NCBI RefSeq assembly: GCF_029582805.1
Contig: NZ_JAKKUT010000002.1
Location: forward strand, 186,001 to 250,000
Source of the DNA: Candidatus Synechococcus calcipolaris G9
GTDB taxonomy: Bacteria; Cyanobacteriota; Cyanobacteriia; Thermosynechococcales; Thermosynechococcaceae
Direction of reading: 5' to 3'
Length of the DNA stretch: 64,000 nucleotides
The notes beneath the pieces were generated by a model that ran no database searches, was not told where the DNA came from, and was given only the letters and a program-made list of their open reading frames with translations. Below, piece after piece: positions 1 through 64,000 of this stretch (positions within the stretch are counted from its first letter, which is position 1; every line of letters begins with the position of its first letter). The translations under genes were made by a program, and so were the position numbers.

Positions 1-789
1 TCGAATCAAAAAGTGCTGTTAATTGATTTTGACTCCCAGGGGGATCTGAGCCGTTCCCTAGAATTAACCCCCACCGAAACCTGTTTATCCCAATGCTTAA
101 CGGAGGGCGATCGGGATATTTACCAAACCATTCGCCCCTTTAATCTACACATTAAGTCTGGCCAACGGGTCAAAACTGCCCATATCTTTGATGTCATTCC
201 CGCCGATAGTCACTTAGATCACGTCATTCTGCAAACAGCGATCGCCCCTGACCAAGGCATGACCCAACTGCGGGAAAAGATTAAACCACTCCAAAATGAT
301 TATGACTATATCCTGATTGATTGCCCCACCCAATGGCTCTTTTTTAGTAAAAGCGGCCTCTATGCCAGTGATGTGGTTTTAATTCCCACCCGCCATACGG
401 ATCTGTCCTCCCTCAATAATGCGGCACGGGTCATTCGCCAATTTATTCATGGTGAAATGCGCCAATGTCGCCAGGATGGTGGCCCCCTCGCCCTACCCAT
501 TTTCTTTAATGGAGCCCCAAATACGGGCAAGGCCATCGAGGTGGCCCAAACGGAAATTCAGGAAATGATTGCCAAGTCCAGCGAACTTATCCCCTACTTT
601 TGGCCCCAGAAGCGGATGGGTCAGGATAACCGCACGGTCTTTAATCTGCCGGAATACGCCATTATTGCCCGTGCCGCCTTTGCCCGCGTACCAGCGGTGT
701 TCAAAGATAAGCGCGTGCTAGGATTTTATCAAAATTTAGTGACTGAGTATTTTCTGGACATTGCCGATAGCAATGGCGATCGCCCTTAG
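1..789 (+). CDS. ParA-family ATPase, 5' truncated by window edge
   Basis: The reading frame is open from base 1, so the start and the P-loop (KGGxGKT) lie upstream of the window. The first visible residues are the second ParA motif, LLIDFDSQGDL, which normally follows the P-loop by about 25 residues. A Walker B-like segment, YDYILIDCPTQ, follows about 95 residues in. ParA/MinD-type ATPases partition DNA or position protein complexes. The next gene is on the opposite strand, so no ParB partner is encoded downstream; anything upstream is not visible. The sequence DCPTQ replaces the usual DCPPS/T, so this may be an orphan positioning ATPase rather than a chromosomal ParA. The family is clear; the specific role is not. 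Confidence 0.8.
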   Translation, partial: SNQKVLLIDFDSQGDLSRSLELTPTETCLSQCLTEGDRDIYQTIRPFNLHIKSGQRVKTAHIFDVIPADSHLDHVILQTAIAPDQGMTQLREKIKPLQNDYDYILIDCPTQWLFFSKSGLYASDVVLIPTRHTDLSSLNNAARVIRQFIHGEMRQCRQDGGPLALPIFFNGAPNTGKAIEVAQTEIQEMIAKSSELIPYFWPQKRMGQDNRTVFNLPEYAIIARAAFARVPAVFKDKRVLGFYQNLVTEYFLDIADSNGDRP

Positions 790-801
790 AAACTGAGTTC
801 C

Positions 802-1608
802 CTAGATAGCCCGATGGAGGTACTGCACGCAGGTCAAATCCACATGGGTCGCTGCCCCCGCCTGGCCCTGTAAGACCTGAAATGGTGCATCTGGTTCCCC
901 TAAACAATCCAGAACCAGCAGGGCCCCATCAAAATTATGGTGGCGGGTGTAGTCCGTAACGGTAACAATGGTCGCCAAACCACTGGCTTGGGCAGACACT
1001 AAACCATTGCGAGAATCCTCAAAGGCAAGGCAGGCCTGGGGGGGAAGGGCCATTTTTTCTAAGGTATAGCGATAAATATCTGGGGCCGGTTTTTTGGCAG
1101 GAACCATATCTCCGGCGGCGATCACTTCAAACCAGGAGAGACTATCGTCACCCAGGGTGTGCTCTAGGAGGGCGGTCACATTGGCCGGGGTGGTCGTAGT
1201 GGCGATCGCCAATCGCAATCCAGCTTGCCGTGCTTCCATTAGGAGTCGTTTCACCCCCGGACGCAGGGGAATAACTCCTTCGGATAATAGTCGAGTATAG
1301 TGGTGAGTCTTGGCTCGATGTAGCTCTGCAATCATCTCCTGAAGATGGTTGGGGCGGGGCCAGTCCGGGCGAAATTGATCTAGATAAAACTGCATCCGCT
1401 CCTTGCCCCCAGCCACCGCCAAGAGCTTGCCATAGAGATCAATATCCCAGTGCCAATCCAGTCCGGACTCTTCAAAGGCTTGGTTAAAGGCAAGGCGATG
1501 GCCATCTCGCTCCGTATCTGCCAGCGTGCCATCGACATCAAATATCAATGCTTCCAAAGTATTTAGTTTGTCAGTATCTAGCTTGTCTAAATCTTGCAAA
1601 TTCGCCAT
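802..1608 (-). CDS. HAD-superfamily phosphatase (CbbY-like)
   Basis: This is a 268-residue haloacid dehalogenase-type hydrolase. Motif I is DVDGTLAD with the catalytic aspartates at residues 24 and 26. An alpha-helical cap follows, then a threonine-rich motif II (ATTTTP), motif III (KKPAPDIY) and motif IV (FEDSRNGL). This arrangement matches CbbY/Gph/beta-phosphoglucomutase-type enzymes that dephosphorylate small sugar phosphates. I chose the ATG at 1608 because the upstream in-frame ATG at 1713 would overlap the neighbouring gene by 76 bases and add a low-complexity leader. CbbY acts on xylulose-1,5-bisphosphate in some phototrophs, but the substrate cannot be read from this sequence. Confidence 0.85.
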   Translation of the reverse strand: MANLQDLDKLDTDKLNTLEALIFDVDGTLADTERDGHRLAFNQAFEESGLDWHWDIDLYGKLLAVAGGKERMQFYLDQFRPDWPRPNHLQEMIAELHRAKTHHYTRLLSEGVIPLRPGVKRLLMEARQAGLRLAIATTTTPANVTALLEHTLGDDSLSWFEVIAAGDMVPAKKPAPDIYRYTLEKMALPPQACLAFEDSRNGLVSAQASGLATIVTVTDYTRHHNFDGALLVLDCLGEPDAPFQVLQGQAGAATHVDLTCVQYLHRAI

Positions 1609-1637
1609 GGCAGAACCTAAGGGTGACCATTGGGATT

Positions 1638-2327
1638 TTAATGGAGAGCTTGGATTTTCAGTAAGCGTACCCGACTGGCTAGGGGGTTGGAAATGGCTTC
1701 CCGAAACTGCCACGTCTCTTGGGGCTGCATTTGATAAACCTGAACAGCAATCTGGCCAATCCGCTGCCCTTCATCATCATAGAGTTCAAAATCAACCTGC
1801 ACTAGTTTATAAAGGTTGGGACTGTGATTTTTGACCACACCAATCAGGTAGGGAACTCCAGATTCTAATTGCCATTGATAATCAATCAGGCTAATCGTAT
1901 CCTGGGGTGGCATTTGCATGGCCCGTTCAACATTAGCCTGGCGATGACTCCATTGACCCATGTGGTAGCTGAACACGACTAAAAAGCTGCAAAGGGCGGC
2001 GGCGATCGCCCAGGGCCATCGAGGGGTAGGAGCGACTTCTGTAGGAACTGGCTCCCGACATAGATCAATCACTTCTTCCCAATCTGGCTTAGGACTCGAT
2101 TGAATCCGGCCAATCACCTTAATGCGGGCAATCCCCTGAAGTTCTACTTGGGTCAGCCGCGATCTCATCACCTCTAGCAGGGCCGAATACTGGGCAACCG
2201 TTCCCGGTGGCTTATTGATAATGACATTAAGCTGATTGCGAAATTGATTCACCTGCACAACCACAGCATGATCGGCCAGGGCATCCTGGAGGGTTTGACG
2301 AATTTGTTCGACTTGCAGGATGCTCAT
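1638..2327 (-). CDS. Membrane protein with FxLYD-like domain
   Basis: This 229-residue protein has a charged N-terminal region of about 105 residues that resembles cyanobacterial proteins predicting a small alpha/beta domain. One transmembrane helix follows (about 106-125, WPWAIAAALCSFLVVFSYHM). The C-terminal beta-rich domain (about 155-228) has the look of FxLYD: a repeated pattern of VxGxVxNxS and then a beta strand with DFELYDDEGQ. Such domains usually lie outside the membrane and bind protein partners. It sits 29 bases upstream of the HAD gene on the same strand and may share its transcript. The function is unknown. Confidence 0.7.
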   Translation of the reverse strand: MSILQVEQIRQTLQDALADHAVVVQVNQFRNQLNVIINKPPGTVAQYSALLEVMRSRLTQVELQGIARIKVIGRIQSSPKPDWEEVIDLCREPVPTEVAPTPRWPWAIAAALCSFLVVFSYHMGQWSHRQANVERAMQMPPQDTISLIDYQWQLESGVPYLIGVVKNHSPNLYKLVQVDFELYDDEGQRIGQIAVQVYQMQPQETWQFREAISNPLASRVRLLKIQALH

Positions 2328-2502
2328 CGTTGACCAGCCCAGAATTATATAGGACAGTTTATCGTATTTACCTAGTTTTCAGGCAGACTGAGACGAAAGT
2401 TGTAAAAGTTTCTTAACCATCTTGACCGGACAACCACAGAGAACAAAATCATACAGTAAAGTAATGAAGGCTTATTTTTGTATTTATTACTGATAAACAT
2501 AA

Positions 2503-2850
2503 ATGAAAACCGTTGCTCTAAGTCTAGGGTCGCTCCTAGGGGCATCTATTACCCTGGGCATGATTCTCCCAGGAACTAGCCAAGGCACCCCTTACCCGGC
2601 GATCGCCATTGAGAATTTTATAGGCATCTGCCTCACCAATGGGAAACGCTCTGCCCCCCTCGTCCCTGCGCCGATCATGACGAATATTTGTCGCTGCTCA
2701 ATTAATTATATCCAAGAGCGTGTCAGCTTGAGTGACTTTCAGGAGATGGATCCCGCCGCAAATCGTCCCCTGACACCGCGCCAACAACAAACCCAAAAAA
2801 TCATTGATGAAAGTGTTAATGTCTGTATTGTTCGCCAAATGGGAGGATAA
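2503..2850 (+). CDS. Small secreted cysteine-containing protein
   Basis: This 115-residue protein starts with a short basic residue and a hydrophobic stretch (residues 4-24), which is a plausible Sec signal peptide ending near TSQG. The mature part has cysteines at about residues 43, 64, 66 and 106, enough for two disulfides in the periplasm. I do not recognise the family. It is transcribed towards the ATP-grasp gene, with 54 bases between its stop and that gene's start, so the two may be co-transcribed. The upstream 175-base gap from the divergent FxLYD gene would hold its promoter; I see no operator there. Confidence 0.6.
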   Translation: MKTVALSLGSLLGASITLGMILPGTSQGTPYPAIAIENFIGICLTNGKRSAPLVPAPIMTNICRCSINYIQERVSLSDFQEMDPAANRPLTPRQQQTQKIIDESVNVCIVRQMGG

Positions 2851-2904
2851 CAAGAAGCCTTCGCCGTGGCATAGTTTTTGGGGGATTATTGGAGACCATA
2901 TGCT

Positions 2905-4452
2905 ATGACTGAGCCAATGGAGCAAACCTTTCGGCAACTCCAAACCCGATTATATGAATGCTGGCAGGGAACGGAAACCTTTATCCCCGAATTGCCAACG
3001 GGGCCCGGTGGTCTGGAGCGAGACATTGTCGTCATTCCCTCCCTCAGCTTTGCCCAACCGGAACTGGCAAAAATTCCCGGCTATACCCACTACGAGGAAC
3101 GGCAACTCTACACCCTGATTCAACTGCGTAATCCCCGTACCCGCATGGTCTATGTCACCTCCCAGCCATTACATCCGAGTATTGTGGACTATTACCTAGA
3201 TCTGTTGCCAGGGGTTCCCACGTCCCATGCCCGCGATCGCCTGTTATTGTTAGCCACCTACGATCGCTCCGAAAAGCCGCTGACAGCGAAAATACTGGAA
3301 CGGCCCCGCCTCATTGAACGGATTCGCCAATCCCTGCGACCAGGCAAAGCCTATATGGTTTGCTTTAATTCCACGCCCCTAGAGCGAGATCTGGCCATGG
3401 CGTTGGGCATTCCCCTCTATTCTACGGATCCCGATTTATTACACTGGGGAACCAAGGCCGGTAGTCGTGAACTCTTTGCCGCTGCCCATATTCCCCATCC
3501 CGATGGCAGTGGCTTGGTTTACACCGTCGAGAACCTAGTGACGGCGATCGCCCAGCTTTGGAGCCGCCATCCTCACCTAGAGCGTATGGTGGTCAAACTG
3601 AATGAAGCCTTTTCTGGGGAAGGGAATGCCCTCCTAGATTTGCGTCCCTTACGGGATTTTGCCCCTGGTACTCGGTCTCAGGCAGATCAAGCCCAGGCCA
3701 TTACAACGGCCCTAGAGGCCTTAGATTTTCAAGCTCCCAACCAAACCTGGGACTCCTATCGTCAACGTTTAGAAGTGATTGGGGCCATCGTTGAGTCTTT
3801 TATTGAAGGCAAAGACAAGCGATCGCCCAGTGTGCAGGGCTGCATTACCCCCAATGGCGACGTAGATATTATTTCCACCCATGATCAGATATTGAACAGT
3901 CCAGAGGGGCAGATTTTTATTGGCTGTCGGTTTCCAGCGGAGGAAGGCTATCGACTGACCTTGCAGACCCTTGGGCGTAGGGTGGGCCAATACTTAGCCG
4001 AGCAAGGGGTCATTGGCTACTACGGTGTGGATTTTATTGCCCAGACTGATGCCGGATCCCCCTTTGGTTGGGATGTCCAGGCCATTGAAATTAATTTGCG
4101 CAAAGGTGGCACCACCCATCCTTTTATGACCCTAAAATTCCTGACGGATGGGGCCTATCAGCCGGATTCTGGCTTATTTTTAAGCAAACATGGGCGACCA
4201 AAATTTTATATTGCCTCGGATAACTTGTGTCAGGCCCATTACCGGGGCCTGCTGCCCAATGATCTTCTGGATATGATTGCCCGCTATCATTTACACTTTG
4301 ACTCCAGCACCGAAACCGGCACCGTCTTCCACTTGATGGGGGCCCTTTCGGAATTTGGCAAACTGGGGTTAGTCAGTGTGGGGAACTCCCTTCCTGAGGC
4401 CGAACTGATTTATGAACAGGCGATCGCTGTTTTGGATGCGGCAGTCTATTGA
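2905..4452 (+). CDS. ATP-grasp protein, peptide ligase PGM1-related
   Basis: The protein has 515 residues and resembles the widespread cyanobacterial family annotated as peptide-ligase PGM1-related. The N-terminal half (to about 190) is a conserved cyanobacterial region. The C-terminal half has ATP-grasp signatures: MVVKLNEAFSGEGN near 230 for nucleotide binding and IEINLRKGGTTHPF near 400 for metal and product binding. PGM1 joins amino acids or peptides through an acyl-phosphate; whether this homologue makes peptides is inference. An upstream in-frame TTG at 2878 exists, but the ATG at 2905 has GGAGA ten bases before it and gives the natural N-terminus. psaX follows 42 bases downstream with its own promoter-like sequence. 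Confidence 0.75.
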   Translation: MTEPMEQTFRQLQTRLYECWQGTETFIPELPTGPGGLERDIVVIPSLSFAQPELAKIPGYTHYEERQLYTLIQLRNPRTRMVYVTSQPLHPSIVDYYLDLLPGVPTSHARDRLLLLATYDRSEKPLTAKILERPRLIERIRQSLRPGKAYMVCFNSTPLERDLAMALGIPLYSTDPDLLHWGTKAGSRELFAAAHIPHPDGSGLVYTVENLVTAIAQLWSRHPHLERMVVKLNEAFSGEGNALLDLRPLRDFAPGTRSQADQAQAITTALEALDFQAPNQTWDSYRQRLEVIGAIVESFIEGKDKRSPSVQGCITPNGDVDIISTHDQILNSPEGQIFIGCRFPAEEGYRLTLQTLGRRVGQYLAEQGVIGYYGVDFIAQTDAGSPFGWDVQAIEINLRKGGTTHPFMTLKFLTDGAYQPDSGLFLSKHGRPKFYIASDNLCQAHYRGLLPNDLLDMIARYHLHFDSSTETGTVFHLMGALSEFGKLGLVSVGNSLPEAELIYEQAIAVLDAAVY

Positions 4453-4458
4453 TATAAT
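4430..4458 (+). promoter_or_regulatory. Probable psaX promoter
   Basis: A perfect TATAAT lies at 4453-4458, overlapping the end of the upstream gene. TTTTGG at 4430-4435 could be a weak -35 with a 17-base spacer. The -10 is 36 bases before the psaX ATG. Sequence match only. Confidence 0.5.
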
Positions 4459-4494
4459 CCTGTTAACTCTTGAACTCCTATCAGGTTATTTCCC

Positions 4495-4605
4495 ATGGCA
4501 ACAAAATCCGCTAAACCCACGTACACATTCCGCACTTTCTGGGCCGTCCTACTCCTAGGTGTTAACTTTTTGGTAGCAGCCTACTACTTTGGTATCTTGA
4601 AATAA
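4495..4605 (+). CDS. psaX: Photosystem I 4.8 kDa subunit PsaX
   Basis: This 36-residue protein begins MATKSAKPTY, continues with FRTFWAVLLL and ends VAAYYFGILK. It has a basic N-terminus and one hydrophobic helix (about 13-34). It matches, with only a few substitutions, the PsaX sequence I know from Thermosynechococcus elongatus, where the subunit sits at the periphery of photosystem I and helps bind antenna chlorophyll. PsaX is absent from many cyanobacteria and from plants, so it narrows the lineage. The gene is monocistronic by position: it has its own TATAAT upstream and two stem-loops downstream. Confidence 0.93.
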   Translation: MATKSAKPTYTFRTFWAVLLLGVNFLVAAYYFGILK

Positions 4606-4646
4606 TTTTCATCGATACTTTTTAATATTTCTGTGCCTTTGCAGGA

Positions 4647-4682
4647 CTAACCCGGTACTCAATCCATTGGGTTGAGTGTTAG
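4647..4682 (+). terminator. Stem-loop downstream of psaX
   Basis: CTAAC/GTTAG and ACTCAA/TTGAGT pair around a nine-base loop, with a five-base bulge on the left arm. The run after it is AGGAAAAA rather than a T tract, so it is a candidate 3'-end stabiliser or terminator of psaX rather than a classic intrinsic terminator. Confidence 0.4.
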
Positions 4683-4693
4683 GAAAAATGAGC

Positions 4694-4728
4694 GTCAGTC
4701 GATGGGGAATTAACACTTATCGACTGAC
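4694..4728. other. Perfect 10-bp inverted repeat downstream of psaX
   Basis: GTCAGTCGAT at 4694-4703 is the exact reverse complement of ATCGACTGAC at 4719-4728, leaving a 15-base loop. It lies between psaX and the convergent DUF2442 remnant and could act as a second transcript end. There is no T run on either side. Confidence 0.5.
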
Positions 4729-4750
4729 AATGGGCTAATTCTCGGCTTGG

Positions 4751-4948
4751 TTAGACCTTTGCTGATTTTGCATTTAGCCATCCCTGAAGTGATTTTTGAC
4801 TTTCTCCGGATGGTTGCCCAATAATCAGATTCTTGATACTAATGTCCTCGTCAAGTCGATTCCAATGGATGCCCTCGCCCCTAGCGATGAAACGCCAATT
4901 GTTACGTTCTTCCACTGAAGCGCATTCATCAGGCGGGGACCAAGCCAA
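4751..4948 (-). pseudogene. Truncated DUF2442-domain gene
   Basis: The frame encodes the C-terminal part of a DUF2442 protein: an RNNW segment, then GIHWNRLDEDISIKNLI. The frame stays open back to 5014 and there reads SADLPDGRTIPVPLAW, which is also DUF2442-like. It then meets an in-frame TAA at 5015-5017, and no ATG or GTG occurs between. Only a TTG at 4948 can start it, which would remove the first beta strands. Family members that I know are 80-100 residues and often sit beside DUF4160 toxin-like genes; none is visible here. I read it as a decayed gene, though a shortened functional protein from the TTG is possible. Confidence 0.6.
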
Positions 4949-5007
4949 CGGAACAGGTATAGTACGTCCATCGGGTAGATCAGCAGATAAAGTATCATCT
5001 GTGATGG

Positions 5008-5124
5008 TTATTCCTTACCATTCAACGAGCAATCATCAAGTCTGCATCGCCAATTATGGGTTCTACTATAGCCGAACCACTCTTTTCCATTGGGGCAGGG
5101 GCAGTAGAGTCCGCTGGCAAACAT
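5008..5124 (-). CDS. Possible 38-residue cysteine-rich small protein
   Basis: The frame runs from an ATG at 5124 to TAA at 5008. It has four cysteines arranged as CxC near the N-terminus (LYCPCPNG) and Cx4C later (RCRLDDC), a spacing compatible with a small zinc ribbon. It lies just upstream of the DUF2442 remnant on the same strand. I do not recognise it, and 38 codons is short enough to arise by chance in this 630-base gap between psaX and apcF. Confidence 0.25.
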   Translation of the reverse strand: MFASGLYCPCPNGKEWFGYSRTHNWRCRLDDCSLNGKE

Positions 5125-5236
5125 AATTGAGTGACGACTCCAAGTTTCCAGCCCCTGATGGAATAGTGCTTTTTTAAAATTGATGCGAGTACGCTCAAAA
5201 TCCCCGATATAACAAAAGAGGGATAGGGTTCAGATT

Positions 5237-5746
5237 TTAGATATTAATTTCACTCAACTGACGGCTGATGTGATCAAAGGGCTGATCGATGACACTCGTG
5301 TCTTCCACTCCAGCATTTCCTAAACGTTCTTTGATCAGGTCTTTCATGATCTGAATACCCCGCACCGTTGGCCCAATGGGTACCCCTAAGGAATTATAGG
5401 TTTCCCGTAGCCCCTCTAGGACTCGCTCATTCAGCACATCTACATCACCCGCAACCAAGGCATAGGTGGCATAGCGCAGGTAGTAATCCATATCCCGTAG
5501 ACAGGTGGCGTAGCGACGGGTGGTATAGGCATTACCGCCCGGTTGAATTAATTCCGGTTGCTCGGCAAAGAGGGCTGAACCGGCTTCTTTGACAATAGCC
5601 GCAGCATCAGCGTTAATTAGTGCCGCAGCTTTCACCCGAACCGTTCCAGTCGTAAAGTACGAGCGCAAGCTATCCACTGCATCCCGATCTAGATAGCGTC
5701 CCGTGGAATCGTAGTTTTTAATTAGAGTGGTGACGGCATCACGCAT
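5237..5746 (-). CDS. apcF: Allophycocyanin beta-18 subunit ApcF
   Basis: This 169-residue phycobiliprotein matches ApcF (beta-18). It opens MRDAVTTLIKNYDSTGRYLD, keeps the chromophore-binding context YATCLRDMDYYLRYATYALVAGD (cysteine at about residue 82), and has the LGVPIGPTVRGIQIMKD segment. ApcF replaces one ApcB copy in the phycobilisome core next to the ApcE terminal emitter and helps pass energy to photosystem II. The slightly longer C-terminus and the MRDAV start separate it from ApcB. It stands alone, as apcF does in most genomes, with a 358-base gap to glnA on the other strand. Confidence 0.93.
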   Translation of the reverse strand: MRDAVTTLIKNYDSTGRYLDRDAVDSLRSYFTTGTVRVKAAALINADAAAIVKEAGSALFAEQPELIQPGGNAYTTRRYATCLRDMDYYLRYATYALVAGDVDVLNERVLEGLRETYNSLGVPIGPTVRGIQIMKDLIKERLGNAGVEDTSVIDQPFDHISRQLSEINI

Positions 5747-6104
5747 AGTCCCAATGACTCCTAAAAATCGTAATGAATAGCCAGCATTTGCCTCAACATT
5801 TGGGCAGGGGCCATGATGAAGAGAGCGAAACTGAATGCATCTAAAATCGTACCTAGCTTACCATGCTGCGATTGCTCAAAGGCGATTCAATTCCCTGGGA
5901 ACTTGATCTCTGCTACAAAACTTAATATTTTTCTCAGAATGTTCTTCAATGGTCTTCTGGGTCAGCCCTTATAAAATCCTAAGAAAAGCTCAAGAACTGC
6001 TGGCATGGGGCGTTTGGTAGTCCATGATACAAAAAAATACCTGGGCAAATTCCTAACATAGATTCTCGCTGCGGTGCGCCGAAATATTCAAGGAGTAACC
6101 CTAC
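5747..6104. other. Divergent intergenic region apcF / glnA
   Basis: This 358-base region contains no reading frame I can support. Its right part carries the NtcA-type promoter of glnA (see 6017-6059). The left part should carry the apcF promoter, but I see no convincing box. Confidence 0.7.
6017..6059 (+). promoter_or_regulatory. NtcA-activated promoter of glnA
   Basis: GTA at 6017-6019 and TAC at 6028-6030 are separated by exactly eight bases (GTAN8TAC). TAACAT at 6054-6059 fits the TAN3T -10 box after a 23-base gap. This is the canonical class II layout for the nitrogen regulator NtcA and implies induction under nitrogen limitation. Confidence 0.85.
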
Positions 6105-7520
6105 ATGGCAACGCCCCAAGAAATACTTAGTTTGATCAACGAAAAGTATGAATTAATCGACTTGAAGTTTATTGATATGCCGGGAACCTGGCAGCACCTA
6201 ACGCTTCACAAAAGTCAGATTGACGAGAGTTCTTTCACCGAGGGGGTCGCATTTGATGGCTCCAGTATTCGCGGATGGAAGGCAATTAATGAATCTGACA
6301 TGGCGATGATTCCGGATCCAAATACCGCTTGGCAGGATCCGTTCATGAAAGAGCCGACCCTGAGTATGATCTGCACGATTGTTGATCCCCGCACTGGGAT
6401 ACTCTACGATCGCTGTCCTCGGGCCATTGCTACCCGGGCGATCGAGTACCTCAAAACCAGCGGCATTGGTGACACGGCATTTTTTGGCCCAGAAGCGGAA
6501 TTTTTCATCTTTGATGATGTGCGCTATGACCAAAACCAAAAATCTGGCTACTACTTTGTGGATAGTAGTGAAGGGGTTTGGAACACGGGACGGGAAGAAG
6601 CCGGTGGAAACCTAGGATATAAAATCCGTGGCAAGGAAGGTTACTTCCCCGTTGCCCCCACCGATACCCTCCAGGATATGCGGACAGAGATGCTGCTAAC
6701 CATGGCCCAATGCGGTGTGGCAATTGAAAAGCATCACCATGAAGTGGCAACGGGTGGTCAATGTGAGTTAGGGATCAAGTTCAGTACCCTGATTGAAGCA
6801 GCGGACTGGTTGATGATCTACAAGTACGCGGTGAAAAATGTTGCCCGCAAGTACGGCAAAGTTGCCACCTTCATGCCCAAGCCAGTGTTTAACGACAATG
6901 GTTCGGGGATGCACACCCACCAATCCATTTGGAAGGATGGAAATCCGATGTTTTGGGGGGATGGCTATGCCAATTTGAGTCAGGAGGCTCTTTGGTACAT
7001 TGGCGGGATTTTGAAGCATGCGCCGGCCCTACTGGCTTTCACTAACCCAACGACTAACTCCTACAAGCGACTGGTTCCTGGTTTTGAAGCTCCGGTGAAC
7101 CTGGCCTATTCCCAAGGAAATCGCTCGGCTTCGGTGCGGATTCCCCTGACGGGTACCAATCCCAAGGCAAAGCGTTTGGAGTTCCGTTGTCCTGATGCCA
7201 TGAGTAACCCCTATATGGCCTTTGCAGCTATGCTCTGTGCCGGGATTGATGGGATCAAAAATCAAATTGATCCCGGTAGCCCCTTGGATGTAGATATTTA
7301 TGATCTCAGCCCTGATGAACTGGCTAAAATTCCATCCACACCGGGTTCCTTGATGGCAGCCCTACAAAACCTGCAAACCGATCATGACTTCCTAACCACT
7401 GGCGGTGTATTTAGTGAAGACTTTATCCTCAATTGGATTCAGTACAAGCTAGATACGGAGGTAATCCCCCTATCTCTGCGGCCCCATCCCTACGAGTTCT
7501 CTTTGTACTTTGATGCTTAG
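6105..7520 (+). CDS. glnA: Glutamine synthetase type I
   Basis: The 471-residue protein is a full-length GlnA (family about 470-474). It catalyses ATP-dependent amidation of glutamate, the main ammonium entry point in cyanobacteria. Visible landmarks are FDGSSIRGW near residue 48, the metal-binding FFGPEAEFF near 127, [25 protein letters not shown] near 265, the ATP region [14 protein letters not shown], and NRSASVRIP. The ATG at 6105 has AAGGAG 10-15 bases upstream. Promoter layout points to NtcA control. No gifA or gifB inactivating-factor gene lies in the window. Confidence 0.97.
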
Positions 7521-7689
7521 GGTAATGCTTGTTTCCTTTGATCCCCGGTTCTTGATAAGACTTGGGTGATGATTTGTTAGAAATGGTGTTCTAATGAGGG
7601 TGGCTATCTGGTTAGGTAGCTGCCTTTTTTATTTTTATCCTCCTTTTTGTTTTTATCCTAAGTTATTTGAGGCGGTCACGATTGGTTTG

Positions 7690-8154
7690 ATGAAGCACTC
7701 TTGGGTTTTGAAGTTGGCGATCGCCAAGAAGATCCTTTTTGCCCTGGGGTTATTGGCCCTGTCTGGGGTATCGGCCTTTAGCTGGCGAAATTACGATACG
7801 GTAACGCTTTGGGCAAGCGAACATGTTTTAACTGCAGAATTCTCCCTTGTCCGCTGGGGATTAACCCTTATCGAGCAAGCGTCATTACCTGAATTAAAGC
7901 TTGTTGCCCGCGTTGCTGGCCTCTATGGTGCCTTGGTTTTAGTGGCTGCGGCGGGGGTCTGGTATGGTCGGCTTTGGGCGTACATCCTATTGACCCTTTT
8001 GGTGGCATCTTTGTTGCCCCTAGAATTCCGCGAGCTATGGCAGGACTTAACCTGGGAAACCAGTCTCCTTGTGATCATTAATCTGGCAATTTTTCTCTAC
8101 TTTGGCTATGAAACCTGGGAAATCAGTCGCACGTCGAACCATATTTCACATTGA
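7690..8154 (+). CDS. DUF2127-type integral membrane protein
   Basis: This is a 154-residue protein with four predicted membrane helices (about 8-28, 74-92, 97-113 and 125-141). The segment between helices 1 and 2 carries the amphipathic stretch typical of DUF2127. The frame is open to an ATG at 7594, but those 32 extra residues (including several cysteines and prolines) look non-native, so I place the start at the ATG at 7690 (MKHSWVLKL). The function of the family is unknown. It is convergent with ppk1, with stop codons eight bases apart. Confidence 0.7.
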   Translation: MKHSWVLKLAIAKKILFALGLLALSGVSAFSWRNYDTVTLWASEHVLTAEFSLVRWGLTLIEQASLPELKLVARVAGLYGALVLVAAAGVWYGRLWAYILLTLLVASLLPLEFRELWQDLTWETSLLVIINLAIFLYFGYETWEISRTSNHISH

Positions 8155-8161
8155 ACAATAG

Positions 8162-10381
8162 TTAATGCAATGCCTGTTCCTTGAGGGCCCTATCCATCAA
8201 CATCTGGTGGGTTCCTTGACCGGGGGTACCCTCAGCGGGTTGGCGTTGGCGGTAGCTGCCATCTAGCTGTAGTTCCCAGGCCTGACGATGATCCGCCAGG
8301 ATTAAATCCAAAAGTTCCTTGAGTTGGCCACCGATCGCCGGGTCTTCAATGGGGACAATGGCTTCCACCCGTCGGTCTAAATTCCGCGATCGCCAGTCGG
8401 CACTGCCAATAAAATATTCCGGTGAGCCATTGTTTTCAAAGTAGAAGATGCGGGAATGCTCTAAAAAGCGACCAATGACACTGATCACGCGAATGTTTTC
8501 ACTCACCCCCTTCACCCCCGGCCGCAGGCAACACATCCCGCGAATAATCAGATCAATGCTCACTCCCGCTTGGGAGGCTTGGTAGAGAGCCTGGATCAAT
8601 TGGGTGTCGGTAATCGCGTTCATTTTGGCAATAATTCGCCCTTGGCCACCAGCTTGGGCATGGGCTATTTCTCGCTGAATCAATTCCATCATGCGATCGC
8701 GCATTGTCACTGGAGCCACCAAAAGTTTGCGATAGCTGCGTTGGCGAGAATAGCCCGTTAAAACATTAAACAGTTCACTTAAATCTGCCCCTAGGGCATC
8801 CTGGCAGGAAAATAACCCCAGATCCTCATAAAGCCCCGCCGTCTTGGGATTGTAATTACCCGTACCAATATGTACATAGCGGCGAATCCCCCCCGGCTCC
8901 TGGCGCACCACCAAAACTGTTTTGGTATGGGTTTTTAAGCCCGGCACGCCATAGACCACATGAACCCCCACTTTTTCTAGCTTCCGGGCCCAGAGAATAT
9001 TATTTTCTTCATCAAAACGAGCCTTGAGTTCTACTAACACTGCCACCTGCTTGCCATTCTCCGCCGCTTTAATTAAGGCACTGACAATGGGGGAATCCCC
9101 AGAGGTGCGATACAGGGTCATTTTAATGGCTAGTACCTGGGGATCATGGGCAGCCAAGGTAATAAATCGCTGCACCGTAGCCGCAAAGGAATGGTAGGGA
9201 TGATGGACTAAAATATCCCCTTCCCGGATCAGGCTAAATAGTTCTGCTGCCGTTGATTCCCAATAATCCGTGCCCAGGGTCTTCACTTCATTGTCAGAGG
9301 CAAAGAAAGATTCCCGTTCCTCCACTCGATGAAAACTACTGGGAACGAGGGGATGCCAATCGGGGTCTTTATGCTCCGGCAGGGGCAGTCCTAAAAAGGA
9401 AAACAGACCATTTAGACAGAGCAGTCCCTCTAGCTCATAGACATCCATCTCCTGTAAGTCCATTTCCTCCATGAGGGTTTGTTTCAGCAGGGGGGGAATG
9501 CCGTTTTGCACCTCTAGGCGCACCACCGAACCAAAGCGGCGTTTACGGATTTCTTGCTCGATCGCAATCAGGAGATCGTCGGCCTTATCTGTTTCTAACT
9601 CCAGATCCGCACTACGGGTAATCCGAAAGGGGTAGTAGGCTAGGACTTCCATTCCCGGAAAGAGAGATACTAAATTGTGGGCAATCACCTCCTCTAGGGG
9701 AACCCCTAGCCAATGGGCCCCAGCATACTCATCTTTTTTATCTTTTTTGCCCAGATCGGTCGGTAGATCAATAAAGCGGGGAAAGCCATTGGGAACCTTC
9801 ACCCGCGCTAACCGTTCTTCCCCGGTGGTTTGATCCCGCACGAGGACAGCTAAATTCAGACTAAGACTGGAAATATAGGGAAAGGGATGGGCTGGATCCA
9901 CCGCTAGGGGGGTTAAAACCGGAAAAATTTGGGTTTCAAAGTAGTTAGTCAGGTAGGCCTGCTGTTCGGGTTTTAATTCTGGGAAGCGTACCAGAAAAAT
10001 TCCTGCTTGGGCCAACTTCGATCGCAGGTCTTGATCAAAAAAGCGGTGCTGTTCCTTGACCACGGGCAGCAGATAGTCCCGCACGGCCTCTAGTTGCTCT
10101 TGGGGGAGCATTCCATCCGCACCCCCTTGGAGAATATTGCTTTCCACCTGTTGTTTGAGACCGGCCACCCGCACCATGAAAAATTCGTCCAGATTGGCAC
10201 TGAAAATAGCCATAAACTTGAGCCGTTCCAGCAACGGTGTCCGCGGATCAAAGGCTTCATGGAGTACCCGCTTATTAAACTCAAGCCAGCTTAGGGAACG
10301 GTTGAAATAGTATTGGCGGTTTTTGAGATCAATCGTCTTACGCGCAGGCATGGTTGGCGTTTCCGTCACATTTTCATCCAC
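8162..10381 (-). CDS. ppk1: Polyphosphate kinase 1
   Basis: The 739-residue protein is a complete PPK1. It reversibly transfers the terminal phosphate of ATP to polyphosphate. The N domain opens with YFNRSLSWLEFNKRVLHEA. The two phospholipase-D-like C domains contain the autophosphorylated histidine in the segment LKTHTKTVLVV (about residue 475) and the RYVHIGTGNYNPKTAGLYED motif after it, and a second catalytic region near FYFENNGSPEYFIGSADW. A start at the internal MPARK, 10 residues on, is also possible. It stores phosphate as polyphosphate granules. The gene is divergent from lysS by 111 bases. Confidence 0.96.
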   Translation of the reverse strand: MDENVTETPTMPARKTIDLKNRQYYFNRSLSWLEFNKRVLHEAFDPRTPLLERLKFMAIFSANLDEFFMVRVAGLKQQVESNILQGGADGMLPQEQLEAVRDYLLPVVKEQHRFFDQDLRSKLAQAGIFLVRFPELKPEQQAYLTNYFETQIFPVLTPLAVDPAHPFPYISSLSLNLAVLVRDQTTGEERLARVKVPNGFPRFIDLPTDLGKKDKKDEYAGAHWLGVPLEEVIAHNLVSLFPGMEVLAYYPFRITRSADLELETDKADDLLIAIEQEIRKRRFGSVVRLEVQNGIPPLLKQTLMEEMDLQEMDVYELEGLLCLNGLFSFLGLPLPEHKDPDWHPLVPSSFHRVEERESFFASDNEVKTLGTDYWESTAAELFSLIREGDILVHHPYHSFAATVQRFITLAAHDPQVLAIKMTLYRTSGDSPIVSALIKAAENGKQVAVLVELKARFDEENNILWARKLEKVGVHVVYGVPGLKTHTKTVLVVRQEPGGIRRYVHIGTGNYNPKTAGLYEDLGLFSCQDALGADLSELFNVLTGYSRQRSYRKLLVAPVTMRDRMMELIQREIAHAQAGGQGRIIAKMNAITDTQLIQALYQASQAGVSIDLIIRGMCCLRPGVKGVSENIRVISVIGRFLEHSRIFYFENNGSPEYFIGSADWRSRNLDRRVEAIVPIEDPAIGGQLKELLDLILADHRQAWELQLDGSYRQRQPAEGTPGQGTHQMLMDRALKEQALH

Positions 10382-10492
10382 TTTAATCGATCCTCAGGGC
10401 AGCAAATCAGTTTCGGCCGGGGAGTTGACCTTGATTGAAGAGCGTACAATTAGAAGGTTAAGGTTTGCTAATCCATTTAATGTGCTGGTGCA

Positions 10493-12010
10493 ATGAGTGA
10501 TTCTGGCTCTACCCGTGATGAGATTCGGGCGACTCGAGTTGAAAAGGTGGCAACAATCCGCCAATTGGGCTTAAATCCCTATGCCTATCAATGGCAGCGC
10601 AGTCATTCTGCCTTGACGCTTCAAGAGACCTATGGAGAACTCCCCCCCGGTGAAACCGTTGATGTCCAGGTTCAGGTGGCGGGCCGGATCATGGCCCGGC
10701 GGGTCTTTGGCAAGTTGGCGTTTTTCACGATTCAGGATGAAAGTGGTTCGATTCAACTTTACCTAGATAAAAAAGAAATCCAGGCCCACATGGGCGATCG
10801 CCAGGCCCAGGCCTTTAATGATTTGAAGCATTTAACGGATGTGGGGGATTTCATCGGGGCGATCGGCACCATCAAGCGCACGGAAAAGGGAGAGCTTTCG
10901 GTGTATGTCCAGGAGTACACCATCCTAACCAAGTCCCTGTTACCCCTACCTGATAAGTGGCATGGCCTGACGGATGTGGAAAAACGGTATCGCCAACGCT
11001 ACGTGGATCTGATTGTGAATCCAGAGGTGCGGGATACCTTTCGCAAGCGGGCCCTCATCACAGCGGCAATTCGCCGTTATTTAGAGGATCAGGGTTTTAT
11101 TGAAATTGAAACCCCGGTCTTGCAGTCCGAAGCTGGGGGTGCGGAGGCCCGGCCCTTTACCACCTATCACAACACCCTAGAGATGCCGCTCTATCTGCGG
11201 ATTGCCACGGAGTTACACCTGAAGCGGTTGATCGTGGGGGGCTTTGAAAAGGTTTTTGAGATGGGCCGGATTTTTCGCAATGAAGGTATTTCCACCCGTC
11301 ACAACCCTGAATTTACGTCCATTGAACTCTACCAGGCCTATGCCGACTACACCGATATGATGACCCTGACGGAGGCGATCGTCTGTGAGGCAGCAAAAAC
11401 GGTTTTAGGAACCCTCAATATTCACTACCAAGGCCAGGACATTGACTTAACCCCTCCTTGGCGACGAGTGACCATGCATGATTTGGTCAAAGATGTCACG
11501 GGCTTCGATTTTCAAGGATTTTCCAGTCTTGGGGAAGCCCAAGAAGCAGCGGCGGCCATCGGTGTCAAAACCACCTCCAAGGGAAGTACGATGGGCCGGA
11601 TTCTCAATGAGGTTTTTGAAGAAAAAGTTGAAGCCACTCTTATTCAGCCCACATTTGTCCTGGATTATCCCGTGGAAATTTCGCCCCTCGCTAAGCCCCA
11701 CCGCGATCGCTCCGGCTTAGTGGAACGATTTGAACTCTTTATTGTGGGCCGGGAGCACGCCAATAGTTTTTCTGAGTTAACGGATCCCCTGGATCAGCGC
11801 GATCGCCTAGAGGCCCAAGCCGCCCGCAAAGCCGCTGGAGATTTAGAGGCCCACAACGTTGATGAAGATTTCCTGATGGCCCTAGAGCAGGGAATGCCCC
11901 CCACCGGCGGATTAGGGATTGGCATCGATCGCCTAGTCATGTTATTGACCAATGCCGCCAGTATTCGAGATGTAATTGCCTTTCCCTTGCTCCGACCCGA
12001 TACTCATTAA
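10493..12010 (+). CDS. lysS: Lysyl-tRNA synthetase, class II
   Basis: The 505-residue protein is a class IIb aminoacyl-tRNA synthetase. The N-terminal OB-fold (about 55-150, with [21 protein letters not shown]) binds the anticodon. The catalytic part has motif 1 around [21 protein letters not shown], motif 2 [20 protein letters not shown] and motif 3 [14 protein letters not shown]. These choose lysine over aspartate or asparagine, and length agrees with bacterial LysS. The DUF29 gene follows immediately, with a GTG start 14 bases after this stop. Confidence 0.97.
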
Positions 12011-12023
12011 AGAGATTCCCATC

Positions 12024-12503
12024 GTGTCCCATACTCAGAACCTAATCTCCCTCTATGAGCAAGATATTTTGTTGTGGTCTGAAGATACAGTTAACAAGCT
12101 GAAGGCGCGGGACTTTGATCATCTAGATATTGAGCATTTGATCGAAGAGGTAGAGGGATTGGGAATTTCCCAAAAGAAGGAGTTGATTAGTCGTCTCATT
12201 GTTTTATTGGAACATTTATTGAAACGGTTATACGTGAACTTACCCAATGAATACAATGGTTGGGAACGAACGATTCGGACTCAACGAGGTGAGCTAGAAA
12301 TTTTGTTGGACGCTGCGCCCAGCCTGAGTAGTCGATGGGAAACTAGTTTTAACAAGGCTTGGAAAATTGCCTTAAAGAACGTCTCTAAGGAATACCCTAA
12401 CGTTATTTTTCCTCAAGAGTGGATGAGCGATCGCTCAATCGAACCAATGCTGAATAATGACGTTTGGCTGGAATCCCATGGAGAGAACGGTAAAACCGCC
12501 TGA
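12024..12503 (+). CDS. DUF29 family protein
   Basis: The protein has 159 residues and is all helical. It opens with a typical DUF29 core: LYEQDILLWSEDT, then LDIEHLIEEVEGLGISQKKEL, then LLEHLLKRLY and a WERTIRTQRGELE segment. DUF29 is abundant in cyanobacteria and its biochemical role is unknown. I chose the GTG at 12024 because the family begins a few residues before LYEQD; the in-frame ATG at 11976 would start inside lysS. AAAGAGA 12-18 bases upstream may be the ribosome-binding site. It may be co-transcribed with lysS. Confidence 0.8.
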   Translation: MSHTQNLISLYEQDILLWSEDTVNKLKARDFDHLDIEHLIEEVEGLGISQKKELISRLIVLLEHLLKRLYVNLPNEYNGWERTIRTQRGELEILLDAAPSLSSRWETSFNKAWKIALKNVSKEYPNVIFPQEWMSDRSIEPMLNNDVWLESHGENGKTA

Positions 12504-12519
12504 TTAATGGATCTAATTA

Positions 12520-13371
12520 ATGGAGACGAAATTGCTAGAATTGGCAACCCATACCCATATCATTAGTGCCCAATGGCTCCATAACCACTTGGAGGATCCG
12601 GATCTCGTTATTTTTGACTGTCGCTTTGATCTGATGGATGGCGATCGCGGTGAACAAGCCTACCGCCAGGAACACATCCCCGGTGCCCATTACCTCCATC
12701 TGAATCGGGACTTATCGGGGCCGCTGGGGCAACATGGTGGACGACACCCCCTACCCAACCCCCAAACCTTGGCTGAGACCCTCAATCAGCGGGGGGTAAC
12801 GCCTACTAGCCAGGTTATTGCCTACGATAATTCCCGTTTTGCCTTTGCCGCTCGGCTTTGGTGGTTACTGCGCTGGCTAGGTCATGATGCCGTGGCCATC
12901 CTAGATGGGGGCTACGGTGCCTATAAAGCTGCCGGGTATCCTACCTGTTCACAGATTCCAGAACTAAAAGCACCGAACGCTTTGCCCTTTATTCCCCAGG
13001 TTCGCCAGGATTGGGTGGTCGCTCGCTCCGGGGTAGAGGCTGCCCAGAAAAACCCAAAGACAGTGATTCTAGATGCACGGGAACCTCAACGCTATCGTGG
13101 CGAAGTCGAACCCATTGATCCCATTGCCGGTCACATTCCAGGGGCCCTCAACTATCCTTGGAAGGCCATTACCAATGACCAAGGCTTCCTGGAATCCCAG
13201 GAAATACTAACCCAACATTGGCAAGACATCCAAAACTATGAGCAGGTAATTGTCTATTGCGGCTCTGGAGTCACTGCCTGCGTGGATCTGCTAGGACTTG
13301 CCCAAGTTGGCCTTGACCACGGACAACTTTATGCCGGTAGCTGGAGCGATTGGTGTTCCTACTCAACCTAG
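12520..13371 (+). CDS. Thiosulfate / 3-mercaptopyruvate sulfurtransferase
   Basis: This 283-residue enzyme has two rhodanese domains (about 10-130 and 160-282). The N-terminal domain has lost the catalytic cysteine, as usual. The C-terminal domain keeps it in the loop VIVYCGSGVTACV (about residue 247). The CGSGVTA loop resembles the one in 3-mercaptopyruvate sulfurtransferase (SseA), while CRKGVTA is typical of thiosulfate sulfurtransferase, so SseA-like activity is more likely. Landmarks DGGYGAYKAAGYP and DAREPQRYRGEVEPIDPIAG support the family. It converges on the squalene-synthase-like gene. Confidence 0.88.
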   Translation: METKLLELATHTHIISAQWLHNHLEDPDLVIFDCRFDLMDGDRGEQAYRQEHIPGAHYLHLNRDLSGPLGQHGGRHPLPNPQTLAETLNQRGVTPTSQVIAYDNSRFAFAARLWWLLRWLGHDAVAILDGGYGAYKAAGYPTCSQIPELKAPNALPFIPQVRQDWVVARSGVEAAQKNPKTVILDAREPQRYRGEVEPIDPIAGHIPGALNYPWKAITNDQGFLESQEILTQHWQDIQNYEQVIVYCGSGVTACVDLLGLAQVGLDHGQLYAGSWSDWCSYST

Positions 13372-13385
13372 GGATCAAGCCCATT

Positions 13386-14468
13386 CTAAGATGCAGAATT
13401 GACCTGAGTAGGCAGAATAAAGGGTTTTTGCCGTACCTGGGCAATCAACCAACGCAGGGTGTGGTTACTCAAAATCGAAATGGGCCCCATCAACATCAAG
13501 GACTTAACTTCGGCCCGGCTAATTTTCACCGACCCTCCCGGCTGTAGCATGGCCGTAGATTGGGTCAAATCCCGCAGGGTGGCATAGGCAAACAAGAGAG
13601 GCAACACACAAAATAAGCGAATCGGAACCGCTGCCTTGGGCACTGAGAGTAAATATTCCTGGGCTTGATCGAGGTCATGCCATGCTAGGGCAATGAGTTC
13701 CTTAATGGCTGCATGGTTTTGTGCTAGGTGATCAGGACTTAGGAGCAGTTGGTGACTACTCCCTTGGGCAATCAGTGCATCCTGGGGCACATAAATTGAG
13801 TTTTCATGCTCTGCATCCCAGGCAATGTCCTTAAGAATATTGACGGTTTGCAGGGCCTCCCCAAATTCGCCACAACGCTTCAATAGGACTTGATATTCGT
13901 TGGCACCAATACTGAGGGAATGCTCTTGCCATAGGTCAGTAAGTAAATAGCCTACGGTTCCAGCAACGTAGTAGCAATATTCCTTGTATTCTGCTAGGGT
14001 TTGAATCCGAATCCCCTGGGGATGAACCGTCACAAATTTTTTCATGCCGTGAACCATTTCACTCACCCATCGCCGCACATGCTGCTGGGATGCTATGGGC
14101 AAATTCCGATACATGGCAAAGACAAGGTTGGTGTTTTCGACTAAGCGAACGTGGGCTGCCTCCCCTTGGACTCCCCGGGCCGTATGGCCATAGTGATTGG
14201 CTAGGGAAGGGCTGTCAAAACATTCTAGTAAATGATCTAAAAGGGCTGTCTTAGCCGTGATGCTGGCAAGGGGATCATCTTCAATGGTGTCGGCAATGCG
14301 GCAAATGAGATAGGCCACCAGAACGGCCCGACCTAGGGTACCTGGCAAAAAACGAATACTAATGGCAAAGGTGCGTGACACCTCTGGCAAAATTTCCTGG
14401 CAGAATTTTTCTGCGGTTTTTACAGAAACTGGAGTCTCCAGCACCATCTGTACCATACTAATGTTCAC
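13386..14468 (-). CDS. Squalene-synthase-like enzyme (phytoene/squalene synthase family)
   Basis: The 360-residue protein has the trans-isoprenyl diphosphate synthase, head-to-head class, signatures: SRTFAISIRFLP near 32, the first aspartate-rich motif DTIEDD near 60, YCYYVAGTVG near 168 and a second acidic site in VNILKDIAWDAEHE near 215. The VSRTFA, DTIEDD and YCxYVAGxVG combination is closer to eukaryote-type squalene synthase than to CrtB phytoene synthase. It would join two farnesyl diphosphates to squalene, a precursor of hopanoids. A phosphorylase that could belong to hopanoid side-chain synthesis is divergent from it. I would not exclude a carotenoid role without comparison. Confidence 0.75.
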   Translation of the reverse strand: MNISMVQMVLETPVSVKTAEKFCQEILPEVSRTFAISIRFLPGTLGRAVLVAYLICRIADTIEDDPLASITAKTALLDHLLECFDSPSLANHYGHTARGVQGEAAHVRLVENTNLVFAMYRNLPIASQQHVRRWVSEMVHGMKKFVTVHPQGIRIQTLAEYKEYCYYVAGTVGYLLTDLWQEHSLSIGANEYQVLLKRCGEFGEALQTVNILKDIAWDAEHENSIYVPQDALIAQGSSHQLLLSPDHLAQNHAAIKELIALAWHDLDQAQEYLLSVPKAAVPIRLFCVLPLLFAYATLRDLTQSTAMLQPGGSVKISRAEVKSLMLMGPISILSNHTLRWLIAQVRQKPFILPTQVNSAS

Positions 14469-14612
14469 TCCTACACGCGCTGATCGTAATGCAGCCTAGG
14501 CTTACCACATTGAGTCGGAATTGAGTCAGACTCATTGGTATCATAATTACCCCCGGCAATCTAGGCCTAATGTGACAGTTTCAAGCACTGTTCTACTCAA
14601 CAAGGATGATTT

Positions 14613-14714
14613 ATGCCCATATACCTGCTATTTGCAAGAACGATACCATACACAAGGGAGGTAGGGGGACTTGTTGGGCAGCGATGGCCTTACACCACTC
14701 TACTTAAGGTTTGA
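14613..14714 (+). CDS. Possible 33-residue ORF upstream of phosphorylase
   Basis: An ATG at 14613 preceded by AAGGA at a six-base spacing opens 33 codons (MPIYLLFARTIPY...) that end at 14714, 28 bases before the phosphorylase start. It could be a leader peptide or chance. I do not recognise it. Confidence 0.2.
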   Translation: MPIYLLFARTIPYTREVGGLVGQRWPYTTLLKV

Positions 14715-14742
14715 CTGTGACACTACTTAGATCGGTCAGTTT

Positions 14743-15444
14743 ATGAATCGGCAACTAGTCTTAGTGCCCCAGGGGGCAGAATTTCAAGCGGTACAGCGGG
14801 GACTGGGCAAAGCTAGGCAACCCAAGGGGGAAGAGGTGGAACTTAGGGCCTTACCCATGGGCATGGCGGCGGTACAGTCTTGGTTAGGAAAATTTTCGCC
14901 ACTTCCGTCCCCACCAACGTCAATTCTGGTGCTAGGGGTGTGTGGTGCACTGGTTCCCTGCTACGGAGTGGGGCAAGTTGTTGTCTATGGCAAGTGCGGG
15001 AATGGCCAAGGGGAATGGCAAATCTGTGACCCAATTACCACCGTGTTCAAGGGGATAGACCATGAAACATCAGCCCTAGCCCCTACATCCTGGCCGACAG
15101 TGACGGCCCTCACTAGCGATCGCCCCCTGTGTACGGTTGCTGAAAAGGCGACTTGGGGGACAAAAACCGGAGCCGAGGTGGTGGATATGGAAGGTTTTCC
15201 TTTGGTGGATGCCTTTAGCCGTCAGGGGCTACCCATTACAATTGTGCGCGTGGTCAGTGATGCCAGCGATCGCCCCATTCCCGATTTAACACCAGCGATC
15301 GCCCCGGATGGCTCGTTGCGGCCTCTGCCCCTATTGCAAGCATTTTTAAGTCAACCCCTACCGGCCTGGCATTTGATTCAAGGCTCCCTCACAGCCCTAG
15401 GCATCCTTGAGAAAACAGTGACTCAACTTTTTGATGGCAAATAG
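14743..15444 (+). CDS. Nucleosidase/phosphorylase superfamily protein, possibly HpnG-like
   Basis: The 233-residue protein belongs to the PNP/MTA-SAH nucleosidase fold. It has an N-terminal strand with LVPQGAEFQAV, a glycine-rich ILVLGVCGALVP near 65, VDMEGFPLVDAFSRQGLPITIVRVVSDA near 147 (the methionine-glutamate pair binds ribose) and a C-terminal PDLTPAIAPDGSL. The last two segments resemble the hopanoid-associated phosphorylase HpnG, which removes adenine from adenosylhopane. The squalene-synthase-like gene next door fits that idea. A general MTA/SAH nucleosidase is the alternative. Confidence 0.6.
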   Translation: MNRQLVLVPQGAEFQAVQRGLGKARQPKGEEVELRALPMGMAAVQSWLGKFSPLPSPPTSILVLGVCGALVPCYGVGQVVVYGKCGNGQGEWQICDPITTVFKGIDHETSALAPTSWPTVTALTSDRPLCTVAEKATWGTKTGAEVVDMEGFPLVDAFSRQGLPITIVRVVSDASDRPIPDLTPAIAPDGSLRPLPLLQAFLSQPLPAWHLIQGSLTALGILEKTVTQLFDGK

Positions 15445-15655
15445 CTTTAACGAAGGGTAGCCTACTAAATCTAGGGAGAACTGGACTATGCCAGGCCTTA
15501 TGCCCCTAGGGCTACGAGGTATTTCAATAACTTATGCAACCACATTTGCCTATTTTCCGAGCAGGTGGGCTATACTTTGTAAATGCAAATCCTAGGGGAC
15601 ATATAAGTCATGTCCTAATATTCTAGCGTTTGCGGCTTCACGTCTTTGTTGTAAT

Positions 15656-17419
15656 GTGTTTGGATTGGCTATGCTTGCTCCGATGATCTTGGCCCAAGCG
15701 GCCCCCCACTTACCACCCCAGCAATTACCGGGTCTTGAGCGACAACAACATCCTGCTCCGCGTCTATCGGCTCCGACAGCTCCGTCTGCTAATACTTTTA
15801 ATCCGGTTCAGGCACCACGGACACCTTCCCCCAGGATCGCTCCAGCCCAGCCAGCCCCACCCGTAGCGGCCCCGGCTCCACCACCAACGGCGGCGATCGC
15901 CAATCCCAACCCTGGCCAAATGGCTTATTTACCCCAGGAAATTCGTTCCTTGCCCGGCAGCCTGGATGACATTCCGGTGTTCAATAGCAATAGCCCGGAA
16001 ATGGTTCGCACTGAGGGAATTCTACTCTCGACCTTTCCTCCCCAGGGCAAATGGCAGCCGGCGGCTCATCTGAACTATCCGCTCCAGGGTCGCTTTGATG
16101 TGTTTTCCCACCACATTACCCAATCCAACCGGGCCGTGAGTACCCCCACCCTATATTTAGGACTATTGGCCCATAATCCCAGCAATCGGGCGGTAACGAT
16201 TAATTTTTACCAGGCGGCTAGTTTTCTCAGTACACCGGATGCCCCCTTCCGTAGTTTGCCTGCCGTCATGGACAATCCCATTGGTTATGTTTTTTCCGGC
16301 CCCGGCAGTCGGGTGACCAATCAGGTGTTGCGGGGCGTGCGGCAAACCTTCTTTCCCTCCCAAATTGTGATTCCCGCTGGCGAAAGTCGGATGTTGAGCA
16401 ATCTACCCCTGCCCCTACCCACCCGCTTCCCCAATGCCGTCACAAATCGGGCCCGGGCTGAATTCGCCATCAGTGAAAACGGTGAGGTTCTTCCCCATTT
16501 ACCCGTGATTGCTGATCCCCACCCCTTTGGCGAGGTGTCTTCCTCCAATGGCCGCTCCACCTTGATGCACCTAGAGAGCAATGGCCCGGTCTATTTGGCC
16601 AAGATGTCCGCCTATGCTCGGGTGAATCCCGATGGCACAGAATACGCCCCCGGTCTGGAGGATTGGATTGCCATGCTCAACCGAGGTCAACTGGTTACAC
16701 CCCGGGATATTCCCCCCAGTTCCCCAGATAGTAATCCGGCCCGCTTTTTCTATGGTCGGGTGGCGGGGGTTAGTCGGGGTTCCCAGTGGCGAGCCAATAT
16801 TACCGATGATGGCAGCAGCGATCGCCTCACCATTCCCAGTACAGGTCGGGCCGTATCCTATGGTTTAAGTACCTTGCACCGGGGAACATTGGGAACAGGT
16901 CAGGTTCAAAGCGCGCCCATGCTGGCCCGTTATCCAGATACGGCCTACTTTGCCCATGGCAATTATGGGGTTCATTACAGCTTAACTCTGCCCCTGGTTA
17001 ACGATAGTCGCTCTTTGCAGTCCGTTGCCTTGACGGTACAAACCCCCCTCAAGCAAGACCATAGCCCCACTAGTTTGCAATTTTTAGATCCACCGGCTCC
17101 CCAGGTCTTTTTCCGAGGAACCGTGCGGGTGAGTTATGCCGATGATTTGGGGATGCCTCAACAACGCTATGTCCATTTGGTGCAACGGCGGGGACAGCGG
17201 GGAGAACCCTTAGTGACCTTAAACTTGCGGCCCGGAGAACAACGCCCTGTTCAGGTGGACTTCCTCTATCCGCCCGATGCAACCCCACCCCAAGTGCTAA
17301 CAGTGGCCACGTTGCCCAACCCTAGCTACGGTGGTACGACCCGTATTCCTCCCACCCCTTCCCCTTCTCCCTCCGGTTCTGATGCCCTATCTTTAACGCC
17401 ATCCAATCCTACCCAGTAA
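15656..17419 (+). CDS. DUF3370 secreted protein
   Basis: The product of about 587 residues has a hydrophobic start (AMLAPMILAQA), then about 80 residues rich in proline and alanine, then a large beta-rich DUF3370 region (about 95-555), a family confined to cyanobacteria and probably periplasmic or outer-membrane. Repeated features include the NPSNRAVTINFYQ strand and a C-terminal PPTPSPSPS tail. The start is uncertain: GTG at 15656 gives a very short signal, ATG at 15671 a shorter one, and the frame stays open back to 15596 without a standard start codon. The function is unknown. Confidence 0.75.
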   Translation: MFGLAMLAPMILAQAAPHLPPQQLPGLERQQHPAPRLSAPTAPSANTFNPVQAPRTPSPRIAPAQPAPPVAAPAPPPTAAIANPNPGQMAYLPQEIRSLPGSLDDIPVFNSNSPEMVRTEGILLSTFPPQGKWQPAAHLNYPLQGRFDVFSHHITQSNRAVSTPTLYLGLLAHNPSNRAVTINFYQAASFLSTPDAPFRSLPAVMDNPIGYVFSGPGSRVTNQVLRGVRQTFFPSQIVIPAGESRMLSNLPLPLPTRFPNAVTNRARAEFAISENGEVLPHLPVIADPHPFGEVSSSNGRSTLMHLESNGPVYLAKMSAYARVNPDGTEYAPGLEDWIAMLNRGQLVTPRDIPPSSPDSNPARFFYGRVAGVSRGSQWRANITDDGSSDRLTIPSTGRAVSYGLSTLHRGTLGTGQVQSAPMLARYPDTAYFAHGNYGVHYSLTLPLVNDSRSLQSVALTVQTPLKQDHSPTSLQFLDPPAPQVFFRGTVRVSYADDLGMPQQRYVHLVQRRGQRGEPLVTLNLRPGEQRPVQVDFLYPPDATPPQVLTVATLPNPSYGGTTRIPPTPSPSPSGSDALSLTPSNPTQ

Positions 17420-17436
17420 CCCAATAGGTTCTATCC

Positions 17437-18165
17437 ATGTCCCAGGCCAAGCCAGGGGGGCGGCAAATTGTGATTGGCGATGTCCATGGTCAGTATGCGG
17501 CCTTAAGTCAGTTACTTGAGGCGATCGCCCCCGGTGTAGATGATCGGATTTATTTTTTAGGGGATTTAGTGGATCGGGGCCCCGATAGTGCGGCGGTGGT
17601 AGAGCTTGTCCGTCACCATGACTACTATTGCCTGCGGGGAAACCACGAAGAAATGATGATGGCCGCCTTTTCCCAAAAAGGTTTAGATACATCTAAGCTA
17701 TTATTTTGGGGTGGATGTGGTGGCCAGGAGACCCTTGCCAGCTATACTTCCCAGGATCTACTTTGGGAACATGTCCGTTGGCTGCAAACCTTGCCCCTCT
17801 ATTTTGACTTAGGGGATCTGTGGCTCGTCCATGCGGGAGTGGATCCCACCCTAACCCTAGGGGAGCAAACCAGCCAGGAATTTTGTTGGATTCGAGACCT
17901 GTTTCACCAAAGTGACGAACCCTATTTTGCCGATAAAACCATTGTTACGGGCCATACCATTAGCTTTACATTGCCAGGGGTCAATCCCGGTCAAGTAGCC
18001 CAGGGGGTCGGCTGGCTGGATATTGATACGGGGGCCTATCATCGTCGCAGCGGTTGGCTAACGGCCCTTGATTGGACAAACCAGGAAGTGTGGCAGGTAA
18101 ATACCTTTAGTCGTGACTGTCGCCACAATCCCTTGGAAAACATCACGGCGATGATTCGGCTGTAA
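17437..18165 (+). CDS. PPP-family serine/threonine phosphatase
   Basis: This 242-residue metallophosphoesterase has the three PPP signatures in order: GDVHGQY (about 12), GDLVDRGP (about 42) and RGNHEEMM (about 68), plus the histidine in LVHAGVDP and GHTISF near the end. These bind two metal ions at the active site. Bacterial relatives include PrpA/PrpB and the cyanobacterial PP1/2A-like phosphatases, which act on phosphoproteins or on Ap4A. The ATG at 17437 is 17 bases after the DUF3370 stop, so co-transcription is likely. Confidence 0.9.
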   Translation: MSQAKPGGRQIVIGDVHGQYAALSQLLEAIAPGVDDRIYFLGDLVDRGPDSAAVVELVRHHDYYCLRGNHEEMMMAAFSQKGLDTSKLLFWGGCGGQETLASYTSQDLLWEHVRWLQTLPLYFDLGDLWLVHAGVDPTLTLGEQTSQEFCWIRDLFHQSDEPYFADKTIVTGHTISFTLPGVNPGQVAQGVGWLDIDTGAYHRRSGWLTALDWTNQEVWQVNTFSRDCRHNPLENITAMIRL

Positions 18166-18182
18166 TTGCTCTGAATCACTCA

Positions 18183-18938
18183 TTATTTTGAATGCTCATC
18201 TTGTCGGGCATCAAAGAAGACTAGCTGGGGAATATGCTGGGTGAGAACAACTACACTGGCGATGGTCTGGGGCAGGGGTTGAAACGTATGAATATAGTGA
18301 ATATAGCTCTCTTCCTGGGTCTTAGTATCATTTTCGGCCGGGTTTTCCCCATGGGTGGGGGGGGCAAAAATACCTCGTCCCCTGGCCTTCATCTCAGCTT
18401 CGTAGCGAGTCCATAGGGAAAGAAATCGCTGATCCGCTTGGGCCAATGGGGCCCTTTCTAGGTATGACTGCTCCTCCGGTGAAAAAAAACGCTGGGCGAT
18501 CGCCCGCCGGTATCGACTGGGCCGCAGGATTTCCAGATCAATTCCCAGAGGTGCTAGGTGAGTCACGGCCAAGAGTGCCAGGTTTCCGGAATGACTCCAA
18601 TTAAATTCCAGGGGAAACTGGGGTAGATAGGGTTTGCCGTAGTCATTTTGCTCTAGGGTGATGGGTTCTAGGGCAATGTTTTCTAGGGTGGTTCTGGTTT
18701 CCGAATCTCCCTGCTCTAGCAGGTATGGATGCAGGTATTGGGTCAGAAGCGATCGCCGATCCTGGGGAGATTGACCAGACCTAAGGGAGAGTAGCCAAAT
18801 ATGAACCTGGCGATCGCCCAGCACTGGATAGATAGGGGGTGGCTTCCATTCAGGTAAATCGTATGTGCCAGCCAAATAAGCGGTGTTAGGGCATTTTCGC
18901 CATCTAAAAATTTGCAGTAGAATCAAGGGGTGGGCCAA
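18183..18938 (-). CDS. 4'-phosphopantetheinyl transferase (Sfp/HetI type)
   Basis: The 251-residue enzyme transfers phosphopantetheine from CoA to carrier proteins. Visible parts are GKPYLP, FNWSHSGNLALLAVT, the metal site LGIDLE (about 136), FFSPEEQSYL and LWTRYEAEMKARGRG (about 180). In most family members the last motif is WxxKEAxxKA; here lysine is replaced by tyrosine but the metal-binding glutamate stays. Cyanobacteria usually have a single such enzyme for fatty-acid, polyketide and other carriers. The start is uncertain: the ATG at 18938 leaves only 24 bases to the divergent gene, and a downstream TTG (about residue 22) would fit homologue lengths better. Confidence 0.85.
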   Translation of the reverse strand: MAHPLILLQIFRWRKCPNTAYLAGTYDLPEWKPPPIYPVLGDRQVHIWLLSLRSGQSPQDRRSLLTQYLHPYLLEQGDSETRTTLENIALEPITLEQNDYGKPYLPQFPLEFNWSHSGNLALLAVTHLAPLGIDLEILRPSRYRRAIAQRFFSPEEQSYLERAPLAQADQRFLSLWTRYEAEMKARGRGIFAPPTHGENPAENDTKTQEESYIHYIHTFQPLPQTIASVVVLTQHIPQLVFFDARQDEHSK

Positions 18939-18962
18939 ATGGGGCGTTATTACGTTATCACT

Positions 18963-19553
18963 ATGAAACCAATCTTATCCCTAGGTCGTTTTTCCCATTC
19001 CCTCATCTCCACAGGGGGCAAGCTTTTCCTGGGTTTGGGGGTAATATCTTTCTCCTTTCTGGGTCTCACCAGTGTCGCCCAAAATGCTCCGGGGGACATT
19101 GTGGTGGTGGGAAATTCTCCGGCTCAGTGGGGAATGAACCAAGCCATGTGGAACCAACTCCTAAATCTATCTGGAGCAGGCCCCATGGCTGCTTCTCCTG
19201 ATGCCCTAGGATCCGACGAAGAAGATCCAAAGGTGATCGAACAACGGCTTTTGCAAAATATTCGAGTCGGTCGTCCCAGCATCCAACCAGTGATCAAATT
19301 ACCCGGTTCCTCAGAGGTGGTGGGCTCCGTCACCAATGGTAATCGTGAACCCGTCACAATTCAGTCGATTAATTTTGAGGTATTGGCCCGGGATGGTTCC
19401 ATTTTGCAAACTGGCTCTGCTGTGCCTGAACCTGCGACTCTGGGGGCGGGACAAACCGCAACCTACCAGCGATTTTTGCCGACGGTTCCCTCAGATGTTG
19501 GGGCCACGGTACGCCTAATTAATCCTTCGGTAATTATTCAGGGTGGCGTGTAG
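18963..19553 (+). CDS. Secreted FxLYD-like protein
   Basis: The 196-residue protein starts with a signal peptide (MKPILSLGRFSHSLI..., hydrophobic core about 20-38, ending near SVAQ). The C-terminal 85 residues form a beta domain beginning VVGSVTNGNREPVTIQSIN, like FxLYD domains. The frame also opens at 18930 but the ATG at 18963 starts directly at the signal peptide and avoids overlap with the divergent transferase gene. The stop is ten bases before coaE, so the two are probably one transcript. The function is unknown. Confidence 0.65.
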   Translation: MKPILSLGRFSHSLISTGGKLFLGLGVISFSFLGLTSVAQNAPGDIVVVGNSPAQWGMNQAMWNQLLNLSGAGPMAASPDALGSDEEDPKVIEQRLLQNIRVGRPSIQPVIKLPGSSEVVGSVTNGNREPVTIQSINFEVLARDGSILQTGSAVPEPATLGAGQTATYQRFLPTVPSDVGATVRLINPSVIIQGGV

Positions 19554-19562
19554 GGAAACAAT

Positions 19563-20156
19563 TTGGTTTCTCAGCGCATTATTGGCCTGACGGGGGGTAT
19601 TGCCTGTGGCAAGAGTCTAGGGGCGGACTATCTACAACGTACCTACGGTCTCCCTATCCTTGATGCCGATCGCCTGGCCCGAGAAGCGGTGGAGCCGGGG
19701 ACATGGATCCATGGGGCTATTATTGAGCGTTACGGTAGCAATATCATCCTAGGCGATGGATCGTTGGATCGGCGGCAATTGGCGCAAATCATTTTTAGAG
19801 ATGCTGGGGAGCGATCCTGGCTAGAGCAGTTGATTCATCCCTACGTGGGCGATCGCCTAGTTAAACTCACCCAAGCCATTGCGGAACCGGTTATTGTCTG
19901 GGTCGTTCCCCTACTATTTGAGGCGCGGATGACTGGATTAGTCACAGAGATATGGGTTGTGGCCTGTCCTGAATCCCTACAACGGCAACGCCTCATCGCC
20001 CGCGATCGCCTGAGTCTAGAGGATGCCAATGCCCGGATTAGGAGCCAGATGCCCCTCACTGAAAAAATTGCCCAGGCAAATCATGTTCTTTGGAATGATG
20101 GCGAACCCGATGCCCTATATGCCGCCATTGATCAAGCCTGGCATAGTCATCACTAA
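19563..20156 (+). CDS. coaE: Dephospho-CoA kinase
   Basis: The 197-residue kinase catalyses the last step of coenzyme A synthesis, phosphorylating the 3'-hydroxyl of dephospho-CoA. The P-loop GLTGGIACGKS is at residues 8-18. LDADRLAREAVEPG follows at about 33 and binds substrate, and the RQRLIARDRLSLEDANARI lid is at about 143. The start is a TTG at 19563; no ATG or GTG fits, since the P-loop would otherwise be lost. The phosphopantetheinyl transferase gene close by consumes the CoA made here. Confidence 0.93.
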   Translation: MVSQRIIGLTGGIACGKSLGADYLQRTYGLPILDADRLAREAVEPGTWIHGAIIERYGSNIILGDGSLDRRQLAQIIFRDAGERSWLEQLIHPYVGDRLVKLTQAIAEPVIVWVVPLLFEARMTGLVTEIWVVACPESLQRQRLIARDRLSLEDANARIRSQMPLTEKIAQANHVLWNDGEPDALYAAIDQAWHSHH

Positions 20157-20161
20157 CCATA

Positions 20162-20743
20162 CTAAACCTTATCAAAGAGGGTAATTTTCGCTAGGAATCC
20201 AGTTAGGGCTAAGAGTAATGCAGAAATAAATCCCCAGAGCCGGGCATCGGTCGCTTTTTGGCTCGTGCGAAGATCCTCTACCTTATCGTCTACGGCTTTA
20301 ATCTCAATGCGTACCGACCCAATCTCGGTCGTCAGTTTTGCCTCTACCCCATTAATTTGAACCGTGAGCCGATCATCTAAAGCTTTGATTTCTGCACTGA
20401 GTTTATTATCTAGAGCTTTAATTTCTGCGCTGAGTTTATCATCTAGGGATTTGATTTGGGCACTGAGCCGATCATCTAAAGCTTTGATTTGTGTACTAAG
20501 TTTGTCATCTAGGGATTTCATTTGTGCACTGAGCCTATCATCCAAGGCTTTCATTTGTGCACTGAGTCTATTATCTAGGGATTGAATTTCTGTTTGAAGT
20601 GTATTAAATCTCTCATCGGTGCGGGCAATATGAATATCTAGCTTTTTATCAATGGCTTGAATATCCGTCTGCATGGAATCCAGCCGCTGATCAATTCGCT
20701 CTAAAAGTTTGCCAATGTCTGGGATTGTGGTGGTTTCAGTCAT
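20162..20743 (-). CDS. Hendecad-repeat coiled-coil protein with C-terminal membrane anchor
   Basis: The 193-residue protein has at least seven tandem 11-residue units of the form LDDRLSAQMKS/A between about 54 and 130, flanked by other coiled-coil sequence, and one C-terminal hydrophobic helix (about 168-189, LWGFISALLLALTGFLAKIT). Hendecads make a right-handed or straight coiled-coil rod. The underlying DNA is a 33-base repeat. Its ATG overlaps the stop of the CbiG-CobJ gene by four bases, so the two are translationally coupled. No function can be assigned; a membrane-tethered rod or scaffold is a guess. Confidence 0.75.
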   Translation of the reverse strand: MTETTTIPDIGKLLERIDQRLDSMQTDIQAIDKKLDIHIARTDERFNTLQTEIQSLDNRLSAQMKALDDRLSAQMKSLDDKLSTQIKALDDRLSAQIKSLDDKLSAEIKALDNKLSAEIKALDDRLTVQINGVEAKLTTEIGSVRIEIKAVDDKVEDLRTSQKATDARLWGFISALLLALTGFLAKITLFDKV

Positions 20744-22623
20744 GATTTGGCTCCCTCTGTTTGCATGATATAGCCCCGTGGGGTAATAAACCAGTGATGG
20801 TATTGGCAGCTACTAGCATTGCCAATGAGAACCAACGTAAACATATCCACAGATTCGGGATTAAAGTCCCCTAGGGTGGTCAGGTGAATGGTTTCATCGG
20901 GACGGTAGGCAGAGCGGACGAGGGCAACGGGCGTATCCCTGGGGCGATGCTGCTGGAAAATTTCTTGGGCATCGACGAGTTGGTGCTGGCGATCGCGGGA
21001 GCGCGGATTGTAGAGAGCAACAACAAAATCAGCTTGGGCAGAAGCTTCTAAGCGTTTTCTGATCACGGGCCACGGGGTAAGGCGATCGCTGAGGCTAATG
21101 GCACAAAAATCATGCATCAGAGGTGTACCCACCCGAGCCGCCGCCGCTTGCAGGGCACTGACCCCAGGAAAAATTTCGACACTGGGATCCTGTCCATTCC
21201 AGCCTTGGGTTTGTAACAATTCCAAGACTAAGCCCGCCATGCCATAGATGCCCGCATCCCCTGAGGAAATCACCGCCACCGTCAACCCCCACTCCGCTAG
21301 GGCGATCGCCCGTTGGGCCCGTTCCCGTTCCTGGGTGATGGCATAGGCTTCCATGATTTGTCCCGGCCGCTGGAGGGGAGCCAGCAAATCTAGGTACAGG
21401 CCATAGCCAATCAGGACATCGGCCCCAATAATGGCGGTGCGGGCAGCCTGGGTGAGTTGACTTAAGGCCCCGGGGCCCATGCCCACTAACCAGAGTTTGC
21501 CCTGACGGCCCGTATATTCTTCCTCACTCTGGGCGATCGCCAGGGTAGCAGCCCCCGGCTCCCCCGACAGACGATGGATCTGTTTCGGCAGGATCAACAT
21601 TCCCGAATCAGCGGCAAGAATAGCGGCCGCTTCGGCGACACTAGCCGTCCCCACTTCCGCAGCCACAACGGGAGAGGGGTTGGGAACCCTAATTTCATCC
21701 AATTGCTCTGATCTAAAGAGGCGGAGGGGCCAGTTATTTTCCTGACAAAGGGCAAGAATGGCGGCTTCATCCCCTTTAATATCTAGGCTGGCCACACCGG
21801 AGATCGCCGCCTCACTCAAACCGGCCGTTGCCAGATTTTTTTGGATTGCCTGCTGGAGTACCCTTAAGCTCGTGCCCCGCTCACAACCAATGCCTAACCA
21901 GAGGGTGCGGGGATGCCAAACCGCTATCGGCGAATGGGAGGACGATGGCTGAATATTTCGGTGAGTAATCCATATACTCGGCCCGGCTAACTCCTCAGGA
22001 AAGGGAAGGGGGCAAATATCTAAGGGTTGATCCGGTGGATAGGTGGATTGCCATAGGGTTGAACCACTTTCTTGGTAAATGGCAATGTTTTCACCCCTGG
22101 CCAGGGCCGCACTTAAGGCTGTCCAGGCTCCCATCCCTTTTCGCCAACCAAAGGGACGACCCAGACAATCTAGGGCCAGATAATCCCGACCATTGGCGGC
22201 TCCAGTCAAAACAGGCTCGGCTCCCCCATGGGCAGCAATCATTCTTGCTAGGCGATCTCCCCCACGGTAATGGCCGCCCGTCAGACTAATGACCCAGTCC
22301 CCATTTTCTGCCATGGCAATAATGGCTGGATCAGTATGTTTATTCGATAGCAGGGGGGCAATTAAGCGAATGATCGCCCCGGTGGCCATGGCAAAAATAA
22401 TTCCCCGCTGCTGCGGCCAAATCCGCTGGAGATGGTCTGCCAGTGAACCCTCAAAGACACGGATATGATCAACCGTGGCTATGAGTGCCACCTTCTCCCC
22501 TAAGTGGGTGGGTATCCAGAGGGTGACTTCCTTTTCCGTTGCCAGGGATGAAAGACAGCGATACCCCTGGGGGGTGGTGGCGATCGCCGCCAGGGGATAA
22601 AAATCTGCCAAAAGTCCAGTCAT
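20740..22623 (-). CDS. cobJ: CbiG-CobJ fusion, corrinoid biosynthesis
   Basis: The 627-residue protein joins two steps of corrin ring synthesis. Residues 1 to about 370 are CbiG-like (cobalt-precorrin-5A hydrolase), with GIIFAMATGAIIRLIAPLL, LTGGHYRGGDRLARMIA and WLGIGCERGTSLRVL. Residues about 375 to 615 are CobJ/CbiH (precorrin-3B C17-methyltransferase), with the SAM-binding LWLVGMGPGALSQLT and SSGDAGIYGMAGLVLEL. This fusion is known in cyanobacteria. It probably serves pseudocobalamin production, with cobA and cobB elsewhere in the window. I see no cobalamin riboswitch in the 166 bases upstream. Confidence 0.92.
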   Translation of the reverse strand: MTGLLADFYPLAAIATTPQGYRCLSSLATEKEVTLWIPTHLGEKVALIATVDHIRVFEGSLADHLQRIWPQQRGIIFAMATGAIIRLIAPLLSNKHTDPAIIAMAENGDWVISLTGGHYRGGDRLARMIAAHGGAEPVLTGAANGRDYLALDCLGRPFGWRKGMGAWTALSAALARGENIAIYQESGSTLWQSTYPPDQPLDICPLPFPEELAGPSIWITHRNIQPSSSHSPIAVWHPRTLWLGIGCERGTSLRVLQQAIQKNLATAGLSEAAISGVASLDIKGDEAAILALCQENNWPLRLFRSEQLDEIRVPNPSPVVAAEVGTASVAEAAAILAADSGMLILPKQIHRLSGEPGAATLAIAQSEEEYTGRQGKLWLVGMGPGALSQLTQAARTAIIGADVLIGYGLYLDLLAPLQRPGQIMEAYAITQERERAQRAIALAEWGLTVAVISSGDAGIYGMAGLVLELLQTQGWNGQDPSVEIFPGVSALQAAAARVGTPLMHDFCAISLSDRLTPWPVIRKRLEASAQADFVVALYNPRSRDRQHQLVDAQEIFQQHRPRDTPVALVRSAYRPDETIHLTTLGDFNPESVDMFTLVLIGNASSCQYHHWFITPRGYIMQTEGAKS

Positions 22624-22789
22624 AGATTGACATCACGGGGGGGCCGTACCTTCTCTCTTGCCCCTAGACTGTCTACTGCATGAGCCATCCGTATCCCTAT
22701 TGTGCGCTTTAAGGCTAAAATTTATACCGAGGGCAGGTTAATCGGCTAGCCCGTCATCGGTGTAGTGTGGCGGATATAAATTATAGCCC

Positions 22790-23206
22790 ATGAATGAAAC
22801 CCATCCATCCAAGAAAACGATCATCTATTCAGCGGCGGCTCCGGCCCCGGTGGGCCCTTACAGCCAAGCGGTGCAGGCCGGTGGCTGGCTGTTTGTGGCC
22901 GGGCAAATTCCCTTGGATCCAGACACTGGGGTAATTGTCGGAGCGGATGATATTGGTATGCAAACGGAACAGGTCATGGCCAACCTTGGCGCAATTTTGA
23001 CGGCGGCGGGTACGGATTGGAGCCAAGTGGTGAAAACAACGGTGTTTTTGGCAAATTTAGATGATTTTGCCGCCATGAATCAGGTCTATGCCCGTTATTT
23101 TTCGGAAGCAACGGCTCCAGCCCGGGCCTGTGTGGAAGTCTCCCGGCTGCCGAAAGGGGTTAAAGTCGAAATTGACTGTATTGCCCTCACGGGGCCATCC
23201 CTGTAA
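22790..23206 (+). CDS. ridA: RidA family imine deaminase
   Basis: The 138-residue protein is a RidA (YjgF/YER057c/UK114) enzyme. It hydrolyses reactive enamine/imine intermediates such as those from threonine dehydratase. The signatures are APVGPYSQAVQAGGWLFVAGQIPLD (residues 18-43), VVKTTVFLANLDDF, and PARACVEVSRLPKG, in which the arginine binds the substrate carboxylate. Length is typical. The ycf4 gene begins 28 bases after its stop on the same strand. Confidence 0.94.
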   Translation: MNETHPSKKTIIYSAAAPAPVGPYSQAVQAGGWLFVAGQIPLDPDTGVIVGADDIGMQTEQVMANLGAILTAAGTDWSQVVKTTVFLANLDDFAAMNQVYARYFSEATAPARACVEVSRLPKGVKVEIDCIALTGPSL

Positions 23207-23233
23207 GTTTCTGACCATCCTAAGGATTCATCC

Positions 23234-23797
23234 ATGGCATCTTCTACTTCGTTGAATCAATCGACTCTTCACTATTCAGTCTTGGGGTCTCGTCGGTTCA
23301 GTAATTATTTTTGGGCCGTCATTGTCTCCATTGGTGGGATCGGCTTTTTTTTAGCTGGGCTATCGAGTTATTTACACGTTAACCTTTTACCCATTGGTAA
23401 TCCCATCGACCTAGTATTTATTCCCCAAGGGGTGGCAATCGGGTTTTATGGTGTGGCGGCCCTGCTGCTGGCAACCTACCTTTGGCTGGCGATCGCCTGG
23501 GATATTGGCGGTGGATTTAATGAGTTCAATAAAGAAACGGGAATGATCCAGATTTTTCGTTGGGGGTTTCCCGGCAAAAATCGTCGCATTGAAGTCAGTT
23601 GCCGCATGGGTGACGTGCAAGCGATACGGGTCATTATCCAGGATGGTCTCAATCCAAAGCGGGCACTCTATCTACGCCTAAAGGGTCGGGGTGAAATTCC
23701 CCTGACTCGCATTGGTAGCCCTGTGGCCCTAGCAGAACTGGAAAACCAAGGGGCAGAAATTGCTAGTTTTCTGGGGGTTCCCATTGAAGGTCTCTAG
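23234..23797 (+). CDS. ycf4: Photosystem I assembly protein Ycf4
   Basis: The 187-residue protein is a full-length Ycf4. Two membrane helices (about 26-46, 66-88) are followed by a stromal/cytoplasmic domain with IFRWGFPGKNRRIEV and LYLRLKGRGEIPLTRIG, both conserved in the family. Ycf4 helps assemble photosystem I on the thylakoid. With psaX at 4.5 kb this is the second photosystem I gene in the window. After its stop the DNA repeats GGTCTCTAG twice, which may just be sequence noise. Confidence 0.95.
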   Translation: MASSTSLNQSTLHYSVLGSRRFSNYFWAVIVSIGGIGFFLAGLSSYLHVNLLPIGNPIDLVFIPQGVAIGFYGVAALLLATYLWLAIAWDIGGGFNEFNKETGMIQIFRWGFPGKNRRIEVSCRMGDVQAIRVIIQDGLNPKRALYLRLKGRGEIPLTRIGSPVALAELENQGAEIASFLGVPIEGL

Positions 23798-23829
23798 GGT
23801 CTCTAGGGTTAAGATATAGATGATTACCG

Positions 23830-24270
23830 TTAGAGAGACTGGATTCGTTTTTGTAACGCCCCTAGATGCTCTCGATTTTTGACGGGAGATCGCGGCAGAG
23901 GCAAGTCTAAATTGGGCCAGTTGTCTAGATTTGCACAGGGGCAGCTTACCGGAGGTAATCCATGATTAGGCAAGGGAACCGGCATTTGACAGCGGGCACA
24001 TTGGGTGATTTCCCAGCGATCGCTCAGTAGTTGTTGTAGGGTTTCCTGAGTCTCTTCTAGGTAGCAATCCCCCGCCTCACCGGACATGATGTATTCCCAG
24101 CAGGCTTCAAAGGACGAACTGTAATGATCGCCGACAATAACGGGCTGGGGTAAGAGGGCTTGACGGCCCCCTAAAATGTAAAGCTTCTTTCCTAATTGAA
24201 ACCAGTGGGCGAGATAGGCTTTAACTTCCGCTTGGGCCGCCAGATACAAGCATTCTTGGGATTCATTCAT
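23830..24270 (-). CDS. Conserved hypothetical protein with CxxC / CxC motifs
   Basis: The 146-residue protein has a helical N-terminal half and a cysteine cluster, CARCQMPVPLPNHGLPPVSCPC (about 94-115). This CxxC-X16-CxC spacing suggests a zinc ribbon. The C-terminal tail is basic and proline-rich. I recognise it only as a type of protein seen in cyanobacterial genomes. It is convergent with ycf4, with 32 bases between stop codons. Confidence 0.6.
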   Translation of the reverse strand: MNESQECLYLAAQAEVKAYLAHWFQLGKKLYILGGRQALLPQPVIVGDHYSSSFEACWEYIMSGEAGDCYLEETQETLQQLLSDRWEITQCARCQMPVPLPNHGLPPVSCPCANLDNWPNLDLPLPRSPVKNREHLGALQKRIQSL

Positions 24271-24396
24271 GGCTTTTTCCCTGTGCGTCTAGTTTCTAGC
24301 CTAACAAAATGAATTGGGCAACCACCCTGAATCCCCCATTTAATTTAATATTTCATATTTCCAAATTCTCAAAATTTGCCCCCACTTCCCTAAGAG

Positions 24397-25248
24397 TTAA
24401 ATCGCGATCGCTAGTTTGCCCTTCAGAGTGCTTAATCTTGTTTCAACCAGTTGATTAATCTCCTGTTGGTGCTGCCAATCCGTTGCTGTCATTAAGTTAG
24501 GGGTCAAACCGGGAGGAGATTGGAATTTCTCCAACTGACGATCAAAGTAGCTGCCTGGATAACGGCGATATTCGACGGTTTTGCGCTCTAAACGGGCCGT
24601 ATGACAAAATTGATGCAACCATTGGGCATAGGCCACATCTTCGCCTCCAAAGCGAAATTCACTAAATACGCCATCTTCGGGAAAGCCGCCAATGAAATCA
24701 TGGACGTCCCGCCGTACCCCTAAATTTAATACTAGGGTTTGCTCTAGGGCATTATGCCAATGATCATGGAGGCGATCGCGGCAATAGATACCAGTGCGAA
24801 CGGCCCCAAAATACTCCTCCCCCTGACTGGTCTGATACTGGGGCGGTAGGGGTTGATTCAACACCGAAAACGCCAAGAATAAATGTTCAGGCATATAGCA
24901 GTCATCGCCATCGCAGAAAAACAAGACCTCGCCATGGGAAAACTTAACCCCCGTATTTCGCGCCGCTGCAATTCCAGCATTACTAGGGTAGTGAATGATC
25001 TGATGATCACCGCGATCGCGCCAAAAGCCCTCGGCTACCTCCGCCGTCCCATCCGTAGAGCCATCATCGACAATAATGATCTCCGTTTCAATGCGATCGC
25101 CCTGGGGATAATGCCCTCGAAAATAATCCAAGCTGGCCGCAATGCTACGAAAGGTTTCTTCTAAAACCGCTTGCCCCCGTTGCTGAACCACATTGTAGAG
25201 GGGCATCACAATCGAGAAGGAGTGAGCGATGGGGGAAGATGGGGACAT
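24397..25248 (-). CDS. Family 2 glycosyltransferase
   Basis: The 283-residue soluble protein is a GT-A fold transferase. It starts FSIVMPLYNVVQQRG, has the nucleotide-sugar motif EIIIVDDGSTDGTAEV (about 57-72), NAGIAAARNTGVKFSHGEV, and the DxD site FFCDGDDCYMP (about 110-120). No membrane helix is visible. It probably adds one sugar to a cell-envelope glycan; donor and acceptor are unknown. It is isolated from other glycan genes by the tRNA-Glu locus; cellulose synthase lies beyond that. Confidence 0.85.
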   Translation of the reverse strand: MSPSSPIAHSFSIVMPLYNVVQQRGQAVLEETFRSIAASLDYFRGHYPQGDRIETEIIIVDDGSTDGTAEVAEGFWRDRGDHQIIHYPSNAGIAAARNTGVKFSHGEVLFFCDGDDCYMPEHLFLAFSVLNQPLPPQYQTSQGEEYFGAVRTGIYCRDRLHDHWHNALEQTLVLNLGVRRDVHDFIGGFPEDGVFSEFRFGGEDVAYAQWLHQFCHTARLERKTVEYRRYPGSYFDRQLEKFQSPPGLTPNLMTATDWQHQQEINQLVETRLSTLKGKLAIAI

Positions 25249-25442
25249 AGGGCCTTCGGTCTAAATCGACGGTAAACCACAATATGGCTTATATGGGCAA
25301 GAAAAAAACTATGCAAGTTTAGGAGCAATCCTGATGAAAGCCCGTCGAGAAAATGGGGTAAAAGCATTGACCATCAAGGATTCATGATAGTTGTGAATTG
25401 ATCCTTCCCTCCCATTCGATCTACGATCAGGAGAATTATAGG

Positions 25443-25472
25443 TTGACACTGTCCCCCTCCCTTAGATAGCAT
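25443..25472 (+). promoter_or_regulatory. Sigma70-type promoter of tRNA-Glu
   Basis: TTGACA at 25443-25448 is a perfect -35 box. TAGCAT at 25467-25472 after an 18-base spacer is a 4/6 match to the -10 box. Transcription would begin about 10 bases before the tRNA. Confidence 0.6.
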
Positions 25473-25489
25473 AGTTAATGCTGAATCTT

Positions 25490-25562
25490 GCCCCCATCGT
25501 CTAGAGGCCTAGGACACCTCCCTTTCACGGAGGCGACGGGGATTCGAATTCCCCTGGGGGTA
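25490..25562 (+). tRNA. tRNA-Glu (UUC)
   Basis: The 73-base sequence folds as a cloverleaf. GCCCCCA pairs with TGGGGGT in the acceptor, the anticodon stem is CCTCC/GGAGG with loop CTTTCAC (anticodon TTC), and the T arm GGGGATTCGAATTCCCC is perfect. The discriminator is A and CCA is not encoded. In cyanobacteria glutamyl-tRNA also feeds the C5 pathway to tetrapyrroles, hence chlorophyll, bilins and the corrinoids made by cob genes nearby. Confidence 0.95.
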
Positions 25563-25701
25563 TCCCATTAGGCAAGAAAAATACAGCCCTAAAATAACTA
25601 AAATGGTTAACCATCCAATCTAGGCATGGGGTTCAAGAGTTTTTAATAATTATTAAATATACCTAGATGTACCTCAAATTTAGGCAAACTGTAGGCAAGC
25701 G

Positions 25702-25809
25702 ATGGAAATCGCAGCCTTAATAAATTGGGGTCGGGCATCAACGATCGCAACAATTCTCATTGAAGTGTATTTATTTGCCTCGCATATTGGGGGACTTTTT
25801 CCAGGATAG
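25702..25809 (+). CDS. Possible 35-residue hydrophobic small protein
   Basis: An ATG at 25702 opens 35 codons (MEIAALINWGRASTIATIL...) with a single hydrophobic helix. It ends three bases before the convergent cellulose synthase stop. It does not match a small photosystem, cytochrome b6f or NDH-1 subunit that I know. This 250-base gap after tRNA-Glu otherwise shows nothing. Confidence 0.2.
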   Translation: MEIAALINWGRASTIATILIEVYLFASHIGGLFPG

Positions 25810-25812
25810 ATC

Positions 25813-28122
25813 TTAACGACTTTCCGCTAGGGGATGGAGCCGCAGTACTGATTGAATCAAGGCCCAGGCAGTTTTGTGTTCCGGGACTTTCATATCCCCC
25901 CACTGTCCAGGTTGGCAGTAAAGGTAGGTAATTAAGCGGCGTTGTTTCCGTAAGGATAGGTGAATAAAACTAATGCCCAGTTCTACGCTGTAGTTGGCAG
26001 ATGACTGAGAATTCTTTGCCAAGACTTTATTCTCAGGGTTTGAAGTCCTGCGCTTGTGCCAACGCAATTCAGCATCAATGGGTAAATCAGCCAGGGGATT
26101 GGGGTCTAAAAGCCAAAATACTCTTTTATTATTATTTTCCCGATAATTATCATGCTGGATCGCAGAAGCCGAGGCGGAGATCGCCGGACCCACCTGATCC
26201 GGTAGACATTTGAAGTTTGGCTGAGAATCACACATCTTGTGGGTTAAAAGAATGCGAGCTCCTGCTTCAGAAATATCTAGGGTATGCCCCCGAAAATGAT
26301 TTTGGCCCACCTGAAATTCACAGAGTTCTTGGCGAAAAAATCGCGTATGTTGCCGTTGGGGTACATCAATTGCCACAAGGATACAAATTAAAAGCAGGGA
26401 TAGATTATAGGCTGACCAAATTAAGTTGATGTTTAAACTATCGGGATTGACCACGGTATCTTGGAGGCCCACGGTACGACTAACAATCCCAGTAATAACG
26501 AGACCAGCAAGGAGCAGCAGAGGTAGCAACAGGAACCAGTTAATTGAAATATTTTGAGAATTCACGTCTCCCTTGGGAGTCACCTTAAAGGGCTTGGCAC
26601 TACGGGAAAAGAAGGTATGGAAGATGGTGAGGGTCATGGGCACGCAAAGAATCGTTTCGTAAACATCGGACCAAAAGGCCGATCTCCGCCCCTCCGTTAG
26701 CCAGGAAAAGGCCATAATATTAGCCAGATAGTAGGGTAAGTAAAAATAGAGAACTTCATTAACGGTTGCCCGCAGGGGAGCGAGGCCAAAAAGTAAGAAA
26801 GCCAAGGGAATCAGCAGGAAAATGACCCGAGGAATGGCTAAAAACCAATAGATCAGACTCAGGGTATGGGAAAGTCGTTGGAGAAAACCCAGACCTGGAA
26901 TGGTAAAAAAGTTCGTCTTAGAAAAAAGCAGATGTAGGGTTCCCTGGCCCCAGCGTAACCGTTGATTGATATAGGCACTAATGCTTTCTGGAGCGAGACC
27001 GGCAGATAGAGCCTCATTCAGATACTTAATCCGGTAGCCATGGGCCTGGAGTTGAATCGAGGTGAAATAATCCTCCGTAATACTGTCGGTGGGAATGCCG
27101 CCAATTTCATCTAGGGCCGATCTCCGGATCAAAAAACAACTTCCGCAGCAGATTACGGAATTAAAGAAATCCCGACTGGGTTGAATATAGCGGAAAAATA
27201 AATTTTGCTCGTTATTCAGAATTCCTTCGAGTCCGAGATTGACGGAAATGGGATCTTCATTAAAAAAGTGCTGGGGGGTTTGCAGCAGGGCTGTATTTTC
27301 CTCCTGAAAAAAACCAAGGGTACGGGTTAAAAAATTACGGGTAGGCACAAAATCCGCATCAAAGACAACCATTATTTCCCCATGGATAGAGGGCAGGGCA
27401 TGGTTAATGTTACCGGCCTTGGCATGACGGTTATCCGGGCGATCGCGGTATTCACAGCCCAATTCTGCCGCTAGGGCCCGCACCGCCGGCCGCCGAGTAT
27501 CATCCAAAAGGTAAATGGTTTTATGGGGGTACTCCATGGCTTGGCAACCAATCACAGTACGCCGCAGAATTTCGACTCCTTCGTTATAGGTGGGAATGAC
27601 CACATCCACCGTTGGTTGATAGGTTCCATCGATCACGGCTGCACTGAGGCGATCTGCCTCTTTAGTTCGGTCAATGGAAAAGATCGTATGGGTAAAAAAG
27701 GAAACCGTATTCACAACGGTAAGCAGTTCCGCCAAAAATAAGATGACCGACAATGTTCCATTGAGGGGATCATCTAAATTGAGGCTGCTAAAAAATCGCC
27801 AAAATTCATAACGAATACCTAGAAAAGCAATTCCCCCACTGACAAGCATACGGGTTAAAAATGTGGGACGGGGAAATAGCTCCTTCAACAAAAAGGTAAA
27901 AGTAACGGCAATAAAGGATGGCAAAAGTAGGGAGGTAAGATTATTGCCCCCAGGATGGAAAAGTATTTGGCCACGATGCCACAACCCTAATAGATTTGGG
28001 AGACTATTCCGCCAGTCCACTTGGAGAAGTAAGGCAATTCCAAAAGCAGCAATTCCCAACAGGAAAAGATAGTAATCTGACTGTTGTAATAATTTTTTCA
28101 ATTTCATTATGCTAGATGACAA
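25813..28122 (-). CDS. Cellulose synthase catalytic subunit with PilZ domain
   Basis: The 769-residue membrane protein is a BcsA-like processive GT2 enzyme. Three N-terminal helices are followed by the glycosyltransferase domain (about 170-400): VVIPTYNEG, LLDDTRRPAV, VVFDADFVPTRNF, SITEDYFTSIQLQ and QRLRWGQG, which give the D, DxD, TED and QxxRW residues. About four further helices follow. A PilZ domain (about 595-690) shows the c-di-GMP motifs RQHTR and DISEAGAR. It should make beta-1,4-glucan when c-di-GMP rises. A thermophilic relative (Tll0007) controls cell aggregation. No BcsB or BcsC gene is next to it. Confidence 0.9.
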   Translation of the reverse strand: MSSSIMKLKKLLQQSDYYLFLLGIAAFGIALLLQVDWRNSLPNLLGLWHRGQILFHPGGNNLTSLLLPSFIAVTFTFLLKELFPRPTFLTRMLVSGGIAFLGIRYEFWRFFSSLNLDDPLNGTLSVILFLAELLTVVNTVSFFTHTIFSIDRTKEADRLSAAVIDGTYQPTVDVVIPTYNEGVEILRRTVIGCQAMEYPHKTIYLLDDTRRPAVRALAAELGCEYRDRPDNRHAKAGNINHALPSIHGEIMVVFDADFVPTRNFLTRTLGFFQEENTALLQTPQHFFNEDPISVNLGLEGILNNEQNLFFRYIQPSRDFFNSVICCGSCFLIRRSALDEIGGIPTDSITEDYFTSIQLQAHGYRIKYLNEALSAGLAPESISAYINQRLRWGQGTLHLLFSKTNFFTIPGLGFLQRLSHTLSLIYWFLAIPRVIFLLIPLAFLLFGLAPLRATVNEVLYFYLPYYLANIMAFSWLTEGRRSAFWSDVYETILCVPMTLTIFHTFFSRSAKPFKVTPKGDVNSQNISINWFLLLPLLLLAGLVITGIVSRTVGLQDTVVNPDSLNINLIWSAYNLSLLLICILVAIDVPQRQHTRFFRQELCEFQVGQNHFRGHTLDISEAGARILLTHKMCDSQPNFKCLPDQVGPAISASASAIQHDNYRENNNKRVFWLLDPNPLADLPIDAELRWHKRRTSNPENKVLAKNSQSSANYSVELGISFIHLSLRKQRRLITYLYCQPGQWGDMKVPEHKTAWALIQSVLRLHPLAESR

Positions 28123-28202
28123 TGTGTCGCGTGTTATTATTTGTTCTAAATGCAGTCAAAGCAAAGCAGGGCTTAGTATTTGCCCTATTCAGATATTAAA
28201 TT

Positions 28203-28233
28203 TAGACCCATTACATCACTAGACCCATTACAT
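28203..28233. repeat. Two direct copies of TAGACCCATTACAT
   Basis: The 14-base word occurs at 28203-28216 and again at 28220-28233, a period of 17. It lies 81-111 bases upstream of the cellulose synthase start. Such spacing could suit a dimeric regulator, but only the repetition itself is seen. Confidence 0.6.
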
Positions 28234-28951
28234 AATCTGTAAACGGGAATCTGCAATAATGGGCCTAGATTGAATTCAGCGCGAGGCCCGAATGATTTTG
28301 ATGGGCGATCGCTAAAACTTTGTCGCTTTGCTTAAGTCGACTTTGTTTCTTGGCTTGAAATAGAAATGCTTTTTGCTGCGTTGGATTAGGTGAAAATAAT
28401 TGCTGGCAGCGTGGGATAGTGACAGATAAAACAGTAATACATGAGCAGATTGTGCAAGGGTGCAACAACAGGAAATCAAACGATGTCGAAAACATAAGAA
28501 GTACACAAGACAGGGTACGTTCATACTATGACGACTCAGGGTTTTTGTCAAGCTTAGGGCAAAGCATTCTATCAGCTTCTCGCCTGTCAAGCATCCATCA
28601 CTGCTGGCATACATCTTGATAGCGTCTCGATTGTCCCATCAATTTATCGTTGAATGATTATTATTTTGATACTCTAATAATTTGATTCAAAAACCACCAG
28701 CCATTGCGCATCAAGTTTTTAATACTACGGCGTGAAAGTACTCTCGCACAGTTTCGCCATTCATCTTCCTCCTGAAGCGCTTTGTGTACTGAAAATACAA
28801 CACTCTAGGATCGTCAGCTTTGAAACCTACAAAACTGAGATAATTAAGCTAAACTTGTTCTGTTTTAGCCTTGTCAGAAGGCTGCTGGTGGCTATTTTTT
28901 TGCAAGATCGGTTACTCGCACAGACTGATGGCAGACCCTAAGCGTTGAAAA

Positions 28952-28987
28952 CTCGATTAATCGAGGTGCCCTTAAGTATAATTTATT
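28952..28987. repeat. Terminal-repeat remnant with palindrome
   Basis: CTCGATTAATCGAG (28952-28965) is a perfect palindrome. It runs into CGAGGTGCCCTT (28962-28973), which recurs at the right end of the inverted repeat near 51.66 kb. The following TTAAGTATAATTTATT (28972-28987) recurs at 46418. This is likely one end of an inserted element next to the cobA 3' end. Confidence 0.5.
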
Positions 28988-29006
28988 ACGCATAGTTACC
29001 TATTGC

Positions 29007-29786
29007 CTAACTGAGACCCATTTGATCTCCATAGTTTTGGGCAATCTCGCGAATATTTACGACCGTTCCAATCACAATCAGGGTAGGGGTTTCGATGGGG
29101 GTTGTTTCCAGGATCGCCGCCGCATTGGCCAACTGGGTGGTAACGATTTGCTGATGGATCGTGGTACCAGAGGTAATAAAGGCGAGGGGGGTTTGGGGAT
29201 CTCGGCCGCCGGCTATAAGTTCTTGGCAAATATCCTTGATATTGTGCAGCCCCATATAAATGACAATGGTGTCTACAGCCTGGGCGATCGCCCGCCAATT
29301 CACGCGGGGTTGATAGCGGCCAATAGCTTCATGGCCCGTCACAAATAAAACCGAGGAACTGTAGTCTCGGTGGGTCAGGGGAATGTGAGCGTAGGCCGGG
29401 GCAGCAATACCACTAGTCACCCCAGGCACAATTTCCACGGGAATGCCTACCTGAACCAAGGCTAGAAATTCTTCACCGCCACGACCAAAGATAAAGGGAT
29501 CTCCCCCCTTGAGACGGACAATCACCGCTTCCCCTTGGGCATAGTGCATGAGTAGCTGGGTAATTTCCGGTTGGTTTAGGGTATGATTCCCACGACGTTT
29601 GCCAACATGAACTTGCTTCGCCTGGGGATTAATTAAACCTAAAATTGCTGGACTAATGAGGGCATCGTAAAGAACCACATCAGCACATTCTAATAGGGTT
29701 TTTGCCCGCACCGTTAACAGACCCGGATCCCCGGGACCAGAACCAACTAAATAGACCTTTCCTAGATAAGTTGCGCGATCGCCCAT
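29007..29786 (-). CDS. cobA: Uroporphyrinogen-III C-methyltransferase
   Basis: The 259-residue SUMT methylates uroporphyrinogen III at C2 and C7 to precorrin-2, the branch point to siroheme and corrinoids. Signatures: KVYLVGSGPGDPGLLTVRA (start), DVVLYDALIS, VHVGKRRGNH, VIVRLKGGDPFIFGRGGEE, and PGVTSGIAAPAYAHIPLTHRD. I use the ATG at 29786 because the 30 residues added by the upstream ATG at 29876 do not belong to the family. It is a stand-alone SUMT without an HemD or CysG fusion. It is one of three corrinoid loci in the window. Confidence 0.95.
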   Translation of the reverse strand: MGDRATYLGKVYLVGSGPGDPGLLTVRAKTLLECADVVLYDALISPAILGLINPQAKQVHVGKRRGNHTLNQPEITQLLMHYAQGEAVIVRLKGGDPFIFGRGGEEFLALVQVGIPVEIVPGVTSGIAAPAYAHIPLTHRDYSSSVLFVTGHEAIGRYQPRVNWRAIAQAVDTIVIYMGLHNIKDICQELIAGGRDPQTPLAFITSGTTIHQQIVTTQLANAAAILETTPIETPTLIVIGTVVNIREIAQNYGDQMGLS

Positions 29787-29963
29787 GAATTTATGAGTAC
29801 ACAGTGTAAAGAGAATAATGAGAGAAGTAAAAGAATGATAGCATTGCTTTCCTTTGGGGATGCCTCTGAAGAACAATTCCCTATGCTTCGTCCCAATTTG
29901 GTGACTGAGTTGTTCCCCTAGGGCGATCGCATAGAATTATTTTAGGTTGCCCGATTTTGTACT

Positions 29964-30560
29964 ATGATCGTCAGTCCTTCCGTCCACCTGCCGAAGACCT
30001 TGCGTGTCACCGACGAAGAGTTCCTGGAATTCGTCAAATCTAACCCTGACATCAGGTTCGAGCGCGCCGCTGTCGGCGAATTAATTGCTATGTCTCCTAC
30101 TGGAAGCCAAAGTGGACATTATAATTCGGAGTTAAATGGCGATGTTGTCCTTTGGAATCGGCAGCAGCGACTGGGCAAAGTATTTGATTCCTCCACGGGT
30201 TTTCACTTACCGAATGGTGCGATTCGCTCCCCTGATGTGGCCTGGGTTGCTCAAGATCGCTGGGATGCCCTTGCCGTAGAGCAACAAAAAGGGTTTGCGC
30301 CCCTTTGTCCTGATTTTGTGATTGAGCTAGTCTCGGAAACCGATGATTTAGCAACGATTCAAGCCAAAATGCAGGAATACATCGAAAATGGCTGTCGGCT
30401 GGGTTGGTTAATTAACCCCAAAACTAGAACTGTTGAGATTTATCGATGTGGGGGTGGGGTTGAAATGGTTTCTTTTGATACTGCGATTTCTGGAGAAGAC
30501 GTTTTACTGGGATTTCAACTGAATTTGCGGGTTTTGTTTTCTAAAGGGCACATCGAATAA
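29964..30560 (+). CDS. Uma2-family (DUF820) nuclease-like protein
   Basis: The 198-residue protein has the Uma2 fold of PD-(D/E)XK nucleases: ELIAMSPTGSQSG near 42, IRSPDVAWVAQDRW near 92, then FVIELVSETDDLATIQAKM near 120, in which the acidic residues and lysine form the presumed metal site, and LGWLINPKTRTVEIYR. The family is massively expanded in cyanobacteria and has no proven cellular role. It stands alone between cobA and the tRNA-Arg gene. Confidence 0.85.
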   Translation: MIVSPSVHLPKTLRVTDEEFLEFVKSNPDIRFERAAVGELIAMSPTGSQSGHYNSELNGDVVLWNRQQRLGKVFDSSTGFHLPNGAIRSPDVAWVAQDRWDALAVEQQKGFAPLCPDFVIELVSETDDLATIQAKMQEYIENGCRLGWLINPKTRTVEIYRCGGGVEMVSFDTAISGEDVLLGFQLNLRVLFSKGHIE

Positions 30561-30719
30561 TCCTCAAAAGCATTGTGAATATGCGATCATGCTGGAGAAT
30601 ATTCCATGATTTCAAGCAGGCTATGGGACAAAAACGATCTTGGGACGTAGACGATCGCCCTGAAAAATGATCAGCAAAGTAGCTTAGAGTAGTTAATCAC
30701 TAGCAAGAAAAAAGGGGAA

Positions 30720-30792
30720 CGCGCCCGGATGGATTTGAACCATCGACCGATCGCTTAGAAGGCGAGTGCTCTATCCCCTGAGCTACGGGCGC
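30720..30792 (-). tRNA. tRNA-Arg (UCU)
   Basis: On the minus strand the sequence starts GCGCCCGTAGCTCAGG and ends CCGGGCGC plus a G discriminator. The seven-base acceptor stem GCGCCCG/CGGGCGC is perfect. The anticodon loop CTTCTAA gives TCT, hence arginine AGA/AGG. The outermost anticodon-stem pair is a mismatch. The T arm is GATGGTTCAAATCCATC. CCA is not encoded. Confidence 0.93.
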
Positions 30793-30804
30793 ACCGAGGG
30801 TTAT

Positions 30805-31797
30805 TTAAGCATAGCCATGTTCCTGGAACCAATCAATGGCATCCTGGAGGGCTTGGTCAATGGGGCTTTGGGGTAAACCTAGTTCTTTTACGGCTTTACT
30901 GGCATCATAAAACATTTTTTGCCGTGCCATTTGTACCCCAGCAATGGGAACAGACGGCGGTTTACCCAGCTTGGTTAAGAGCATTTCGTCTATCCAGGCA
31001 ACGGCAAGGGGAAGTTGGATCGGAATCGCTCCCCAAGGTCGGGGTAGGCCCGTTAGGGTGGCTAAACGATTTAGAATCTCCCCCAGGGTAAGGTTTTGAT
31101 GGCCCAAAATATAGCGATCGCCCCTTTTGCCCTTTTCTAGGGCTAGGAGGTGGCCCATCACCACATCCCGCACATGGATCAGGTTCAATCCGGTTTCCAC
31201 ATAGACGGGCATTTGACCCCGCAAAAATTTCAAAATCATCTCACCCGTGGGGGTGGGTTTAGCATCCCAGGGGCCAATGGGGGTACTGGGATTGACAATG
31301 ACAATATCCTGGCCCTGCTGCACGGCGTTGACCGCTTCCTGCTCGGCCCAATACTTAGATTTTTTGTAATCACCGATGAGTTTTTCGGGGGGACTTTGAT
31401 AGGCCTCTGTCCCCGGCTGACCCGATGGATCCACGCCGATCGCCGCCACGGAACTGGTATAGACGGTGCGCTCTATTCCGGCTTGACGGGCCGCTGCCAG
31501 GATATTGCGTGTGCCTAAGACATTACTTTGGTGGAGAATATCCCGATCCCGTTGCCAAAGGCTGTAATGGGCCGCCACATGGAAGAGAACGGAACAGCCC
31601 TGCATCTGCTGTGCTAAATCGGCTGGGTTTACGTTTAAGTCCCCCGGAATCAGATCAATGCCGAGGGTGTGGAGATGGGGAACCCGATCTGGATTTCTTA
31701 CCAGGGCCCTGATTTGATACCCTTTTTCCACCAGGAGATGGACTAAATTCGTGCCAACAAAGCCACTGGCTCCAGTGACAAAAGCAGAGACGGCCAT
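30805..31797 (-). CDS. hpnA: HpnA-like hopanoid-associated sugar epimerase
   Basis: The 330-residue protein is an extended short-chain dehydrogenase. It has the NAD-binding FVTGASGFVGTNLVHLL, VLFHVAAHYSLW, YTSSVAAIG, YKKSKYWAEQEA (YxxxK catalytic pair), and VIVNPSTPIGPWDAKPTPTG followed by LNLIHVRDVVMGHLLALEKG. These match the HpnA subgroup that accompanies hopanoid gene sets. HpnA is thought to modify the sugar side chain, but its reaction is unproven. It is seven bases downstream of the DevA-like ATPase and probably co-transcribed with it. Confidence 0.85.
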   Translation of the reverse strand: MAVSAFVTGASGFVGTNLVHLLVEKGYQIRALVRNPDRVPHLHTLGIDLIPGDLNVNPADLAQQMQGCSVLFHVAAHYSLWQRDRDILHQSNVLGTRNILAAARQAGIERTVYTSSVAAIGVDPSGQPGTEAYQSPPEKLIGDYKKSKYWAEQEAVNAVQQGQDIVIVNPSTPIGPWDAKPTPTGEMILKFLRGQMPVYVETGLNLIHVRDVVMGHLLALEKGKRGDRYILGHQNLTLGEILNRLATLTGLPRPWGAIPIQLPLAVAWIDEMLLTKLGKPPSVPIAGVQMARQKMFYDASKAVKELGLPQSPIDQALQDAIDWFQEHGYA

Positions 31798-31805
31798 GGA
31801 TTAAC

Positions 31806-32543
31806 TCAATGGGGCATTTCAATGGGACTATCGGTAATCATCCCATCTTCCAGATAGGTAATGCGATCGGCAATGTCGGCAATGCGGCGATCGTGGGTCA
31901 CCATCAGCACCGTGCATCCTTTTTCCTTGGCTAAAAACTTCAAAATCTCAATGACTTGCCGACCACTATGGGAGTCTAGGGCCGCCGTAGGTTCATCGGC
32001 AAGAATCAGCTGGGGATCCCCCGCCAAGGCCCGGGCGATCGCCACCCGTTGTTTTTGGCCGCCGGAGAGGTCTTGGGGTAAGTAATCTAATCGATGGATC
32101 AGTCCCACCTGCTCCAAGAGTTGCCCCGCTTTTTGTTTGGCCTCATGGCCGCGAATTCCCTTGAGATTAAAGGTGGTTTCTACGTTTTCTAAGGCTGTTA
32201 GGGCCGGAAATAGGTTAAACCCTTGAAAAATAAAACCGATATGCTCTAAACGAAAACGAGCAAGGGCCCGCTTCGAGAGGGCAGTAATATTTTTACCAAG
32301 AAGATGAACTTGGCCACTGGTGGGGGTGAGAATCCCCGACAGGATGGATAATAGGGTGGTTTTCCCCGACCCCGATGGCCCCATCAATAGCTCGATGCTT
32401 CCCGCAGGGACAGATAGGTTGATATTTTGCAAAACGGGAACCATCTGTTGTCCTGCTCGAAAGTTCATGCCGACATCGGATGCGGCAATGACAATATTTT
32501 GATCGGGAGAAATAAACAAGGACGATGCAGATAAAAATTGCAT
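31806..32543 (-). CDS. ABC transporter ATP-binding protein (DevA/LolD-like)
   Basis: The 245-residue ATPase has a Walker A GPSGSGKTTLL (about 56), a Q loop IFQGFNLFPALTALENV, the signature LSGGQKQRVAIARAL, Walker B LILADEPTAALD and the H loop MVTHDRR. This arrangement fits the MacB/LolD/DevA group that powers lipid or glycolipid export. Normally DevB (membrane fusion) and DevC (permease) genes adjoin; here none does. The gene precedes hpnA by nine bases, so a link to hopanoid or outer-membrane lipid handling is conceivable but is inference. Confidence 0.88.
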   Translation of the reverse strand: MQFLSASSLFISPDQNIVIAASDVGMNFRAGQQMVPVLQNINLSVPAGSIELLMGPSGSGKTTLLSILSGILTPTSGQVHLLGKNITALSKRALARFRLEHIGFIFQGFNLFPALTALENVETTFNLKGIRGHEAKQKAGQLLEQVGLIHRLDYLPQDLSGGQKQRVAIARALAGDPQLILADEPTAALDSHSGRQVIEILKFLAKEKGCTVLMVTHDRRIADIADRITYLEDGMITDSPIEMPH

Positions 32544-32656
32544 GATCAGGGAGAGCTAGGGTGCTGGCTGGCGATCGCTGAGGTCATAATACCCTCCAAT
32601 TTACGGTGGCAACAACCCCAAACCCATTTAATTTAGCAGGCCATACCTCAAATGTT

Positions 32657-34231
32657 CTAGGGGAGCCAATTTTCTTCTTCCCGTTCCCGGAGGTCTTCAA
32701 GGGGGCGGCTGAGTTGGGCAGGAATAACTTTACCAAGGCTTTCCGGTAGTTTGGCGATCGCTTCCTGGACAAAGGCTTTAATAAATTCATCCCGGCGATT
32801 CAGTTGAAACTGCTGTTGCACCACTTCCGTCATGCCCCCATCCCCCCAATCCTGGTTATGGCGAAAATATTCAATAAAACTTTTTCCGGCAATGCGGGTG
32901 AGGTAGGCTGCACTAATACTTTGGACAGCTTTGCCAATGACGATGCCCCCCAAACTGAGTTGCAGAGCCGCTGCGATCAAATCCACGGCTCCCTTGACAA
33001 TACCGAGACTGGCGAGGGTTTTGCCCAGGGATAGGGCCAGATCCCGGCCGCGATCGCGGTTAAGTTCACAGCCATAGACCTTGCCAATTTCCACCACCAT
33101 TTGGGCATTCACCGCAGCGGTGGCCAATAGATCTACTACCGGAATCGGCGTAACACAAATGACCCCGGCCCCAATCCACTGATACCGCTCTACGACCTTT
33201 TCCGCCTGCCGTCGCCGCTGTTGATCAATAATTTGCCTGGCTTCATCCCCTAGGCGTTGGGATTGGAGCAAAATATTATCGGCAATTAAATCATCTCCCT
33301 CATCCCGTAAAACCGCTGCCATCCGCCGAATCAGGGGCAAAATATGGGGTTGGGGATCAAGCCATTCCCCCGTTTCTAGGCGCAGGGGTTGGGGATGGGC
33401 GGCAATACCGATAACATCCGCCGCCGCAATAAGTCCCTTCACCCGCCAACGCAATTGTTTGAGGAGGGCCAGCTGATCCTCCTCCGGCAAGAGATCAATT
33501 TTGTTCAGCACCAAGAGCGATCGCTTCCCCATATCGACCAAGTTAACGAGGGGGGTATATTCAGACTGGCGCAGATCATTATCTAAAACAAATAGGAGGA
33601 GATCCGCCTCGGCGGCCAATTGGCGTGCCATTTGCTCCCGATAGGTTCCGGCAATGCCTGCCTCTAGGATGCCAGGGGTATCGGTCACTAGAATTTCCTG
33701 ATCCATGTCCCCCAGCCAGAAGCTATAGGTTTCCCCCACATCCGTGGTTCCCATGGGGGCCCCCACCTCCCCCACCATCTCCCCTAGGAGGGCATTCACT
33801 AGGGAGGTTTTACCGGCGGAACCGGTCCCAAAAACAACCACCCGAAATTCTTGGCGGACAAAACTATCTTCTAATTCCCTAGCCCGAATCAATAGGGCTT
33901 GGCGAGCTACTTCATCTTCAATTTGACTCAGTTGCCGCCGCACCGCCCGCAGGGTTTCTTCCGCCGCCTCGGTTTTTTCCACGGGAACCCGCAGATGGGG
34001 CGATCGCCGCTTTTTTTTGCCCCCTTTACCAAAGAGAAAGAGGTAATAGAAAAAGGCATAGACCAGGCCCGCCAGCAGGGCAATCAACAGCAGCAGTAAA
34101 ATATTGGCGAGCAGGGGCGTTGTAAAGGAGACCTGAATATAAAGCCAATGAAGGGAGTTCACTAGCCAGAGCATCAGGCCCAAGATAACGCCTAGACCAA
34201 CTAGGAGTACAAACCAACGGCGGGGGGACAT
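32657..34231 (-). CDS. DUF697 GTPase, membrane associated
   Basis: The 524-residue protein starts with two membrane helices (about 6-28 and 37-66) and a basic linker. A TRAFAC GTPase domain follows (about 130-300), with P-loop FGTGSAGKTSLVNALL, an APMGTTDVGE switch, DTPGILEAG and NKIDLLPEE. The C-terminal DUF697 domain (about 330-480) has GAGVICVTPIPVVDLLATAAVNAQM and further hydrophobic segments. Cyanobacteria and chloroplasts have such Era/EngA-like membrane GTPases; their role is not settled. The small membrane protein gene is 41 bases upstream. Confidence 0.85.
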   Translation of the reverse strand: MSPRRWFVLLVGLGVILGLMLWLVNSLHWLYIQVSFTTPLLANILLLLLIALLAGLVYAFFYYLFLFGKGGKKKRRSPHLRVPVEKTEAAEETLRAVRRQLSQIEDEVARQALLIRARELEDSFVRQEFRVVVFGTGSAGKTSLVNALLGEMVGEVGAPMGTTDVGETYSFWLGDMDQEILVTDTPGILEAGIAGTYREQMARQLAAEADLLLFVLDNDLRQSEYTPLVNLVDMGKRSLLVLNKIDLLPEEDQLALLKQLRWRVKGLIAAADVIGIAAHPQPLRLETGEWLDPQPHILPLIRRMAAVLRDEGDDLIADNILLQSQRLGDEARQIIDQQRRRQAEKVVERYQWIGAGVICVTPIPVVDLLATAAVNAQMVVEIGKVYGCELNRDRGRDLALSLGKTLASLGIVKGAVDLIAAALQLSLGGIVIGKAVQSISAAYLTRIAGKSFIEYFRHNQDWGDGGMTEVVQQQFQLNRRDEFIKAFVQEAIAKLPESLGKVIPAQLSRPLEDLREREEENWLP

Positions 34232-34272
34232 AGGTCACAACTAAGGGGGCAATGGCTCACTAAAGGGGCAAA

Positions 34273-34671
34273 CTAAGGCAAGTATTTAGAAAGGCGACTA
34301 AGGCCAGGAATACGGAGCGATCGCCGTTGCCACACCCGTACCATGAGCCAAAGACTGACGACAAAATAACTGGAACTCCAGAGACTATTAATAACCAGAA
34401 AACCAGATTGGGTGATACCGAAGCCTTCACTAAACCCCGCCCCCCAATTCAGTAGCCCATACCCCAGAACCCAGGTCAATGCCAACGTAATGGCCAGACG
34501 ACTCACAGCCCGTTGCCGGCGATCGCTGCTGCGTTGACTTAGATTCCAGAGGGATGGAATTAAACCAAAAATGGGCATCAAGTAAATAAATAACCAGAGC
34601 CGTTGTAATGTGGGATTTTCAAAGGCTTCCCGATCAATGGGATCAAAGGCCTCAGGGATGGGAGGTTCCAT
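34273..34671 (-). CDS. Small membrane protein, unknown
   Basis: The 132-residue protein has three predicted helices (about 23-43, 57-77 and 86-112) and a basic C-terminus. The N-terminal residues are acidic and proline-rich (EPPIPEAFDPIDREAFE). I recognise a cyanobacterial style but no named family. It is on the same strand as, and 41 bases upstream of, the DUF697 GTPase, so a joint membrane function is possible. Confidence 0.65.
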   Translation of the reverse strand: MEPPIPEAFDPIDREAFENPTLQRLWLFIYLMPIFGLIPSLWNLSQRSSDRRQRAVSRLAITLALTWVLGYGLLNWGAGFSEGFGITQSGFLVINSLWSSSYFVVSLWLMVRVWQRRSLRIPGLSRLSKYLP

Positions 34672-34734
34672 GGCGAATGGGGTGGGGTGGTACTATTCTA
34701 CTCAACTTTTTCCATCCCCATTCTCCAAAGGTCA

Positions 34735-36384
34735 CTACACTTCCGCAAGCAAAGAACCAAGTGCTCTTTCGAGGGACGTCTGGCGATCGCCCAGTTGATG
34801 ACTTTCCGGAATGGTCTTGAGAATATCAAACCGGGCCAGGCGAGTTTGCACCGCAGCGGAGCCTCGAACTAAAAAGACCTCTACATGACGCTTGCGGGCT
34901 TCTTGGAGTAAGCTCTCAATGGCTAGGGTGGCGGTTACTCCCAATAAGGGCAGATCACTCAGATCAAGGATCAGGACTCGGTAATTTTGCATAATTACTT
35001 GCTGCTGGGAAATGGCCTTGGCAGCACCAAAACTCATCGGCCCTCCTAAATGGAGGAGCAACACTTGCCCCGATGCTTGCCGCAGGAGGGCCTTTTCCTC
35101 TGTTGATAGGGGTGTTTCATCGTCAGCGGCGGTAATGGCTTTGACTTTATCCGATTGAATATCCGCCAATCGTTTAATGGTGAGAATATTGGCAACAAAT
35201 ACCCCAACCCCGACGGCGACAATTAAATCCACAAATACCGTCAGCAGCATGACCCCATACATAATGGCGGCCGTCCGCAGGGATAGACGATGGGCCCGCT
35301 TCAAAAATTTCCAGTCAATAATATCTAAACCCACTTTCACTAAAATACCCGCCAATACCGCATGGGGAATGGGTTGGGTCAGAGGGGCTGCCCCCAATAC
35401 AATCACAAGTAGAATTCCGGAATGAATCATCCCCGATAGCACCGTGCGGCCGCCCGCTTGAATATTGACCACCGTCCCCATGGTTGCCCCTGCCCCAGGT
35501 AATCCCCCAAAAACACCACAGATAATATTGCCAATTCCCTGGCCAATGAGTTCCTTATCGGAATCGTGCTGGGTTTGGGTAATACTATCGGCAATCACGG
35601 AGGTTAAGAGGGAATCAATACAGCCCAACATTCCCAACATCACCGCATCTAAAAGCATCACTTCGAGGCGATCGGCACTGAAGGTGGGAAACTGCAATTT
35701 GGGTAAACTGATGGGAATTTCGCCAATCCGCGCCAAGTCACTATCTCCAAAAACCACCAAGGAAATAATCGTCCCCAGGATTAGAGCAATCAATTGGGGT
35801 GGCAAAAAACGGCGCACCTTGCCAGGAACTAAAAAAATAACTGCCAGGGTCATGGAGGCGAGAATAATCGCTGCGGAATTGGCATTGGAAATATATTCAG
35901 GAAGATTAATAATTGCTCCCTTAATGCCTCCCCGATTAACCTGACCGAGAAAGGGGGCAATTTGCAGCAGTACCATAATTAGGCCAATCCCCGACATAAA
36001 TCCAGAGATGACGGTGTAGGGCATGAGGGTAATAAATTTGCCCAGTTTACAGGCCCCAAAAATAATCTGAAACACCCCCGCCAACATCACCACCGTAAAG
36101 GCCATCGCCATTCCCTGTTCTGGGTCACTGGCCGTCATTCGTGCCAAGACAGCGGTCATCACCACCGTCATCGGCCCGGTGGGATTGGAAATCAGGGTGG
36201 GGGTTCCCCCAAATAAGGCCGCAAAAAAGCCCAGTAAAATTGCACAATACAGACCGGCGATCGCCCCCGCTCCCGATGCAACTCCAAAGGCAAGGGCCAT
36301 GGGTAGAGCCACAATGGCTGCCGTTAGGCCGCCAAAGGCATCTCCAGTCAAATTACGAAAATGGATCGAATTGATTAATTTCAT
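34735..36384 (-). CDS. bicA: SulP-family bicarbonate transporter BicA
   Basis: The 549-residue protein matches BicA, the low-affinity, high-flux sodium-dependent bicarbonate transporter of the CO2-concentrating mechanism. It starts KLINSIHFRNLTGDAFGG and has ALPMALAFGVASGAGA, FFAALFGGTPTLISNPTGPMTVV, MPYTVISGFMSGIGLI, and LGMLGCIDSLLTSV, all conserved with the BicA I know from Synechococcus PCC 7002. About 12-14 helices precede a C-terminal STAS domain (about 430-545). I chose the ATG at 36384, preceded by AAGGTGG, over the longer frame from 36513. A SulP sulfate transporter is the alternative. Confidence 0.88.
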   Translation of the reverse strand: MKLINSIHFRNLTGDAFGGLTAAIVALPMALAFGVASGAGAIAGLYCAILLGFFAALFGGTPTLISNPTGPMTVVMTAVLARMTASDPEQGMAMAFTVVMLAGVFQIIFGACKLGKFITLMPYTVISGFMSGIGLIMVLLQIAPFLGQVNRGGIKGAIINLPEYISNANSAAIILASMTLAVIFLVPGKVRRFLPPQLIALILGTIISLVVFGDSDLARIGEIPISLPKLQFPTFSADRLEVMLLDAVMLGMLGCIDSLLTSVIADSITQTQHDSDKELIGQGIGNIICGVFGGLPGAGATMGTVVNIQAGGRTVLSGMIHSGILLVIVLGAAPLTQPIPHAVLAGILVKVGLDIIDWKFLKRAHRLSLRTAAIMYGVMLLTVFVDLIVAVGVGVFVANILTIKRLADIQSDKVKAITAADDETPLSTEEKALLRQASGQVLLLHLGGPMSFGAAKAISQQQVIMQNYRVLILDLSDLPLLGVTATLAIESLLQEARKRHVEVFLVRGSAAVQTRLARFDILKTIPESHQLGDRQTSLERALGSLLAEV

Positions 36385-36653
36385 AAAACCACCTTGAGGC
36401 GGAACGTTTATTTTAATTGAAAAATTTCTATCCTGAGGAGCCAGATAATAGAACCAGATCAATGAGTCAACTTTAGCCAAAAAATGTATCATTTGAATCA
36501 TTAGATATATCAAATGTCTTAATTGAAAATAAAAATTTTACTTATGTTTGAAAGGGTTTAGACCTGTAGCCATCGCATTGGGATTGCTATGATTTTTACG
36601 GTTTTTGTATAACCAGGGTATGCATAGATCGTAAATTAACAGTAAATATCACT

Positions 36654-36866
36654 ATGAAAACTGCAATTTTGTTTCCAGACTCAATTTTTGAAAAAGCAGA
36701 AACCTTGGCTCAGGAGTTAGGATTGTCGCGCAGTGAGCTTTATACAAAAGCGTTACAAGCCTATTTGAAAAGATACGACCGTAATCAAGTTCTGTATAAG
36801 CTAAAACAAGTTTACTCAAAAGAGTCATCTGATTTAGATCTAGTAATGGCAAGGATACAGTTGTAG
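36654..36866 (+). CDS. Ribbon-helix-helix antitoxin-like protein, no partner
   Basis: The 70-residue protein starts MKTAILFPDSIFEKAETLAQ, then ELGLSRSELYTKALQAYLKR, which is the ribbon-helix-helix fold of CopG/MazE-type antitoxins (DNA binding through the first beta strand). The C-terminal part, which would wrap the toxin, ends YSKESSDLDLVMARIQL. A MazF-type toxin normally overlaps the 3' end; the next 180 bases contain none. I read it as an orphan antitoxin at the edge of the AT-rich island. Confidence 0.75.
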   Translation: MKTAILFPDSIFEKAETLAQELGLSRSELYTKALQAYLKRYDRNQVLYKLKQVYSKESSDLDLVMARIQL

Positions 36867-37203
36867 GTCTCTGCCCCATGAGGACTGTTAATGCATCGGT
36901 TCATTGCAAAATTATTTGCAGACAGAAGTAGATGAGGGTTTACGAATGATCTTGTATCTCTAATGGTGAAGTTGTGCGGCGACAGACAACCCTGAACTCT
37001 AACCGATAACCTCTGGTTTGTCCGCACCAAAGCAGTATTAAGTGTCTATCGATCTTGATAGCGCGATGCTTGCTCTGCTAATCCCAACTCTAGCTGTCCG
37101 CTAGGGTTAACTCGCACAACTTCAGCTAATTCCATGTACTTCTCCAAGAAACCTATTTCTTTAGCAATAGCTTTTAGGGAGAGCCTTCTTAGAATAGCTA
37201 TAG
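36867..37203. other. Gap with inverted repeat and displaced methyltransferase tail
   Basis: No gene starts here. GTGCGG at 36974 and CCGCAC at 37021 form a small inverted repeat. On the minus strand, 37046-37203 carries the frameshifted C-terminal coding sequence of the methyltransferase described below. Confidence 0.6.
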
Positions 37204-37224
37204 TTATTGGTCTTTTTTCATCCC
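37046..37224 (-). pseudogene. Displaced C-terminal coding segment of the methyltransferase
   Basis: Read one frame over from the methyltransferase, this stretch is open for 58 codons to TAG at 37046-37048. It encodes DEKRPITIAILRRLSLKAIA, then a stretch ending GLAEQASRYQDR. Adding one base in the five-A run at 37225-37229 (plus strand) joins it to the upstream gene as SMIF-WDEKRPIT, a natural-looking end for an adenine methyltransferase of this type. This shows directly as an open frame; the original fusion is inference. Confidence 0.75.
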
Positions 37225-38589
37225 AAAAATCATAGATTCAAGAAATTCGAGGGATGGCTTGGAATTAAGAAGACTCAATATAAAATTGGCTTCATTCTCC
37301 GTGTCAAAGGACAAAAAATTAACAGTATCATCTAGCATGACTGGTTTATTATCAATGGGCTTGACAAGCCAGAAATTCAACCTCTTATAAAATCCAGATA
37401 TAGCAATCTTCCACTTCTTAAATGAATATTCTCCTACGCCAAATATAGAATAGGGAGGCTTGTCTTTGTATATCGAACTTTTTCTACGACTTAATAGAAC
37501 ATCATGTTCAAGTAGATACTGCCAAGTATTAAGTGCTTTATCTTTGATAATACTTGTATCGCTGCCTATTGTTTTTTGCGTAACTAAGACAAATTTTCGA
37601 CAGGTATTAATCCTACCATTTCCAATATCCGAACTTTTCAAAAGAGGATATAGATAATCTGTTTCAAGTGAATATTTTTGATGCATTCCATTTTGAAATA
37701 GCCCATTTTCAACTTGCTCTAGTTCCATTACTTTAGAACAATCATGTTTAATTCCAGAACGCCAAGTATATCTCATATCTTGGCCTAATAAATGCTTCCA
37801 TTTTTCGTATTTTGCTGTGTCTTTGAGGATAAAACCATCTCTTTCACCAATAAGATACAGTATCTGATCTGATATTAGGTCTTTATAAACAACGCAGTCA
37901 GAATTGGTATGAGAATTAGTAGATAAGATAAAGAAGCAAGCCTCTACTGAAGCTCCAAAGAAAGCTTTTGCATCAATTAGGTAAATGGAAGCAGAGAATC
38001 TATTACCTGATCTTTTTCTTATTTGCCTAAAGACTTTACGTGCTACTGAATACTTGCACAGGAGAGCTATAGTTCCTTCTCTTTTTGTGAGCCATTCAGC
38101 ATGTTTCAGTAGCATCCATTCTGAAATATCAAAATTACCTGAACCTGTTATAGCATCAATGCCTCGACGATTCTGAAAATTTGACTTTGAAGGCAAGTTT
38201 TTGCTGTTGAGAATGCTTAGTTCGCTGCTTGTAACCCAAGGAGGATTCCCAATGACTAAGATATAACCTGAAAAATTAGCAAGAAAGAAATCCCAATCAA
38301 TGCCGAAAAAATCTTCTGTTAGAACAGTTACATTTTCTGAATTTGGATATTTTGACAAGGTTTCTTTTGCTTTCTCAACATATTTCTCATTAATATCAAA
38401 ACCTATAATCTTAGAGCACTCAAACTCACTTAGAGATGCTCTAAGAAAAGCTCCTTTTCCACAAGTTGGCTCTATTACTAGATCGGGAGAGATGCCGTGT
38501 TTTTTTCTAAGCAGTCTAGTCGCACATTTTGCAAGTTCATTAGGTGTCTGGAAATCACCGAACTGCCATTTATCTAATGACTTCACCAT
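37204..38589 (-). CDS. Adenine-specific DNA methyltransferase (frameshifted at 3' end)
   Basis: The 461-residue frame is a gamma-class N6-adenine methyltransferase. It starts near FGDFQTPNELAKCATRLL, has the SAM-binding motif I VIEPTCGKGAFLRASL (about 37-52) and catalytic motif IV LVIGNPPWVTSSE (about 114-126). It ends abruptly, SMIFGMKKDQ, where relatives continue; the missing tail lies in another frame (37046-37224). The endonuclease gene is six bases upstream in the same operon. Base composition is AT-rich and HIP1 is absent, unlike the rest of the window, which suggests transfer. Activity after loss of about 55 residues is doubtful. Confidence 0.88.
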   Translation of the reverse strand: MVKSLDKWQFGDFQTPNELAKCATRLLRKKHGISPDLVIEPTCGKGAFLRASLSEFECSKIIGFDINEKYVEKAKETLSKYPNSENVTVLTEDFFGIDWDFFLANFSGYILVIGNPPWVTSSELSILNSKNLPSKSNFQNRRGIDAITGSGNFDISEWMLLKHAEWLTKREGTIALLCKYSVARKVFRQIRKRSGNRFSASIYLIDAKAFFGASVEACFFILSTNSHTNSDCVVYKDLISDQILYLIGERDGFILKDTAKYEKWKHLLGQDMRYTWRSGIKHDCSKVMELEQVENGLFQNGMHQKYSLETDYLYPLLKSSDIGNGRINTCRKFVLVTQKTIGSDTSIIKDKALNTWQYLLEHDVLLSRRKSSIYKDKPPYSIFGVGEYSFKKWKIAISGFYKRLNFWLVKPIDNKPVMLDDTVNFLSFDTENEANFILSLLNSKPSLEFLESMIFGMKKDQ

Positions 38590-38595
38590 TTTCGA

Positions 38596-39261
38596 TTATT
38601 GAACTCTAACTATTCCTGAAACATTACCTGCCTGTTGAATAACACGTCCGTATTGCAACCTCCACTGAAGAGCATTAGATATCGTTAGATAGCCTTGATT
38701 CGGAGGTGATTCTAGTATTCTATCAGCCAATTGGTTTGCTCCTATCTCATCAACTGGTAAGTTTCTGTCTTCCAAAAAGGCAAGGATGTCATCTTTATTC
38801 CCATCACGATTTAAAATATCTAAGATGCCTCTGGTTGTTTGAAAATCTGCTGTTCTACTCTTGTCTATAAATATAGTGTGCTGCATATCCAATCTTCCAG
38901 TTCTGTTATCAGGGTCATCGTATTTGTCGTAGACAAAAACCAGAAGATGATATCCAAGTCCAAAGACTTTTTGGGTGGCAGACTTGAAAGGGCATGAAGA
39001 TTGAGGCTGCTTTACACTAGTCACCTTTATATCAACTTCAAGATCAGGGAGATCAATACCTGAAGCTGAATTTCCGGGCTGGTAATTATAGTTTTCAGCC
39101 AAGTATGCTGTGAACTTTTGTTCAAGATAGGTTCCAACAGCCTTTCCGTCAGTTACTCCGTAAAGCTTGGGTTCATCGTATATGGACTCTATCTCAGCAA
39201 ACTGCTCTGCTTCAGCACACAGTTGTTTGATGCTTAGTGTTGGTTTCATCCTTTCTGTCAA
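38596..39261 (-). CDS. Probable type II restriction endonuclease
   Basis: The 221-residue protein is the likely nuclease partner of the methyltransferase. A PD-(D/E)XK-like core is visible: GTYLEQKFTAYLAENYNYQ (helix with glutamate), then GIDLPDLEVDIKVTSVK (about 88-104), where DxxxxxVDIK supplies the metal-binding acids and lysine, then a strand LLVFVYDKYDD. I do not recognise the recognition-site family. If the methyltransferase is inactive, an active nuclease would be lethal unless the tail is dispensable, so either the nuclease is silent or the frameshift is a read error. Confidence 0.75.
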   Translation of the reverse strand: MTERMKPTLSIKQLCAEAEQFAEIESIYDEPKLYGVTDGKAVGTYLEQKFTAYLAENYNYQPGNSASGIDLPDLEVDIKVTSVKQPQSSCPFKSATQKVFGLGYHLLVFVYDKYDDPDNRTGRLDMQHTIFIDKSRTADFQTTRGILDILNRDGNKDDILAFLEDRNLPVDEIGANQLADRILESPPNQGYLTISNALQWRLQYGRVIQQAGNVSGIVRVQ

Positions 39262-39393
39262 GCGGAGATATCATCAATAGTACATCGGCTTAGCAAAAAT
39301 AGGAGAAAGAGTGCCTTACAGAAATGACCCCCTTCAGAGAGAGTGTGCGTTGAATGTGGACACCTAACTTTGTTTCTCTGATGTTACAAACTC

Positions 39394-40473
39394 TTACGGT
39401 TTACGAACGATCCAATACTTACTCATAAAATGGTATTCTACGCCTAAAAGTTCAAATCCGTCATCCGTCAGGCGTTGGCTAATATCATCTTCGATGTAAT
39501 TTCGATAAAACGGCTCATGGTAGAGGTTAGCAAAGTTATCCATCATCACCCGCTGTCCCGGAAAATCTGCTACCTGAATGGAGTCACAAAGAATGAACAT
39601 ACCGCCAGGCTGAAGAACTCGATAGGCTTCGGCAATAACCTGTTGGCGCACGGGCGCAGGAAGTTCATGGAATAGAAATATACAGGTCAAAATATCAAAA
39701 TGATTTTCCACATAGGGAAGGTCTTCGGCCCGGCCCTGCACTAATTGGGGAAGCACACCGGCTTCTTGGATCAGGAGTGTATTAGCCTTGCGAAGATAGC
39801 TCTCTGATAAATCTAAGCCAAACAGGGATGCGGTGGGAAAGGCGGCCTGCAATTGCTTTAATGTCCGTCCCGTGCCACAGGCAATATCCAGGATTCGCGG
39901 GGATGGGGAATTCCTTTGAACATGATCCACTAGGGGAGCTAATATCCGCCGCCGCATGGCATCCGCTGTACCACCAAAGAGAATTTCCACCTGCATATCG
40001 TACAGATTGGCGGAGGTCTCACTCAAATAGCCATCGGTCTGGTAGTGAAAATTTTGCCGATAGTATTGGGGATAGTTCTCCAAGTTAATGGCGGCATCAA
40101 ATTCCTGAAACATATTGGCATTGGCCCGTTGCCACATCTTGGAAGAGTCCAGCCAGAGGCTGGGATAAAATTGCAAAAACTCTGTCCAAGGAGCATCAAA
40201 CAGTAAATCTATGGGGTAAATTCCCCGTTCGGCACCCTGCCAATCCGTTTCCAGCAGGGCATTGTAGCGTTCTTGTACCCAGGCTAAAACCTCTGGGGAT
40301 AGGGGTTGGGTTCGTTTTTGGGTGGGTGGAAATAGGCCCAGAAAAATGTGGGTACTCAGGGCCTTATGGGCGATCGCAAAAAAATGTTTACCGCGTTGAA
40401 CTGTTTCGTAGGCGTGGTGGGTTATATCCGTTAGGTTGACGTTTAAGGACTCTAAGCTAGGTGTAAGCTGCAT
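39394..40473 (-). CDS. SAM-dependent methyltransferase, class I
   Basis: The 359-residue protein has a Rossmann methyltransferase domain in its C-terminal half (about 190-330): ILDIACGTGRTLKQL (motif I), LFGLDLSESYLRKA, LPYVENHFDILTCIFLFHEL, and EAYRVLQPGGMFILCDS. The N-terminal 180 residues are cyanobacteria-specific, with many aromatic residues (NYPQYYRQNFHYQTDGY). The ubiquinone/menaquinone-type core suggests a small-molecule substrate, unknown. It marks the return to normal composition after the restriction island. Confidence 0.82.
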   Translation of the reverse strand: MQLTPSLESLNVNLTDITHHAYETVQRGKHFFAIAHKALSTHIFLGLFPPTQKRTQPLSPEVLAWVQERYNALLETDWQGAERGIYPIDLLFDAPWTEFLQFYPSLWLDSSKMWQRANANMFQEFDAAINLENYPQYYRQNFHYQTDGYLSETSANLYDMQVEILFGGTADAMRRRILAPLVDHVQRNSPSPRILDIACGTGRTLKQLQAAFPTASLFGLDLSESYLRKANTLLIQEAGVLPQLVQGRAEDLPYVENHFDILTCIFLFHELPAPVRQQVIAEAYRVLQPGGMFILCDSIQVADFPGQRVMMDNFANLYHEPFYRNYIEDDISQRLTDDGFELLGVEYHFMSKYWIVRKP

Positions 40474-40628
40474 AACTCTTCATGAAACTTTACATTTGTT
40501 CTTAATCTTTACTATACATCCATCGACCCGGCGATCGCCCTCATTCTTAGCCCTAGGGAATTTTGCTTACCTTCCTCTAGCCGATAATGGAAGGAGATGC
40601 TGTTTTTTCCAGAGATTGTCCCCCACCC

Positions 40629-42593
40629 ATGGCTGATTCGTCTAATTCTGTGTTGAATTCCGTCGTGTCGAAACCTTCGTTACCCCATTTTCAAGATGAG
40701 TTTGAAGTGGTGGTGGTGGGAGCGGGTCATGCCGGTTGTGAAGCGGCCCTGGCCTCGGCCCGGTTAGGCTGCCGTACCCTTTTGCTCACCCTGAATCTGG
40801 ATAAAATTGCCTGGCAACCCTGTAATCCGGCGGTGGGTGGCCCTGCCAAATCCCAATTAGTCCATGAAGTGGATGCCCTAGGGGGAGAAATCGGCCGCAT
40901 TAGCGATCGCACCTATCTGCAAAAACGCCTGTTGAATAACTCACGGGGGCCTGCCGTCTGGGCATTACGGGCCCAAACCGATAAACGGGAATATGCCGCC
41001 GTCACTAAACACATCATTGAAAACCAAGCCAACCTTTGGGTACGGGAAGCAATGGTGACAGACCTGATTTTAGATCACCATAGTGGGGTGATTGGGGTTG
41101 AAACCTACTTCGGGGTTGCCTTTGGCTGTCGGGCGGTGGTTCTGACTACGGGCACGTTTTTGGGGGGGCGAATTTGGGTGGGCAATAAATCCATGGCAGC
41201 GGGGCGGGCGGGTGAATTTGCTGCCGAGGGTTTAACCCAAACCTTACAGCATTTAGGCTTTGAAACCGGCCGCTTAAAAACAGGCACACCGGCCCGGGTG
41301 GATCGGAGATCGGTAGACTACGGCAAAATGGAGCCTCAACCACCGGATCCAACTATTCGCTGGTTTAGCTTTGATCCCCAGGCCTGGATTGAGCGGGAGC
41401 AGATGAACTGCTATCTTACCCGGACTACGGCCGCAACCCATGCCCTCATTCGTGAAAATCTACACCTAACCCCGGTGTATGGGGGATGGGTGGATGCCAA
41501 GGGGCCCCGCTACTGTCCCAGTATTGAAGATAAAATTGTCCGCTTTGCCGATAAAGAAAGCCATCAGATCTTCATTGAACCGGAAGGGCGAGACATTCCC
41601 GAACTCTATATTCAAGGATTTTCGACGGGATTGCCGGAAAATTTGCAACTCGCGGTGTTGCGAACTTTACCTGGATTAGAGCAATGTATTATGCTGCGCC
41701 CCGCCTACGCGGTGGAGTACGACTATTTACCGGCAACCCAGTGCTATCCAACACTGATGACCAAGAAGATCGCAGGGTTATTTTGTGCCGGACAAATTAA
41801 TGGCACCACGGGCTATGAAGAGGCCGCCGCCCAGGGCATTGTCGCTGGCATTAATGGGGCCCACTTTGCCCAGGGCAAGGAGATGATCACATTTGCGCGG
41901 GAGCAGAGTTACATCGGCACCCTGATTGATGATCTTTGCACAAAGGAATTGCGAGAACCCTATCGGATGCTGACCAGTCGCTCGGAATATCGACTTGTGT
42001 TGCGATCGGATAATGCGGATCAACGCCTTACCCCTTTGGGACGAGAGATTGGCCTAATTTGCGATCGCCGCTGGCAGATTTTTCAAAGAAAACAGGCTCA
42101 AATTGCCGCCGAAGCCCAACGACTCGACACCACCCGGGTTAAGGAACAAGAAACCCTTGGCCGCGCCATTGCCCAAGATACCCAGCAAGCCATTAAGGGT
42201 GCAATCACGTTAGCTGATTTATTGCGGCGATCGGGGTTTCACTATCGCGATCTTGAACGTTATCACCTGGGCAATTCAACCCTAGGAACCCTGGAAAAGG
42301 AAGCGGTGGAAATTGCCATCAAATATGCCGGTTATATCGATCGCCAACAACGCCAAATTGATCAAGTGTCTCGTCAAAGCCAGCGATCGCTACCGATGGA
42401 TTTAGACTATAACCAAATTGAAACCCTCTCCATGGAAGCGCGGGAAAAACTCAGTCAGGTGCGCCCCTTAACCTTGGGACAGGCGGGTCGCATTGGGGGG
42501 GTAAACCCAGCAGATATTAATGCCCTTTTAGTATATTTAGAGGTTAATCAAAACCATGGTGGCAACCACCGCCCATTTTTTGGGAGGGAATGA
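40629..42593 (+). CDS. mnmG: tRNA uridine 5-carboxymethylaminomethyl modification enzyme MnmG
   Basis: The 654-residue flavoprotein, with MnmE, modifies U34 of tRNAs such as Lys, Glu and Arg. The FAD-binding [21 protein letters not shown] is at about residues 27-47, followed by [21 protein letters not shown] and [16 protein letters not shown], and the C-terminal helical region has [16 protein letters not shown] and [10 protein letters not shown] use the ATG at 40629 (MADSSNSV) rather than the ATG at 40587, since the 14 extra residues are not typical. Its stop overlaps the next short frame as ATGA. Confidence 0.95.
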
Positions 42594-42757
42594 TGCGCGA
42601 ATCGGTCATTTATCAAGACATTCTCCAAGAAGGGGAACGCAAAAGACTTGATCAAGGATTTCAACGTGGACGACAAGAAGAAACCCTTGGGGATGCTCTG
42701 CCAGATTTCAGTGAACTGAACAATTTAGGGCAGTGGTTTCAGGCGTTAAATGATTAA
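42590..42757 (+). pseudogene. Remnant of an Rpn-family (DUF4351-type) gene
   Basis: A 55-codon frame starts in the mnmG stop. It opens [20 protein letters not shown] and then GFQRGRQEE, the hinge typical of cyanobacterial Rpn/DUF4351 proteins. It jumps straight to LPDFSELNNLGQWFQ, like the very C-terminal helix of the same proteins. The nuclease domain and the central DUF4351 part are missing. I read it as a deletion remnant that still forms an open frame. Confidence 0.5.
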
Positions 42758-42864
42758 GATATAAATATAAATTTAAAGAGAAATAACGAATTTTTAGAGG
42801 ACTCAGGGGCGATCTCTAAAAGTTAGCTACATTATTAGATATTCCCGTTGCTTAGCCTAAGAAA

Positions 42865-45708
42865 ATGCTCGAAATAATCCGTCAATTGTCCCCTTCTATT
42901 GCCTTGTTGGGTTACCTTCTTCCCTCCCCTGCTCTCGCCCAGATTACGCCAGCAGTGGGGGGCACAGGTACAACTGTTACCGTAAATGGTCAGCAGTTTG
43001 ACATTGGCGGTGGTGCGTTTTCCAGGGATGGCAAAAATTTATTTCACCTTTTTAAGCAATTTGGTCTAAGTGATGGGCAGATTGCCAACTTTTTATCCAA
43101 TTCCAAGGTTCAAAATATCCTGGCGGGCGTGAATGGTGGCGATGTCAGCTATATCAATGGCTTAATCCAGGTAACGGGAGGCAATAGCAACCTCTATTTG
43201 CTCAATCCTGCGGGAATTGTTTTCGGGCCCAATGCCCAGTTAAACGTACCAGCAGCGTTCCATGCCTCCACCGCCCAACGGGTGCATTTTGACGGCGGTA
43301 TTTTTGACATTAATGGGTTTAATGACTACGCCAACCTAGTGGGAAACCCCACCGGATTTGAGTTTTTAAGTACAGGAATTATTATTAATGAAGGGAATTT
43401 AGCCGTTGGCCCAGGGCAGAATTTAACGTTGATGGGTCATCAGGTGTTCAATACAGGAACCCTATCGGCTCCAGGGGGAACCATTACAATTCAGGCGATT
43501 CCCGAGACAGGCATGGTGCGGATTTCCCAGGAGGGGATGATCCTTAGCTTAGAGATTCCAGCGGATCGGATCCCCGAAGATGGGGTGATTGAAGCGGTAG
43601 ATTTACCCCGATTGATTACGGGGGGAGAAGATCGTCCACGGGTGAATAGCGTGGTACATAATCCCGATGGCTCGATTAGCTTGGTGCATGACCCCAGTAA
43701 GGTGAATGTGTCCGTTGAAGGAGCAACGGCGGTTGCCAGTGGCACGATAGATGTGTCGAATCCTGAGGGGATGGGCGGACAGATCAATGTCCTCGGTCAA
43801 AATGTGGCGATGCTTAATGCCCAACTCAATGCCTCTGGAGGTGTAGGGGGCGGCACGATCTTGGGAGGTGGTGACTATCTGGGAGGAACAGCAGGTACAG
43901 GTCGCCTGGATAGTAGTTTCAATGCCCAGCACCTGTTTGTGGACAATAACACTGTGATGACAGCGGATGCGGTAACTCAAGGCAATGGCGGCACAGTGAT
44001 TAATTGGGCAGATAACAGCACCGTCTTTAATGGCACGATTATGGCCCGGGGTGGGGCATTAGGGGGTAATGGCGGCTTTGTCGAAACCTCTGGGAAAAAT
44101 CTGCTGCAAGTTGGAGAAACCGCCCAAGTGAATGCAGGTGCAATATCTGGGGAAAATGGCACTTGGCTCCTAGACCCACTCAATATCAATATTGCGCCTA
44201 CGGGTGGCACAGTTACACCAGGATCGATTGAAACCAGCTTAAATAATGGTACTAGTGTTGTTTTGACAACGAATCAGCCGGGGTCAGAGGCAGGTGATAT
44301 TACCCTCACCACTAGTATTAATCAAACCGGAGGGGGAACGGCATCTTTAACGCTAACTGGGCGACAGTTTCTCCGGTCTGGAGTAGCAACTATTTCCATG
44401 ACGAGTACAGGTGGGTTGACCTTTAACCTGAATTTTGTCAATCCAGAGTCTTCTCCTGAAACATCGAATATTCAGAATGCCCATGATGCCATTGGTACAG
44501 TCGCTGGAACCCGGACAATTAATTTAGGAGCCGGAACCTATCAAGGGGCAACGCTAACGATTGATCGAAATGTAACGATTAACGGGCAAGAAGCAGCAAG
44601 TACCATTCTTAGTGGGCAAAATACTCGTCGGGTGGTCAATATTACAGGGGGTATGGTTAATCTGAGCAATCTGGCTATTACAGGAGGGAAGGCTAGTGCC
44701 TTCAACAGCACTGGCGGCGGGATTGTGAATGCTGGTACGCTCACCGTGACCAACAGCACCATCAGTAGCAATACGGTTGATGGCTTCAACAGCACTGGCG
44801 GCGGGATTGCCAATATTAGTACGCTCACCGTGACCAACAGCACCATTAGTGGCAATACGGTTGATGGCTTCAACGCCTATGGCGGCGGGATTGCTAATAC
44901 TGGTACGCTTACCGTGACCAACAGCACCATCAGTGGCAATACGCTTAATGGCTTCAACATGAATGGCGGCGGGATTGACAATACTGGTACGCTTACCGTG
45001 ACCAACAGCATTATTAGTGGTAACACTGCACCCACCGGCCCTGAAATTAGTAACACTAACACTCTAAAATTTACCGACAATAACCTTATTGGGCAAAACA
45101 ACACTCTGGGCATTAATGGCGCGATCTCCAGTGGCACAGAAAACGTTAATTACTTTGCTCCTTCAATTCCAACTAGTCAAATTATTGGCCCCCTCGCTGA
45201 CAATGGCGGCCCCACCCAAACCCATGCCCTCTTACCGGACAGTCCAGCCTTAGCGGTCGGTGATCCTAGCCAAACAGGTTTGCCAGCCACAGATCAGCGG
45301 GGTTTACCTCGCCTCAGGGAAGGCTTGCTCGATTTAGGGGCATTTCAATTTCAATGTCAGGATTTGGGAGTTTGTCCCACTCCTCCTAGTGATCCCCCTA
45401 CACCTACAACAACTCCAGCCACTAGTCCTGTAGTGCAACCCCCTGCACCGCCAGTCGTCACACCTGTCACATCAAGCGCGCCCCAACCCCCCGCGCCCCC
45501 AGTGACACCGCCACCACCAACCATCTTTGTCTTTGTGCCTGCACCCGTAGAGTTGAAATTTCCCCAAGAGCTACTAACCATTTTGCAAGGTCAGGAGCAA
45601 CCCCAACTTCCCCTAGAGCAAAGCCTGTGTCAATTAGTAGAGGGAGGGGCAGTCCTAGAGATTGATGGTGTGCCCGTAGAGTCTGCCCTAGCGGCGGAGT
45701 GCAGTTAG
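42865..45708 (+). CDS. Two-partner-secretion adhesin with repeat region
   Basis: The 947-residue exoprotein has a signal peptide (to about residue 25, LPSPALA). A TPS/filamentous-haemagglutinin N-terminal domain follows (about 28-170) with VNGQQFDIGGGAFSRDGKN, LSNSKVQNILAGVNGG and NLYLLNPAGIVFGPNAQLNVPAAF. A beta-helix comes next. Four 28-residue repeats (about 617-720, GGGIxNxGTLTVTNSTISGNT) precede a LADNGGPTQTHALLPDSPALAVGD choice-of-anchor-type end. The C-terminus is proline/threonine-rich with two cysteines near the end. The family is exported through a TpsB outer-membrane pore, and none is encoded nearby. Likely cell-surface adhesion. Confidence 0.88.
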   Translation: MLEIIRQLSPSIALLGYLLPSPALAQITPAVGGTGTTVTVNGQQFDIGGGAFSRDGKNLFHLFKQFGLSDGQIANFLSNSKVQNILAGVNGGDVSYINGLIQVTGGNSNLYLLNPAGIVFGPNAQLNVPAAFHASTAQRVHFDGGIFDINGFNDYANLVGNPTGFEFLSTGIIINEGNLAVGPGQNLTLMGHQVFNTGTLSAPGGTITIQAIPETGMVRISQEGMILSLEIPADRIPEDGVIEAVDLPRLITGGEDRPRVNSVVHNPDGSISLVHDPSKVNVSVEGATAVASGTIDVSNPEGMGGQINVLGQNVAMLNAQLNASGGVGGGTILGGGDYLGGTAGTGRLDSSFNAQHLFVDNNTVMTADAVTQGNGGTVINWADNSTVFNGTIMARGGALGGNGGFVETSGKNLLQVGETAQVNAGAISGENGTWLLDPLNINIAPTGGTVTPGSIETSLNNGTSVVLTTNQPGSEAGDITLTTSINQTGGGTASLTLTGRQFLRSGVATISMTSTGGLTFNLNFVNPESSPETSNIQNAHDAIGTVAGTRTINLGAGTYQGATLTIDRNVTINGQEAASTILSGQNTRRVVNITGGMVNLSNLAITGGKASAFNSTGGGIVNAGTLTVTNSTISSNTVDGFNSTGGGIANISTLTVTNSTISGNTVDGFNAYGGGIANTGTLTVTNSTISGNTLNGFNMNGGGIDNTGTLTVTNSIISGNTAPTGPEISNTNTLKFTDNNLIGQNNTLGINGAISSGTENVNYFAPSIPTSQIIGPLADNGGPTQTHALLPDSPALAVGDPSQTGLPATDQRGLPRLREGLLDLGAFQFQCQDLGVCPTPPSDPPTPTTTPATSPVVQPPAPPVVTPVTSSAPQPPAPPVTPPPPTIFVFVPAPVELKFPQELLTILQGQEQPQLPLEQSLCQLVEGGAVLEIDGVPVESALAAECS
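44713..45026. repeat. 84-bp intragenic tandem repeats
   Basis: Four units with GGCGGCGGGATT at 44713, 44797, 44881 and 44965 are spaced exactly 84 bases. They encode 28-residue beta-helix rungs in the adhesin. The copies are highly similar at the DNA level, so the copy number may vary by slippage or recombination. Confidence 0.85.
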
Positions 45709-45752
45709 GTATCCTAGAGATAGCCAAGCCATAAAAACCTAGGGTCAAAACC

Positions 45753-46358
45753 ATGGCAACCACTGCCGATGATGTATGGCGTTTATTGGGTGAACTCGCC
45801 GAAGCCCAAAAAGAAACCGAACGACGATTTCAAGAAACCGAGCGGCTTCTCAAGGAGCAGTCCCAGGAAACCGAGCGACTTCTCAAGGAGCAATCCCGAA
45901 AGACCGATCGCCAAATCCAGCAAGTGAACAAACAAATTGGTGACTTAGGCAACCGCCTCGGCGAATTTGTCGAATGGCAAGTCCGTCCCGCTGCTGTCCG
46001 TCTCTTTCGAGAACGGGGAATTGATGTCCATGAACTCCACGCCGATATTTCTGTTAACCGACCGGAAGGAGCCATTGAAATTGACCTACTTGTGGTGAAC
46101 GAGACCGATGTGATTTTGATTGAAGTCAAAAGTAAACTCAGTCAAACTGATGTGGATGAACATTTAGAGCGGTTAGCCAAATTCAAAGACCTGATGCCTC
46201 GTTACCGTCAAATGAATGCAATGGCCGCCGTTGCCGCCATGGTAATTCCCGCCGATGTTGCCCGCTATGCTTATCACCAGGGGTTATTTGTCCTAGCCCA
46301 GTCCGGTGATAGCATTGTTATTCTCAATAATGATAAATTTAAGCCAAAAACCTGGTAG
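45753..46358 (+). CDS. Coiled-coil protein with PD-(D/E)XK nuclease-like domain (DUF3782-like)
   Basis: The 201-residue protein has an N-terminal coiled coil (about 8-75) containing a tandem QETERLLKEQS repeat. The C-terminal domain (about 80-195) has GAIEIDLLVVNETDVILIEVKSKLSQ, where the aspartate and the ExK form the metal site of a PD-(D/E)XK fold. This architecture is common in cyanobacteria and annotated DUF3782; biological activity is unknown. It follows the adhesin by 44 bases. Confidence 0.75.
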   Translation: MATTADDVWRLLGELAEAQKETERRFQETERLLKEQSQETERLLKEQSRKTDRQIQQVNKQIGDLGNRLGEFVEWQVRPAAVRLFRERGIDVHELHADISVNRPEGAIEIDLLVVNETDVILIEVKSKLSQTDVDEHLERLAKFKDLMPRYRQMNAMAAVAAMVIPADVARYAYHQGLFVLAQSGDSIVILNNDKFKPKTW

Positions 46359-46417
46359 GGTGACCTTGTCTCAATTATGGACTATTTAGATATAGACTAT
46401 TTAGAAGAAAAGTCCCG

Positions 46418-46433
46418 TTAAGTATAATTTATT
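46418..46433. repeat. TTAAGTATAATTTATT repeat
   Basis: This 16-base word is identical to 28972-28987. In both places it lies directly after the 3' end of a minus-strand gene (dnaA here, cobA there). It may be an inserted-element end or a conserved 3' signal. The flanks differ (CCCG before it here, GCCC there). Confidence 0.4.
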
Positions 46434-46434
46434 T

Positions 46435-47832
46435 CTAATTATCCGATGGGCGACTAGCTAAATTGATGCGATCGCTCAGTTGCCGTAGTAACGCACCCAT
46501 TTCCGGATCTGTACGTTGGAGTTCTGCCACTTTGTCACAACTATACATGACGGTTGTATGGTCCTTACCACCAAATTCTTCACCAATTTTAGGTAAGCTC
46601 AGTCCCGTATATTGACGCATTAAGTACATTCCCAATTGACGGGCGACACTAATTTCTCGACGACGGGAGTTTCCCTTCAGATCACTAATGGGGATATTCA
46701 TAGCTTGGGAGACCACATCGAGAATGATCTCCGGTGAGGTTTCAATTTTTCGAGTGGCTGGATTTAGGACGGGAGAAATGTTTTCTACGGTCATGGGCAA
46801 ACCAGAGATAGAAATATAAGCTACGGCTCGAATTAAGGCTCCTTCCAATTCACGGATGTTAGAGGTATAGCTGGCGGCAATGTATTCAATCACTTGCCGT
46901 GGCAGGCGAATATTTTCGTATTCCGCTTTTTTTTGGAGAATGGCCATGCGGGTTTCTAAATCGGGGGGTTGAATATCTGCAATTAAGCCCATGGAAAAAC
47001 GGGAACAGAGCCTCTCCTGTAAGCGGGGAATTTGACTGGGGGGGCGATCGCTGGCCAATACAACCTGCTTCCCGGCTTCGTGGAGGGTATTAAAGGTATG
47101 GAAAAACTCTTCCTGGGTATATTCCTTGCCCTCAATAAACTGAATGTCATCGACTAAAATCACATCTACCGCTCGGTAATGCTCCCGAAAGGCCTGCATA
47201 CTGTCTTTGCGAATGGCCGCAATTAAATCGTTGGTAAACTGCTCCGTAGAGACATAGAAAATTTTGGCATTGGCATCGTTCTCTAGGCGGTAATGACCGA
47301 TCGCCTGCATGAGATGGGTTTTCCCCAACCCGACCCCACCACAGAGAAACAAGGGATTAAATTCCCGCCCTGGGGATTCGGCCACGGCTAAACAGGCTGC
47401 ATGGGCCATGCGATTGTTGGGGCCTACCACGTAGCGGGAAAAGACATACTTGGGGTTGAGGTCACTGATACTGCGTTGCCGTTGAGGAGGAGTTCCCTGG
47501 CTAAGGTTGGGACCATGGCTACCACTATTGCCATTTTCGGGGCTAATGAGTTCCAGATTCAGGCTGGCATCGGGTTCCATCCCCTGGGCGATCGCCAACT
47601 GAATGTCAATGGGATGGCCAAGGATATCGTGGGCAACATCAGCAATTGTCTTGACATAGTATTTCTGCAACCAATTCCGGGCAAAGGGATTGGGGGTACA
47701 GATTGTTAGCATCTGCCCGTTAAAGGATTCAACCGTAGCGGTCTTGATCCACGTTTCAAAGGTGGGTCGGCTCAAAAGTAATTGTAACCGCTCTAAAATA
47801 TCCTTCCATAGATCCGCAGCACTGATATCCAC
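46435..47832 (-). CDS. dnaA: Chromosomal replication initiator DnaA
   Basis: The 465-residue protein is a full-length DnaA. Domain I (about 1-85) starts [20 protein letters not shown] linker of about 35 residues follows. The AAA+ domain III (about 125-340) has Walker [46 protein letters not shown] and box VII REL near [12 protein letters not shown]. Domain IV has the DNA-recognition helix [13 protein letters not shown]. It is divergent from rpmH by 144 bases. Many cyanobacteria keep dnaA apart from the origin. I see no DnaA-box cluster here. Confidence 0.97.
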
Positions 47833-47976
47833 TCAAAACCTCAGCCCATAGCCAAAAGAAAACGGCCACCCCCAACAAAATGACTTGCAGGTTTCCCTGG
47901 AGGTGATATGATTGTAGATCGCTCCCAGGAATATTGCCCCTGTGAGGGTTGTTAGTAAGATAAAGATTATACAGCC

Positions 47977-48114
47977 ATGACTCAACGCACATTCGGCGGC
48001 ACTGTTCGCAAACGTAAACGCACTTCCGGCTTTCGCGCAAGAATGCGGACAAAAACTGGTCAACAAGTCATTAAAGCACGGCGGCGTAAAGGGCGATCGC
48101 GGCTTGCTGTCTAA
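47977..48114 (+). CDS. rpmH: 50S ribosomal protein L34
   Basis: The 45-residue, very basic protein starts [19 protein letters not shown] and continues [20 protein letters not shown], the standard bL34 sequence. The ATG at 47977 is preceded by an AT-rich leader. The rnpA start (GTG at 48124) is nine bases after the stop, so the classical rpmH-rnpA-yidC-jag operon begins here. Confidence 0.96.
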
Positions 48115-48123
48115 TGTGACCTA

Positions 48124-48477
48124 GTGTTACCTGCCCAGCATCGACTCCGCCATCGTCGGGACTTTGCTAGAGTCTATCAGCAGGGGACGAGTTTCCATAG
48201 TCCGTGGCTTGTCCTTTGGGTTTGCCCGCAGACGGTTGGGACAGAAACCCGCATTGGCATTGTTGTTGGCTCTAAAGTCAGTAAAAAAGCCGTCCAACGC
48301 AACCGCATTAAGCGGCAGTTGAGGGTACTGTGTCGGCAGCTTTTACCCCTTCTAGTTTCTGGCTGGGATGTGGTTCTTGTGGCCCGGGCGGCGGCCGTGG
48401 GTCAACAGAGTGGGCAATTTCTGCCAGAATTAAAGCAGTTAGTGGCTAGAGCAGGACTTTTCCATGCCAGGAATTAA
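48124..48477 (+). CDS. rnpA: Ribonuclease P protein component
   Basis: The 117-residue basic protein has the RnpA signature RNRIKRQLRVLCRQLLP (about 58-74) and the RRDFARVYQQG start of the substrate-binding groove. It joins RNase P RNA in trimming tRNA 5' ends. The start is GTG (48124). The last 14 bases overlap the next gene, so the two are translationally coupled. Confidence 0.95.
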   Translation: MLPAQHRLRHRRDFARVYQQGTSFHSPWLVLWVCPQTVGTETRIGIVVGSKVSKKAVQRNRIKRQLRVLCRQLLPLLVSGWDVVLVARAAAVGQQSGQFLPELKQLVARAGLFHARN

Positions 48478-48859
48478 AGAAGACATTTACTATGAAGGCG
48501 GGCCCCACTGGGGTGATTTAATGATTAATATTCTTTTGGGCTTTACCGTCATTTGCCTACCCCTCACCGTGGGGGCAATTGTCCGTGCCCTGTGGCTGCG
48601 GTATCGGATCACCAATCGGCGCATTACCGTCATTGGCGGTTGGATGGGCCGCGATCGCTCCGATGTGGTCTATACGGAAGTCGCCAAGGTGGTCACAGTT
48701 CCCCGAGGTTGGGGTTCCTATGGCGATATGGTTGTCACCCTCAAGGATGGTAATCGCCTAGAAATGCGTGCTGTTCCCAACTTCCGTGACATCTATGCCT
48801 TCATTGCCGAAAAGCTGACTCCCCAAGCCCAAAGCGTCAGTGGTGCTATCGGCAGTTAA
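48464..48859 (+). CDS. Bacterial PH-domain membrane protein
   Basis: The 131-residue protein has one or two N-terminal helices (about 20-42, LLGFTVICLPLTVGAIVRAL) and a bPH2-type domain (about 45-125) with YRITNRRITVIGGW. The same small gene separates rnpA and yidC in many cyanobacteria. It overlaps rnpA by 14 bases and precedes yidC by 44. Its function is unknown; its position suggests membrane-protein biogenesis. Confidence 0.82.
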   Translation: MPGIKEDIYYEGGPHWGDLMINILLGFTVICLPLTVGAIVRALWLRYRITNRRITVIGGWMGRDRSDVVYTEVAKVVTVPRGWGSYGDMVVTLKDGNRLEMRAVPNFRDIYAFIAEKLTPQAQSVSGAIGS

Positions 48860-48903
48860 GATAGTTCTGTAATTGCTCTTTAACCGCAGGTGCGTGCGAC
48901 CCC

Positions 48904-50079
48904 ATGGATTTTGGTATTGGATTTCTTTCTAACAACGTCATGCTGCCAATCCTGGATTTTTTCTACGGGATTGTGCCTAGTTATGGCTTGGCGATCGTGG
49001 CATTAACCCTCGTCATTCGTTTTGCTGTGTATCCCCTCAGTGCTGGATCAATTCGCAATATGCGGCGGATGAAGGTGGTACAGCCCCTCATGCAGGAGCG
49101 GATGAAAGAAATTCAGGAACGGTACAAAGACAACCCGACGGAACAACAAAAGGCGATGTCGGAGGTCTACAAGGAGTTTGGGAATCCCTTGGCGGGCTGC
49201 TTTCCCCTACTGCTTCAGTTACCGATTCTGTTTGCCCTATTTGCCACCCTGCGGGGATCACCCTTTGCCAATGTCAATTACCAAGTAAACCTGCAAATTG
49301 TGCCATCGGAGCAAGTCACGGAAGTACAGCCCTTTTCCAGTAAGCCCCAAAATATCTATGTTGCCGAGGGCATCCACTATCCGGTACAAGCGGTGCTCCC
49401 CAGTGGAACCAAACTGGGGGTTGGCCAGGACGTGAATCTCGATTTTCAAACAAAGGAAGGAAAGCCCTTTACAGAACTGCTCAAGAGCTATCCAGAGACC
49501 CAGATTCAGCCCTCCTGGCAAATTACTCGCGGCCAAGAGCGGGTAACGCTGGATGAAACGGGTCATTTAGTGGCTATGCAGCCGGGTGATGTGACGATTC
49601 AGGGAACGATTCCCGGCATGGCGGCGGAGAAGGGCTTTTTGTTTATTTCCGCCCTAGGGCGAGTTGGTGCGGTGGACAATGAGTTAGTCACCACATTGCC
49701 GGGGGGGGGACGGCAAATTAATTGGGGGGGGATTCACTGGGACATTTTGGCGATGATTTTAACCTTTGGGGTTAGTCTCTACGTGAACCAGCTACTATCC
49801 GGCCAAGGGGCAGCGGCCAATTCCCAACAAAAGACGATGAATCAACTCACGCCAATTATTTTTTCGGGGATGTTTCTTTTCTTCCCCCTGCCGGCGGGAG
49901 TGCTACTCTATATGCTGATTGCCAACATTTTCCAAACGGTGCAGACGTTTATTTTGCAGCGGGAGCCACTGCCGGAAAATCTACAAAAGCTCCTAGATGA
50001 AAAGGAAAAAGCCGAGGCGGTGAAAAATCGCAGTTCCTTACCCTTTGAATCCAAAACCAAACGTAAACCTTCGAGTTGA
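48904..50079 (+). CDS. yidC: YidC/Oxa1/Alb3 membrane insertase
   Basis: The 391-residue insertase starts [22 protein letters not shown]. The first core helix ([20 protein letters not shown], about 27-46) contains the arginine of the hydrophilic groove. A hairpin with [12 protein letters not shown] follows, then [11 protein letters not shown]. An extra loop of about 150 residues (about 120-270), with a beta-rich segment like a small Ig-type fold, separates it from the last helices [21 protein letters not shown]. It integrates thylakoid and plasma membrane proteins. It sits in the conserved operon between the PH gene and jag. Confidence 0.94.
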
Positions 50080-50082
50080 CCC

Positions 50083-50598
50083 ATGACCGATGAACCCATA
50101 GAGCAGGGCCGTTCTTGGCTGGAGCATACCCTTGGTTTGGCTGGTTTTCGAGCATCTGTGGCCATCACCCCTTCTCCCCTAGAGGGAGTTGTGGATGGTT
50201 GTTGGTTAGAAATTGATCAGCACAGCTTGAGTCCTCAGCAAATTACCCATTTATTGGACGCGAAGGGCCAGGCCTTGGATGCCCTCCAATATTTGCTCAA
50301 TGCCACGGTAAATTTGGGCCGACCTCGGGAAGAACAAACCGCCTTCACCCTAGAATTAGCGGGCTATCGTCGCGATCGCTATCAGCAGTTACAGGAGATT
50401 GCCGAGGATGTGGCCCACCAGGTGCAGGAAACGGGGGAAGAGGTAGAAATTCAAGGACTATCTGCGGCAGAACGGCGGGTCGTGCATACCCTGATTAAAA
50501 CCCATGGCAATGTAAAAACCTTTAGTCGTGGTGAAGAACCCGATCGCCGCCTTGTGGTTCATCTCCAGGAAGAAGACGAGCCTCTAGAAGAAGGCTAA
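50083..50598 (+). CDS. jag: Jag/KhpB RNA-binding protein
   Basis: The 171-residue protein has an N-terminal KH domain (about 60-95, LLDAKGQALDALQYLLNATVN) and a C-terminal R3H domain (about 100-160) with YRRDRYQQLQEIAEDVAHQV and LSAAERRVVHTLI. R3H binds single-stranded nucleic acid. Its ATG is three bases after the yidC stop, so it is coupled to it. In other bacteria the homologue controls cell elongation and RNA stability. Confidence 0.9.
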   Translation: MTDEPIEQGRSWLEHTLGLAGFRASVAITPSPLEGVVDGCWLEIDQHSLSPQQITHLLDAKGQALDALQYLLNATVNLGRPREEQTAFTLELAGYRRDRYQQLQEIAEDVAHQVQETGEEVEIQGLSAAERRVVHTLIKTHGNVKTFSRGEEPDRRLVVHLQEEDEPLEEG

Positions 50599-50624
50599 CC
50601 CGTTAGCAGGTCAATTTGTTAATT

Positions 50625-51578
50625 CTAGGCTAGGGGACTTAATTGTAGTTCCTGGGATAGCCTGCGTAAAAAACACAGACCAAAAACGGAATTCCCGCTG
50701 GCATCTAGGGGGGGACTATAGCTGGCGATCGCCCCTTGTCCAGGCACAATGCCCACCATGGCACCACTGACCCCAGACTTGATGGGTAGACCAATATCAA
50801 TGGCATAGTCCGCCGAGCGTTCGTAGAGACCGCAGCTAAACATGAGGGCATTGACAACTTGACGGTGGCGGGTTTGAATCTGGGGCTGCCCTCCGGCGAG
50901 TAAAAGCCCTAATCGGGCCAGATCTGTCACCGTTCCCCTCAAGCAACAAATACAGTTATAGATTTCCAAGGCCATTTCCCCATCCTGAATGTGGCCCGCC
51001 AGTTCCAGTAGCCGGGCCAAGGCTCGATTCTGCCAATTGGGGTGACAGTGAACTTGGTGTAAAATCTGTCGATCTAGACTTAGGTGACAACCGGCCTGGT
51101 CATTTAGCCATTGGGCCAGACGATCGCAGGCATGGCGGGGGGTTTTCCCCTCCAGGTTGGCGGCGAGCCGAATTGCGCCACTATTGATCATGGGATTGCG
51201 GGGGAAGCCTTGATCCAGTTCCAATTGCAAGACAGAGTTATAGGGTCGCTCCGAAGGAAATCGCCCCACATGGCTAAAGACATCTTCAACGGAAGACTGG
51301 TGCAGCATATAGAGCAATAAAAAGGGTTTAATCACACTCATCAATGGAAAGGTAGCGGCGATCGCCCCCCATGAATGAACAGAGCCGGCTAGGGTTTGGA
51401 TATTGACCGCCACCGCACCGCGATCGGGAGGAGGTAATCGCTCCAGGGTTTCCCCCCCACTGGCCAAAGCTTGGCACTCCTGAATCCACGGATTAAGTTG
51501 AACGGTTGTCAAGGACGTCAATTGCACCAAAGATGCCCCCACATTGACTGGAACCACTGCCTTTTCACTATAGGGCAC
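50625..51578 (-). CDS. glsA: Glutaminase A
   Basis: The 317-residue enzyme hydrolyses glutamine to glutamate and ammonia and has the serine-lysine beta-lactamase-like fold. The catalytic SxxK is in FPLMSVIKPFLLLYML (about 79-94). Other conserved segments are FPSERPYNSVLQLELDQGFPRNPMINSGAI and KSGVSGAMVGIVPGQGAIASYSPPLD. The start is uncertain: the outermost GTG (51576-51578) lies inside an inverted-repeat element. Later GTG or TTG codons, or a start near residue 30 (NPWIQECQ), also fit. Confidence 0.92.
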   Translation of the reverse strand: MPYSEKAVVPVNVGASLVQLTSLTTVQLNPWIQECQALASGGETLERLPPPDRGAVAVNIQTLAGSVHSWGAIAATFPLMSVIKPFLLLYMLHQSSVEDVFSHVGRFPSERPYNSVLQLELDQGFPRNPMINSGAIRLAANLEGKTPRHACDRLAQWLNDQAGCHLSLDRQILHQVHCHPNWQNRALARLLELAGHIQDGEMALEIYNCICCLRGTVTDLARLGLLLAGGQPQIQTRHRQVVNALMFSCGLYERSADYAIDIGLPIKSGVSGAMVGIVPGQGAIASYSPPLDASGNSVFGLCFLRRLSQELQLSPLA

Positions 51579-51671
51579 CTCGTTAATTCAAAATTCGGGG
51601 CGATCGCAAACGAGATTTCAATGGTTTCAGCCTCTATTTTTAGCAGATCGAGCAATTTTTCGAGGTGCCCT
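51572..51671. mobile_element. MITE-like element with 11-bp perfect terminal inverted repeats
   Basis: AGGGCACCTCG (51572-51582) and CGAGGTGCCCT (51661-51671) are exact reverse complements and bound a 78-base AT-rich core with one HIP1-like GCGATCGC. TA precedes the left end. The right arm word CGAGGTGCCCTT recurs at 28962. It sits between glsA and the ChaN-like gene and overlaps the glsA start codon. No transposase is inside. Confidence 0.6.
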
Positions 51672-52538
51672 TTAGGAGTTGATCCAAAACCAATCGGCAA
51701 TTCCTGGGGTTTGGCGATCGCCCTCGCTGGGATTGAGTAAAATAATTTGCTGTTGAAAAGAAGGGGCATCTTCTAAACGACGGGCCACCCGATCTGGAAT
51801 ACCATAGCCGTAGCGCACATGACCCTGGCCCGCCAATACAACGACTAAATGCTCCGGGTGGGCTTCAACATAATTGGCGATCGCGGCGGCCATGGTTTCA
51901 TCCCAGAGAACTTGGGCCTGGAAAAATTTATCTAAATCCAGGCTATGGCTTTGGCCCTGGTGAGCCTCTCGGAAAATTTGTGCCAATTGTTGCCGGTATG
52001 CCTCATTGCTAAGATCAATCTCATCAAGGGGAGGAATATAGGTTTGCTCCTCACGGCTGAGGCTATTAAGGCCCTCGCGGGCGACTTTGCGGGTGACTTC
52101 CGTGGGCGTATTTAGGGCAATCAGGGGGACCCCGTTCTCCTTAGCAAAGCGAAAAATGGGGGCGTACAACTGCCAGGAAAATCCCCACCGCTGGGCATAC
52201 TCCGTTTGCTCCTGTAGCTCGAGTTCCGTTAATTCGCCGGCAATATAGCCATCTAGGACTGCTTGAAAGGGGCGTTGAATCATCTCCAGGGCGATCGCTA
52301 GGGGCCGTTTTTGGTAGAGTTGATCAATGATGGTTAGTTGGGCTTGGTGATCCGCCACCCGATCGTGGGTTTCCCCGAGGTAAATCACCGTACTATGGCT
52401 AAGCTCCTGGAGGGTCTTTTCCATCATTACAGGGGGTGCAGTCCGGGCATCGAAGACTTGCTGGGACTGGACTACGGGGATATTAATTAAGCTAAAAATG
52501 ACCAACCCCAGAATAAAGCCCCAGAATAAGCGATACAT
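51672..52538 (-). CDS. ChaN-family (DUF399) protein
   Basis: The 288-residue protein has a signal peptide or anchor (MYRLFWGFILGLVIFSLINI) and a ChaN domain. The family core includes VIYLGETHDRVADHQAQL, PLAIALEMIQRPFQAVLDGYI, FAKENGVPLIALNTP and LVVVLAGQGHVRYGYGIP. Relatives bind haem or act in iron acquisition. I use the ATG at 52538 because it starts at the hydrophobic segment; the frame also opens at 52631. Its stop abuts the inverted-repeat element. Confidence 0.85.
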   Translation of the reverse strand: MYRLFWGFILGLVIFSLINIPVVQSQQVFDARTAPPVMMEKTLQELSHSTVIYLGETHDRVADHQAQLTIIDQLYQKRPLAIALEMIQRPFQAVLDGYIAGELTELELQEQTEYAQRWGFSWQLYAPIFRFAKENGVPLIALNTPTEVTRKVAREGLNSLSREEQTYIPPLDEIDLSNEAYRQQLAQIFREAHQGQSHSLDLDKFFQAQVLWDETMAAAIANYVEAHPEHLVVVLAGQGHVRYGYGIPDRVARRLEDAPSFQQQIILLNPSEGDRQTPGIADWFWINS

Positions 52539-52684
52539 TAATTTAGGTGAATAGTTCTCCCCTAACCCCTTGGGGGATGTCAAATTAGCGAATATTTGCA
52601 ATGATCGAAGAACGTCCATAACGTTTATCATGACGCTTGTCTCGCTCCTTTGTTATTTAAGGCTTGGGTTTCCACTGACGACTT

Positions 52685-53944
52685 ATGCAATCTCCTCACA
52701 CGCTTGATGCTCCCGAATCGACCACTATTAAAGCTGATACTGCCCCAACCATAGAAGGGAACGGTAATGGCATTAATGGTAACGGCAAAATTCAGGGGGA
52801 AGTACCATCCGCACCTAAGCTGAGTGATCCGCGGGCAGAAGCCTTGCGCCAACTCCTCGATCGCCACCGAGGAACCCGCCAACTGGTTATTTTGCAAGAT
52901 TTTCCCGATCCCGATGCCCTGTCCTCTGCCTGGACCTACAAACTCATTGCCGATAGGTATGATATTCAGTGTGATATTGCCTACGCTGGGGCCCTCAGCC
53001 ACCAAGAAAATATTACCCTAGTGCGTCTCACCGGCATTCCCCTAGTGCGCTGGCCCGCCCAAGGCAGCAAGATCAAGGAGCAACGGGACATGACCGTCTA
53101 CAGTGGCTATGTTCTCGTGGATAACCAGGGCACCACCAGTCAACTTTTGGCTATGGCCCAGGAAGCGGGCCTACCGGCGATCGCCATTGTGGATCACCAC
53201 AACCTCCAGGACTCCCTCCAGGCAGAATTCACCGATATTCGTCCCACCACCCGCGCCACCGCCACCATTTTTACCCAATACCTGCAAGCAGGGTTACTCA
53301 CCCTAGATACCAGCAACAGTGATCATGTGAAATGTACGACGGCCTTGATGCATGGTCTCCGCTCCGATACCAATTGCCTGCGCCAAGCTAAGGAAGAGGA
53401 TTTTATTGCCGCAGCCTATCTGAGTCGCTTCTACGATTGTCAATTGCTCAATACGGTTCTCCTCTCCTATCGCTCAAAACAAGTCATGGATGTGATTGAA
53501 CGCTCCCTCAAAAATCGTTCGATCCATAATAATTTCTCCATTGCCGGAGTCGGCTACCTCCGCTACGATGATCGCGATGCCATTCCCCAGGCAGCAGATT
53601 TCCTAGTCACTGAAGAAAACGTGCATACGGCGGTGGTTTACGGCTTAGTCCATGACGAAGATGAGGAAGTGGAGTTAATTGTCGGCTCCCTGCGGACTAA
53701 TAAAATCACCCTAGACCCCGATGAATTTATCAAAGAAGCCTTTGGTCAGGATAACCAGGGTCGCTTTTTTGGGGGCGGTCGCTCCCAGGCGGGGGGGTTT
53801 GAAATTCCCGTGGGCTTCCTATCTGGACTCAATGAGAATACCGAGTACGCCAAACTGAAATGGCACGTTTACGATACCCAGATTAAGCAAAAACTATTGC
53901 ACCTCGTCAATCCCAAAAACAATGTGCTTCACGCCACGGAGTAA
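52685..53944 (+). CDS. DHH-family phosphoesterase (NrnA-like)
   Basis: The 419-residue protein has an N-terminal extension of about 50 residues rich in glycine/asparagine (GNGNGINGNGK), then a DHH domain: LVILQDFPDPDALSSAW (about 68), VLVDNQG (about 145), AIVDHHNLQD (about 175, the DHH signature). A DHHA1 domain ends with FFGGGRSQAGGFEIPVG (about 360). Relatives degrade nano-RNA or dephosphorylate pAp and cyclic dinucleotides. The exact substrate is unknown. It converges on cobB. Confidence 0.88.
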   Translation: MQSPHTLDAPESTTIKADTAPTIEGNGNGINGNGKIQGEVPSAPKLSDPRAEALRQLLDRHRGTRQLVILQDFPDPDALSSAWTYKLIADRYDIQCDIAYAGALSHQENITLVRLTGIPLVRWPAQGSKIKEQRDMTVYSGYVLVDNQGTTSQLLAMAQEAGLPAIAIVDHHNLQDSLQAEFTDIRPTTRATATIFTQYLQAGLLTLDTSNSDHVKCTTALMHGLRSDTNCLRQAKEEDFIAAAYLSRFYDCQLLNTVLLSYRSKQVMDVIERSLKNRSIHNNFSIAGVGYLRYDDRDAIPQAADFLVTEENVHTAVVYGLVHDEDEEVELIVGSLRTNKITLDPDEFIKEAFGQDNQGRFFGGGRSQAGGFEIPVGFLSGLNENTEYAKLKWHVYDTQIKQKLLHLVNPKNNVLHATE

Positions 53945-53973
53945 TGATATAGCTATTGCTACTTGGTTTAGGA

Positions 53974-54026
53974 TGGGGTGCAGGGGTGAAACCCCTGGCT
54001 GGGGGCGAAGCCCCCACACCCCCCTG
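53974..54026. terminator. GC-rich nested hairpins between convergent genes
   Basis: Two hairpins with GAA loops, AGGGGT-GAA-ACCCCT (53982-53996) and GGGGGC-GAA-GCCCCC (54001-54015), lie inside outer arms GGGGTG (53975) and CACCCC. This resembles a GGGGTGAAACCCC type repeat common in cyanobacterial genomes. It lies between the ends of the DHH gene and cobB and may terminate both. Confidence 0.6.
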
Positions 54027-54037
54027 CCAGCAATGTC

Positions 54038-55420
54038 CTAAGGAAGAAGGCGATAGCTGTAAATCTTCCCTAAAAATCTCGCCAATAAGTCAGGGTGAGT
54101 TCCCCAATGCAGGTGGATGTAGCTGGCATGGAGCGTTGGGCTAAACCAACCCTCGTGGGCCGATGGTAGGGGATTATGATTATCCTCATCAATGTGCCAA
54201 AGGGGACAGTCGGGTTCAGGGGTGAGCCGCGAATAGTGAAATTCATGGCCCCACAGCCTTGTTTCCAGGGGGACGAGGGGACTAGGCTGGATCGCGGTGA
54301 CGTGACGATAGCCCAGGGTGAGGCGTTGTCCCATGTGGGCTTGGGTGGGTAGTACGCCAACCATGGGATAGCTTTTACCCGCTTCAGGAATAATTGCCTC
54401 ACTCAGGTACATGAGACCACCACATTCCGCATAGGTGGGCATACCCTTTTGAATGGCTTGGGCAACCGCTCTCCGGGCCGATTCATTTTCGGATAAGTCC
54501 GGGGCAAAGACTTCCGGAAATCCACCGCCAAAGTAAAGTCCGCCGATGTTAGGGGGGAGATGGGTATCCCTTATGGGACTCCAGGGTACCAGGGTTGTCC
54601 CTAGGGCCGTCAGTAAATCAAGATTATCGGCATAGTAAAAGTTAAAGGCTTCATCCTGGGCAATGGCTAAGGAGACCCTAGGGGTTTTTTGAGGGAGATT
54701 GTTTTCTGGAAGAGGCTCTCCTGTTGGCAGGGAGGAGGATGACTTGGAATCTGCCAATAACGGCCGGAGAATTGACCAATCAAAGCAGGTTTGGCCCAGA
54801 TGGGCTAGGCGATCGCCCAGGGCATTAAAATCTGACATCTCACCCAAGGGAATGAGGCCCAAGTGGCGGTGATGCAGTTGAATGGCATCCTCCCGTCTGA
54901 GCCAACCAACAATGGGAATGTCGAGGGGTTCAAGGGCCGTTTGCAGAATGGCTTGGTGGCGATCGCTGCCGACTCGATTGAGGATCAGGCCGGCAATGGT
55001 GAGCTTGGGATCAAATTGGACAAACCCCTGGGCGATCGCCGCCACCGAACCGGCCAATTTTTGGGCATCAATCACCAGCAGGATCGGCAGATTTAATATA
55101 CGGGCAATATCCGCCGTACTACCCGCCTGAGTCCCCCCACGGCCATCAAACAGGCCCATCACCCCTTCAATCAGACTGTAGGTTGCCCCCTGACAATGGG
55201 ATTGAAAACAGGCTTGCACATAGGCCGGGCTGGTCAAAATCGGGTCTAGATTACGGCAGGGCTGCCCACTAATGCGGCTGTGAAACATGGGGTCAATATA
55301 GTCCGGCCCCACCTTAAAAACCTGTACCGATTCTCCCCAAGCCCTGAGGGCCGCATTCAGGGCCAAGGCAATGGTGGTTTTGCCCACGCCACTCCGTTCC
55401 CCAGCAATGATCAGGGCCAT
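54038..55420 (-). CDS. cobB: Cobyrinate a,c-diamide synthase
   Basis: The 460-residue protein has an N-terminal ATPase domain with GERSGVGKTTIALALNAAL (residues 7-25) and VFKVGPDYIDPMFHSRISG. The C-terminal glutamine amidotransferase domain has PTYAECGGLMYLSE (nucleophile cysteine, about residue 332) and a GHEFHYSR near 400. It amidates the corrin a and c side chains with glutamine, an anaerobic-route CbiA/CobB step. It is on the same strand as, and 47 bases after, the propeller gene, but translation is not coupled. Confidence 0.94.
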   Translation of the reverse strand: MALIIAGERSGVGKTTIALALNAALRAWGESVQVFKVGPDYIDPMFHSRISGQPCRNLDPILTSPAYVQACFQSHCQGATYSLIEGVMGLFDGRGGTQAGSTADIARILNLPILLVIDAQKLAGSVAAIAQGFVQFDPKLTIAGLILNRVGSDRHQAILQTALEPLDIPIVGWLRREDAIQLHHRHLGLIPLGEMSDFNALGDRLAHLGQTCFDWSILRPLLADSKSSSSLPTGEPLPENNLPQKTPRVSLAIAQDEAFNFYYADNLDLLTALGTTLVPWSPIRDTHLPPNIGGLYFGGGFPEVFAPDLSENESARRAVAQAIQKGMPTYAECGGLMYLSEAIIPEAGKSYPMVGVLPTQAHMGQRLTLGYRHVTAIQPSPLVPLETRLWGHEFHYSRLTPEPDCPLWHIDEDNHNPLPSAHEGWFSPTLHASYIHLHWGTHPDLLARFLGKIYSYRLLP

Positions 55421-55466
55421 CTAGCGATTCTCCCTGTTAAATGACCCTAGAAATGCCTTAAAAGAG

Positions 55467-57044
55467 TTAACCAAGGCAGTATAGGTAACCATCCCTTGCA
55501 CCAATATAAGTCTTGCCGTCCCAGACAATGGGAGTCGCTTCAAAGGAGGTGCTGGGGCTAAAGCGATCAATGAGATGGATCTCGAGATGGTAGTAGTCGC
55601 CGTGATCATTCACTAGGGCATTTTCCATGGATGCGGTGGCAGGTTCATAGGTGAGTTGAAAGAGGTATATCCCCCCATAGCCGGCCACAATCAGGCGATC
55701 GCCCTCGGTAAAGATCGGCGTTGAAATCGACGGCACTAAGGGGTGGCGAACCGCAATCACTGGCGTTGGATAGGTGGTCTCATGGCGCGGGCCGGGAACC
55801 GTTTTGCCCGTAACTTGGTGTTGGGAACCAATGTACAGGTGGCCATCTAGGGGCAGGGTGGCAAACAGGCGCGGCCGCTGGCCATCGGGGTTATAGTCAT
55901 CATTGATGGCGGCGGAGCCGATAATTCCCCCCAACCAGGTGGCAACGCGAGCATTTCCTGTGGGCAAAAACCAATCCACACTCTCCTGGGCGGGGCGGCT
56001 TGGGTCCAACTTGATGACACCGCCAAAGCCGGAATTATATTCCTTTTCAATGGTACAAAAGAGCTTACCGTCCTCGGAAATAACGACGCTGCCGTCTATA
56101 TCCGTCCCCACAAAGAAGTCCCAGACAATTTTCTTTTCAGGGATGCTGATGCCATAGATATGGCCGGAGCCGGCAGCCACATAGAGATGATCTAACCATC
56201 GGGCTGGGGAGGATTCGGTGACAAGGTTGCCCCCTTGGCGGAGCGGATCCTGGGCATCGTAGAGTTGAACTTCCCCTAAAACTTTTGGTTGGGTCAGGCC
56301 CTGCTTCTCCTGGGTCAGACGGGCATCGGCACCCAGGAAATAGCCCATACCATTTTCAGCCCCGGTGAAGAGAACGTAATTTTCAGGTAGATAGATGGGA
56401 CTACCATCGTGATCACGGCTATAACTTTTCGTCAGTGGAATATCCATCTGCCACAGGTCTTGGCCGGTGCGAAAGGAAACGGCCCGTAAGCTGGGAATGA
56501 CGGGGCTGGTGAGACTGCGATTGAGGCCCATACGGCTGCCCTGGACAATTACCACCTGATTTTCTGGTTCAGCCTTGGCATTGATATAAATTGTGGCAGT
56601 CCCCTTGACCACATCTTCAAAGAGGTATCGCCATACTTCACTCAAGTCCGAGAGGCGCAACTTCCGTAGGCTGTGGTCGTAGGCACCAATGATTAAGTAA
56701 ATGTCCCCTTGATCTTTCACTAGGGTGGGCTGGCCCGTCCAACCAACGCCACTCCAAGATCGCATCTCAGAACCCACCCGAGTTTGGCCCGTACCCAAGA
56801 GAAATTTCTGTTGCAGTTTCAAACCCTCAGGAATGCCTTGGCCGTAATATCGCCGCTGATCATTCCCTAAAAATGTTGGTATGAGTAGCTCCGTTTCCGG
56901 GGGAGGTTCGATGATGGGTTCCGGGGCGATCGCCCGCGTTTGCCCTTGATCTAGGACGGAGGCCTGGCATTGGCCGAGGAGCATGGATGTGGCCAAGCTA
57001 GCAGTACCCCACCCAAACCAGTGATGGAACTGCCGCCGTTTCAT
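55467..57044 (-). CDS. PQQ-type beta-propeller protein, exported
   Basis: The 525-residue protein starts MKRRQFHHWFGWGTASLATS, a twin-arginine-type signal (RR followed by F), with a possible lipobox cysteine (LLGQC) that is atypical. The rest is a beta-propeller with repeated segments such as DIYLIIGAYDHSLRKLRL, LYVAAGSGHIYGISI, and TYIGARDGYLYCLG at the end, like quinoprotein or BamB-type blades. No catalytic residues are obvious. Its ATG overlaps the stop of the NodB/beta-lactamase gene by four bases (ATGA), so the two proteins are probably made together. Confidence 0.78.
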   Translation of the reverse strand: MKRRQFHHWFGWGTASLATSMLLGQCQASVLDQGQTRAIAPEPIIEPPPETELLIPTFLGNDQRRYYGQGIPEGLKLQQKFLLGTGQTRVGSEMRSWSGVGWTGQPTLVKDQGDIYLIIGAYDHSLRKLRLSDLSEVWRYLFEDVVKGTATIYINAKAEPENQVVIVQGSRMGLNRSLTSPVIPSLRAVSFRTGQDLWQMDIPLTKSYSRDHDGSPIYLPENYVLFTGAENGMGYFLGADARLTQEKQGLTQPKVLGEVQLYDAQDPLRQGGNLVTESSPARWLDHLYVAAGSGHIYGISIPEKKIVWDFFVGTDIDGSVVISEDGKLFCTIEKEYNSGFGGVIKLDPSRPAQESVDWFLPTGNARVATWLGGIIGSAAINDDYNPDGQRPRLFATLPLDGHLYIGSQHQVTGKTVPGPRHETTYPTPVIAVRHPLVPSISTPIFTEGDRLIVAGYGGIYLFQLTYEPATASMENALVNDHGDYYHLEIHLIDRFSPSTSFEATPIVWDGKTYIGARDGYLYCLG

Positions 57045-59491
57045 GTTGCCAAAAGCTGAGGGTGGCGAATAACATGGTGGGCGATCGCCCCGATGGCATG
57101 GCGGAGCTTTGCATCTCCGGTTTTACCCTGGTCAATAATGGTGAGGACATAGGTGTTAGCCTTGACCCGAAAAATCACACTGGTTCCCAAGACAAAGGCA
57201 TTTTCGCCGGTTTTTTCCCCCAGCCATGTTGCCTGGGTATCTTGCAGGGCCGCGTAACCCAACTGTCGATCTTTTTGCTTGCCAAGGGCATTCTGTAGTA
57301 TCTGGGCCCCAGGTACATTGCCGCCATAAATTTGACTGATTAAACGGGTTAGATCGCGACTGGTACTTAAATTGGATTTGACCCCTAGTTTAGCGGGGGC
57401 AATGCGATCGCCCATAAATTTTGAACCGACTTGGGTGCGGCTGAGTCCATAGTCCTTGAGAACCGCATTGATGTAATCCCAGCCCATAATATCCATCAAT
57501 TGGTTAGGGGCGATATTACTACTGTGGCTAATCATCGCCTCCACTAAGGTTTGCAGGGGGTATTGATTCCGGGGACGGATGGTGGAGGCATCCTCGGTAT
57601 AGTTACTAGAGGTAATAAAAACCGGTCGATCCAGCCCATACTGGCTGTGTTGGGCCCAATGGAGGGCGACGACGGCCACAGGCACTTTAATCAAGCTGGC
57701 GGTACTTTTATGCACCAAATCTCCCCGCAGGGCCCGGCAGGCTCCCCCCACCTGACACAGGGCGATCGAGGCCTGGTTCGAGAGACCGGCTTCCTGGGCA
57801 ACGGTGGTTAAAAATTGTGACTGGGCCACCTCTAGGTTGCGGTTAACAATGTTTAAGTTGCGTTGATATTCCTGTAACTTTAGTTGGGCAGCGGAATAGA
57901 TGAAGGCATTTTCGGGAATGTGTTGCAAATGGGCGATCGCCTGTTGCCACTGCCCTTGGGACCGCTCCCAATCCTCGCCCTTGCCGGTGGCGGCGGCCTG
58001 TCCACCCAACTCAAGGGCCCGCAACCAGTTTTCCTTGGAGCGGGTTTCATGATCCAGGCGTTGCTGCACCCAACTCAGGGATTCTTTGTGCAGGCGGTAG
58101 CGATCTGCAAGGTTCTGCCGCTGCTCCGGTACAAACAGGGCCTTAGTTTTCAGGTCGTGGAACTGTTCATCTACTTTTCCCTGTAATTGATCCCGCACCT
58201 GGGTTAGTTCGGGGATGCTCTGGAGACTCAACCATTCCGGTGTTTGCACTGCTCCGCTGGGGTCTTGGGCCGCAAATAACTCCGGCAGTGTCACTAGGGT
58301 ATAGCCCTTGTCCCGTAAACCCTTAATAATTGCCGGTAGGGCCTGCACCGTCTGGGATCGATCTCCGCCGCCATCGTGGAGCAGTACAATTCCCCCTGGC
58401 TTAGTTTGATTTAGAACCTCTTGGGTGATCACCTGGGCCGATCGCCCCGGAACCCAATCCCGGGGATCCGCTGACCACATCACCACACTGTACTGCGTGC
58501 CTGCGGCCCGGGCCGACAGACCATTGGTGAGGTTTCCCCCCGGTGGACGAAAGAGCCGTGAACTGGCCCCCGTGACCTCTTGGATAAGGGCCTGACTGCG
58601 GTTGATTTCTGCGGCTGCGGCTTCGGTCGAATGGGGGTGGGTGGGGTGGGTCCAGGTGTGGTTGGCAATGGTATGGCCCCGCTGCACAATCTGCCGGGCC
58701 AGGTCTGGGTACTGGTTCACCTGCTGGCCAACCACAAAAAAGGTACCTTTGACCTTTTCCCGCTGTAAAATTTCCAGTACTTGGGGGGTGTGGGTGGGGT
58801 GGGGGCCGTCATCAAAGGTGAGGGCAACTAATTTTTGTTCCGGGGCCAGGGCCAGTTGATGGATAGTTTCGCCTTGTAAACTTTGGGGTGGAAAATATTC
58901 CCCTAGGGCCACGCCGGCAGGAATCCGTTCCTTCAGGGCATCGGCCTGATCTAAAATCAATGCCCGCACGTTGTCGTGGTCTGGAGCCGTAGCTCTCTGG
59001 AGCCAATAACCGGGGGAAGTCCACAGGAGACCCAAGGCACCGGAAACCATCACCGCCAAACTGGACATGAGTAAGAAAGGATCCCGCAGCGATCGCGGGT
59101 CTAGGGCCTCTTCTTCTAGGGGGGGGGCAACTTGACCGGCAGTTGTATCCGGGGCCGCAAGGGTGTCAGGCAGAGCGATCTCTGGAGTTAGATAGCTGGG
59201 GGGCGTGGGTTTGGGGCGTAAACGAACTCCCCAGGCCGGAGCCTGGCCCGCCTGGCGGCCGTAAACATGGATCTCAGGGGGCATCACCCACTGGAGGAGT
59301 AATTGCCGCAGCAGAACGAGACAGTGATTTTGATCCGGAACCTGCTCGGCTTCCAGCAGAATTTTCCAACCATCTTCCCGAAATGCCAGCCGCACCGTTG
59401 TGGATTGGGGAGCAAAAATATAGTTCAATTGATGGGCGATCGCTTGGGGGGAAGCCTGATCAGTAAAATTTGCTACAGCCTGAAGGGACAC
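57041..59491 (-). CDS. NodB polysaccharide deacetylase fused to beta-lactamase-like serine hydrolase
   Basis: The 816-residue protein has three parts. An N-terminal cytoplasmic region of about 135 residues and one membrane helix (about 139-160) come first. A NodB/CE4 domain follows (about 219-405), with TFDDGPHPTHTP, NHTWTHPTHPHS, LFRPPGGN, MWSADPRDW and IVLLHDGG, a full set of metal and catalytic motifs. After a helical linker (about 410-580) comes a class A beta-lactamase fold with STASLIKVPVAV (SxxK), SHSSNIAPNQLM (SxN) and GEKTGENA (KTG). It could deacetylate and cleave a peptidoglycan-like glycan outside the membrane. Confidence 0.88.
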   Translation of the reverse strand: MSLQAVANFTDQASPQAIAHQLNYIFAPQSTTVRLAFREDGWKILLEAEQVPDQNHCLVLLRQLLLQWVMPPEIHVYGRQAGQAPAWGVRLRPKPTPPSYLTPEIALPDTLAAPDTTAGQVAPPLEEEALDPRSLRDPFLLMSSLAVMVSGALGLLWTSPGYWLQRATAPDHDNVRALILDQADALKERIPAGVALGEYFPPQSLQGETIHQLALAPEQKLVALTFDDGPHPTHTPQVLEILQREKVKGTFFVVGQQVNQYPDLARQIVQRGHTIANHTWTHPTHPHSTEAAAAEINRSQALIQEVTGASSRLFRPPGGNLTNGLSARAAGTQYSVVMWSADPRDWVPGRSAQVITQEVLNQTKPGGIVLLHDGGGDRSQTVQALPAIIKGLRDKGYTLVTLPELFAAQDPSGAVQTPEWLSLQSIPELTQVRDQLQGKVDEQFHDLKTKALFVPEQRQNLADRYRLHKESLSWVQQRLDHETRSKENWLRALELGGQAAATGKGEDWERSQGQWQQAIAHLQHIPENAFIYSAAQLKLQEYQRNLNIVNRNLEVAQSQFLTTVAQEAGLSNQASIALCQVGGACRALRGDLVHKSTASLIKVPVAVVALHWAQHSQYGLDRPVFITSSNYTEDASTIRPRNQYPLQTLVEAMISHSSNIAPNQLMDIMGWDYINAVLKDYGLSRTQVGSKFMGDRIAPAKLGVKSNLSTSRDLTRLISQIYGGNVPGAQILQNALGKQKDRQLGYAALQDTQATWLGEKTGENAFVLGTSVIFRVKANTYVLTIIDQGKTGDAKLRHAIGAIAHHVIRHPQLLAT

Positions 59492-59771
59492 CGCTCTGAC
59501 TCCTACAACAACCTAGATTACGAGGATATAAAAGAAAACATAAAACAATTTGAATTTAATCTAATATGCCTTGAATGAATCAATGGCCAAGATTTGGCCA
59601 CATCTTCAACTGGCCCTAGTTCCCAAGGGGGGAAAATCCCCAGGACTGCTATCCCAAGCTCTAACGTTGCCAATCTAGACCTTGATGCAATTTATTCACT
59701 TTGAACGAAAATAAATAATTAATGCAAAAATTTAGGCAACAAGATTATAGTCTCTACCAGGAACATATTCG

Positions 59772-60614
59772 GTGAATTCCAAGCCATCCTTTGTAAGCTC
59801 TCAATTACCCTTTCTGAGATTTCTACATCGACACTTCAATACCAAGCCAAAGTTGCGCAATTTTGTGACTCGGCTACTGGAGTCGGATCGGGATTTGGAT
59901 ATTTACCTCTTTGGCAGCCGTATACACATTAATTCCATTCAGGAACACGGTTATTTACGGATGTCCCGTTTGTGTACGTCCTCCCAGTTTCTCCGGGATG
60001 AGGTGCAAATTGTCTTTTACCTGGCGGCCCTGTTGCCCCACGCCGATGCGTTTTTGGATTTGGGGGCAAATGTGGGTATCTTTTCGGCCCTACTGGTGCG
60101 CCTGCGATCGCTCTATCCCGATCTTAAGTTTTATGCCTTTGAACCCCACCCAGAAACCTACCAGCGATTAGTCAAGACCTTAGGGGATACCCCCGTTGAA
60201 ACCCACTGTGTGGCCCTATCTAACCAGGCCGGTGAGTTAACCTTTATTGGCGGAGCCGTATCCAATATCTTTACCAGTGAAGCCTACCGATCCGCATTCC
60301 ATGGTGCGACGGCTGAAACCATGACCCTTCCTGCCCGTCGTCTCGATTCCTTTGCCATTGACGGCGATCGCCTGCTCTTAAAAGTGGATGTGGAAGGTCA
60401 AGAACTGGAGGTACTAGAGGGGGCAGAGGCCTTTTTTAAGGAGGATCGGGTCTATGGGATCTATTTAGATGGCTACCGTAATCCGGGGGTGACGACCTTT
60501 TTACAGGGCTATGGATTTGAAATTGAAGCCATTCGCGATAGTGCCCAGGGAACGGGCCATGCCGGCGGCTTTAGTGGCTACTTGGCCATGAAACCTAAGA
60601 GCCATAAAACCTAA
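59772..60614 (+). CDS. FkbM-family methyltransferase
   Basis: The 280-residue protein has a Rossmann methyltransferase core: FLDLGANVGIFSALLVRL (motif I, about 96-113), FYAFEPHPETYQRLV, VALSNQAGELTF, and LLLKVDVEGQELEVLEGAE (about 204-222), the FkbM signature. FkbM proteins add methyl groups to sugars or lipids, often in surface glycans. The start is a GTG at 59772. The upstream 280 bases hold no gene. Confidence 0.87.
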   Translation: MNSKPSFVSSQLPFLRFLHRHFNTKPKLRNFVTRLLESDRDLDIYLFGSRIHINSIQEHGYLRMSRLCTSSQFLRDEVQIVFYLAALLPHADAFLDLGANVGIFSALLVRLRSLYPDLKFYAFEPHPETYQRLVKTLGDTPVETHCVALSNQAGELTFIGGAVSNIFTSEAYRSAFHGATAETMTLPARRLDSFAIDGDRLLLKVDVEGQELEVLEGAEAFFKEDRVYGIYLDGYRNPGVTTFLQGYGFEIEAIRDSAQGTGHAGGFSGYLAMKPKSHKT

Positions 60615-60617
60615 AAG

Positions 60618-61049
60618 CTAAGGGTGATGTACCGCCTTGATCAGGGTATTCAAGCCCTGACGCACAAAACGGCCCACGGTCTCGGCGATCGCCATCGGCT
60701 CTTCCGGCAAGGGGGGAATCAGGGCCGTCATCTTGTAGTAGTCATCCAATAATTGGTGTTCTTCCGGTGAAACCACATTGTCCACAATCAGCAGCGTACC
60801 AATATCTGCCAAGAGCTTACTGCGATCGCTTTCCGTGGCTTGGGTCAAGTAGTAGGCAATGCGCTGTTCCGTGTCTTGCAGGGAAACGGGAGATTCCAGC
60901 AGGCTTCTAAGGTGCGGATCCTGACTGAGGCCATACTGGTGCAATAGATGGTTCAGGTAATCAATTTCCTGGGGGTCTAAATGGCCATCGGCCCAGGCGG
61001 CACAAATAATAATGGCCAAGGTCTGATGTAAGGAAGGAGAGGGAGACAT
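60618..61049 (-). CDS. TerB-like protein
   Basis: The 143-residue helical protein has a TerB-type pattern: IIICAAWADGHLDPQEIDYL (about 13-32) and a second similar unit LLIVDNVVSPEEHQLLDDYYK (about 87-107). Acidic residues in these units bind metal ions in relatives. The role is unknown; tellurite resistance is the name of the family only. It converges on the FkbM gene. Confidence 0.75.
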   Translation of the reverse strand: MSPSPSLHQTLAIIICAAWADGHLDPQEIDYLNHLLHQYGLSQDPHLRSLLESPVSLQDTEQRIAYYLTQATESDRSKLLADIGTLLIVDNVVSPEEHQLLDDYYKMTALIPPLPEEPMAIAETVGRFVRQGLNTLIKAVHHP

Positions 61050-61160
61050 GGGGCCAAGGTTCCCGATAGACTATATTCCAGCATACCGAAGCTGGGGCGA
61101 TGAAATGCCTCTAGGTAAGTGATCCGCTAAAATCCCCTTAACCCTTCATCCTGGTTTTGT

Positions 61161-63101
61161 ATGGTTCTGACCTCTCCCTTTGGTACCTGGCGATCGCCCT
61201 TGACTCCCGATTTAATGACCTCCCAGTCCATTGGTTTAGGGGAGATTCGCACCCATGGCCAGGACATCTATTGGTTGGAAACTCGACCCCAGGAAAAGGG
61301 GCGATCGGTCTTAGTGCGGCAGGAAAAGGGGTGGCAGGGAAACAATGATCATCCCAACCCCCAACCCGTGACATTGCTAGACCCCTCCTACAGTGTGCGA
61401 TCGCGGGTTCACGAATACGGCGGCGGAGCCTATTGGCTAGATGGTTCACAGATTTTCTTTGTGAACGAGGCCGATCAACAGATTTATGGTTTAGACCCTC
61501 AGGCGGGGGGTGTGCCCTATGCCCTAACGAATCACCCCAATGCCCGCTTTGCCGATGGCGTAGTTGATCGCCACCATAACCGTTTAATTTGCGTCCAGGA
61601 ACAGCATTCCCCTGGGGAAAGAGAAGTCATCAATACCCTGGTGGCCATTCCCCTACAACGGGATGGAGAACGGCGGGCACCCCAGACCTTAGTTTCCGGT
61701 AGCGACTTTTATAGCTCACCTCGCCTCAGTCCCGATGGTCAATTCCTAGTTTGGCTGAGTTGGAATCATCCCCAACTCCCCTGGGATGGAACCGCGCTCT
61801 GGCAGGCCCAGATTCAGGGGGATGGCCTTTTAGGGGAACCCATCAAAATTGCTGGTGGTTTGGAGGAAGCGGTACAACAACCCCGCTGGCTGGCGGATGG
61901 TCGCTTACTCTATATCAGCGATCGCTCCGGCTGGTGGAATCTCTATAGCTATCAGGACGGTATCCATCAGCCCCTCTATCCCCAGGACGTAGATTGTGGT
62001 GTCCCGCCGTGGGTCTTTGGTCAGTCCACCTATGCCCCCCTCTCCCCCGATACTCTGGTACTCACCTACAGCGATCGCGGCATTTGGCATTTAGGCGTTT
62101 TACATTTGGCGGATCAGCGTTTTACTCCCATCGATTTACCCCACACCGATATTCAGGGACTTCAGGCCAGTTCCGAGCATTCCGTTGTTTTCCTTGCCAG
62201 TAGTCCCAGCCACCCCCTCGGCATCCTGGAATGGGATATCAGAACCCAAGCCTTACGGGTCTTAAAAACCTCCACCACCCTTGACCTTGATCCGGGGTAT
62301 ATTTCTACGCCGGAACCTATCGCCTTCCCCACTGGCTCCCATCAAACGGCCTACGGTTTTTTCTATCCACCCCAAAACAAGGACTACCAAGGGCCCGATT
62401 CGGAGCGTCCCCCCCTATTAGTCAAAAGCCATGGTGGCCCCACTGCGGCCAGTGGTAGTGGTTTTGATCTGCGGATTCAATACTGGACGAGTCGGGGGTT
62501 TGCGGTTTTGGATGTCAACTACCGTGGCTCTACGGGCTATGGCCGCGCCTATCGTCAGCAACTATTGGGCCAGTGGGGTATTGCCGATGTGGAAGATTCG
62601 GTGGCCGGGGTGAACTATTTGGTAGCCCAGGGGCGCGTGGATGGCGATCGGGTGGCCATTCGTGGCAGTAGTGCGGGGGGCTATACCACCTTGGCAGCTT
62701 TGACCTTTACCAATACCTTTCGGGCAGGAGCCAGCTATTACGGCATTGGCGACCTAGAGGCCTTGGCCAAGGATACCCACAAATTTGAGGCCCGCTATTT
62801 AGATCGCCTCATTGCCCCCTATCCCGCCGGCCGAGACATCTACTACCAGCGATCGCCCATTCACTTTTGTGAACAACTCTCCTGTCCGGTGATCTTTTTC
62901 CAAGGACTTCAGGATAAGGTGGTGCCCCCCAATCAAGCGGAGCAAATGGTGACAGCCCTAAAGGCCAAAGGGATTCCGGTGACCTATCTAACCTTTGCCG
63001 ATGAACGCCATGGCTTTCGCCAGGGGGCTACGATTATTAAAACCCTGGAAGCGGAGCTTGAATTTTATCAAACCTTCCTCTTGAAAGACGCTAGGATATA
63101 G
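61161..63101 (+). CDS. S9-family prolyl oligopeptidase-like serine peptidase
   Basis: The 646-residue protein has an N-terminal beta-propeller (about 40-380) with repeated blades (DRSGWWNLYSYQDG, LSPDTLVLTYSDRGIWHLG). A C-terminal alpha/beta-hydrolase follows. The nucleophile is in VAIRGSSAGGYTTLAAL (about 497-513), the acid in FFQGLQDKVVPPNQ and the histidine in FADERHGFRQ (about 616). It resembles acylaminoacyl-peptidase or DPP-type enzymes. The ATG at 61161 is used. The class is sure; substrate is not. Confidence 0.9.
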   Translation: MVLTSPFGTWRSPLTPDLMTSQSIGLGEIRTHGQDIYWLETRPQEKGRSVLVRQEKGWQGNNDHPNPQPVTLLDPSYSVRSRVHEYGGGAYWLDGSQIFFVNEADQQIYGLDPQAGGVPYALTNHPNARFADGVVDRHHNRLICVQEQHSPGEREVINTLVAIPLQRDGERRAPQTLVSGSDFYSSPRLSPDGQFLVWLSWNHPQLPWDGTALWQAQIQGDGLLGEPIKIAGGLEEAVQQPRWLADGRLLYISDRSGWWNLYSYQDGIHQPLYPQDVDCGVPPWVFGQSTYAPLSPDTLVLTYSDRGIWHLGVLHLADQRFTPIDLPHTDIQGLQASSEHSVVFLASSPSHPLGILEWDIRTQALRVLKTSTTLDLDPGYISTPEPIAFPTGSHQTAYGFFYPPQNKDYQGPDSERPPLLVKSHGGPTAASGSGFDLRIQYWTSRGFAVLDVNYRGSTGYGRAYRQQLLGQWGIADVEDSVAGVNYLVAQGRVDGDRVAIRGSSAGGYTTLAALTFTNTFRAGASYYGIGDLEALAKDTHKFEARYLDRLIAPYPAGRDIYYQRSPIHFCEQLSCPVIFFQGLQDKVVPPNQAEQMVTALKAKGIPVTYLTFADERHGFRQGATIIKTLEAELEFYQTFLLKDARI

Positions 63102-63166
63102 GATGGTTGATTCTTCCCGATGGCTCAACCGGTTCAATACACCCACCTACTGGCAGCTAACATCCT

Positions 63167-63403
63167 ATGACCCTACATAATCCCTCGCTTTATGAAGAGC
63201 CTGTGGAGCAACGAAATCTGACAACCGCCTCTCGCCCCAATCGTTCAATTTTAGACTGGCTGAAGCAAAGTGGCCGGTTTATTCTCCGGGATGCAGTGGA
63301 ACCGGAAGAAACATCGATGTCTGAAGACATTGGTGAAATAGATGATTTTGTCAGTGATCCGGTAGCCGATTACGAAGAAGACGACGAGTCTGACATCGAT
63401 TAA
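63167..63403 (+). CDS. DUF3134 family protein
   Basis: The 78-residue protein starts with NPSLYEEPVEQRNL, then ILDWLKQSGRFILRD, which fits the cyanobacterial DUF3134 family, and ends in an acidic tail (DYEEDDESDID). It is soluble and without recognisable catalytic residues. It lies 65 bases after the S9 peptidase and 85 bases before mraY. The function is unknown. Confidence 0.7.
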   Translation: MTLHNPSLYEEPVEQRNLTTASRPNRSILDWLKQSGRFILRDAVEPEETSMSEDIGEIDDFVSDPVADYEEDDESDID

Positions 63404-63488
63404 GAGCGGCATCCATGGGGATAGGCACTAACAGAGATAAAAGGGACAAAACGAGTGCAACCTTGGCCAACTTGTTTCCGGTGGGAAT

Positions 63489-64000
63489 ATGACCCCAACA
63501 AAATCTGAATCCTTAGCCACACCATCCTTTTTGACAGGGCGACGGCTTTTTATCTGTTTGACGCTCATTCTCCTAGGGATGGCGATCGCCAGTGATGTCG
63601 TTTTCAAGCATTGGCAACAGCCCGCGATCTCCTTCACGTTGCCCTTGGTCGGGACTGCCACCCTAACCGCGCTCATGGGTCAGTGGGTCGTTCCCCTCTT
63701 GCGCCGCCTTAAGACCGGTCAAGTTATCCGCGAAGATGGCCCCCAATCCCACCTCAAGAAATCCGGTACGCCCACCATGGGGGGAATTTTCTTGATTCCC
63801 ACCGGCTTATTGGTTGCCCTCGCTTGGACTGGGTTGGGACTGGAACAGTGGCCGCTGCGGGTGTTGGCGATCGCCCTATTAACTACGGTCTATGGGGGTA
63901 TTGGCTGGTGGGATGATTGGCAAGTGCTCGTCCGTAAATCCAATAAGGGGATGTCGGCGCGACTACGGCTACTCCTAGAAGGGGGGGCAGCCCTGTGCTT
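63489..64000 (+). CDS. mraY: Phospho-N-acetylmuramoyl-pentapeptide transferase MraY, 3' truncated
   Basis: The visible 170 codons are the N-terminal part of MraY, the membrane enzyme that transfers phospho-MurNAc-pentapeptide to undecaprenyl phosphate (lipid I). The segments EDGPQSHLKKSGTPTMGGIF (about 79-98) and the catalytic-site WWDDW (about 139-143) are clear, with about four helices so far. Cyanobacterial MraY often has an extended N-terminus such as the 15 or so residues here. The rest lies beyond the window. Confidence 0.93.
   Translation, partial: MTPTKSESLATPSFLTGRRLFICLTLILLGMAIASDVVFKHWQQPAISFTLPLVGTATLTALMGQWVVPLLRRLKTGQVIREDGPQSHLKKSGTPTMGGIFLIPTGLLVALAWTGLGLEQWPLRVLAIALLTTVYGGIGWWDDWQVLVRKSNKGMSARLRLLLEGGAALC

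Follow-up and report, generated by a model that had tools for sequence, protein, structure and literature searches.

We confirm that, in the sequence as given, the DNA methyltransferase gene of a type II restriction-modification (R-M) pair of Candidatus Synechococcus calcipolaris G9 contains a one-base frameshift close to its 3′ end. Within the 64,000-nucleotide stretch analysed (the window), the main frame of this gene lies on the reverse strand at 37204-38589 (frame 0, 461 codons) and encodes an M.TaqI-like N6-adenine DNA methyltransferase. In profile searches the product matches the PADLOC family MTase_II (PDLC03310) with an E-value of 1.2e-154 and scores above the cut-off of PF02384. It contains the SAM-binding motif and the NPPW motif (here GNPPW); the conserved C-terminus, with its KRPIT, is found in the other frame.

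The 461-codon frame ends with ESMIFGMKKDQ and a stop, GMKKDQ being a tail foreign to the family. Just upstream of this tail, the coding strand holds a run of five T (37225-37229, five A on the forward strand). From 37225 a second frame reads W-DEKRPITIAILRRLSLKAIAKEIGFLEKYMELAEVVRVNPSGQLELGLAEQASRYQDR-stop, with its last base at 37046: the W codon occupies 37225-37223, and the 58 codons that follow it, with their TAG, occupy 37046-37222 on the same strand. The sequence-only reading had described a methyltransferase frame that stops at 37204 with an odd tail, and our coordinates, frame and GMKKDQ ending agree with it. The other frame that it saw open for 58 codons down to 37046 is likewise present, and constitutes the C-terminus of the family, as judged from homologue alignment, dN/dS and conserved columns.

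A scan of GTDB species genomes gave 80 homologous loci, and at 79 of them the equivalent of MIF-WDEKRPIT is read through in one frame. The nearest relatives, L002 and L003 (92% and 91% identical), both have six T at the junction, in line with the earlier proposal that one extra base in the 37225-37229 run rejoins SMIF-WDEKRPIT. Compared with its nearest relative, the window frame has 461 residues instead of 514 and stops 53 residues short. The only exception at the junction is L004, which has seven T there and another indel around codon 15; this copy comes from a metagenome-assembled genome (MAG) of 2.25x coverage and, given its extra frameshift, is unreliable as evidence that the run varies in length. 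At another locus, L025, the junction is open, but a stop interrupts the gene at another place and it lacks a nuclease partner. The T run itself is not kept in many other homologues. An exact 20-mer with five T was met in a viral contig, where it belongs to an unrelated protein and was set aside; none of the plasmid records covers the R-M operon closely.

In most homologues the 58-codon tail aligns to the methyltransferase C-terminus, directly after residue 455 and with identity of up to 90%. In an alignment of 40 full-length homologues, the positions F455, K459, R460 and L467 never vary, and D457, P461, I462 and T463 hardly do. The sequence-only reading had named two findings that would count against it, namely homologues ending at residue 461 and a 37046-37224 translation without family similarity; no reliable homologue among the 80 loci stops there, and the similarity of the translation is clear.

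The shifted tail evolves much as the body of the gene does. Against L002 and L003, respectively, tail dS is 0.30 and 0.26 and tail dN is 0.046 in both comparisons, with body dS of 0.26 and 0.27 and body dN of 0.038 and 0.041. The resulting dN/dS is 0.15 and 0.18 for the tail against 0.14 and 0.15 for the body, and the tail keeps all nine of nine conserved columns. As constraint on the tail is unrelaxed, the break is either very recent or not real; with only 58 codons, the dN/dS comparison rules out an old break and nothing more. Apart from this one base the methyltransferase gene is well preserved, and the loss is therefore a sequencing slip or a very recent event.

What a truncation would remove was assessed by modelling the intact homologue L003 with AlphaFold2 (mean pLDDT 85, pTM 0.81). 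Residues 456-491, 36 in all, are modelled with high confidence as three helices, and only residues 493-514 fall below a pLDDT of 50. The best fold match of the model is M.TaqI, a gamma-class N6-adenine methyltransferase (E-value 1.5e-10); the likeness is one of fold, at 15% identity and a TM-score of 0.48-0.60, and the enzyme of the window family is longer. A search of solved structures by sequence returned only distant methyltransferases. According to the model, a real truncation would take away ordered, conserved structure and would probably inactivate the enzyme, since the lost end includes the invariant K459 and R460 along with the 36 confidently modelled residues.

The partner nuclease, a type II restriction endonuclease, is intact (38596-39261, reverse strand). 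It matches NCBIfam NF052465 over its full length (positions 1-209 of 209, E-value 2.2e-108) as well as PADLOC PDLC03454 (REase_II), and has the conserved residue at each column shared by 90% or more of 53 homologues. It is listed with a TTG start, although an ATG four codons further in is likelier. A sequence search of solved structures gave no match for it. The genes are the same as in the PADLOC pair of PDLC03310 and PDLC03454 (NF052465), with full-length similarity and the nuclease first, directly followed by the methyltransferase. Seen as a system, the window thus has a full-length endonuclease of the family, and lacks a full-length methyltransferase that would read in one frame through its conserved C-terminus.

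Such a combination is rare. The 80 loci include 54 with both genes intact, 18 with the nuclease absent or damaged and the methyltransferase intact, 6 cut off by contig ends and 1 with both lost; the classes were assigned automatically, and assembly errors may also account for some of the damaged genes. The window and L004 are the only two cases of an intact nuclease next to a broken methyltransferase. The nuclease tends to be the first to decay, as in L023, L027, L048, L053 and L063, where it is apparently frameshifted and the methyltransferase is open. An active nuclease without its methyltransferase is harmful to the cell. We found nothing directly relevant in the literature on truncated methyltransferases alongside an active nuclease. 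We also looked for the recognition site through palindrome avoidance: a number of palindromes occur sparsely in this genome, but the same holds for most of them in the relative G009, which lacks this methyltransferase, and none could be attributed to the R-M system.

Judged from its edges, the R-M pair was gained as an integron-type cassette. Its left edge is a GTTAGGT (39362-39368, reverse strand), a GTTRRRY shared with L002: identity to L002 starts at GTTAGGTGTCC (39368), and the DNA upstream is unrelated. After the methyltransferase lies a degenerate attC-like site (36958-37046, reverse strand, R′ = ATTAGAG), recognized by alignment with L002, L003, L004, L010 and L012. The L002 copy folds strongly (z -3.6); the decayed window copy has a z of -0.4. 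The pair, at 36958-39368, is bounded like an integron cassette. An attC-like site also follows the methyltransferase in L002, L003 and L004, one of the same kind lies upstream in L010 and L012, and three further copies of the repeat occur in this genome.

No functional integron integrase was found in this genome; the only piece to stand out in the profile search is a relic (L152:8234-8674, reverse strand) whose match spans profile positions 1-64 of 315 and whose open reading frame looks internally deleted. It lies about 5.5 kb from the attC-like copy at C2:1922159. A functional integrase is needed for a cassette to move, not for it to be a cassette. Because the attC of the window has decayed and the integrase is only a relic, the cassette has probably lost its mobility.

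Of the three readings offered from the sequence alone, read error and recent inactivation both stand, and phase variation is not supported. We lean slightly to error over real mutation, and put a mistake in sequencing, assembly or consensus calling, with a complete methyltransferase in the living cell, at about an even chance. On this reading, a former integron cassette carries an ordinary type II R-M pair whose sequence as given is short of one base in the T run, and the cell would make the full enzyme of about 514 residues; we infer that the missing base is present in the organism. We lean to error because the tail is constrained, the nuclease is intact at its conserved positions, the broken-methyltransferase pattern is rare, and no second copy of the methyltransferase was found in this genome, where the only match is the gene itself.

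The assembly gives no sign of being generally error-prone, which favours a true mutation. Its completeness is 99.97%, and the longer homopolymers of the methyltransferase gene (A7, T6, A6) are all in frame. Proteins of family relatives, compared with 461 kb of the genome (stretches and window), covered about 136 kb and revealed no other frameshift; zero events set a 95% upper bound of about one per 45 kb. This keeps a real recent mutation a live reading. A systematic homopolymer fault is unlikely, and an isolated single error is possible. A candidate second frameshift at 48460 was dismissed: rnpA and a PH-like gene (48124-48859, forward strand) are separate genes there, with a 14-base overlap, and in relatives the two form a single uninterrupted reading stretch from stop to stop.

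A genuine deletion of one base in the very recent past, which would cut the methyltransferase off at residue 461 and leave it with little or no activity, is accordingly a serious contender, if short of an even chance. R-M pairs related to this one decay often across the 80 loci, and the system is dispensable, since its attC has decayed and the methyltransferase is missing from all 22 family relatives searched. The cell could survive with a silent or weak nuclease, with residual activity of the truncated enzyme, or with an intact gene on other chromosome copies, cyanobacteria being often polyploid. Yet the loss of the modelled C-terminal helices should abolish protection, the nuclease shows no departure at conserved positions, and its survival beside a broken methyltransferase is nearly unseen elsewhere.

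Nothing points to a special mechanism behind the break, and the finding is an ordinary one. That slippage genuinely takes place at the T run, with recoding or mixed chromosome copies keeping protection, frameshifting setting the methyltransferase dose and the nuclease staying on, is very improbable. Unlikely, too, is phase variation, by which slippage in the run would toggle the methyltransferase. Phase-variable methyltransferases with simple repeats are known from Helicobacter, Neisseria and Moraxella, and share with this gene a frameshift in a homopolymer; the same place does have five T in the window, six in L002 and L003 and seven in L004. However, the window run is far shorter than theirs, five to seven T being less than slippage tracts usually have, the gene has longer runs that are unaffected, and the reliable copies are invariant except for the window. 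Moreover, the seven-T copy is the doubtful one, many homologues do not keep the run, and switching the methyltransferase off beside an intact nuclease would be harmful. Equally unlikely is ribosomal or transcriptional slippage yielding some full-length enzyme at the T5 or at an A6 just downstream (37213-37218): both lie within the two-frame overlap, where a -1 shift joins body and tail and would account for the conserved tail and nuclease, but neither has the ideal slippery phase, and the A6 is ordinary coding in relatives with an unshifted frame and therefore not a selected signal.

If the base is truly missing, this strain has an apparently intact nuclease with an incomplete protecting enzyme, and how it survives would be worth a look. 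Otherwise, readers of the record should take the R-M system to be intact. In both cases the R-M family is already well characterized, and genes of this type often show breaks of a single base.

Follow-up and report, generated by a model that had tools for sequence, protein, structure and literature searches.

The window, a 64,000-nucleotide stretch of the Candidatus Synechococcus calcipolaris G9 genome, carries a glsA-like glutaminase gene and, upstream of it on the same strand, a ChaN/Tiki-like gene, with a short element bounded by terminal inverted repeats at their junction. Table 1 lists the features. The initial annotation had described perfect 11-bp inverted repeats, AGGGCACCTCG, and these are present at positions 51572 to 51582 (plus strand) and 51661 to 51671 (minus strand). 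Comparison with other copies placed their 11th, outermost A/T pair in the flank, outside the 98-bp element; this pair, at 51572/51671, looks like part of an imperfect target duplication, TATA/TTTA. The copy at 51573 to 51670 is one base short of a 99-bp family, with the gap adjoining the left repeat, and its family core, GGCTGAAACC, is on the minus strand. The element is short (98 to 99 bp), ends in 10- to 11-bp repeats, and contains no transposase ORF, as a MITE does.

Table 1. Features at the chaN-glsA junction and related ends in the window
Feature	Position	Strand	Remarks
glsA-like glutaminase ORF (PF04960)	50625..51578	-	GTG 51578-51576 inside left repeat
Presumed left copy of 4-bp target duplication, TATA	51569..51572		Putative duplication; 3/4 bases match
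Non-autonomous 98-bp element	51573..51670	-	From copy comparison; 99-bp family
Left terminal inverted repeat, GGGCACCTCG	51573..51582	+	Perfect, 10 bp
Right terminal inverted repeat, GGGCACCTCG	51661..51670	-	Perfect, 10 bp
Presumed right copy of 4-bp target duplication, TTTA	51671..51674		Putative duplication; includes TAA stop of upstream gene
ChaN/Tiki-like haem-uptake family gene (PF04187)	51672..52631	-	Stop codon one base from element
Terminal repeat of one-ended relic (GGGCACCTCGATTAATCGAGTTTTCA...)	28962..28971	-	Element side towards lower coordinates
5'-end relic of IS5-family parent	30546..30670	+	Aligns with relic at C2 34.1-34.5 kb; right boundary approximate

Within the window alone, the repeat at one mismatch or fewer was observed 4 times against 0.99 expected, a count that 2 of 100 shuffles reached; this is modest evidence, and it is the genome-wide copies that decide the existence of a family. 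A DNA search at E ≤ 10 gave 44 matches in the host assembly (3.30 Mb, 8 contigs). The assembly holds 17 full-length copies including 51573 to 51670 (E = 1.3e-79 to 2.1e-22), dispersed over contigs C1, C2, C5, C6, and C7, of which the other 16 are 83 to 98% identical to it, together with four more fragments of 24 to 61 bp (E ≤ 2e-5). A diverged 99-bp copy at C2:1849332-1849430 lay outside these matches and was detected by pattern; the 16-position pattern GGGCACCTCGANNAAT, at two mismatches or fewer, had 68 matches in the host genome versus 12 with a reversed control. The proposed repeat family is therefore borne out by the 16 further full-length copies and the diverged one, and the genome search that the initial annotation had suggested, in which the lack of any other copy would have spoken against a family, did recover further repeat pairs.

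The similar end noted previously at 28.95 kb is real and its repeat is exact; however, it is one-ended and does not represent a second copy of the 100-bp element, and for this reason we regard it as related debris and not as a second MITE. It has a 27-base end in common with C2:1277252, and over 39 bases it matches C2:621019 at 87% identity. It is probably a 3' end of the parent insertion sequence (IS); the adjoining DNA had no transposase remnant. The relic at C2 34.1 to 34.5 kb, with which the 30546 end in the window aligns, still encodes a transposase N terminus. Broken ends in the host, two of them within the window (28.97 and 30.55 kb), look like remains of a parent IS. At L027:1595-2509 (host contig C1 near 188.5 kb), a family copy adjoins a CRISPR-like array of 13 repeats with 71- to 75-nt spacing, directly at its outermost repeat, which is degenerate; an ORF pair nearby resembles VapBC.

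RNA of either strand is predicted to form a terminal hairpin with a 10-bp outer stem, and the hairpin at 51573 to 51670 beats 199 of 200 shuffles on the minus strand and 196 of 200 on the plus strand (z = −3.1 and −2.3). Such folding would fit a conserved cis-regulatory or structured RNA element belonging to the chaN-glsA junction; nonetheless, the copies adjoin unrelated sequence, and an Rfam scan of the element gave no match at E ≤ 1. Moreover, when relatives of glsA and chaN were scanned for end pairs at 60 to 320 bp, none was near 100 bp, and L046 and L062 contained chance-like pairs only, with 4 mismatches and at 239 to 302 bp. We consider a junction RNA very improbable. Plasmid and phage collections gave no match to the element, although near records were possibly left out.

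Exact 4-bp duplications (TAAT, TATA, AGCA, TTAA, and TAAA, with edges set at the repeats) flank 5 of 18 host copies (permutation mean, 0.99; P = 0.0014). They also flank 13 of 24 rows from other genomes, two of which overlap at L227 and one of which, L262, is doubtful (mean, 0.96; P = 5e-5, the lowest value that the test can give). At other duplication lengths, the same 42 rows gave one instance at 2 bp, none at 3 bp, one at 5 bp, and none at 6 bp. In a larger, overlapping set from other genomes (repeats with at most two mismatches, 97 to 100 bp), 26 of 39 copies have a 4-bp duplication, and in genus g87, which partly includes the same copies, 15 of 19 distinct rows do. The g87 copies occupy different surroundings: a single pair of distinct copies (L333 and L337) has similar flanks, 82% identical over 127 bp, and the remaining flank matches are one copy fetched twice. 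The gene beside one g87 copy is present in four other genomes, three of which are without such a repeat in the fetched stretch, in a comparison that aligned a single flank and in which the fourth genome (L316) contains repeat-like strings. None of the copies had a strict empty site among the genomes searched, which include no other member of the host's genus. Exact duplications are absent from 13 of 18 host copies, including 51573 to 51670 (TATA/TTTA); this fits older insertions, yet it is the main weakness of the MITE reading.

The duplications also bear on a REPIN-like element moved by a RAYT (Y1) transposase, a reading suggested by the length of about 100 bp, the two inverted ends, and the hairpin potential. 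RAYT elements carry GTAG or a related tag and, to our knowledge, make no target duplication. The present family does make one, of 4 bp, and a DDE-type IS has the same ends, so that this reading is extremely unlikely.

Candidate mobilizers with these ends occur elsewhere in cyanobacteria. Genome G116 has a 1448-bp segment that lies between these ends, is flanked by TATA duplications, and encodes a DDE transposase split into two halves by a frameshift; for the halves, Pfam gave DDE_Tnp_1 (PF01609; E = 1.8e-24) and DUF772 (PF05598; E = 2.2e-20). Against the IS5 model NF033581, the halves scored E = 1.5e-40 and 6.6e-36 (139.4 and 124.1 bits, with a cutoff of 140). Genomes G083, G088, G215, and G249 contain IS of 1236 to 1261 bp that combine the same ends with an exact 4-bp duplication and have open frames of 310 to 360 codons. 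The IS5-model scan covered the G116 halves; the transposases of G083, G088, and G215 are tied to these by a match to a G116 half, and that of G249 is linked through a match to the host relic. Among 16 chosen MITE- or end-bearing genomes, 7 had matches to a G116 transposase half, G088 alone having 37. A 4-bp duplication was present in 13 of the 68 longer end pairings listed, and most of the remainder arise by chance; the IS were therefore chosen by duplication and transposase together. G116 also contains a 331-bp element (L235:458-788) with the same ends and TATA duplications, a relative of intermediate size.

In the host genome, the G116 transposase query had no match, and the IS5 model had 10 subthreshold matches. 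Two of these, C2:34141-34338 and C8:188657-188854, are N-terminal pieces. In the relic at C2:34141-34481, the repeat at C2:34481 precedes the transposase N terminus, which is 53% identical to that of G083 over 118 columns (E = 1e-34). The other eight weak matches fall in the later part of the model, some in open frames of 299 to 390 codons, and since no pair of family ends was seen around them, they probably belong to other IS. Thus, a transposase with the same ends, which the initial annotation had proposed to look for, was found in other cyanobacteria, whereas the host yielded broken IS pieces only. The family was likely mobilized by IS5-family elements of about 1.25 kb that share its ends and its duplication length; in the host, the mobilizer could also be a different resident transposase. 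In these elements (NF033581; 1.24 to 1.26 kb in the four genomes), the repeats read GGGCACCTC(G/T)A; the present element, in contrast, is about 99 bp long and without a transposase gene, and the putative kinship is drawn from the ends and the duplication length, not from the element interior.

Altogether, the terminal repeats, the many copies at unrelated sites, the 4-bp duplications at a large share of copies, and the IS5-family elements elsewhere in cyanobacteria with the same ends and duplication length indicate that 51573 to 51670 is a MITE, a non-autonomous element of the 99-bp type with IS5-family terminal repeats. We put the probability of this reading at roughly 0.9.

We also weighed a coding origin. 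In Rickettsia, RPE are coding palindromic elements that add in-frame peptides, and here a minus-strand frame, GHLEKLLDLLKIEAETIEISFAIAPNFEL, is open and 99 is a multiple of 3. However, 99 + 4 is not a multiple of 3, and interiors differ among elements of other genomes. When the host copies were compared with ORFs of at least 100 codons, 10 of 18 had neither edge inside an ORF, 6 had one, and 2 had both. An element of this type is scarcely conceivable here. A captured gene end had likewise been considered from the open minus-strand frame and an apparent gene tail at L027; this tail is the CRISPR-like repeat array, and a coding origin was therefore dropped.

The ORF coordinates confirm that the GTG start of the minus-strand ORF at 50625 to 51578 lies within the left repeat, and from this the initial annotation had proposed that the element supplies the glsA start codon or has replaced the original 5' end, giving the protein a new N terminus. 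The GTG is in frame and opens the longest glsA ORF, and a start at this residue or earlier is possible in 1 of 34 informative glutaminase relatives. In the other 33, however, no possible start codon was present at or before residue 1 when relatives were read ungapped upstream of the match, and the commonest position of the earliest possible start (17 of 34 relatives) is residue 17, a TTG here. These 34 are the relatives, out of 43 aligned, that match from residue 9 to 26 of the glsA ORF; the remaining 9 align from a later residue and tell less about the start. The Pfam Glutaminase domain begins at residue 51. A sigma-70 consensus scan of 51400 to 51900 gave no promoter-like site, and a terminator scan likewise had no hit. 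The comparison of starts argues that the element has no part in normal glsA initiation, and a start codon supplied or displaced by the element is improbable. Judging from the aligned relatives, the native start is likelier to be the TTG at 51530-51528 (codon 17), and the overlap of the element with the glsA start looks incidental. Separately, a contig titled Candidatus Gracilibacteria (L125) encodes a glutaminase 49% identical to that of the host and is possibly a misbinned cyanobacterial contig.

At the other edge of the element, the TAA stop of the ChaN-like gene occupies 51674-51672 on the minus strand. The ChaN match reaches residue 316 to 319 of 319 in 22 of 24 relatives listed, with a stop within nine residues after; since the relatives end alike, the stop is probably ancestral and the insertion target TAAA. 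Of 18 host copies, 6 (L001, L003, L006, L008, L014, and L018) have an edge on or within about 6 bp of an ORF stop, a pattern noticed after the fact and counted on ORFs of at least 100 codons taken mechanically. By comparison, random positions in these loci lie this near a stop in 1.1% of cases; for intergenic positions, the share is 4.3% (P = 8e-5 for 6/18), rising to 7.0% where a TA-type 4-mer precedes (P = 0.001 for 6/18); in other genomes, edges near stops were found in 3 of 37 copies versus a background of 1.4%. At L008, a TAG stop takes its last base from the leading G of the repeat. Gene interruption had been considered at L008 and L014, where long ORFs spanned the site after in-script removal of the element; the junction is at the last codon, and these are therefore gene ends, not interrupted genes.

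The family extends well beyond the host. The end GGGCACCTCGATTAAT, at one mismatch or fewer, occurs in 91 of 388 genomes sampled from the class, whereas its backwards control gave 0 in most genomes listed and at most 2 in any. A sequence-only profile built from 17 elements, four of which are 97 to 98 bp and need gaps, matched 81 of 388 cyanobacterial genomes and 47 of 160 genera at E ≤ 1e-4, a count that includes the genomes that supplied the profile and stands without a reversed-profile control. By label, and among the matches listed, these cover at least 22 families, in at least 11 of which the best E is 1e-10 or lower; counted by eye, at least 13 rows span 117 to 120 bp and at least 5 span 101 to 116 bp. 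Among 53 paired-end elements of 60 to 400 bp from other genomes (repeats with at most two mismatches), 32 are exactly 99 bp, 39 are 97 to 100 bp, and 7 are 118 to 121 bp, in a mixed set whose profile-fetched loci are biased towards 99 bp. For nine 99-bp representatives (seven genomes, three families), all 36 pairs were above the shuffle mean over the ungapped inner 59 bp, with an excess of at least 7 identities and the same orientation always best; P ranged from 0.0002 to 0.0122, single values being rough because the shuffling was mononucleotide and the representatives were preoriented by the core. L312 and L308, of a second size class near 119 bp, align with the 99-mers through a single 20-bp gap. 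Two genomes of different families share a stretch of 3,099 bp at 100% identity, a 99-bp element within it (L299, G005 contig 51; L300, G034 contig 2), which reflects either assembly cross-contamination or very recent transfer.

Cyanobacterial MITEs have been reported before. Nezha, one of these, is likewise small and non-autonomous. A 187-nt Microcystis MITE (PMC11448079) is also non-autonomous and has an IS partner with shared ends; according to the passages describing it, however, its GGCTCTTCG ends, 8-nt duplications, and ISL3 partner mark a different family. For Anabaena sp. 90, 147 MITEs of 77 to 541 bp and a 1275-bp IS5-group element, ISAsp21, have been described, and the authors state in their MITE account that the MITEs are without similarity to the ends of that genome's IS (PMC3542288); compared by description, these could overlap with the 99-bp family. 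The passages on MITEs and IS in PMC10969869, PMC3542288, and PMC11448079 do not describe the present ends. Among the papers listed, no account of the 99-bp family was found, and a search by the repeat letters had no title on cyanobacteria among the matches listed.

We propose trans binding of the repeats by an IS5-type transposase, followed by insertion of the element into a TAAA target that overlapped the ChaN-like stop codon. The insertion would have cost little, because the duplicated TAAA preserved that stop. The source of the transposase would since have decayed in the host, so that the copies could move again only if a related IS came in. Between the ChaN-like gene and glsA, the element would now act as a 98-bp spacer, with a hairpin possible in either transcript, and it would happen not to close the glsA frame, which makes the GTG in the repeat resemble a start.

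More speculatively, and in a form that we think may well be wrong, one MITE lineage could have persisted class-wide as a length-quantized element. Many families would share homologous 99-mers over their full length, and a sister form would exceed these by 20 bp, or roughly two turns of the helix, which would suggest that end synapsis on DNA this short tolerates certain spacings only. The conserved central core, GGCTGAAACCCTTG, would then be a bending or accessory-protein site. Such a lineage would have been kept alive by successive related IS5 transposases, not by one parent IS, and would survive partly by landing on stop codons, which the TA-rich target and the leading G regenerate.

These results remove the false lead of an unusual glsA start and describe a repeat family that would escape gene annotation. 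As a MITE, the element is ordinary in kind; its class-wide distribution with near-constant length is what deserves further attention. MITEs of prokaryotes are generally regarded as short-lived and restricted to close relatives. The breadth found here, across genomes and genera of the class, therefore makes the family a test case for non-autonomous elements outliving their parents, and also for spacing limits in short transposons.
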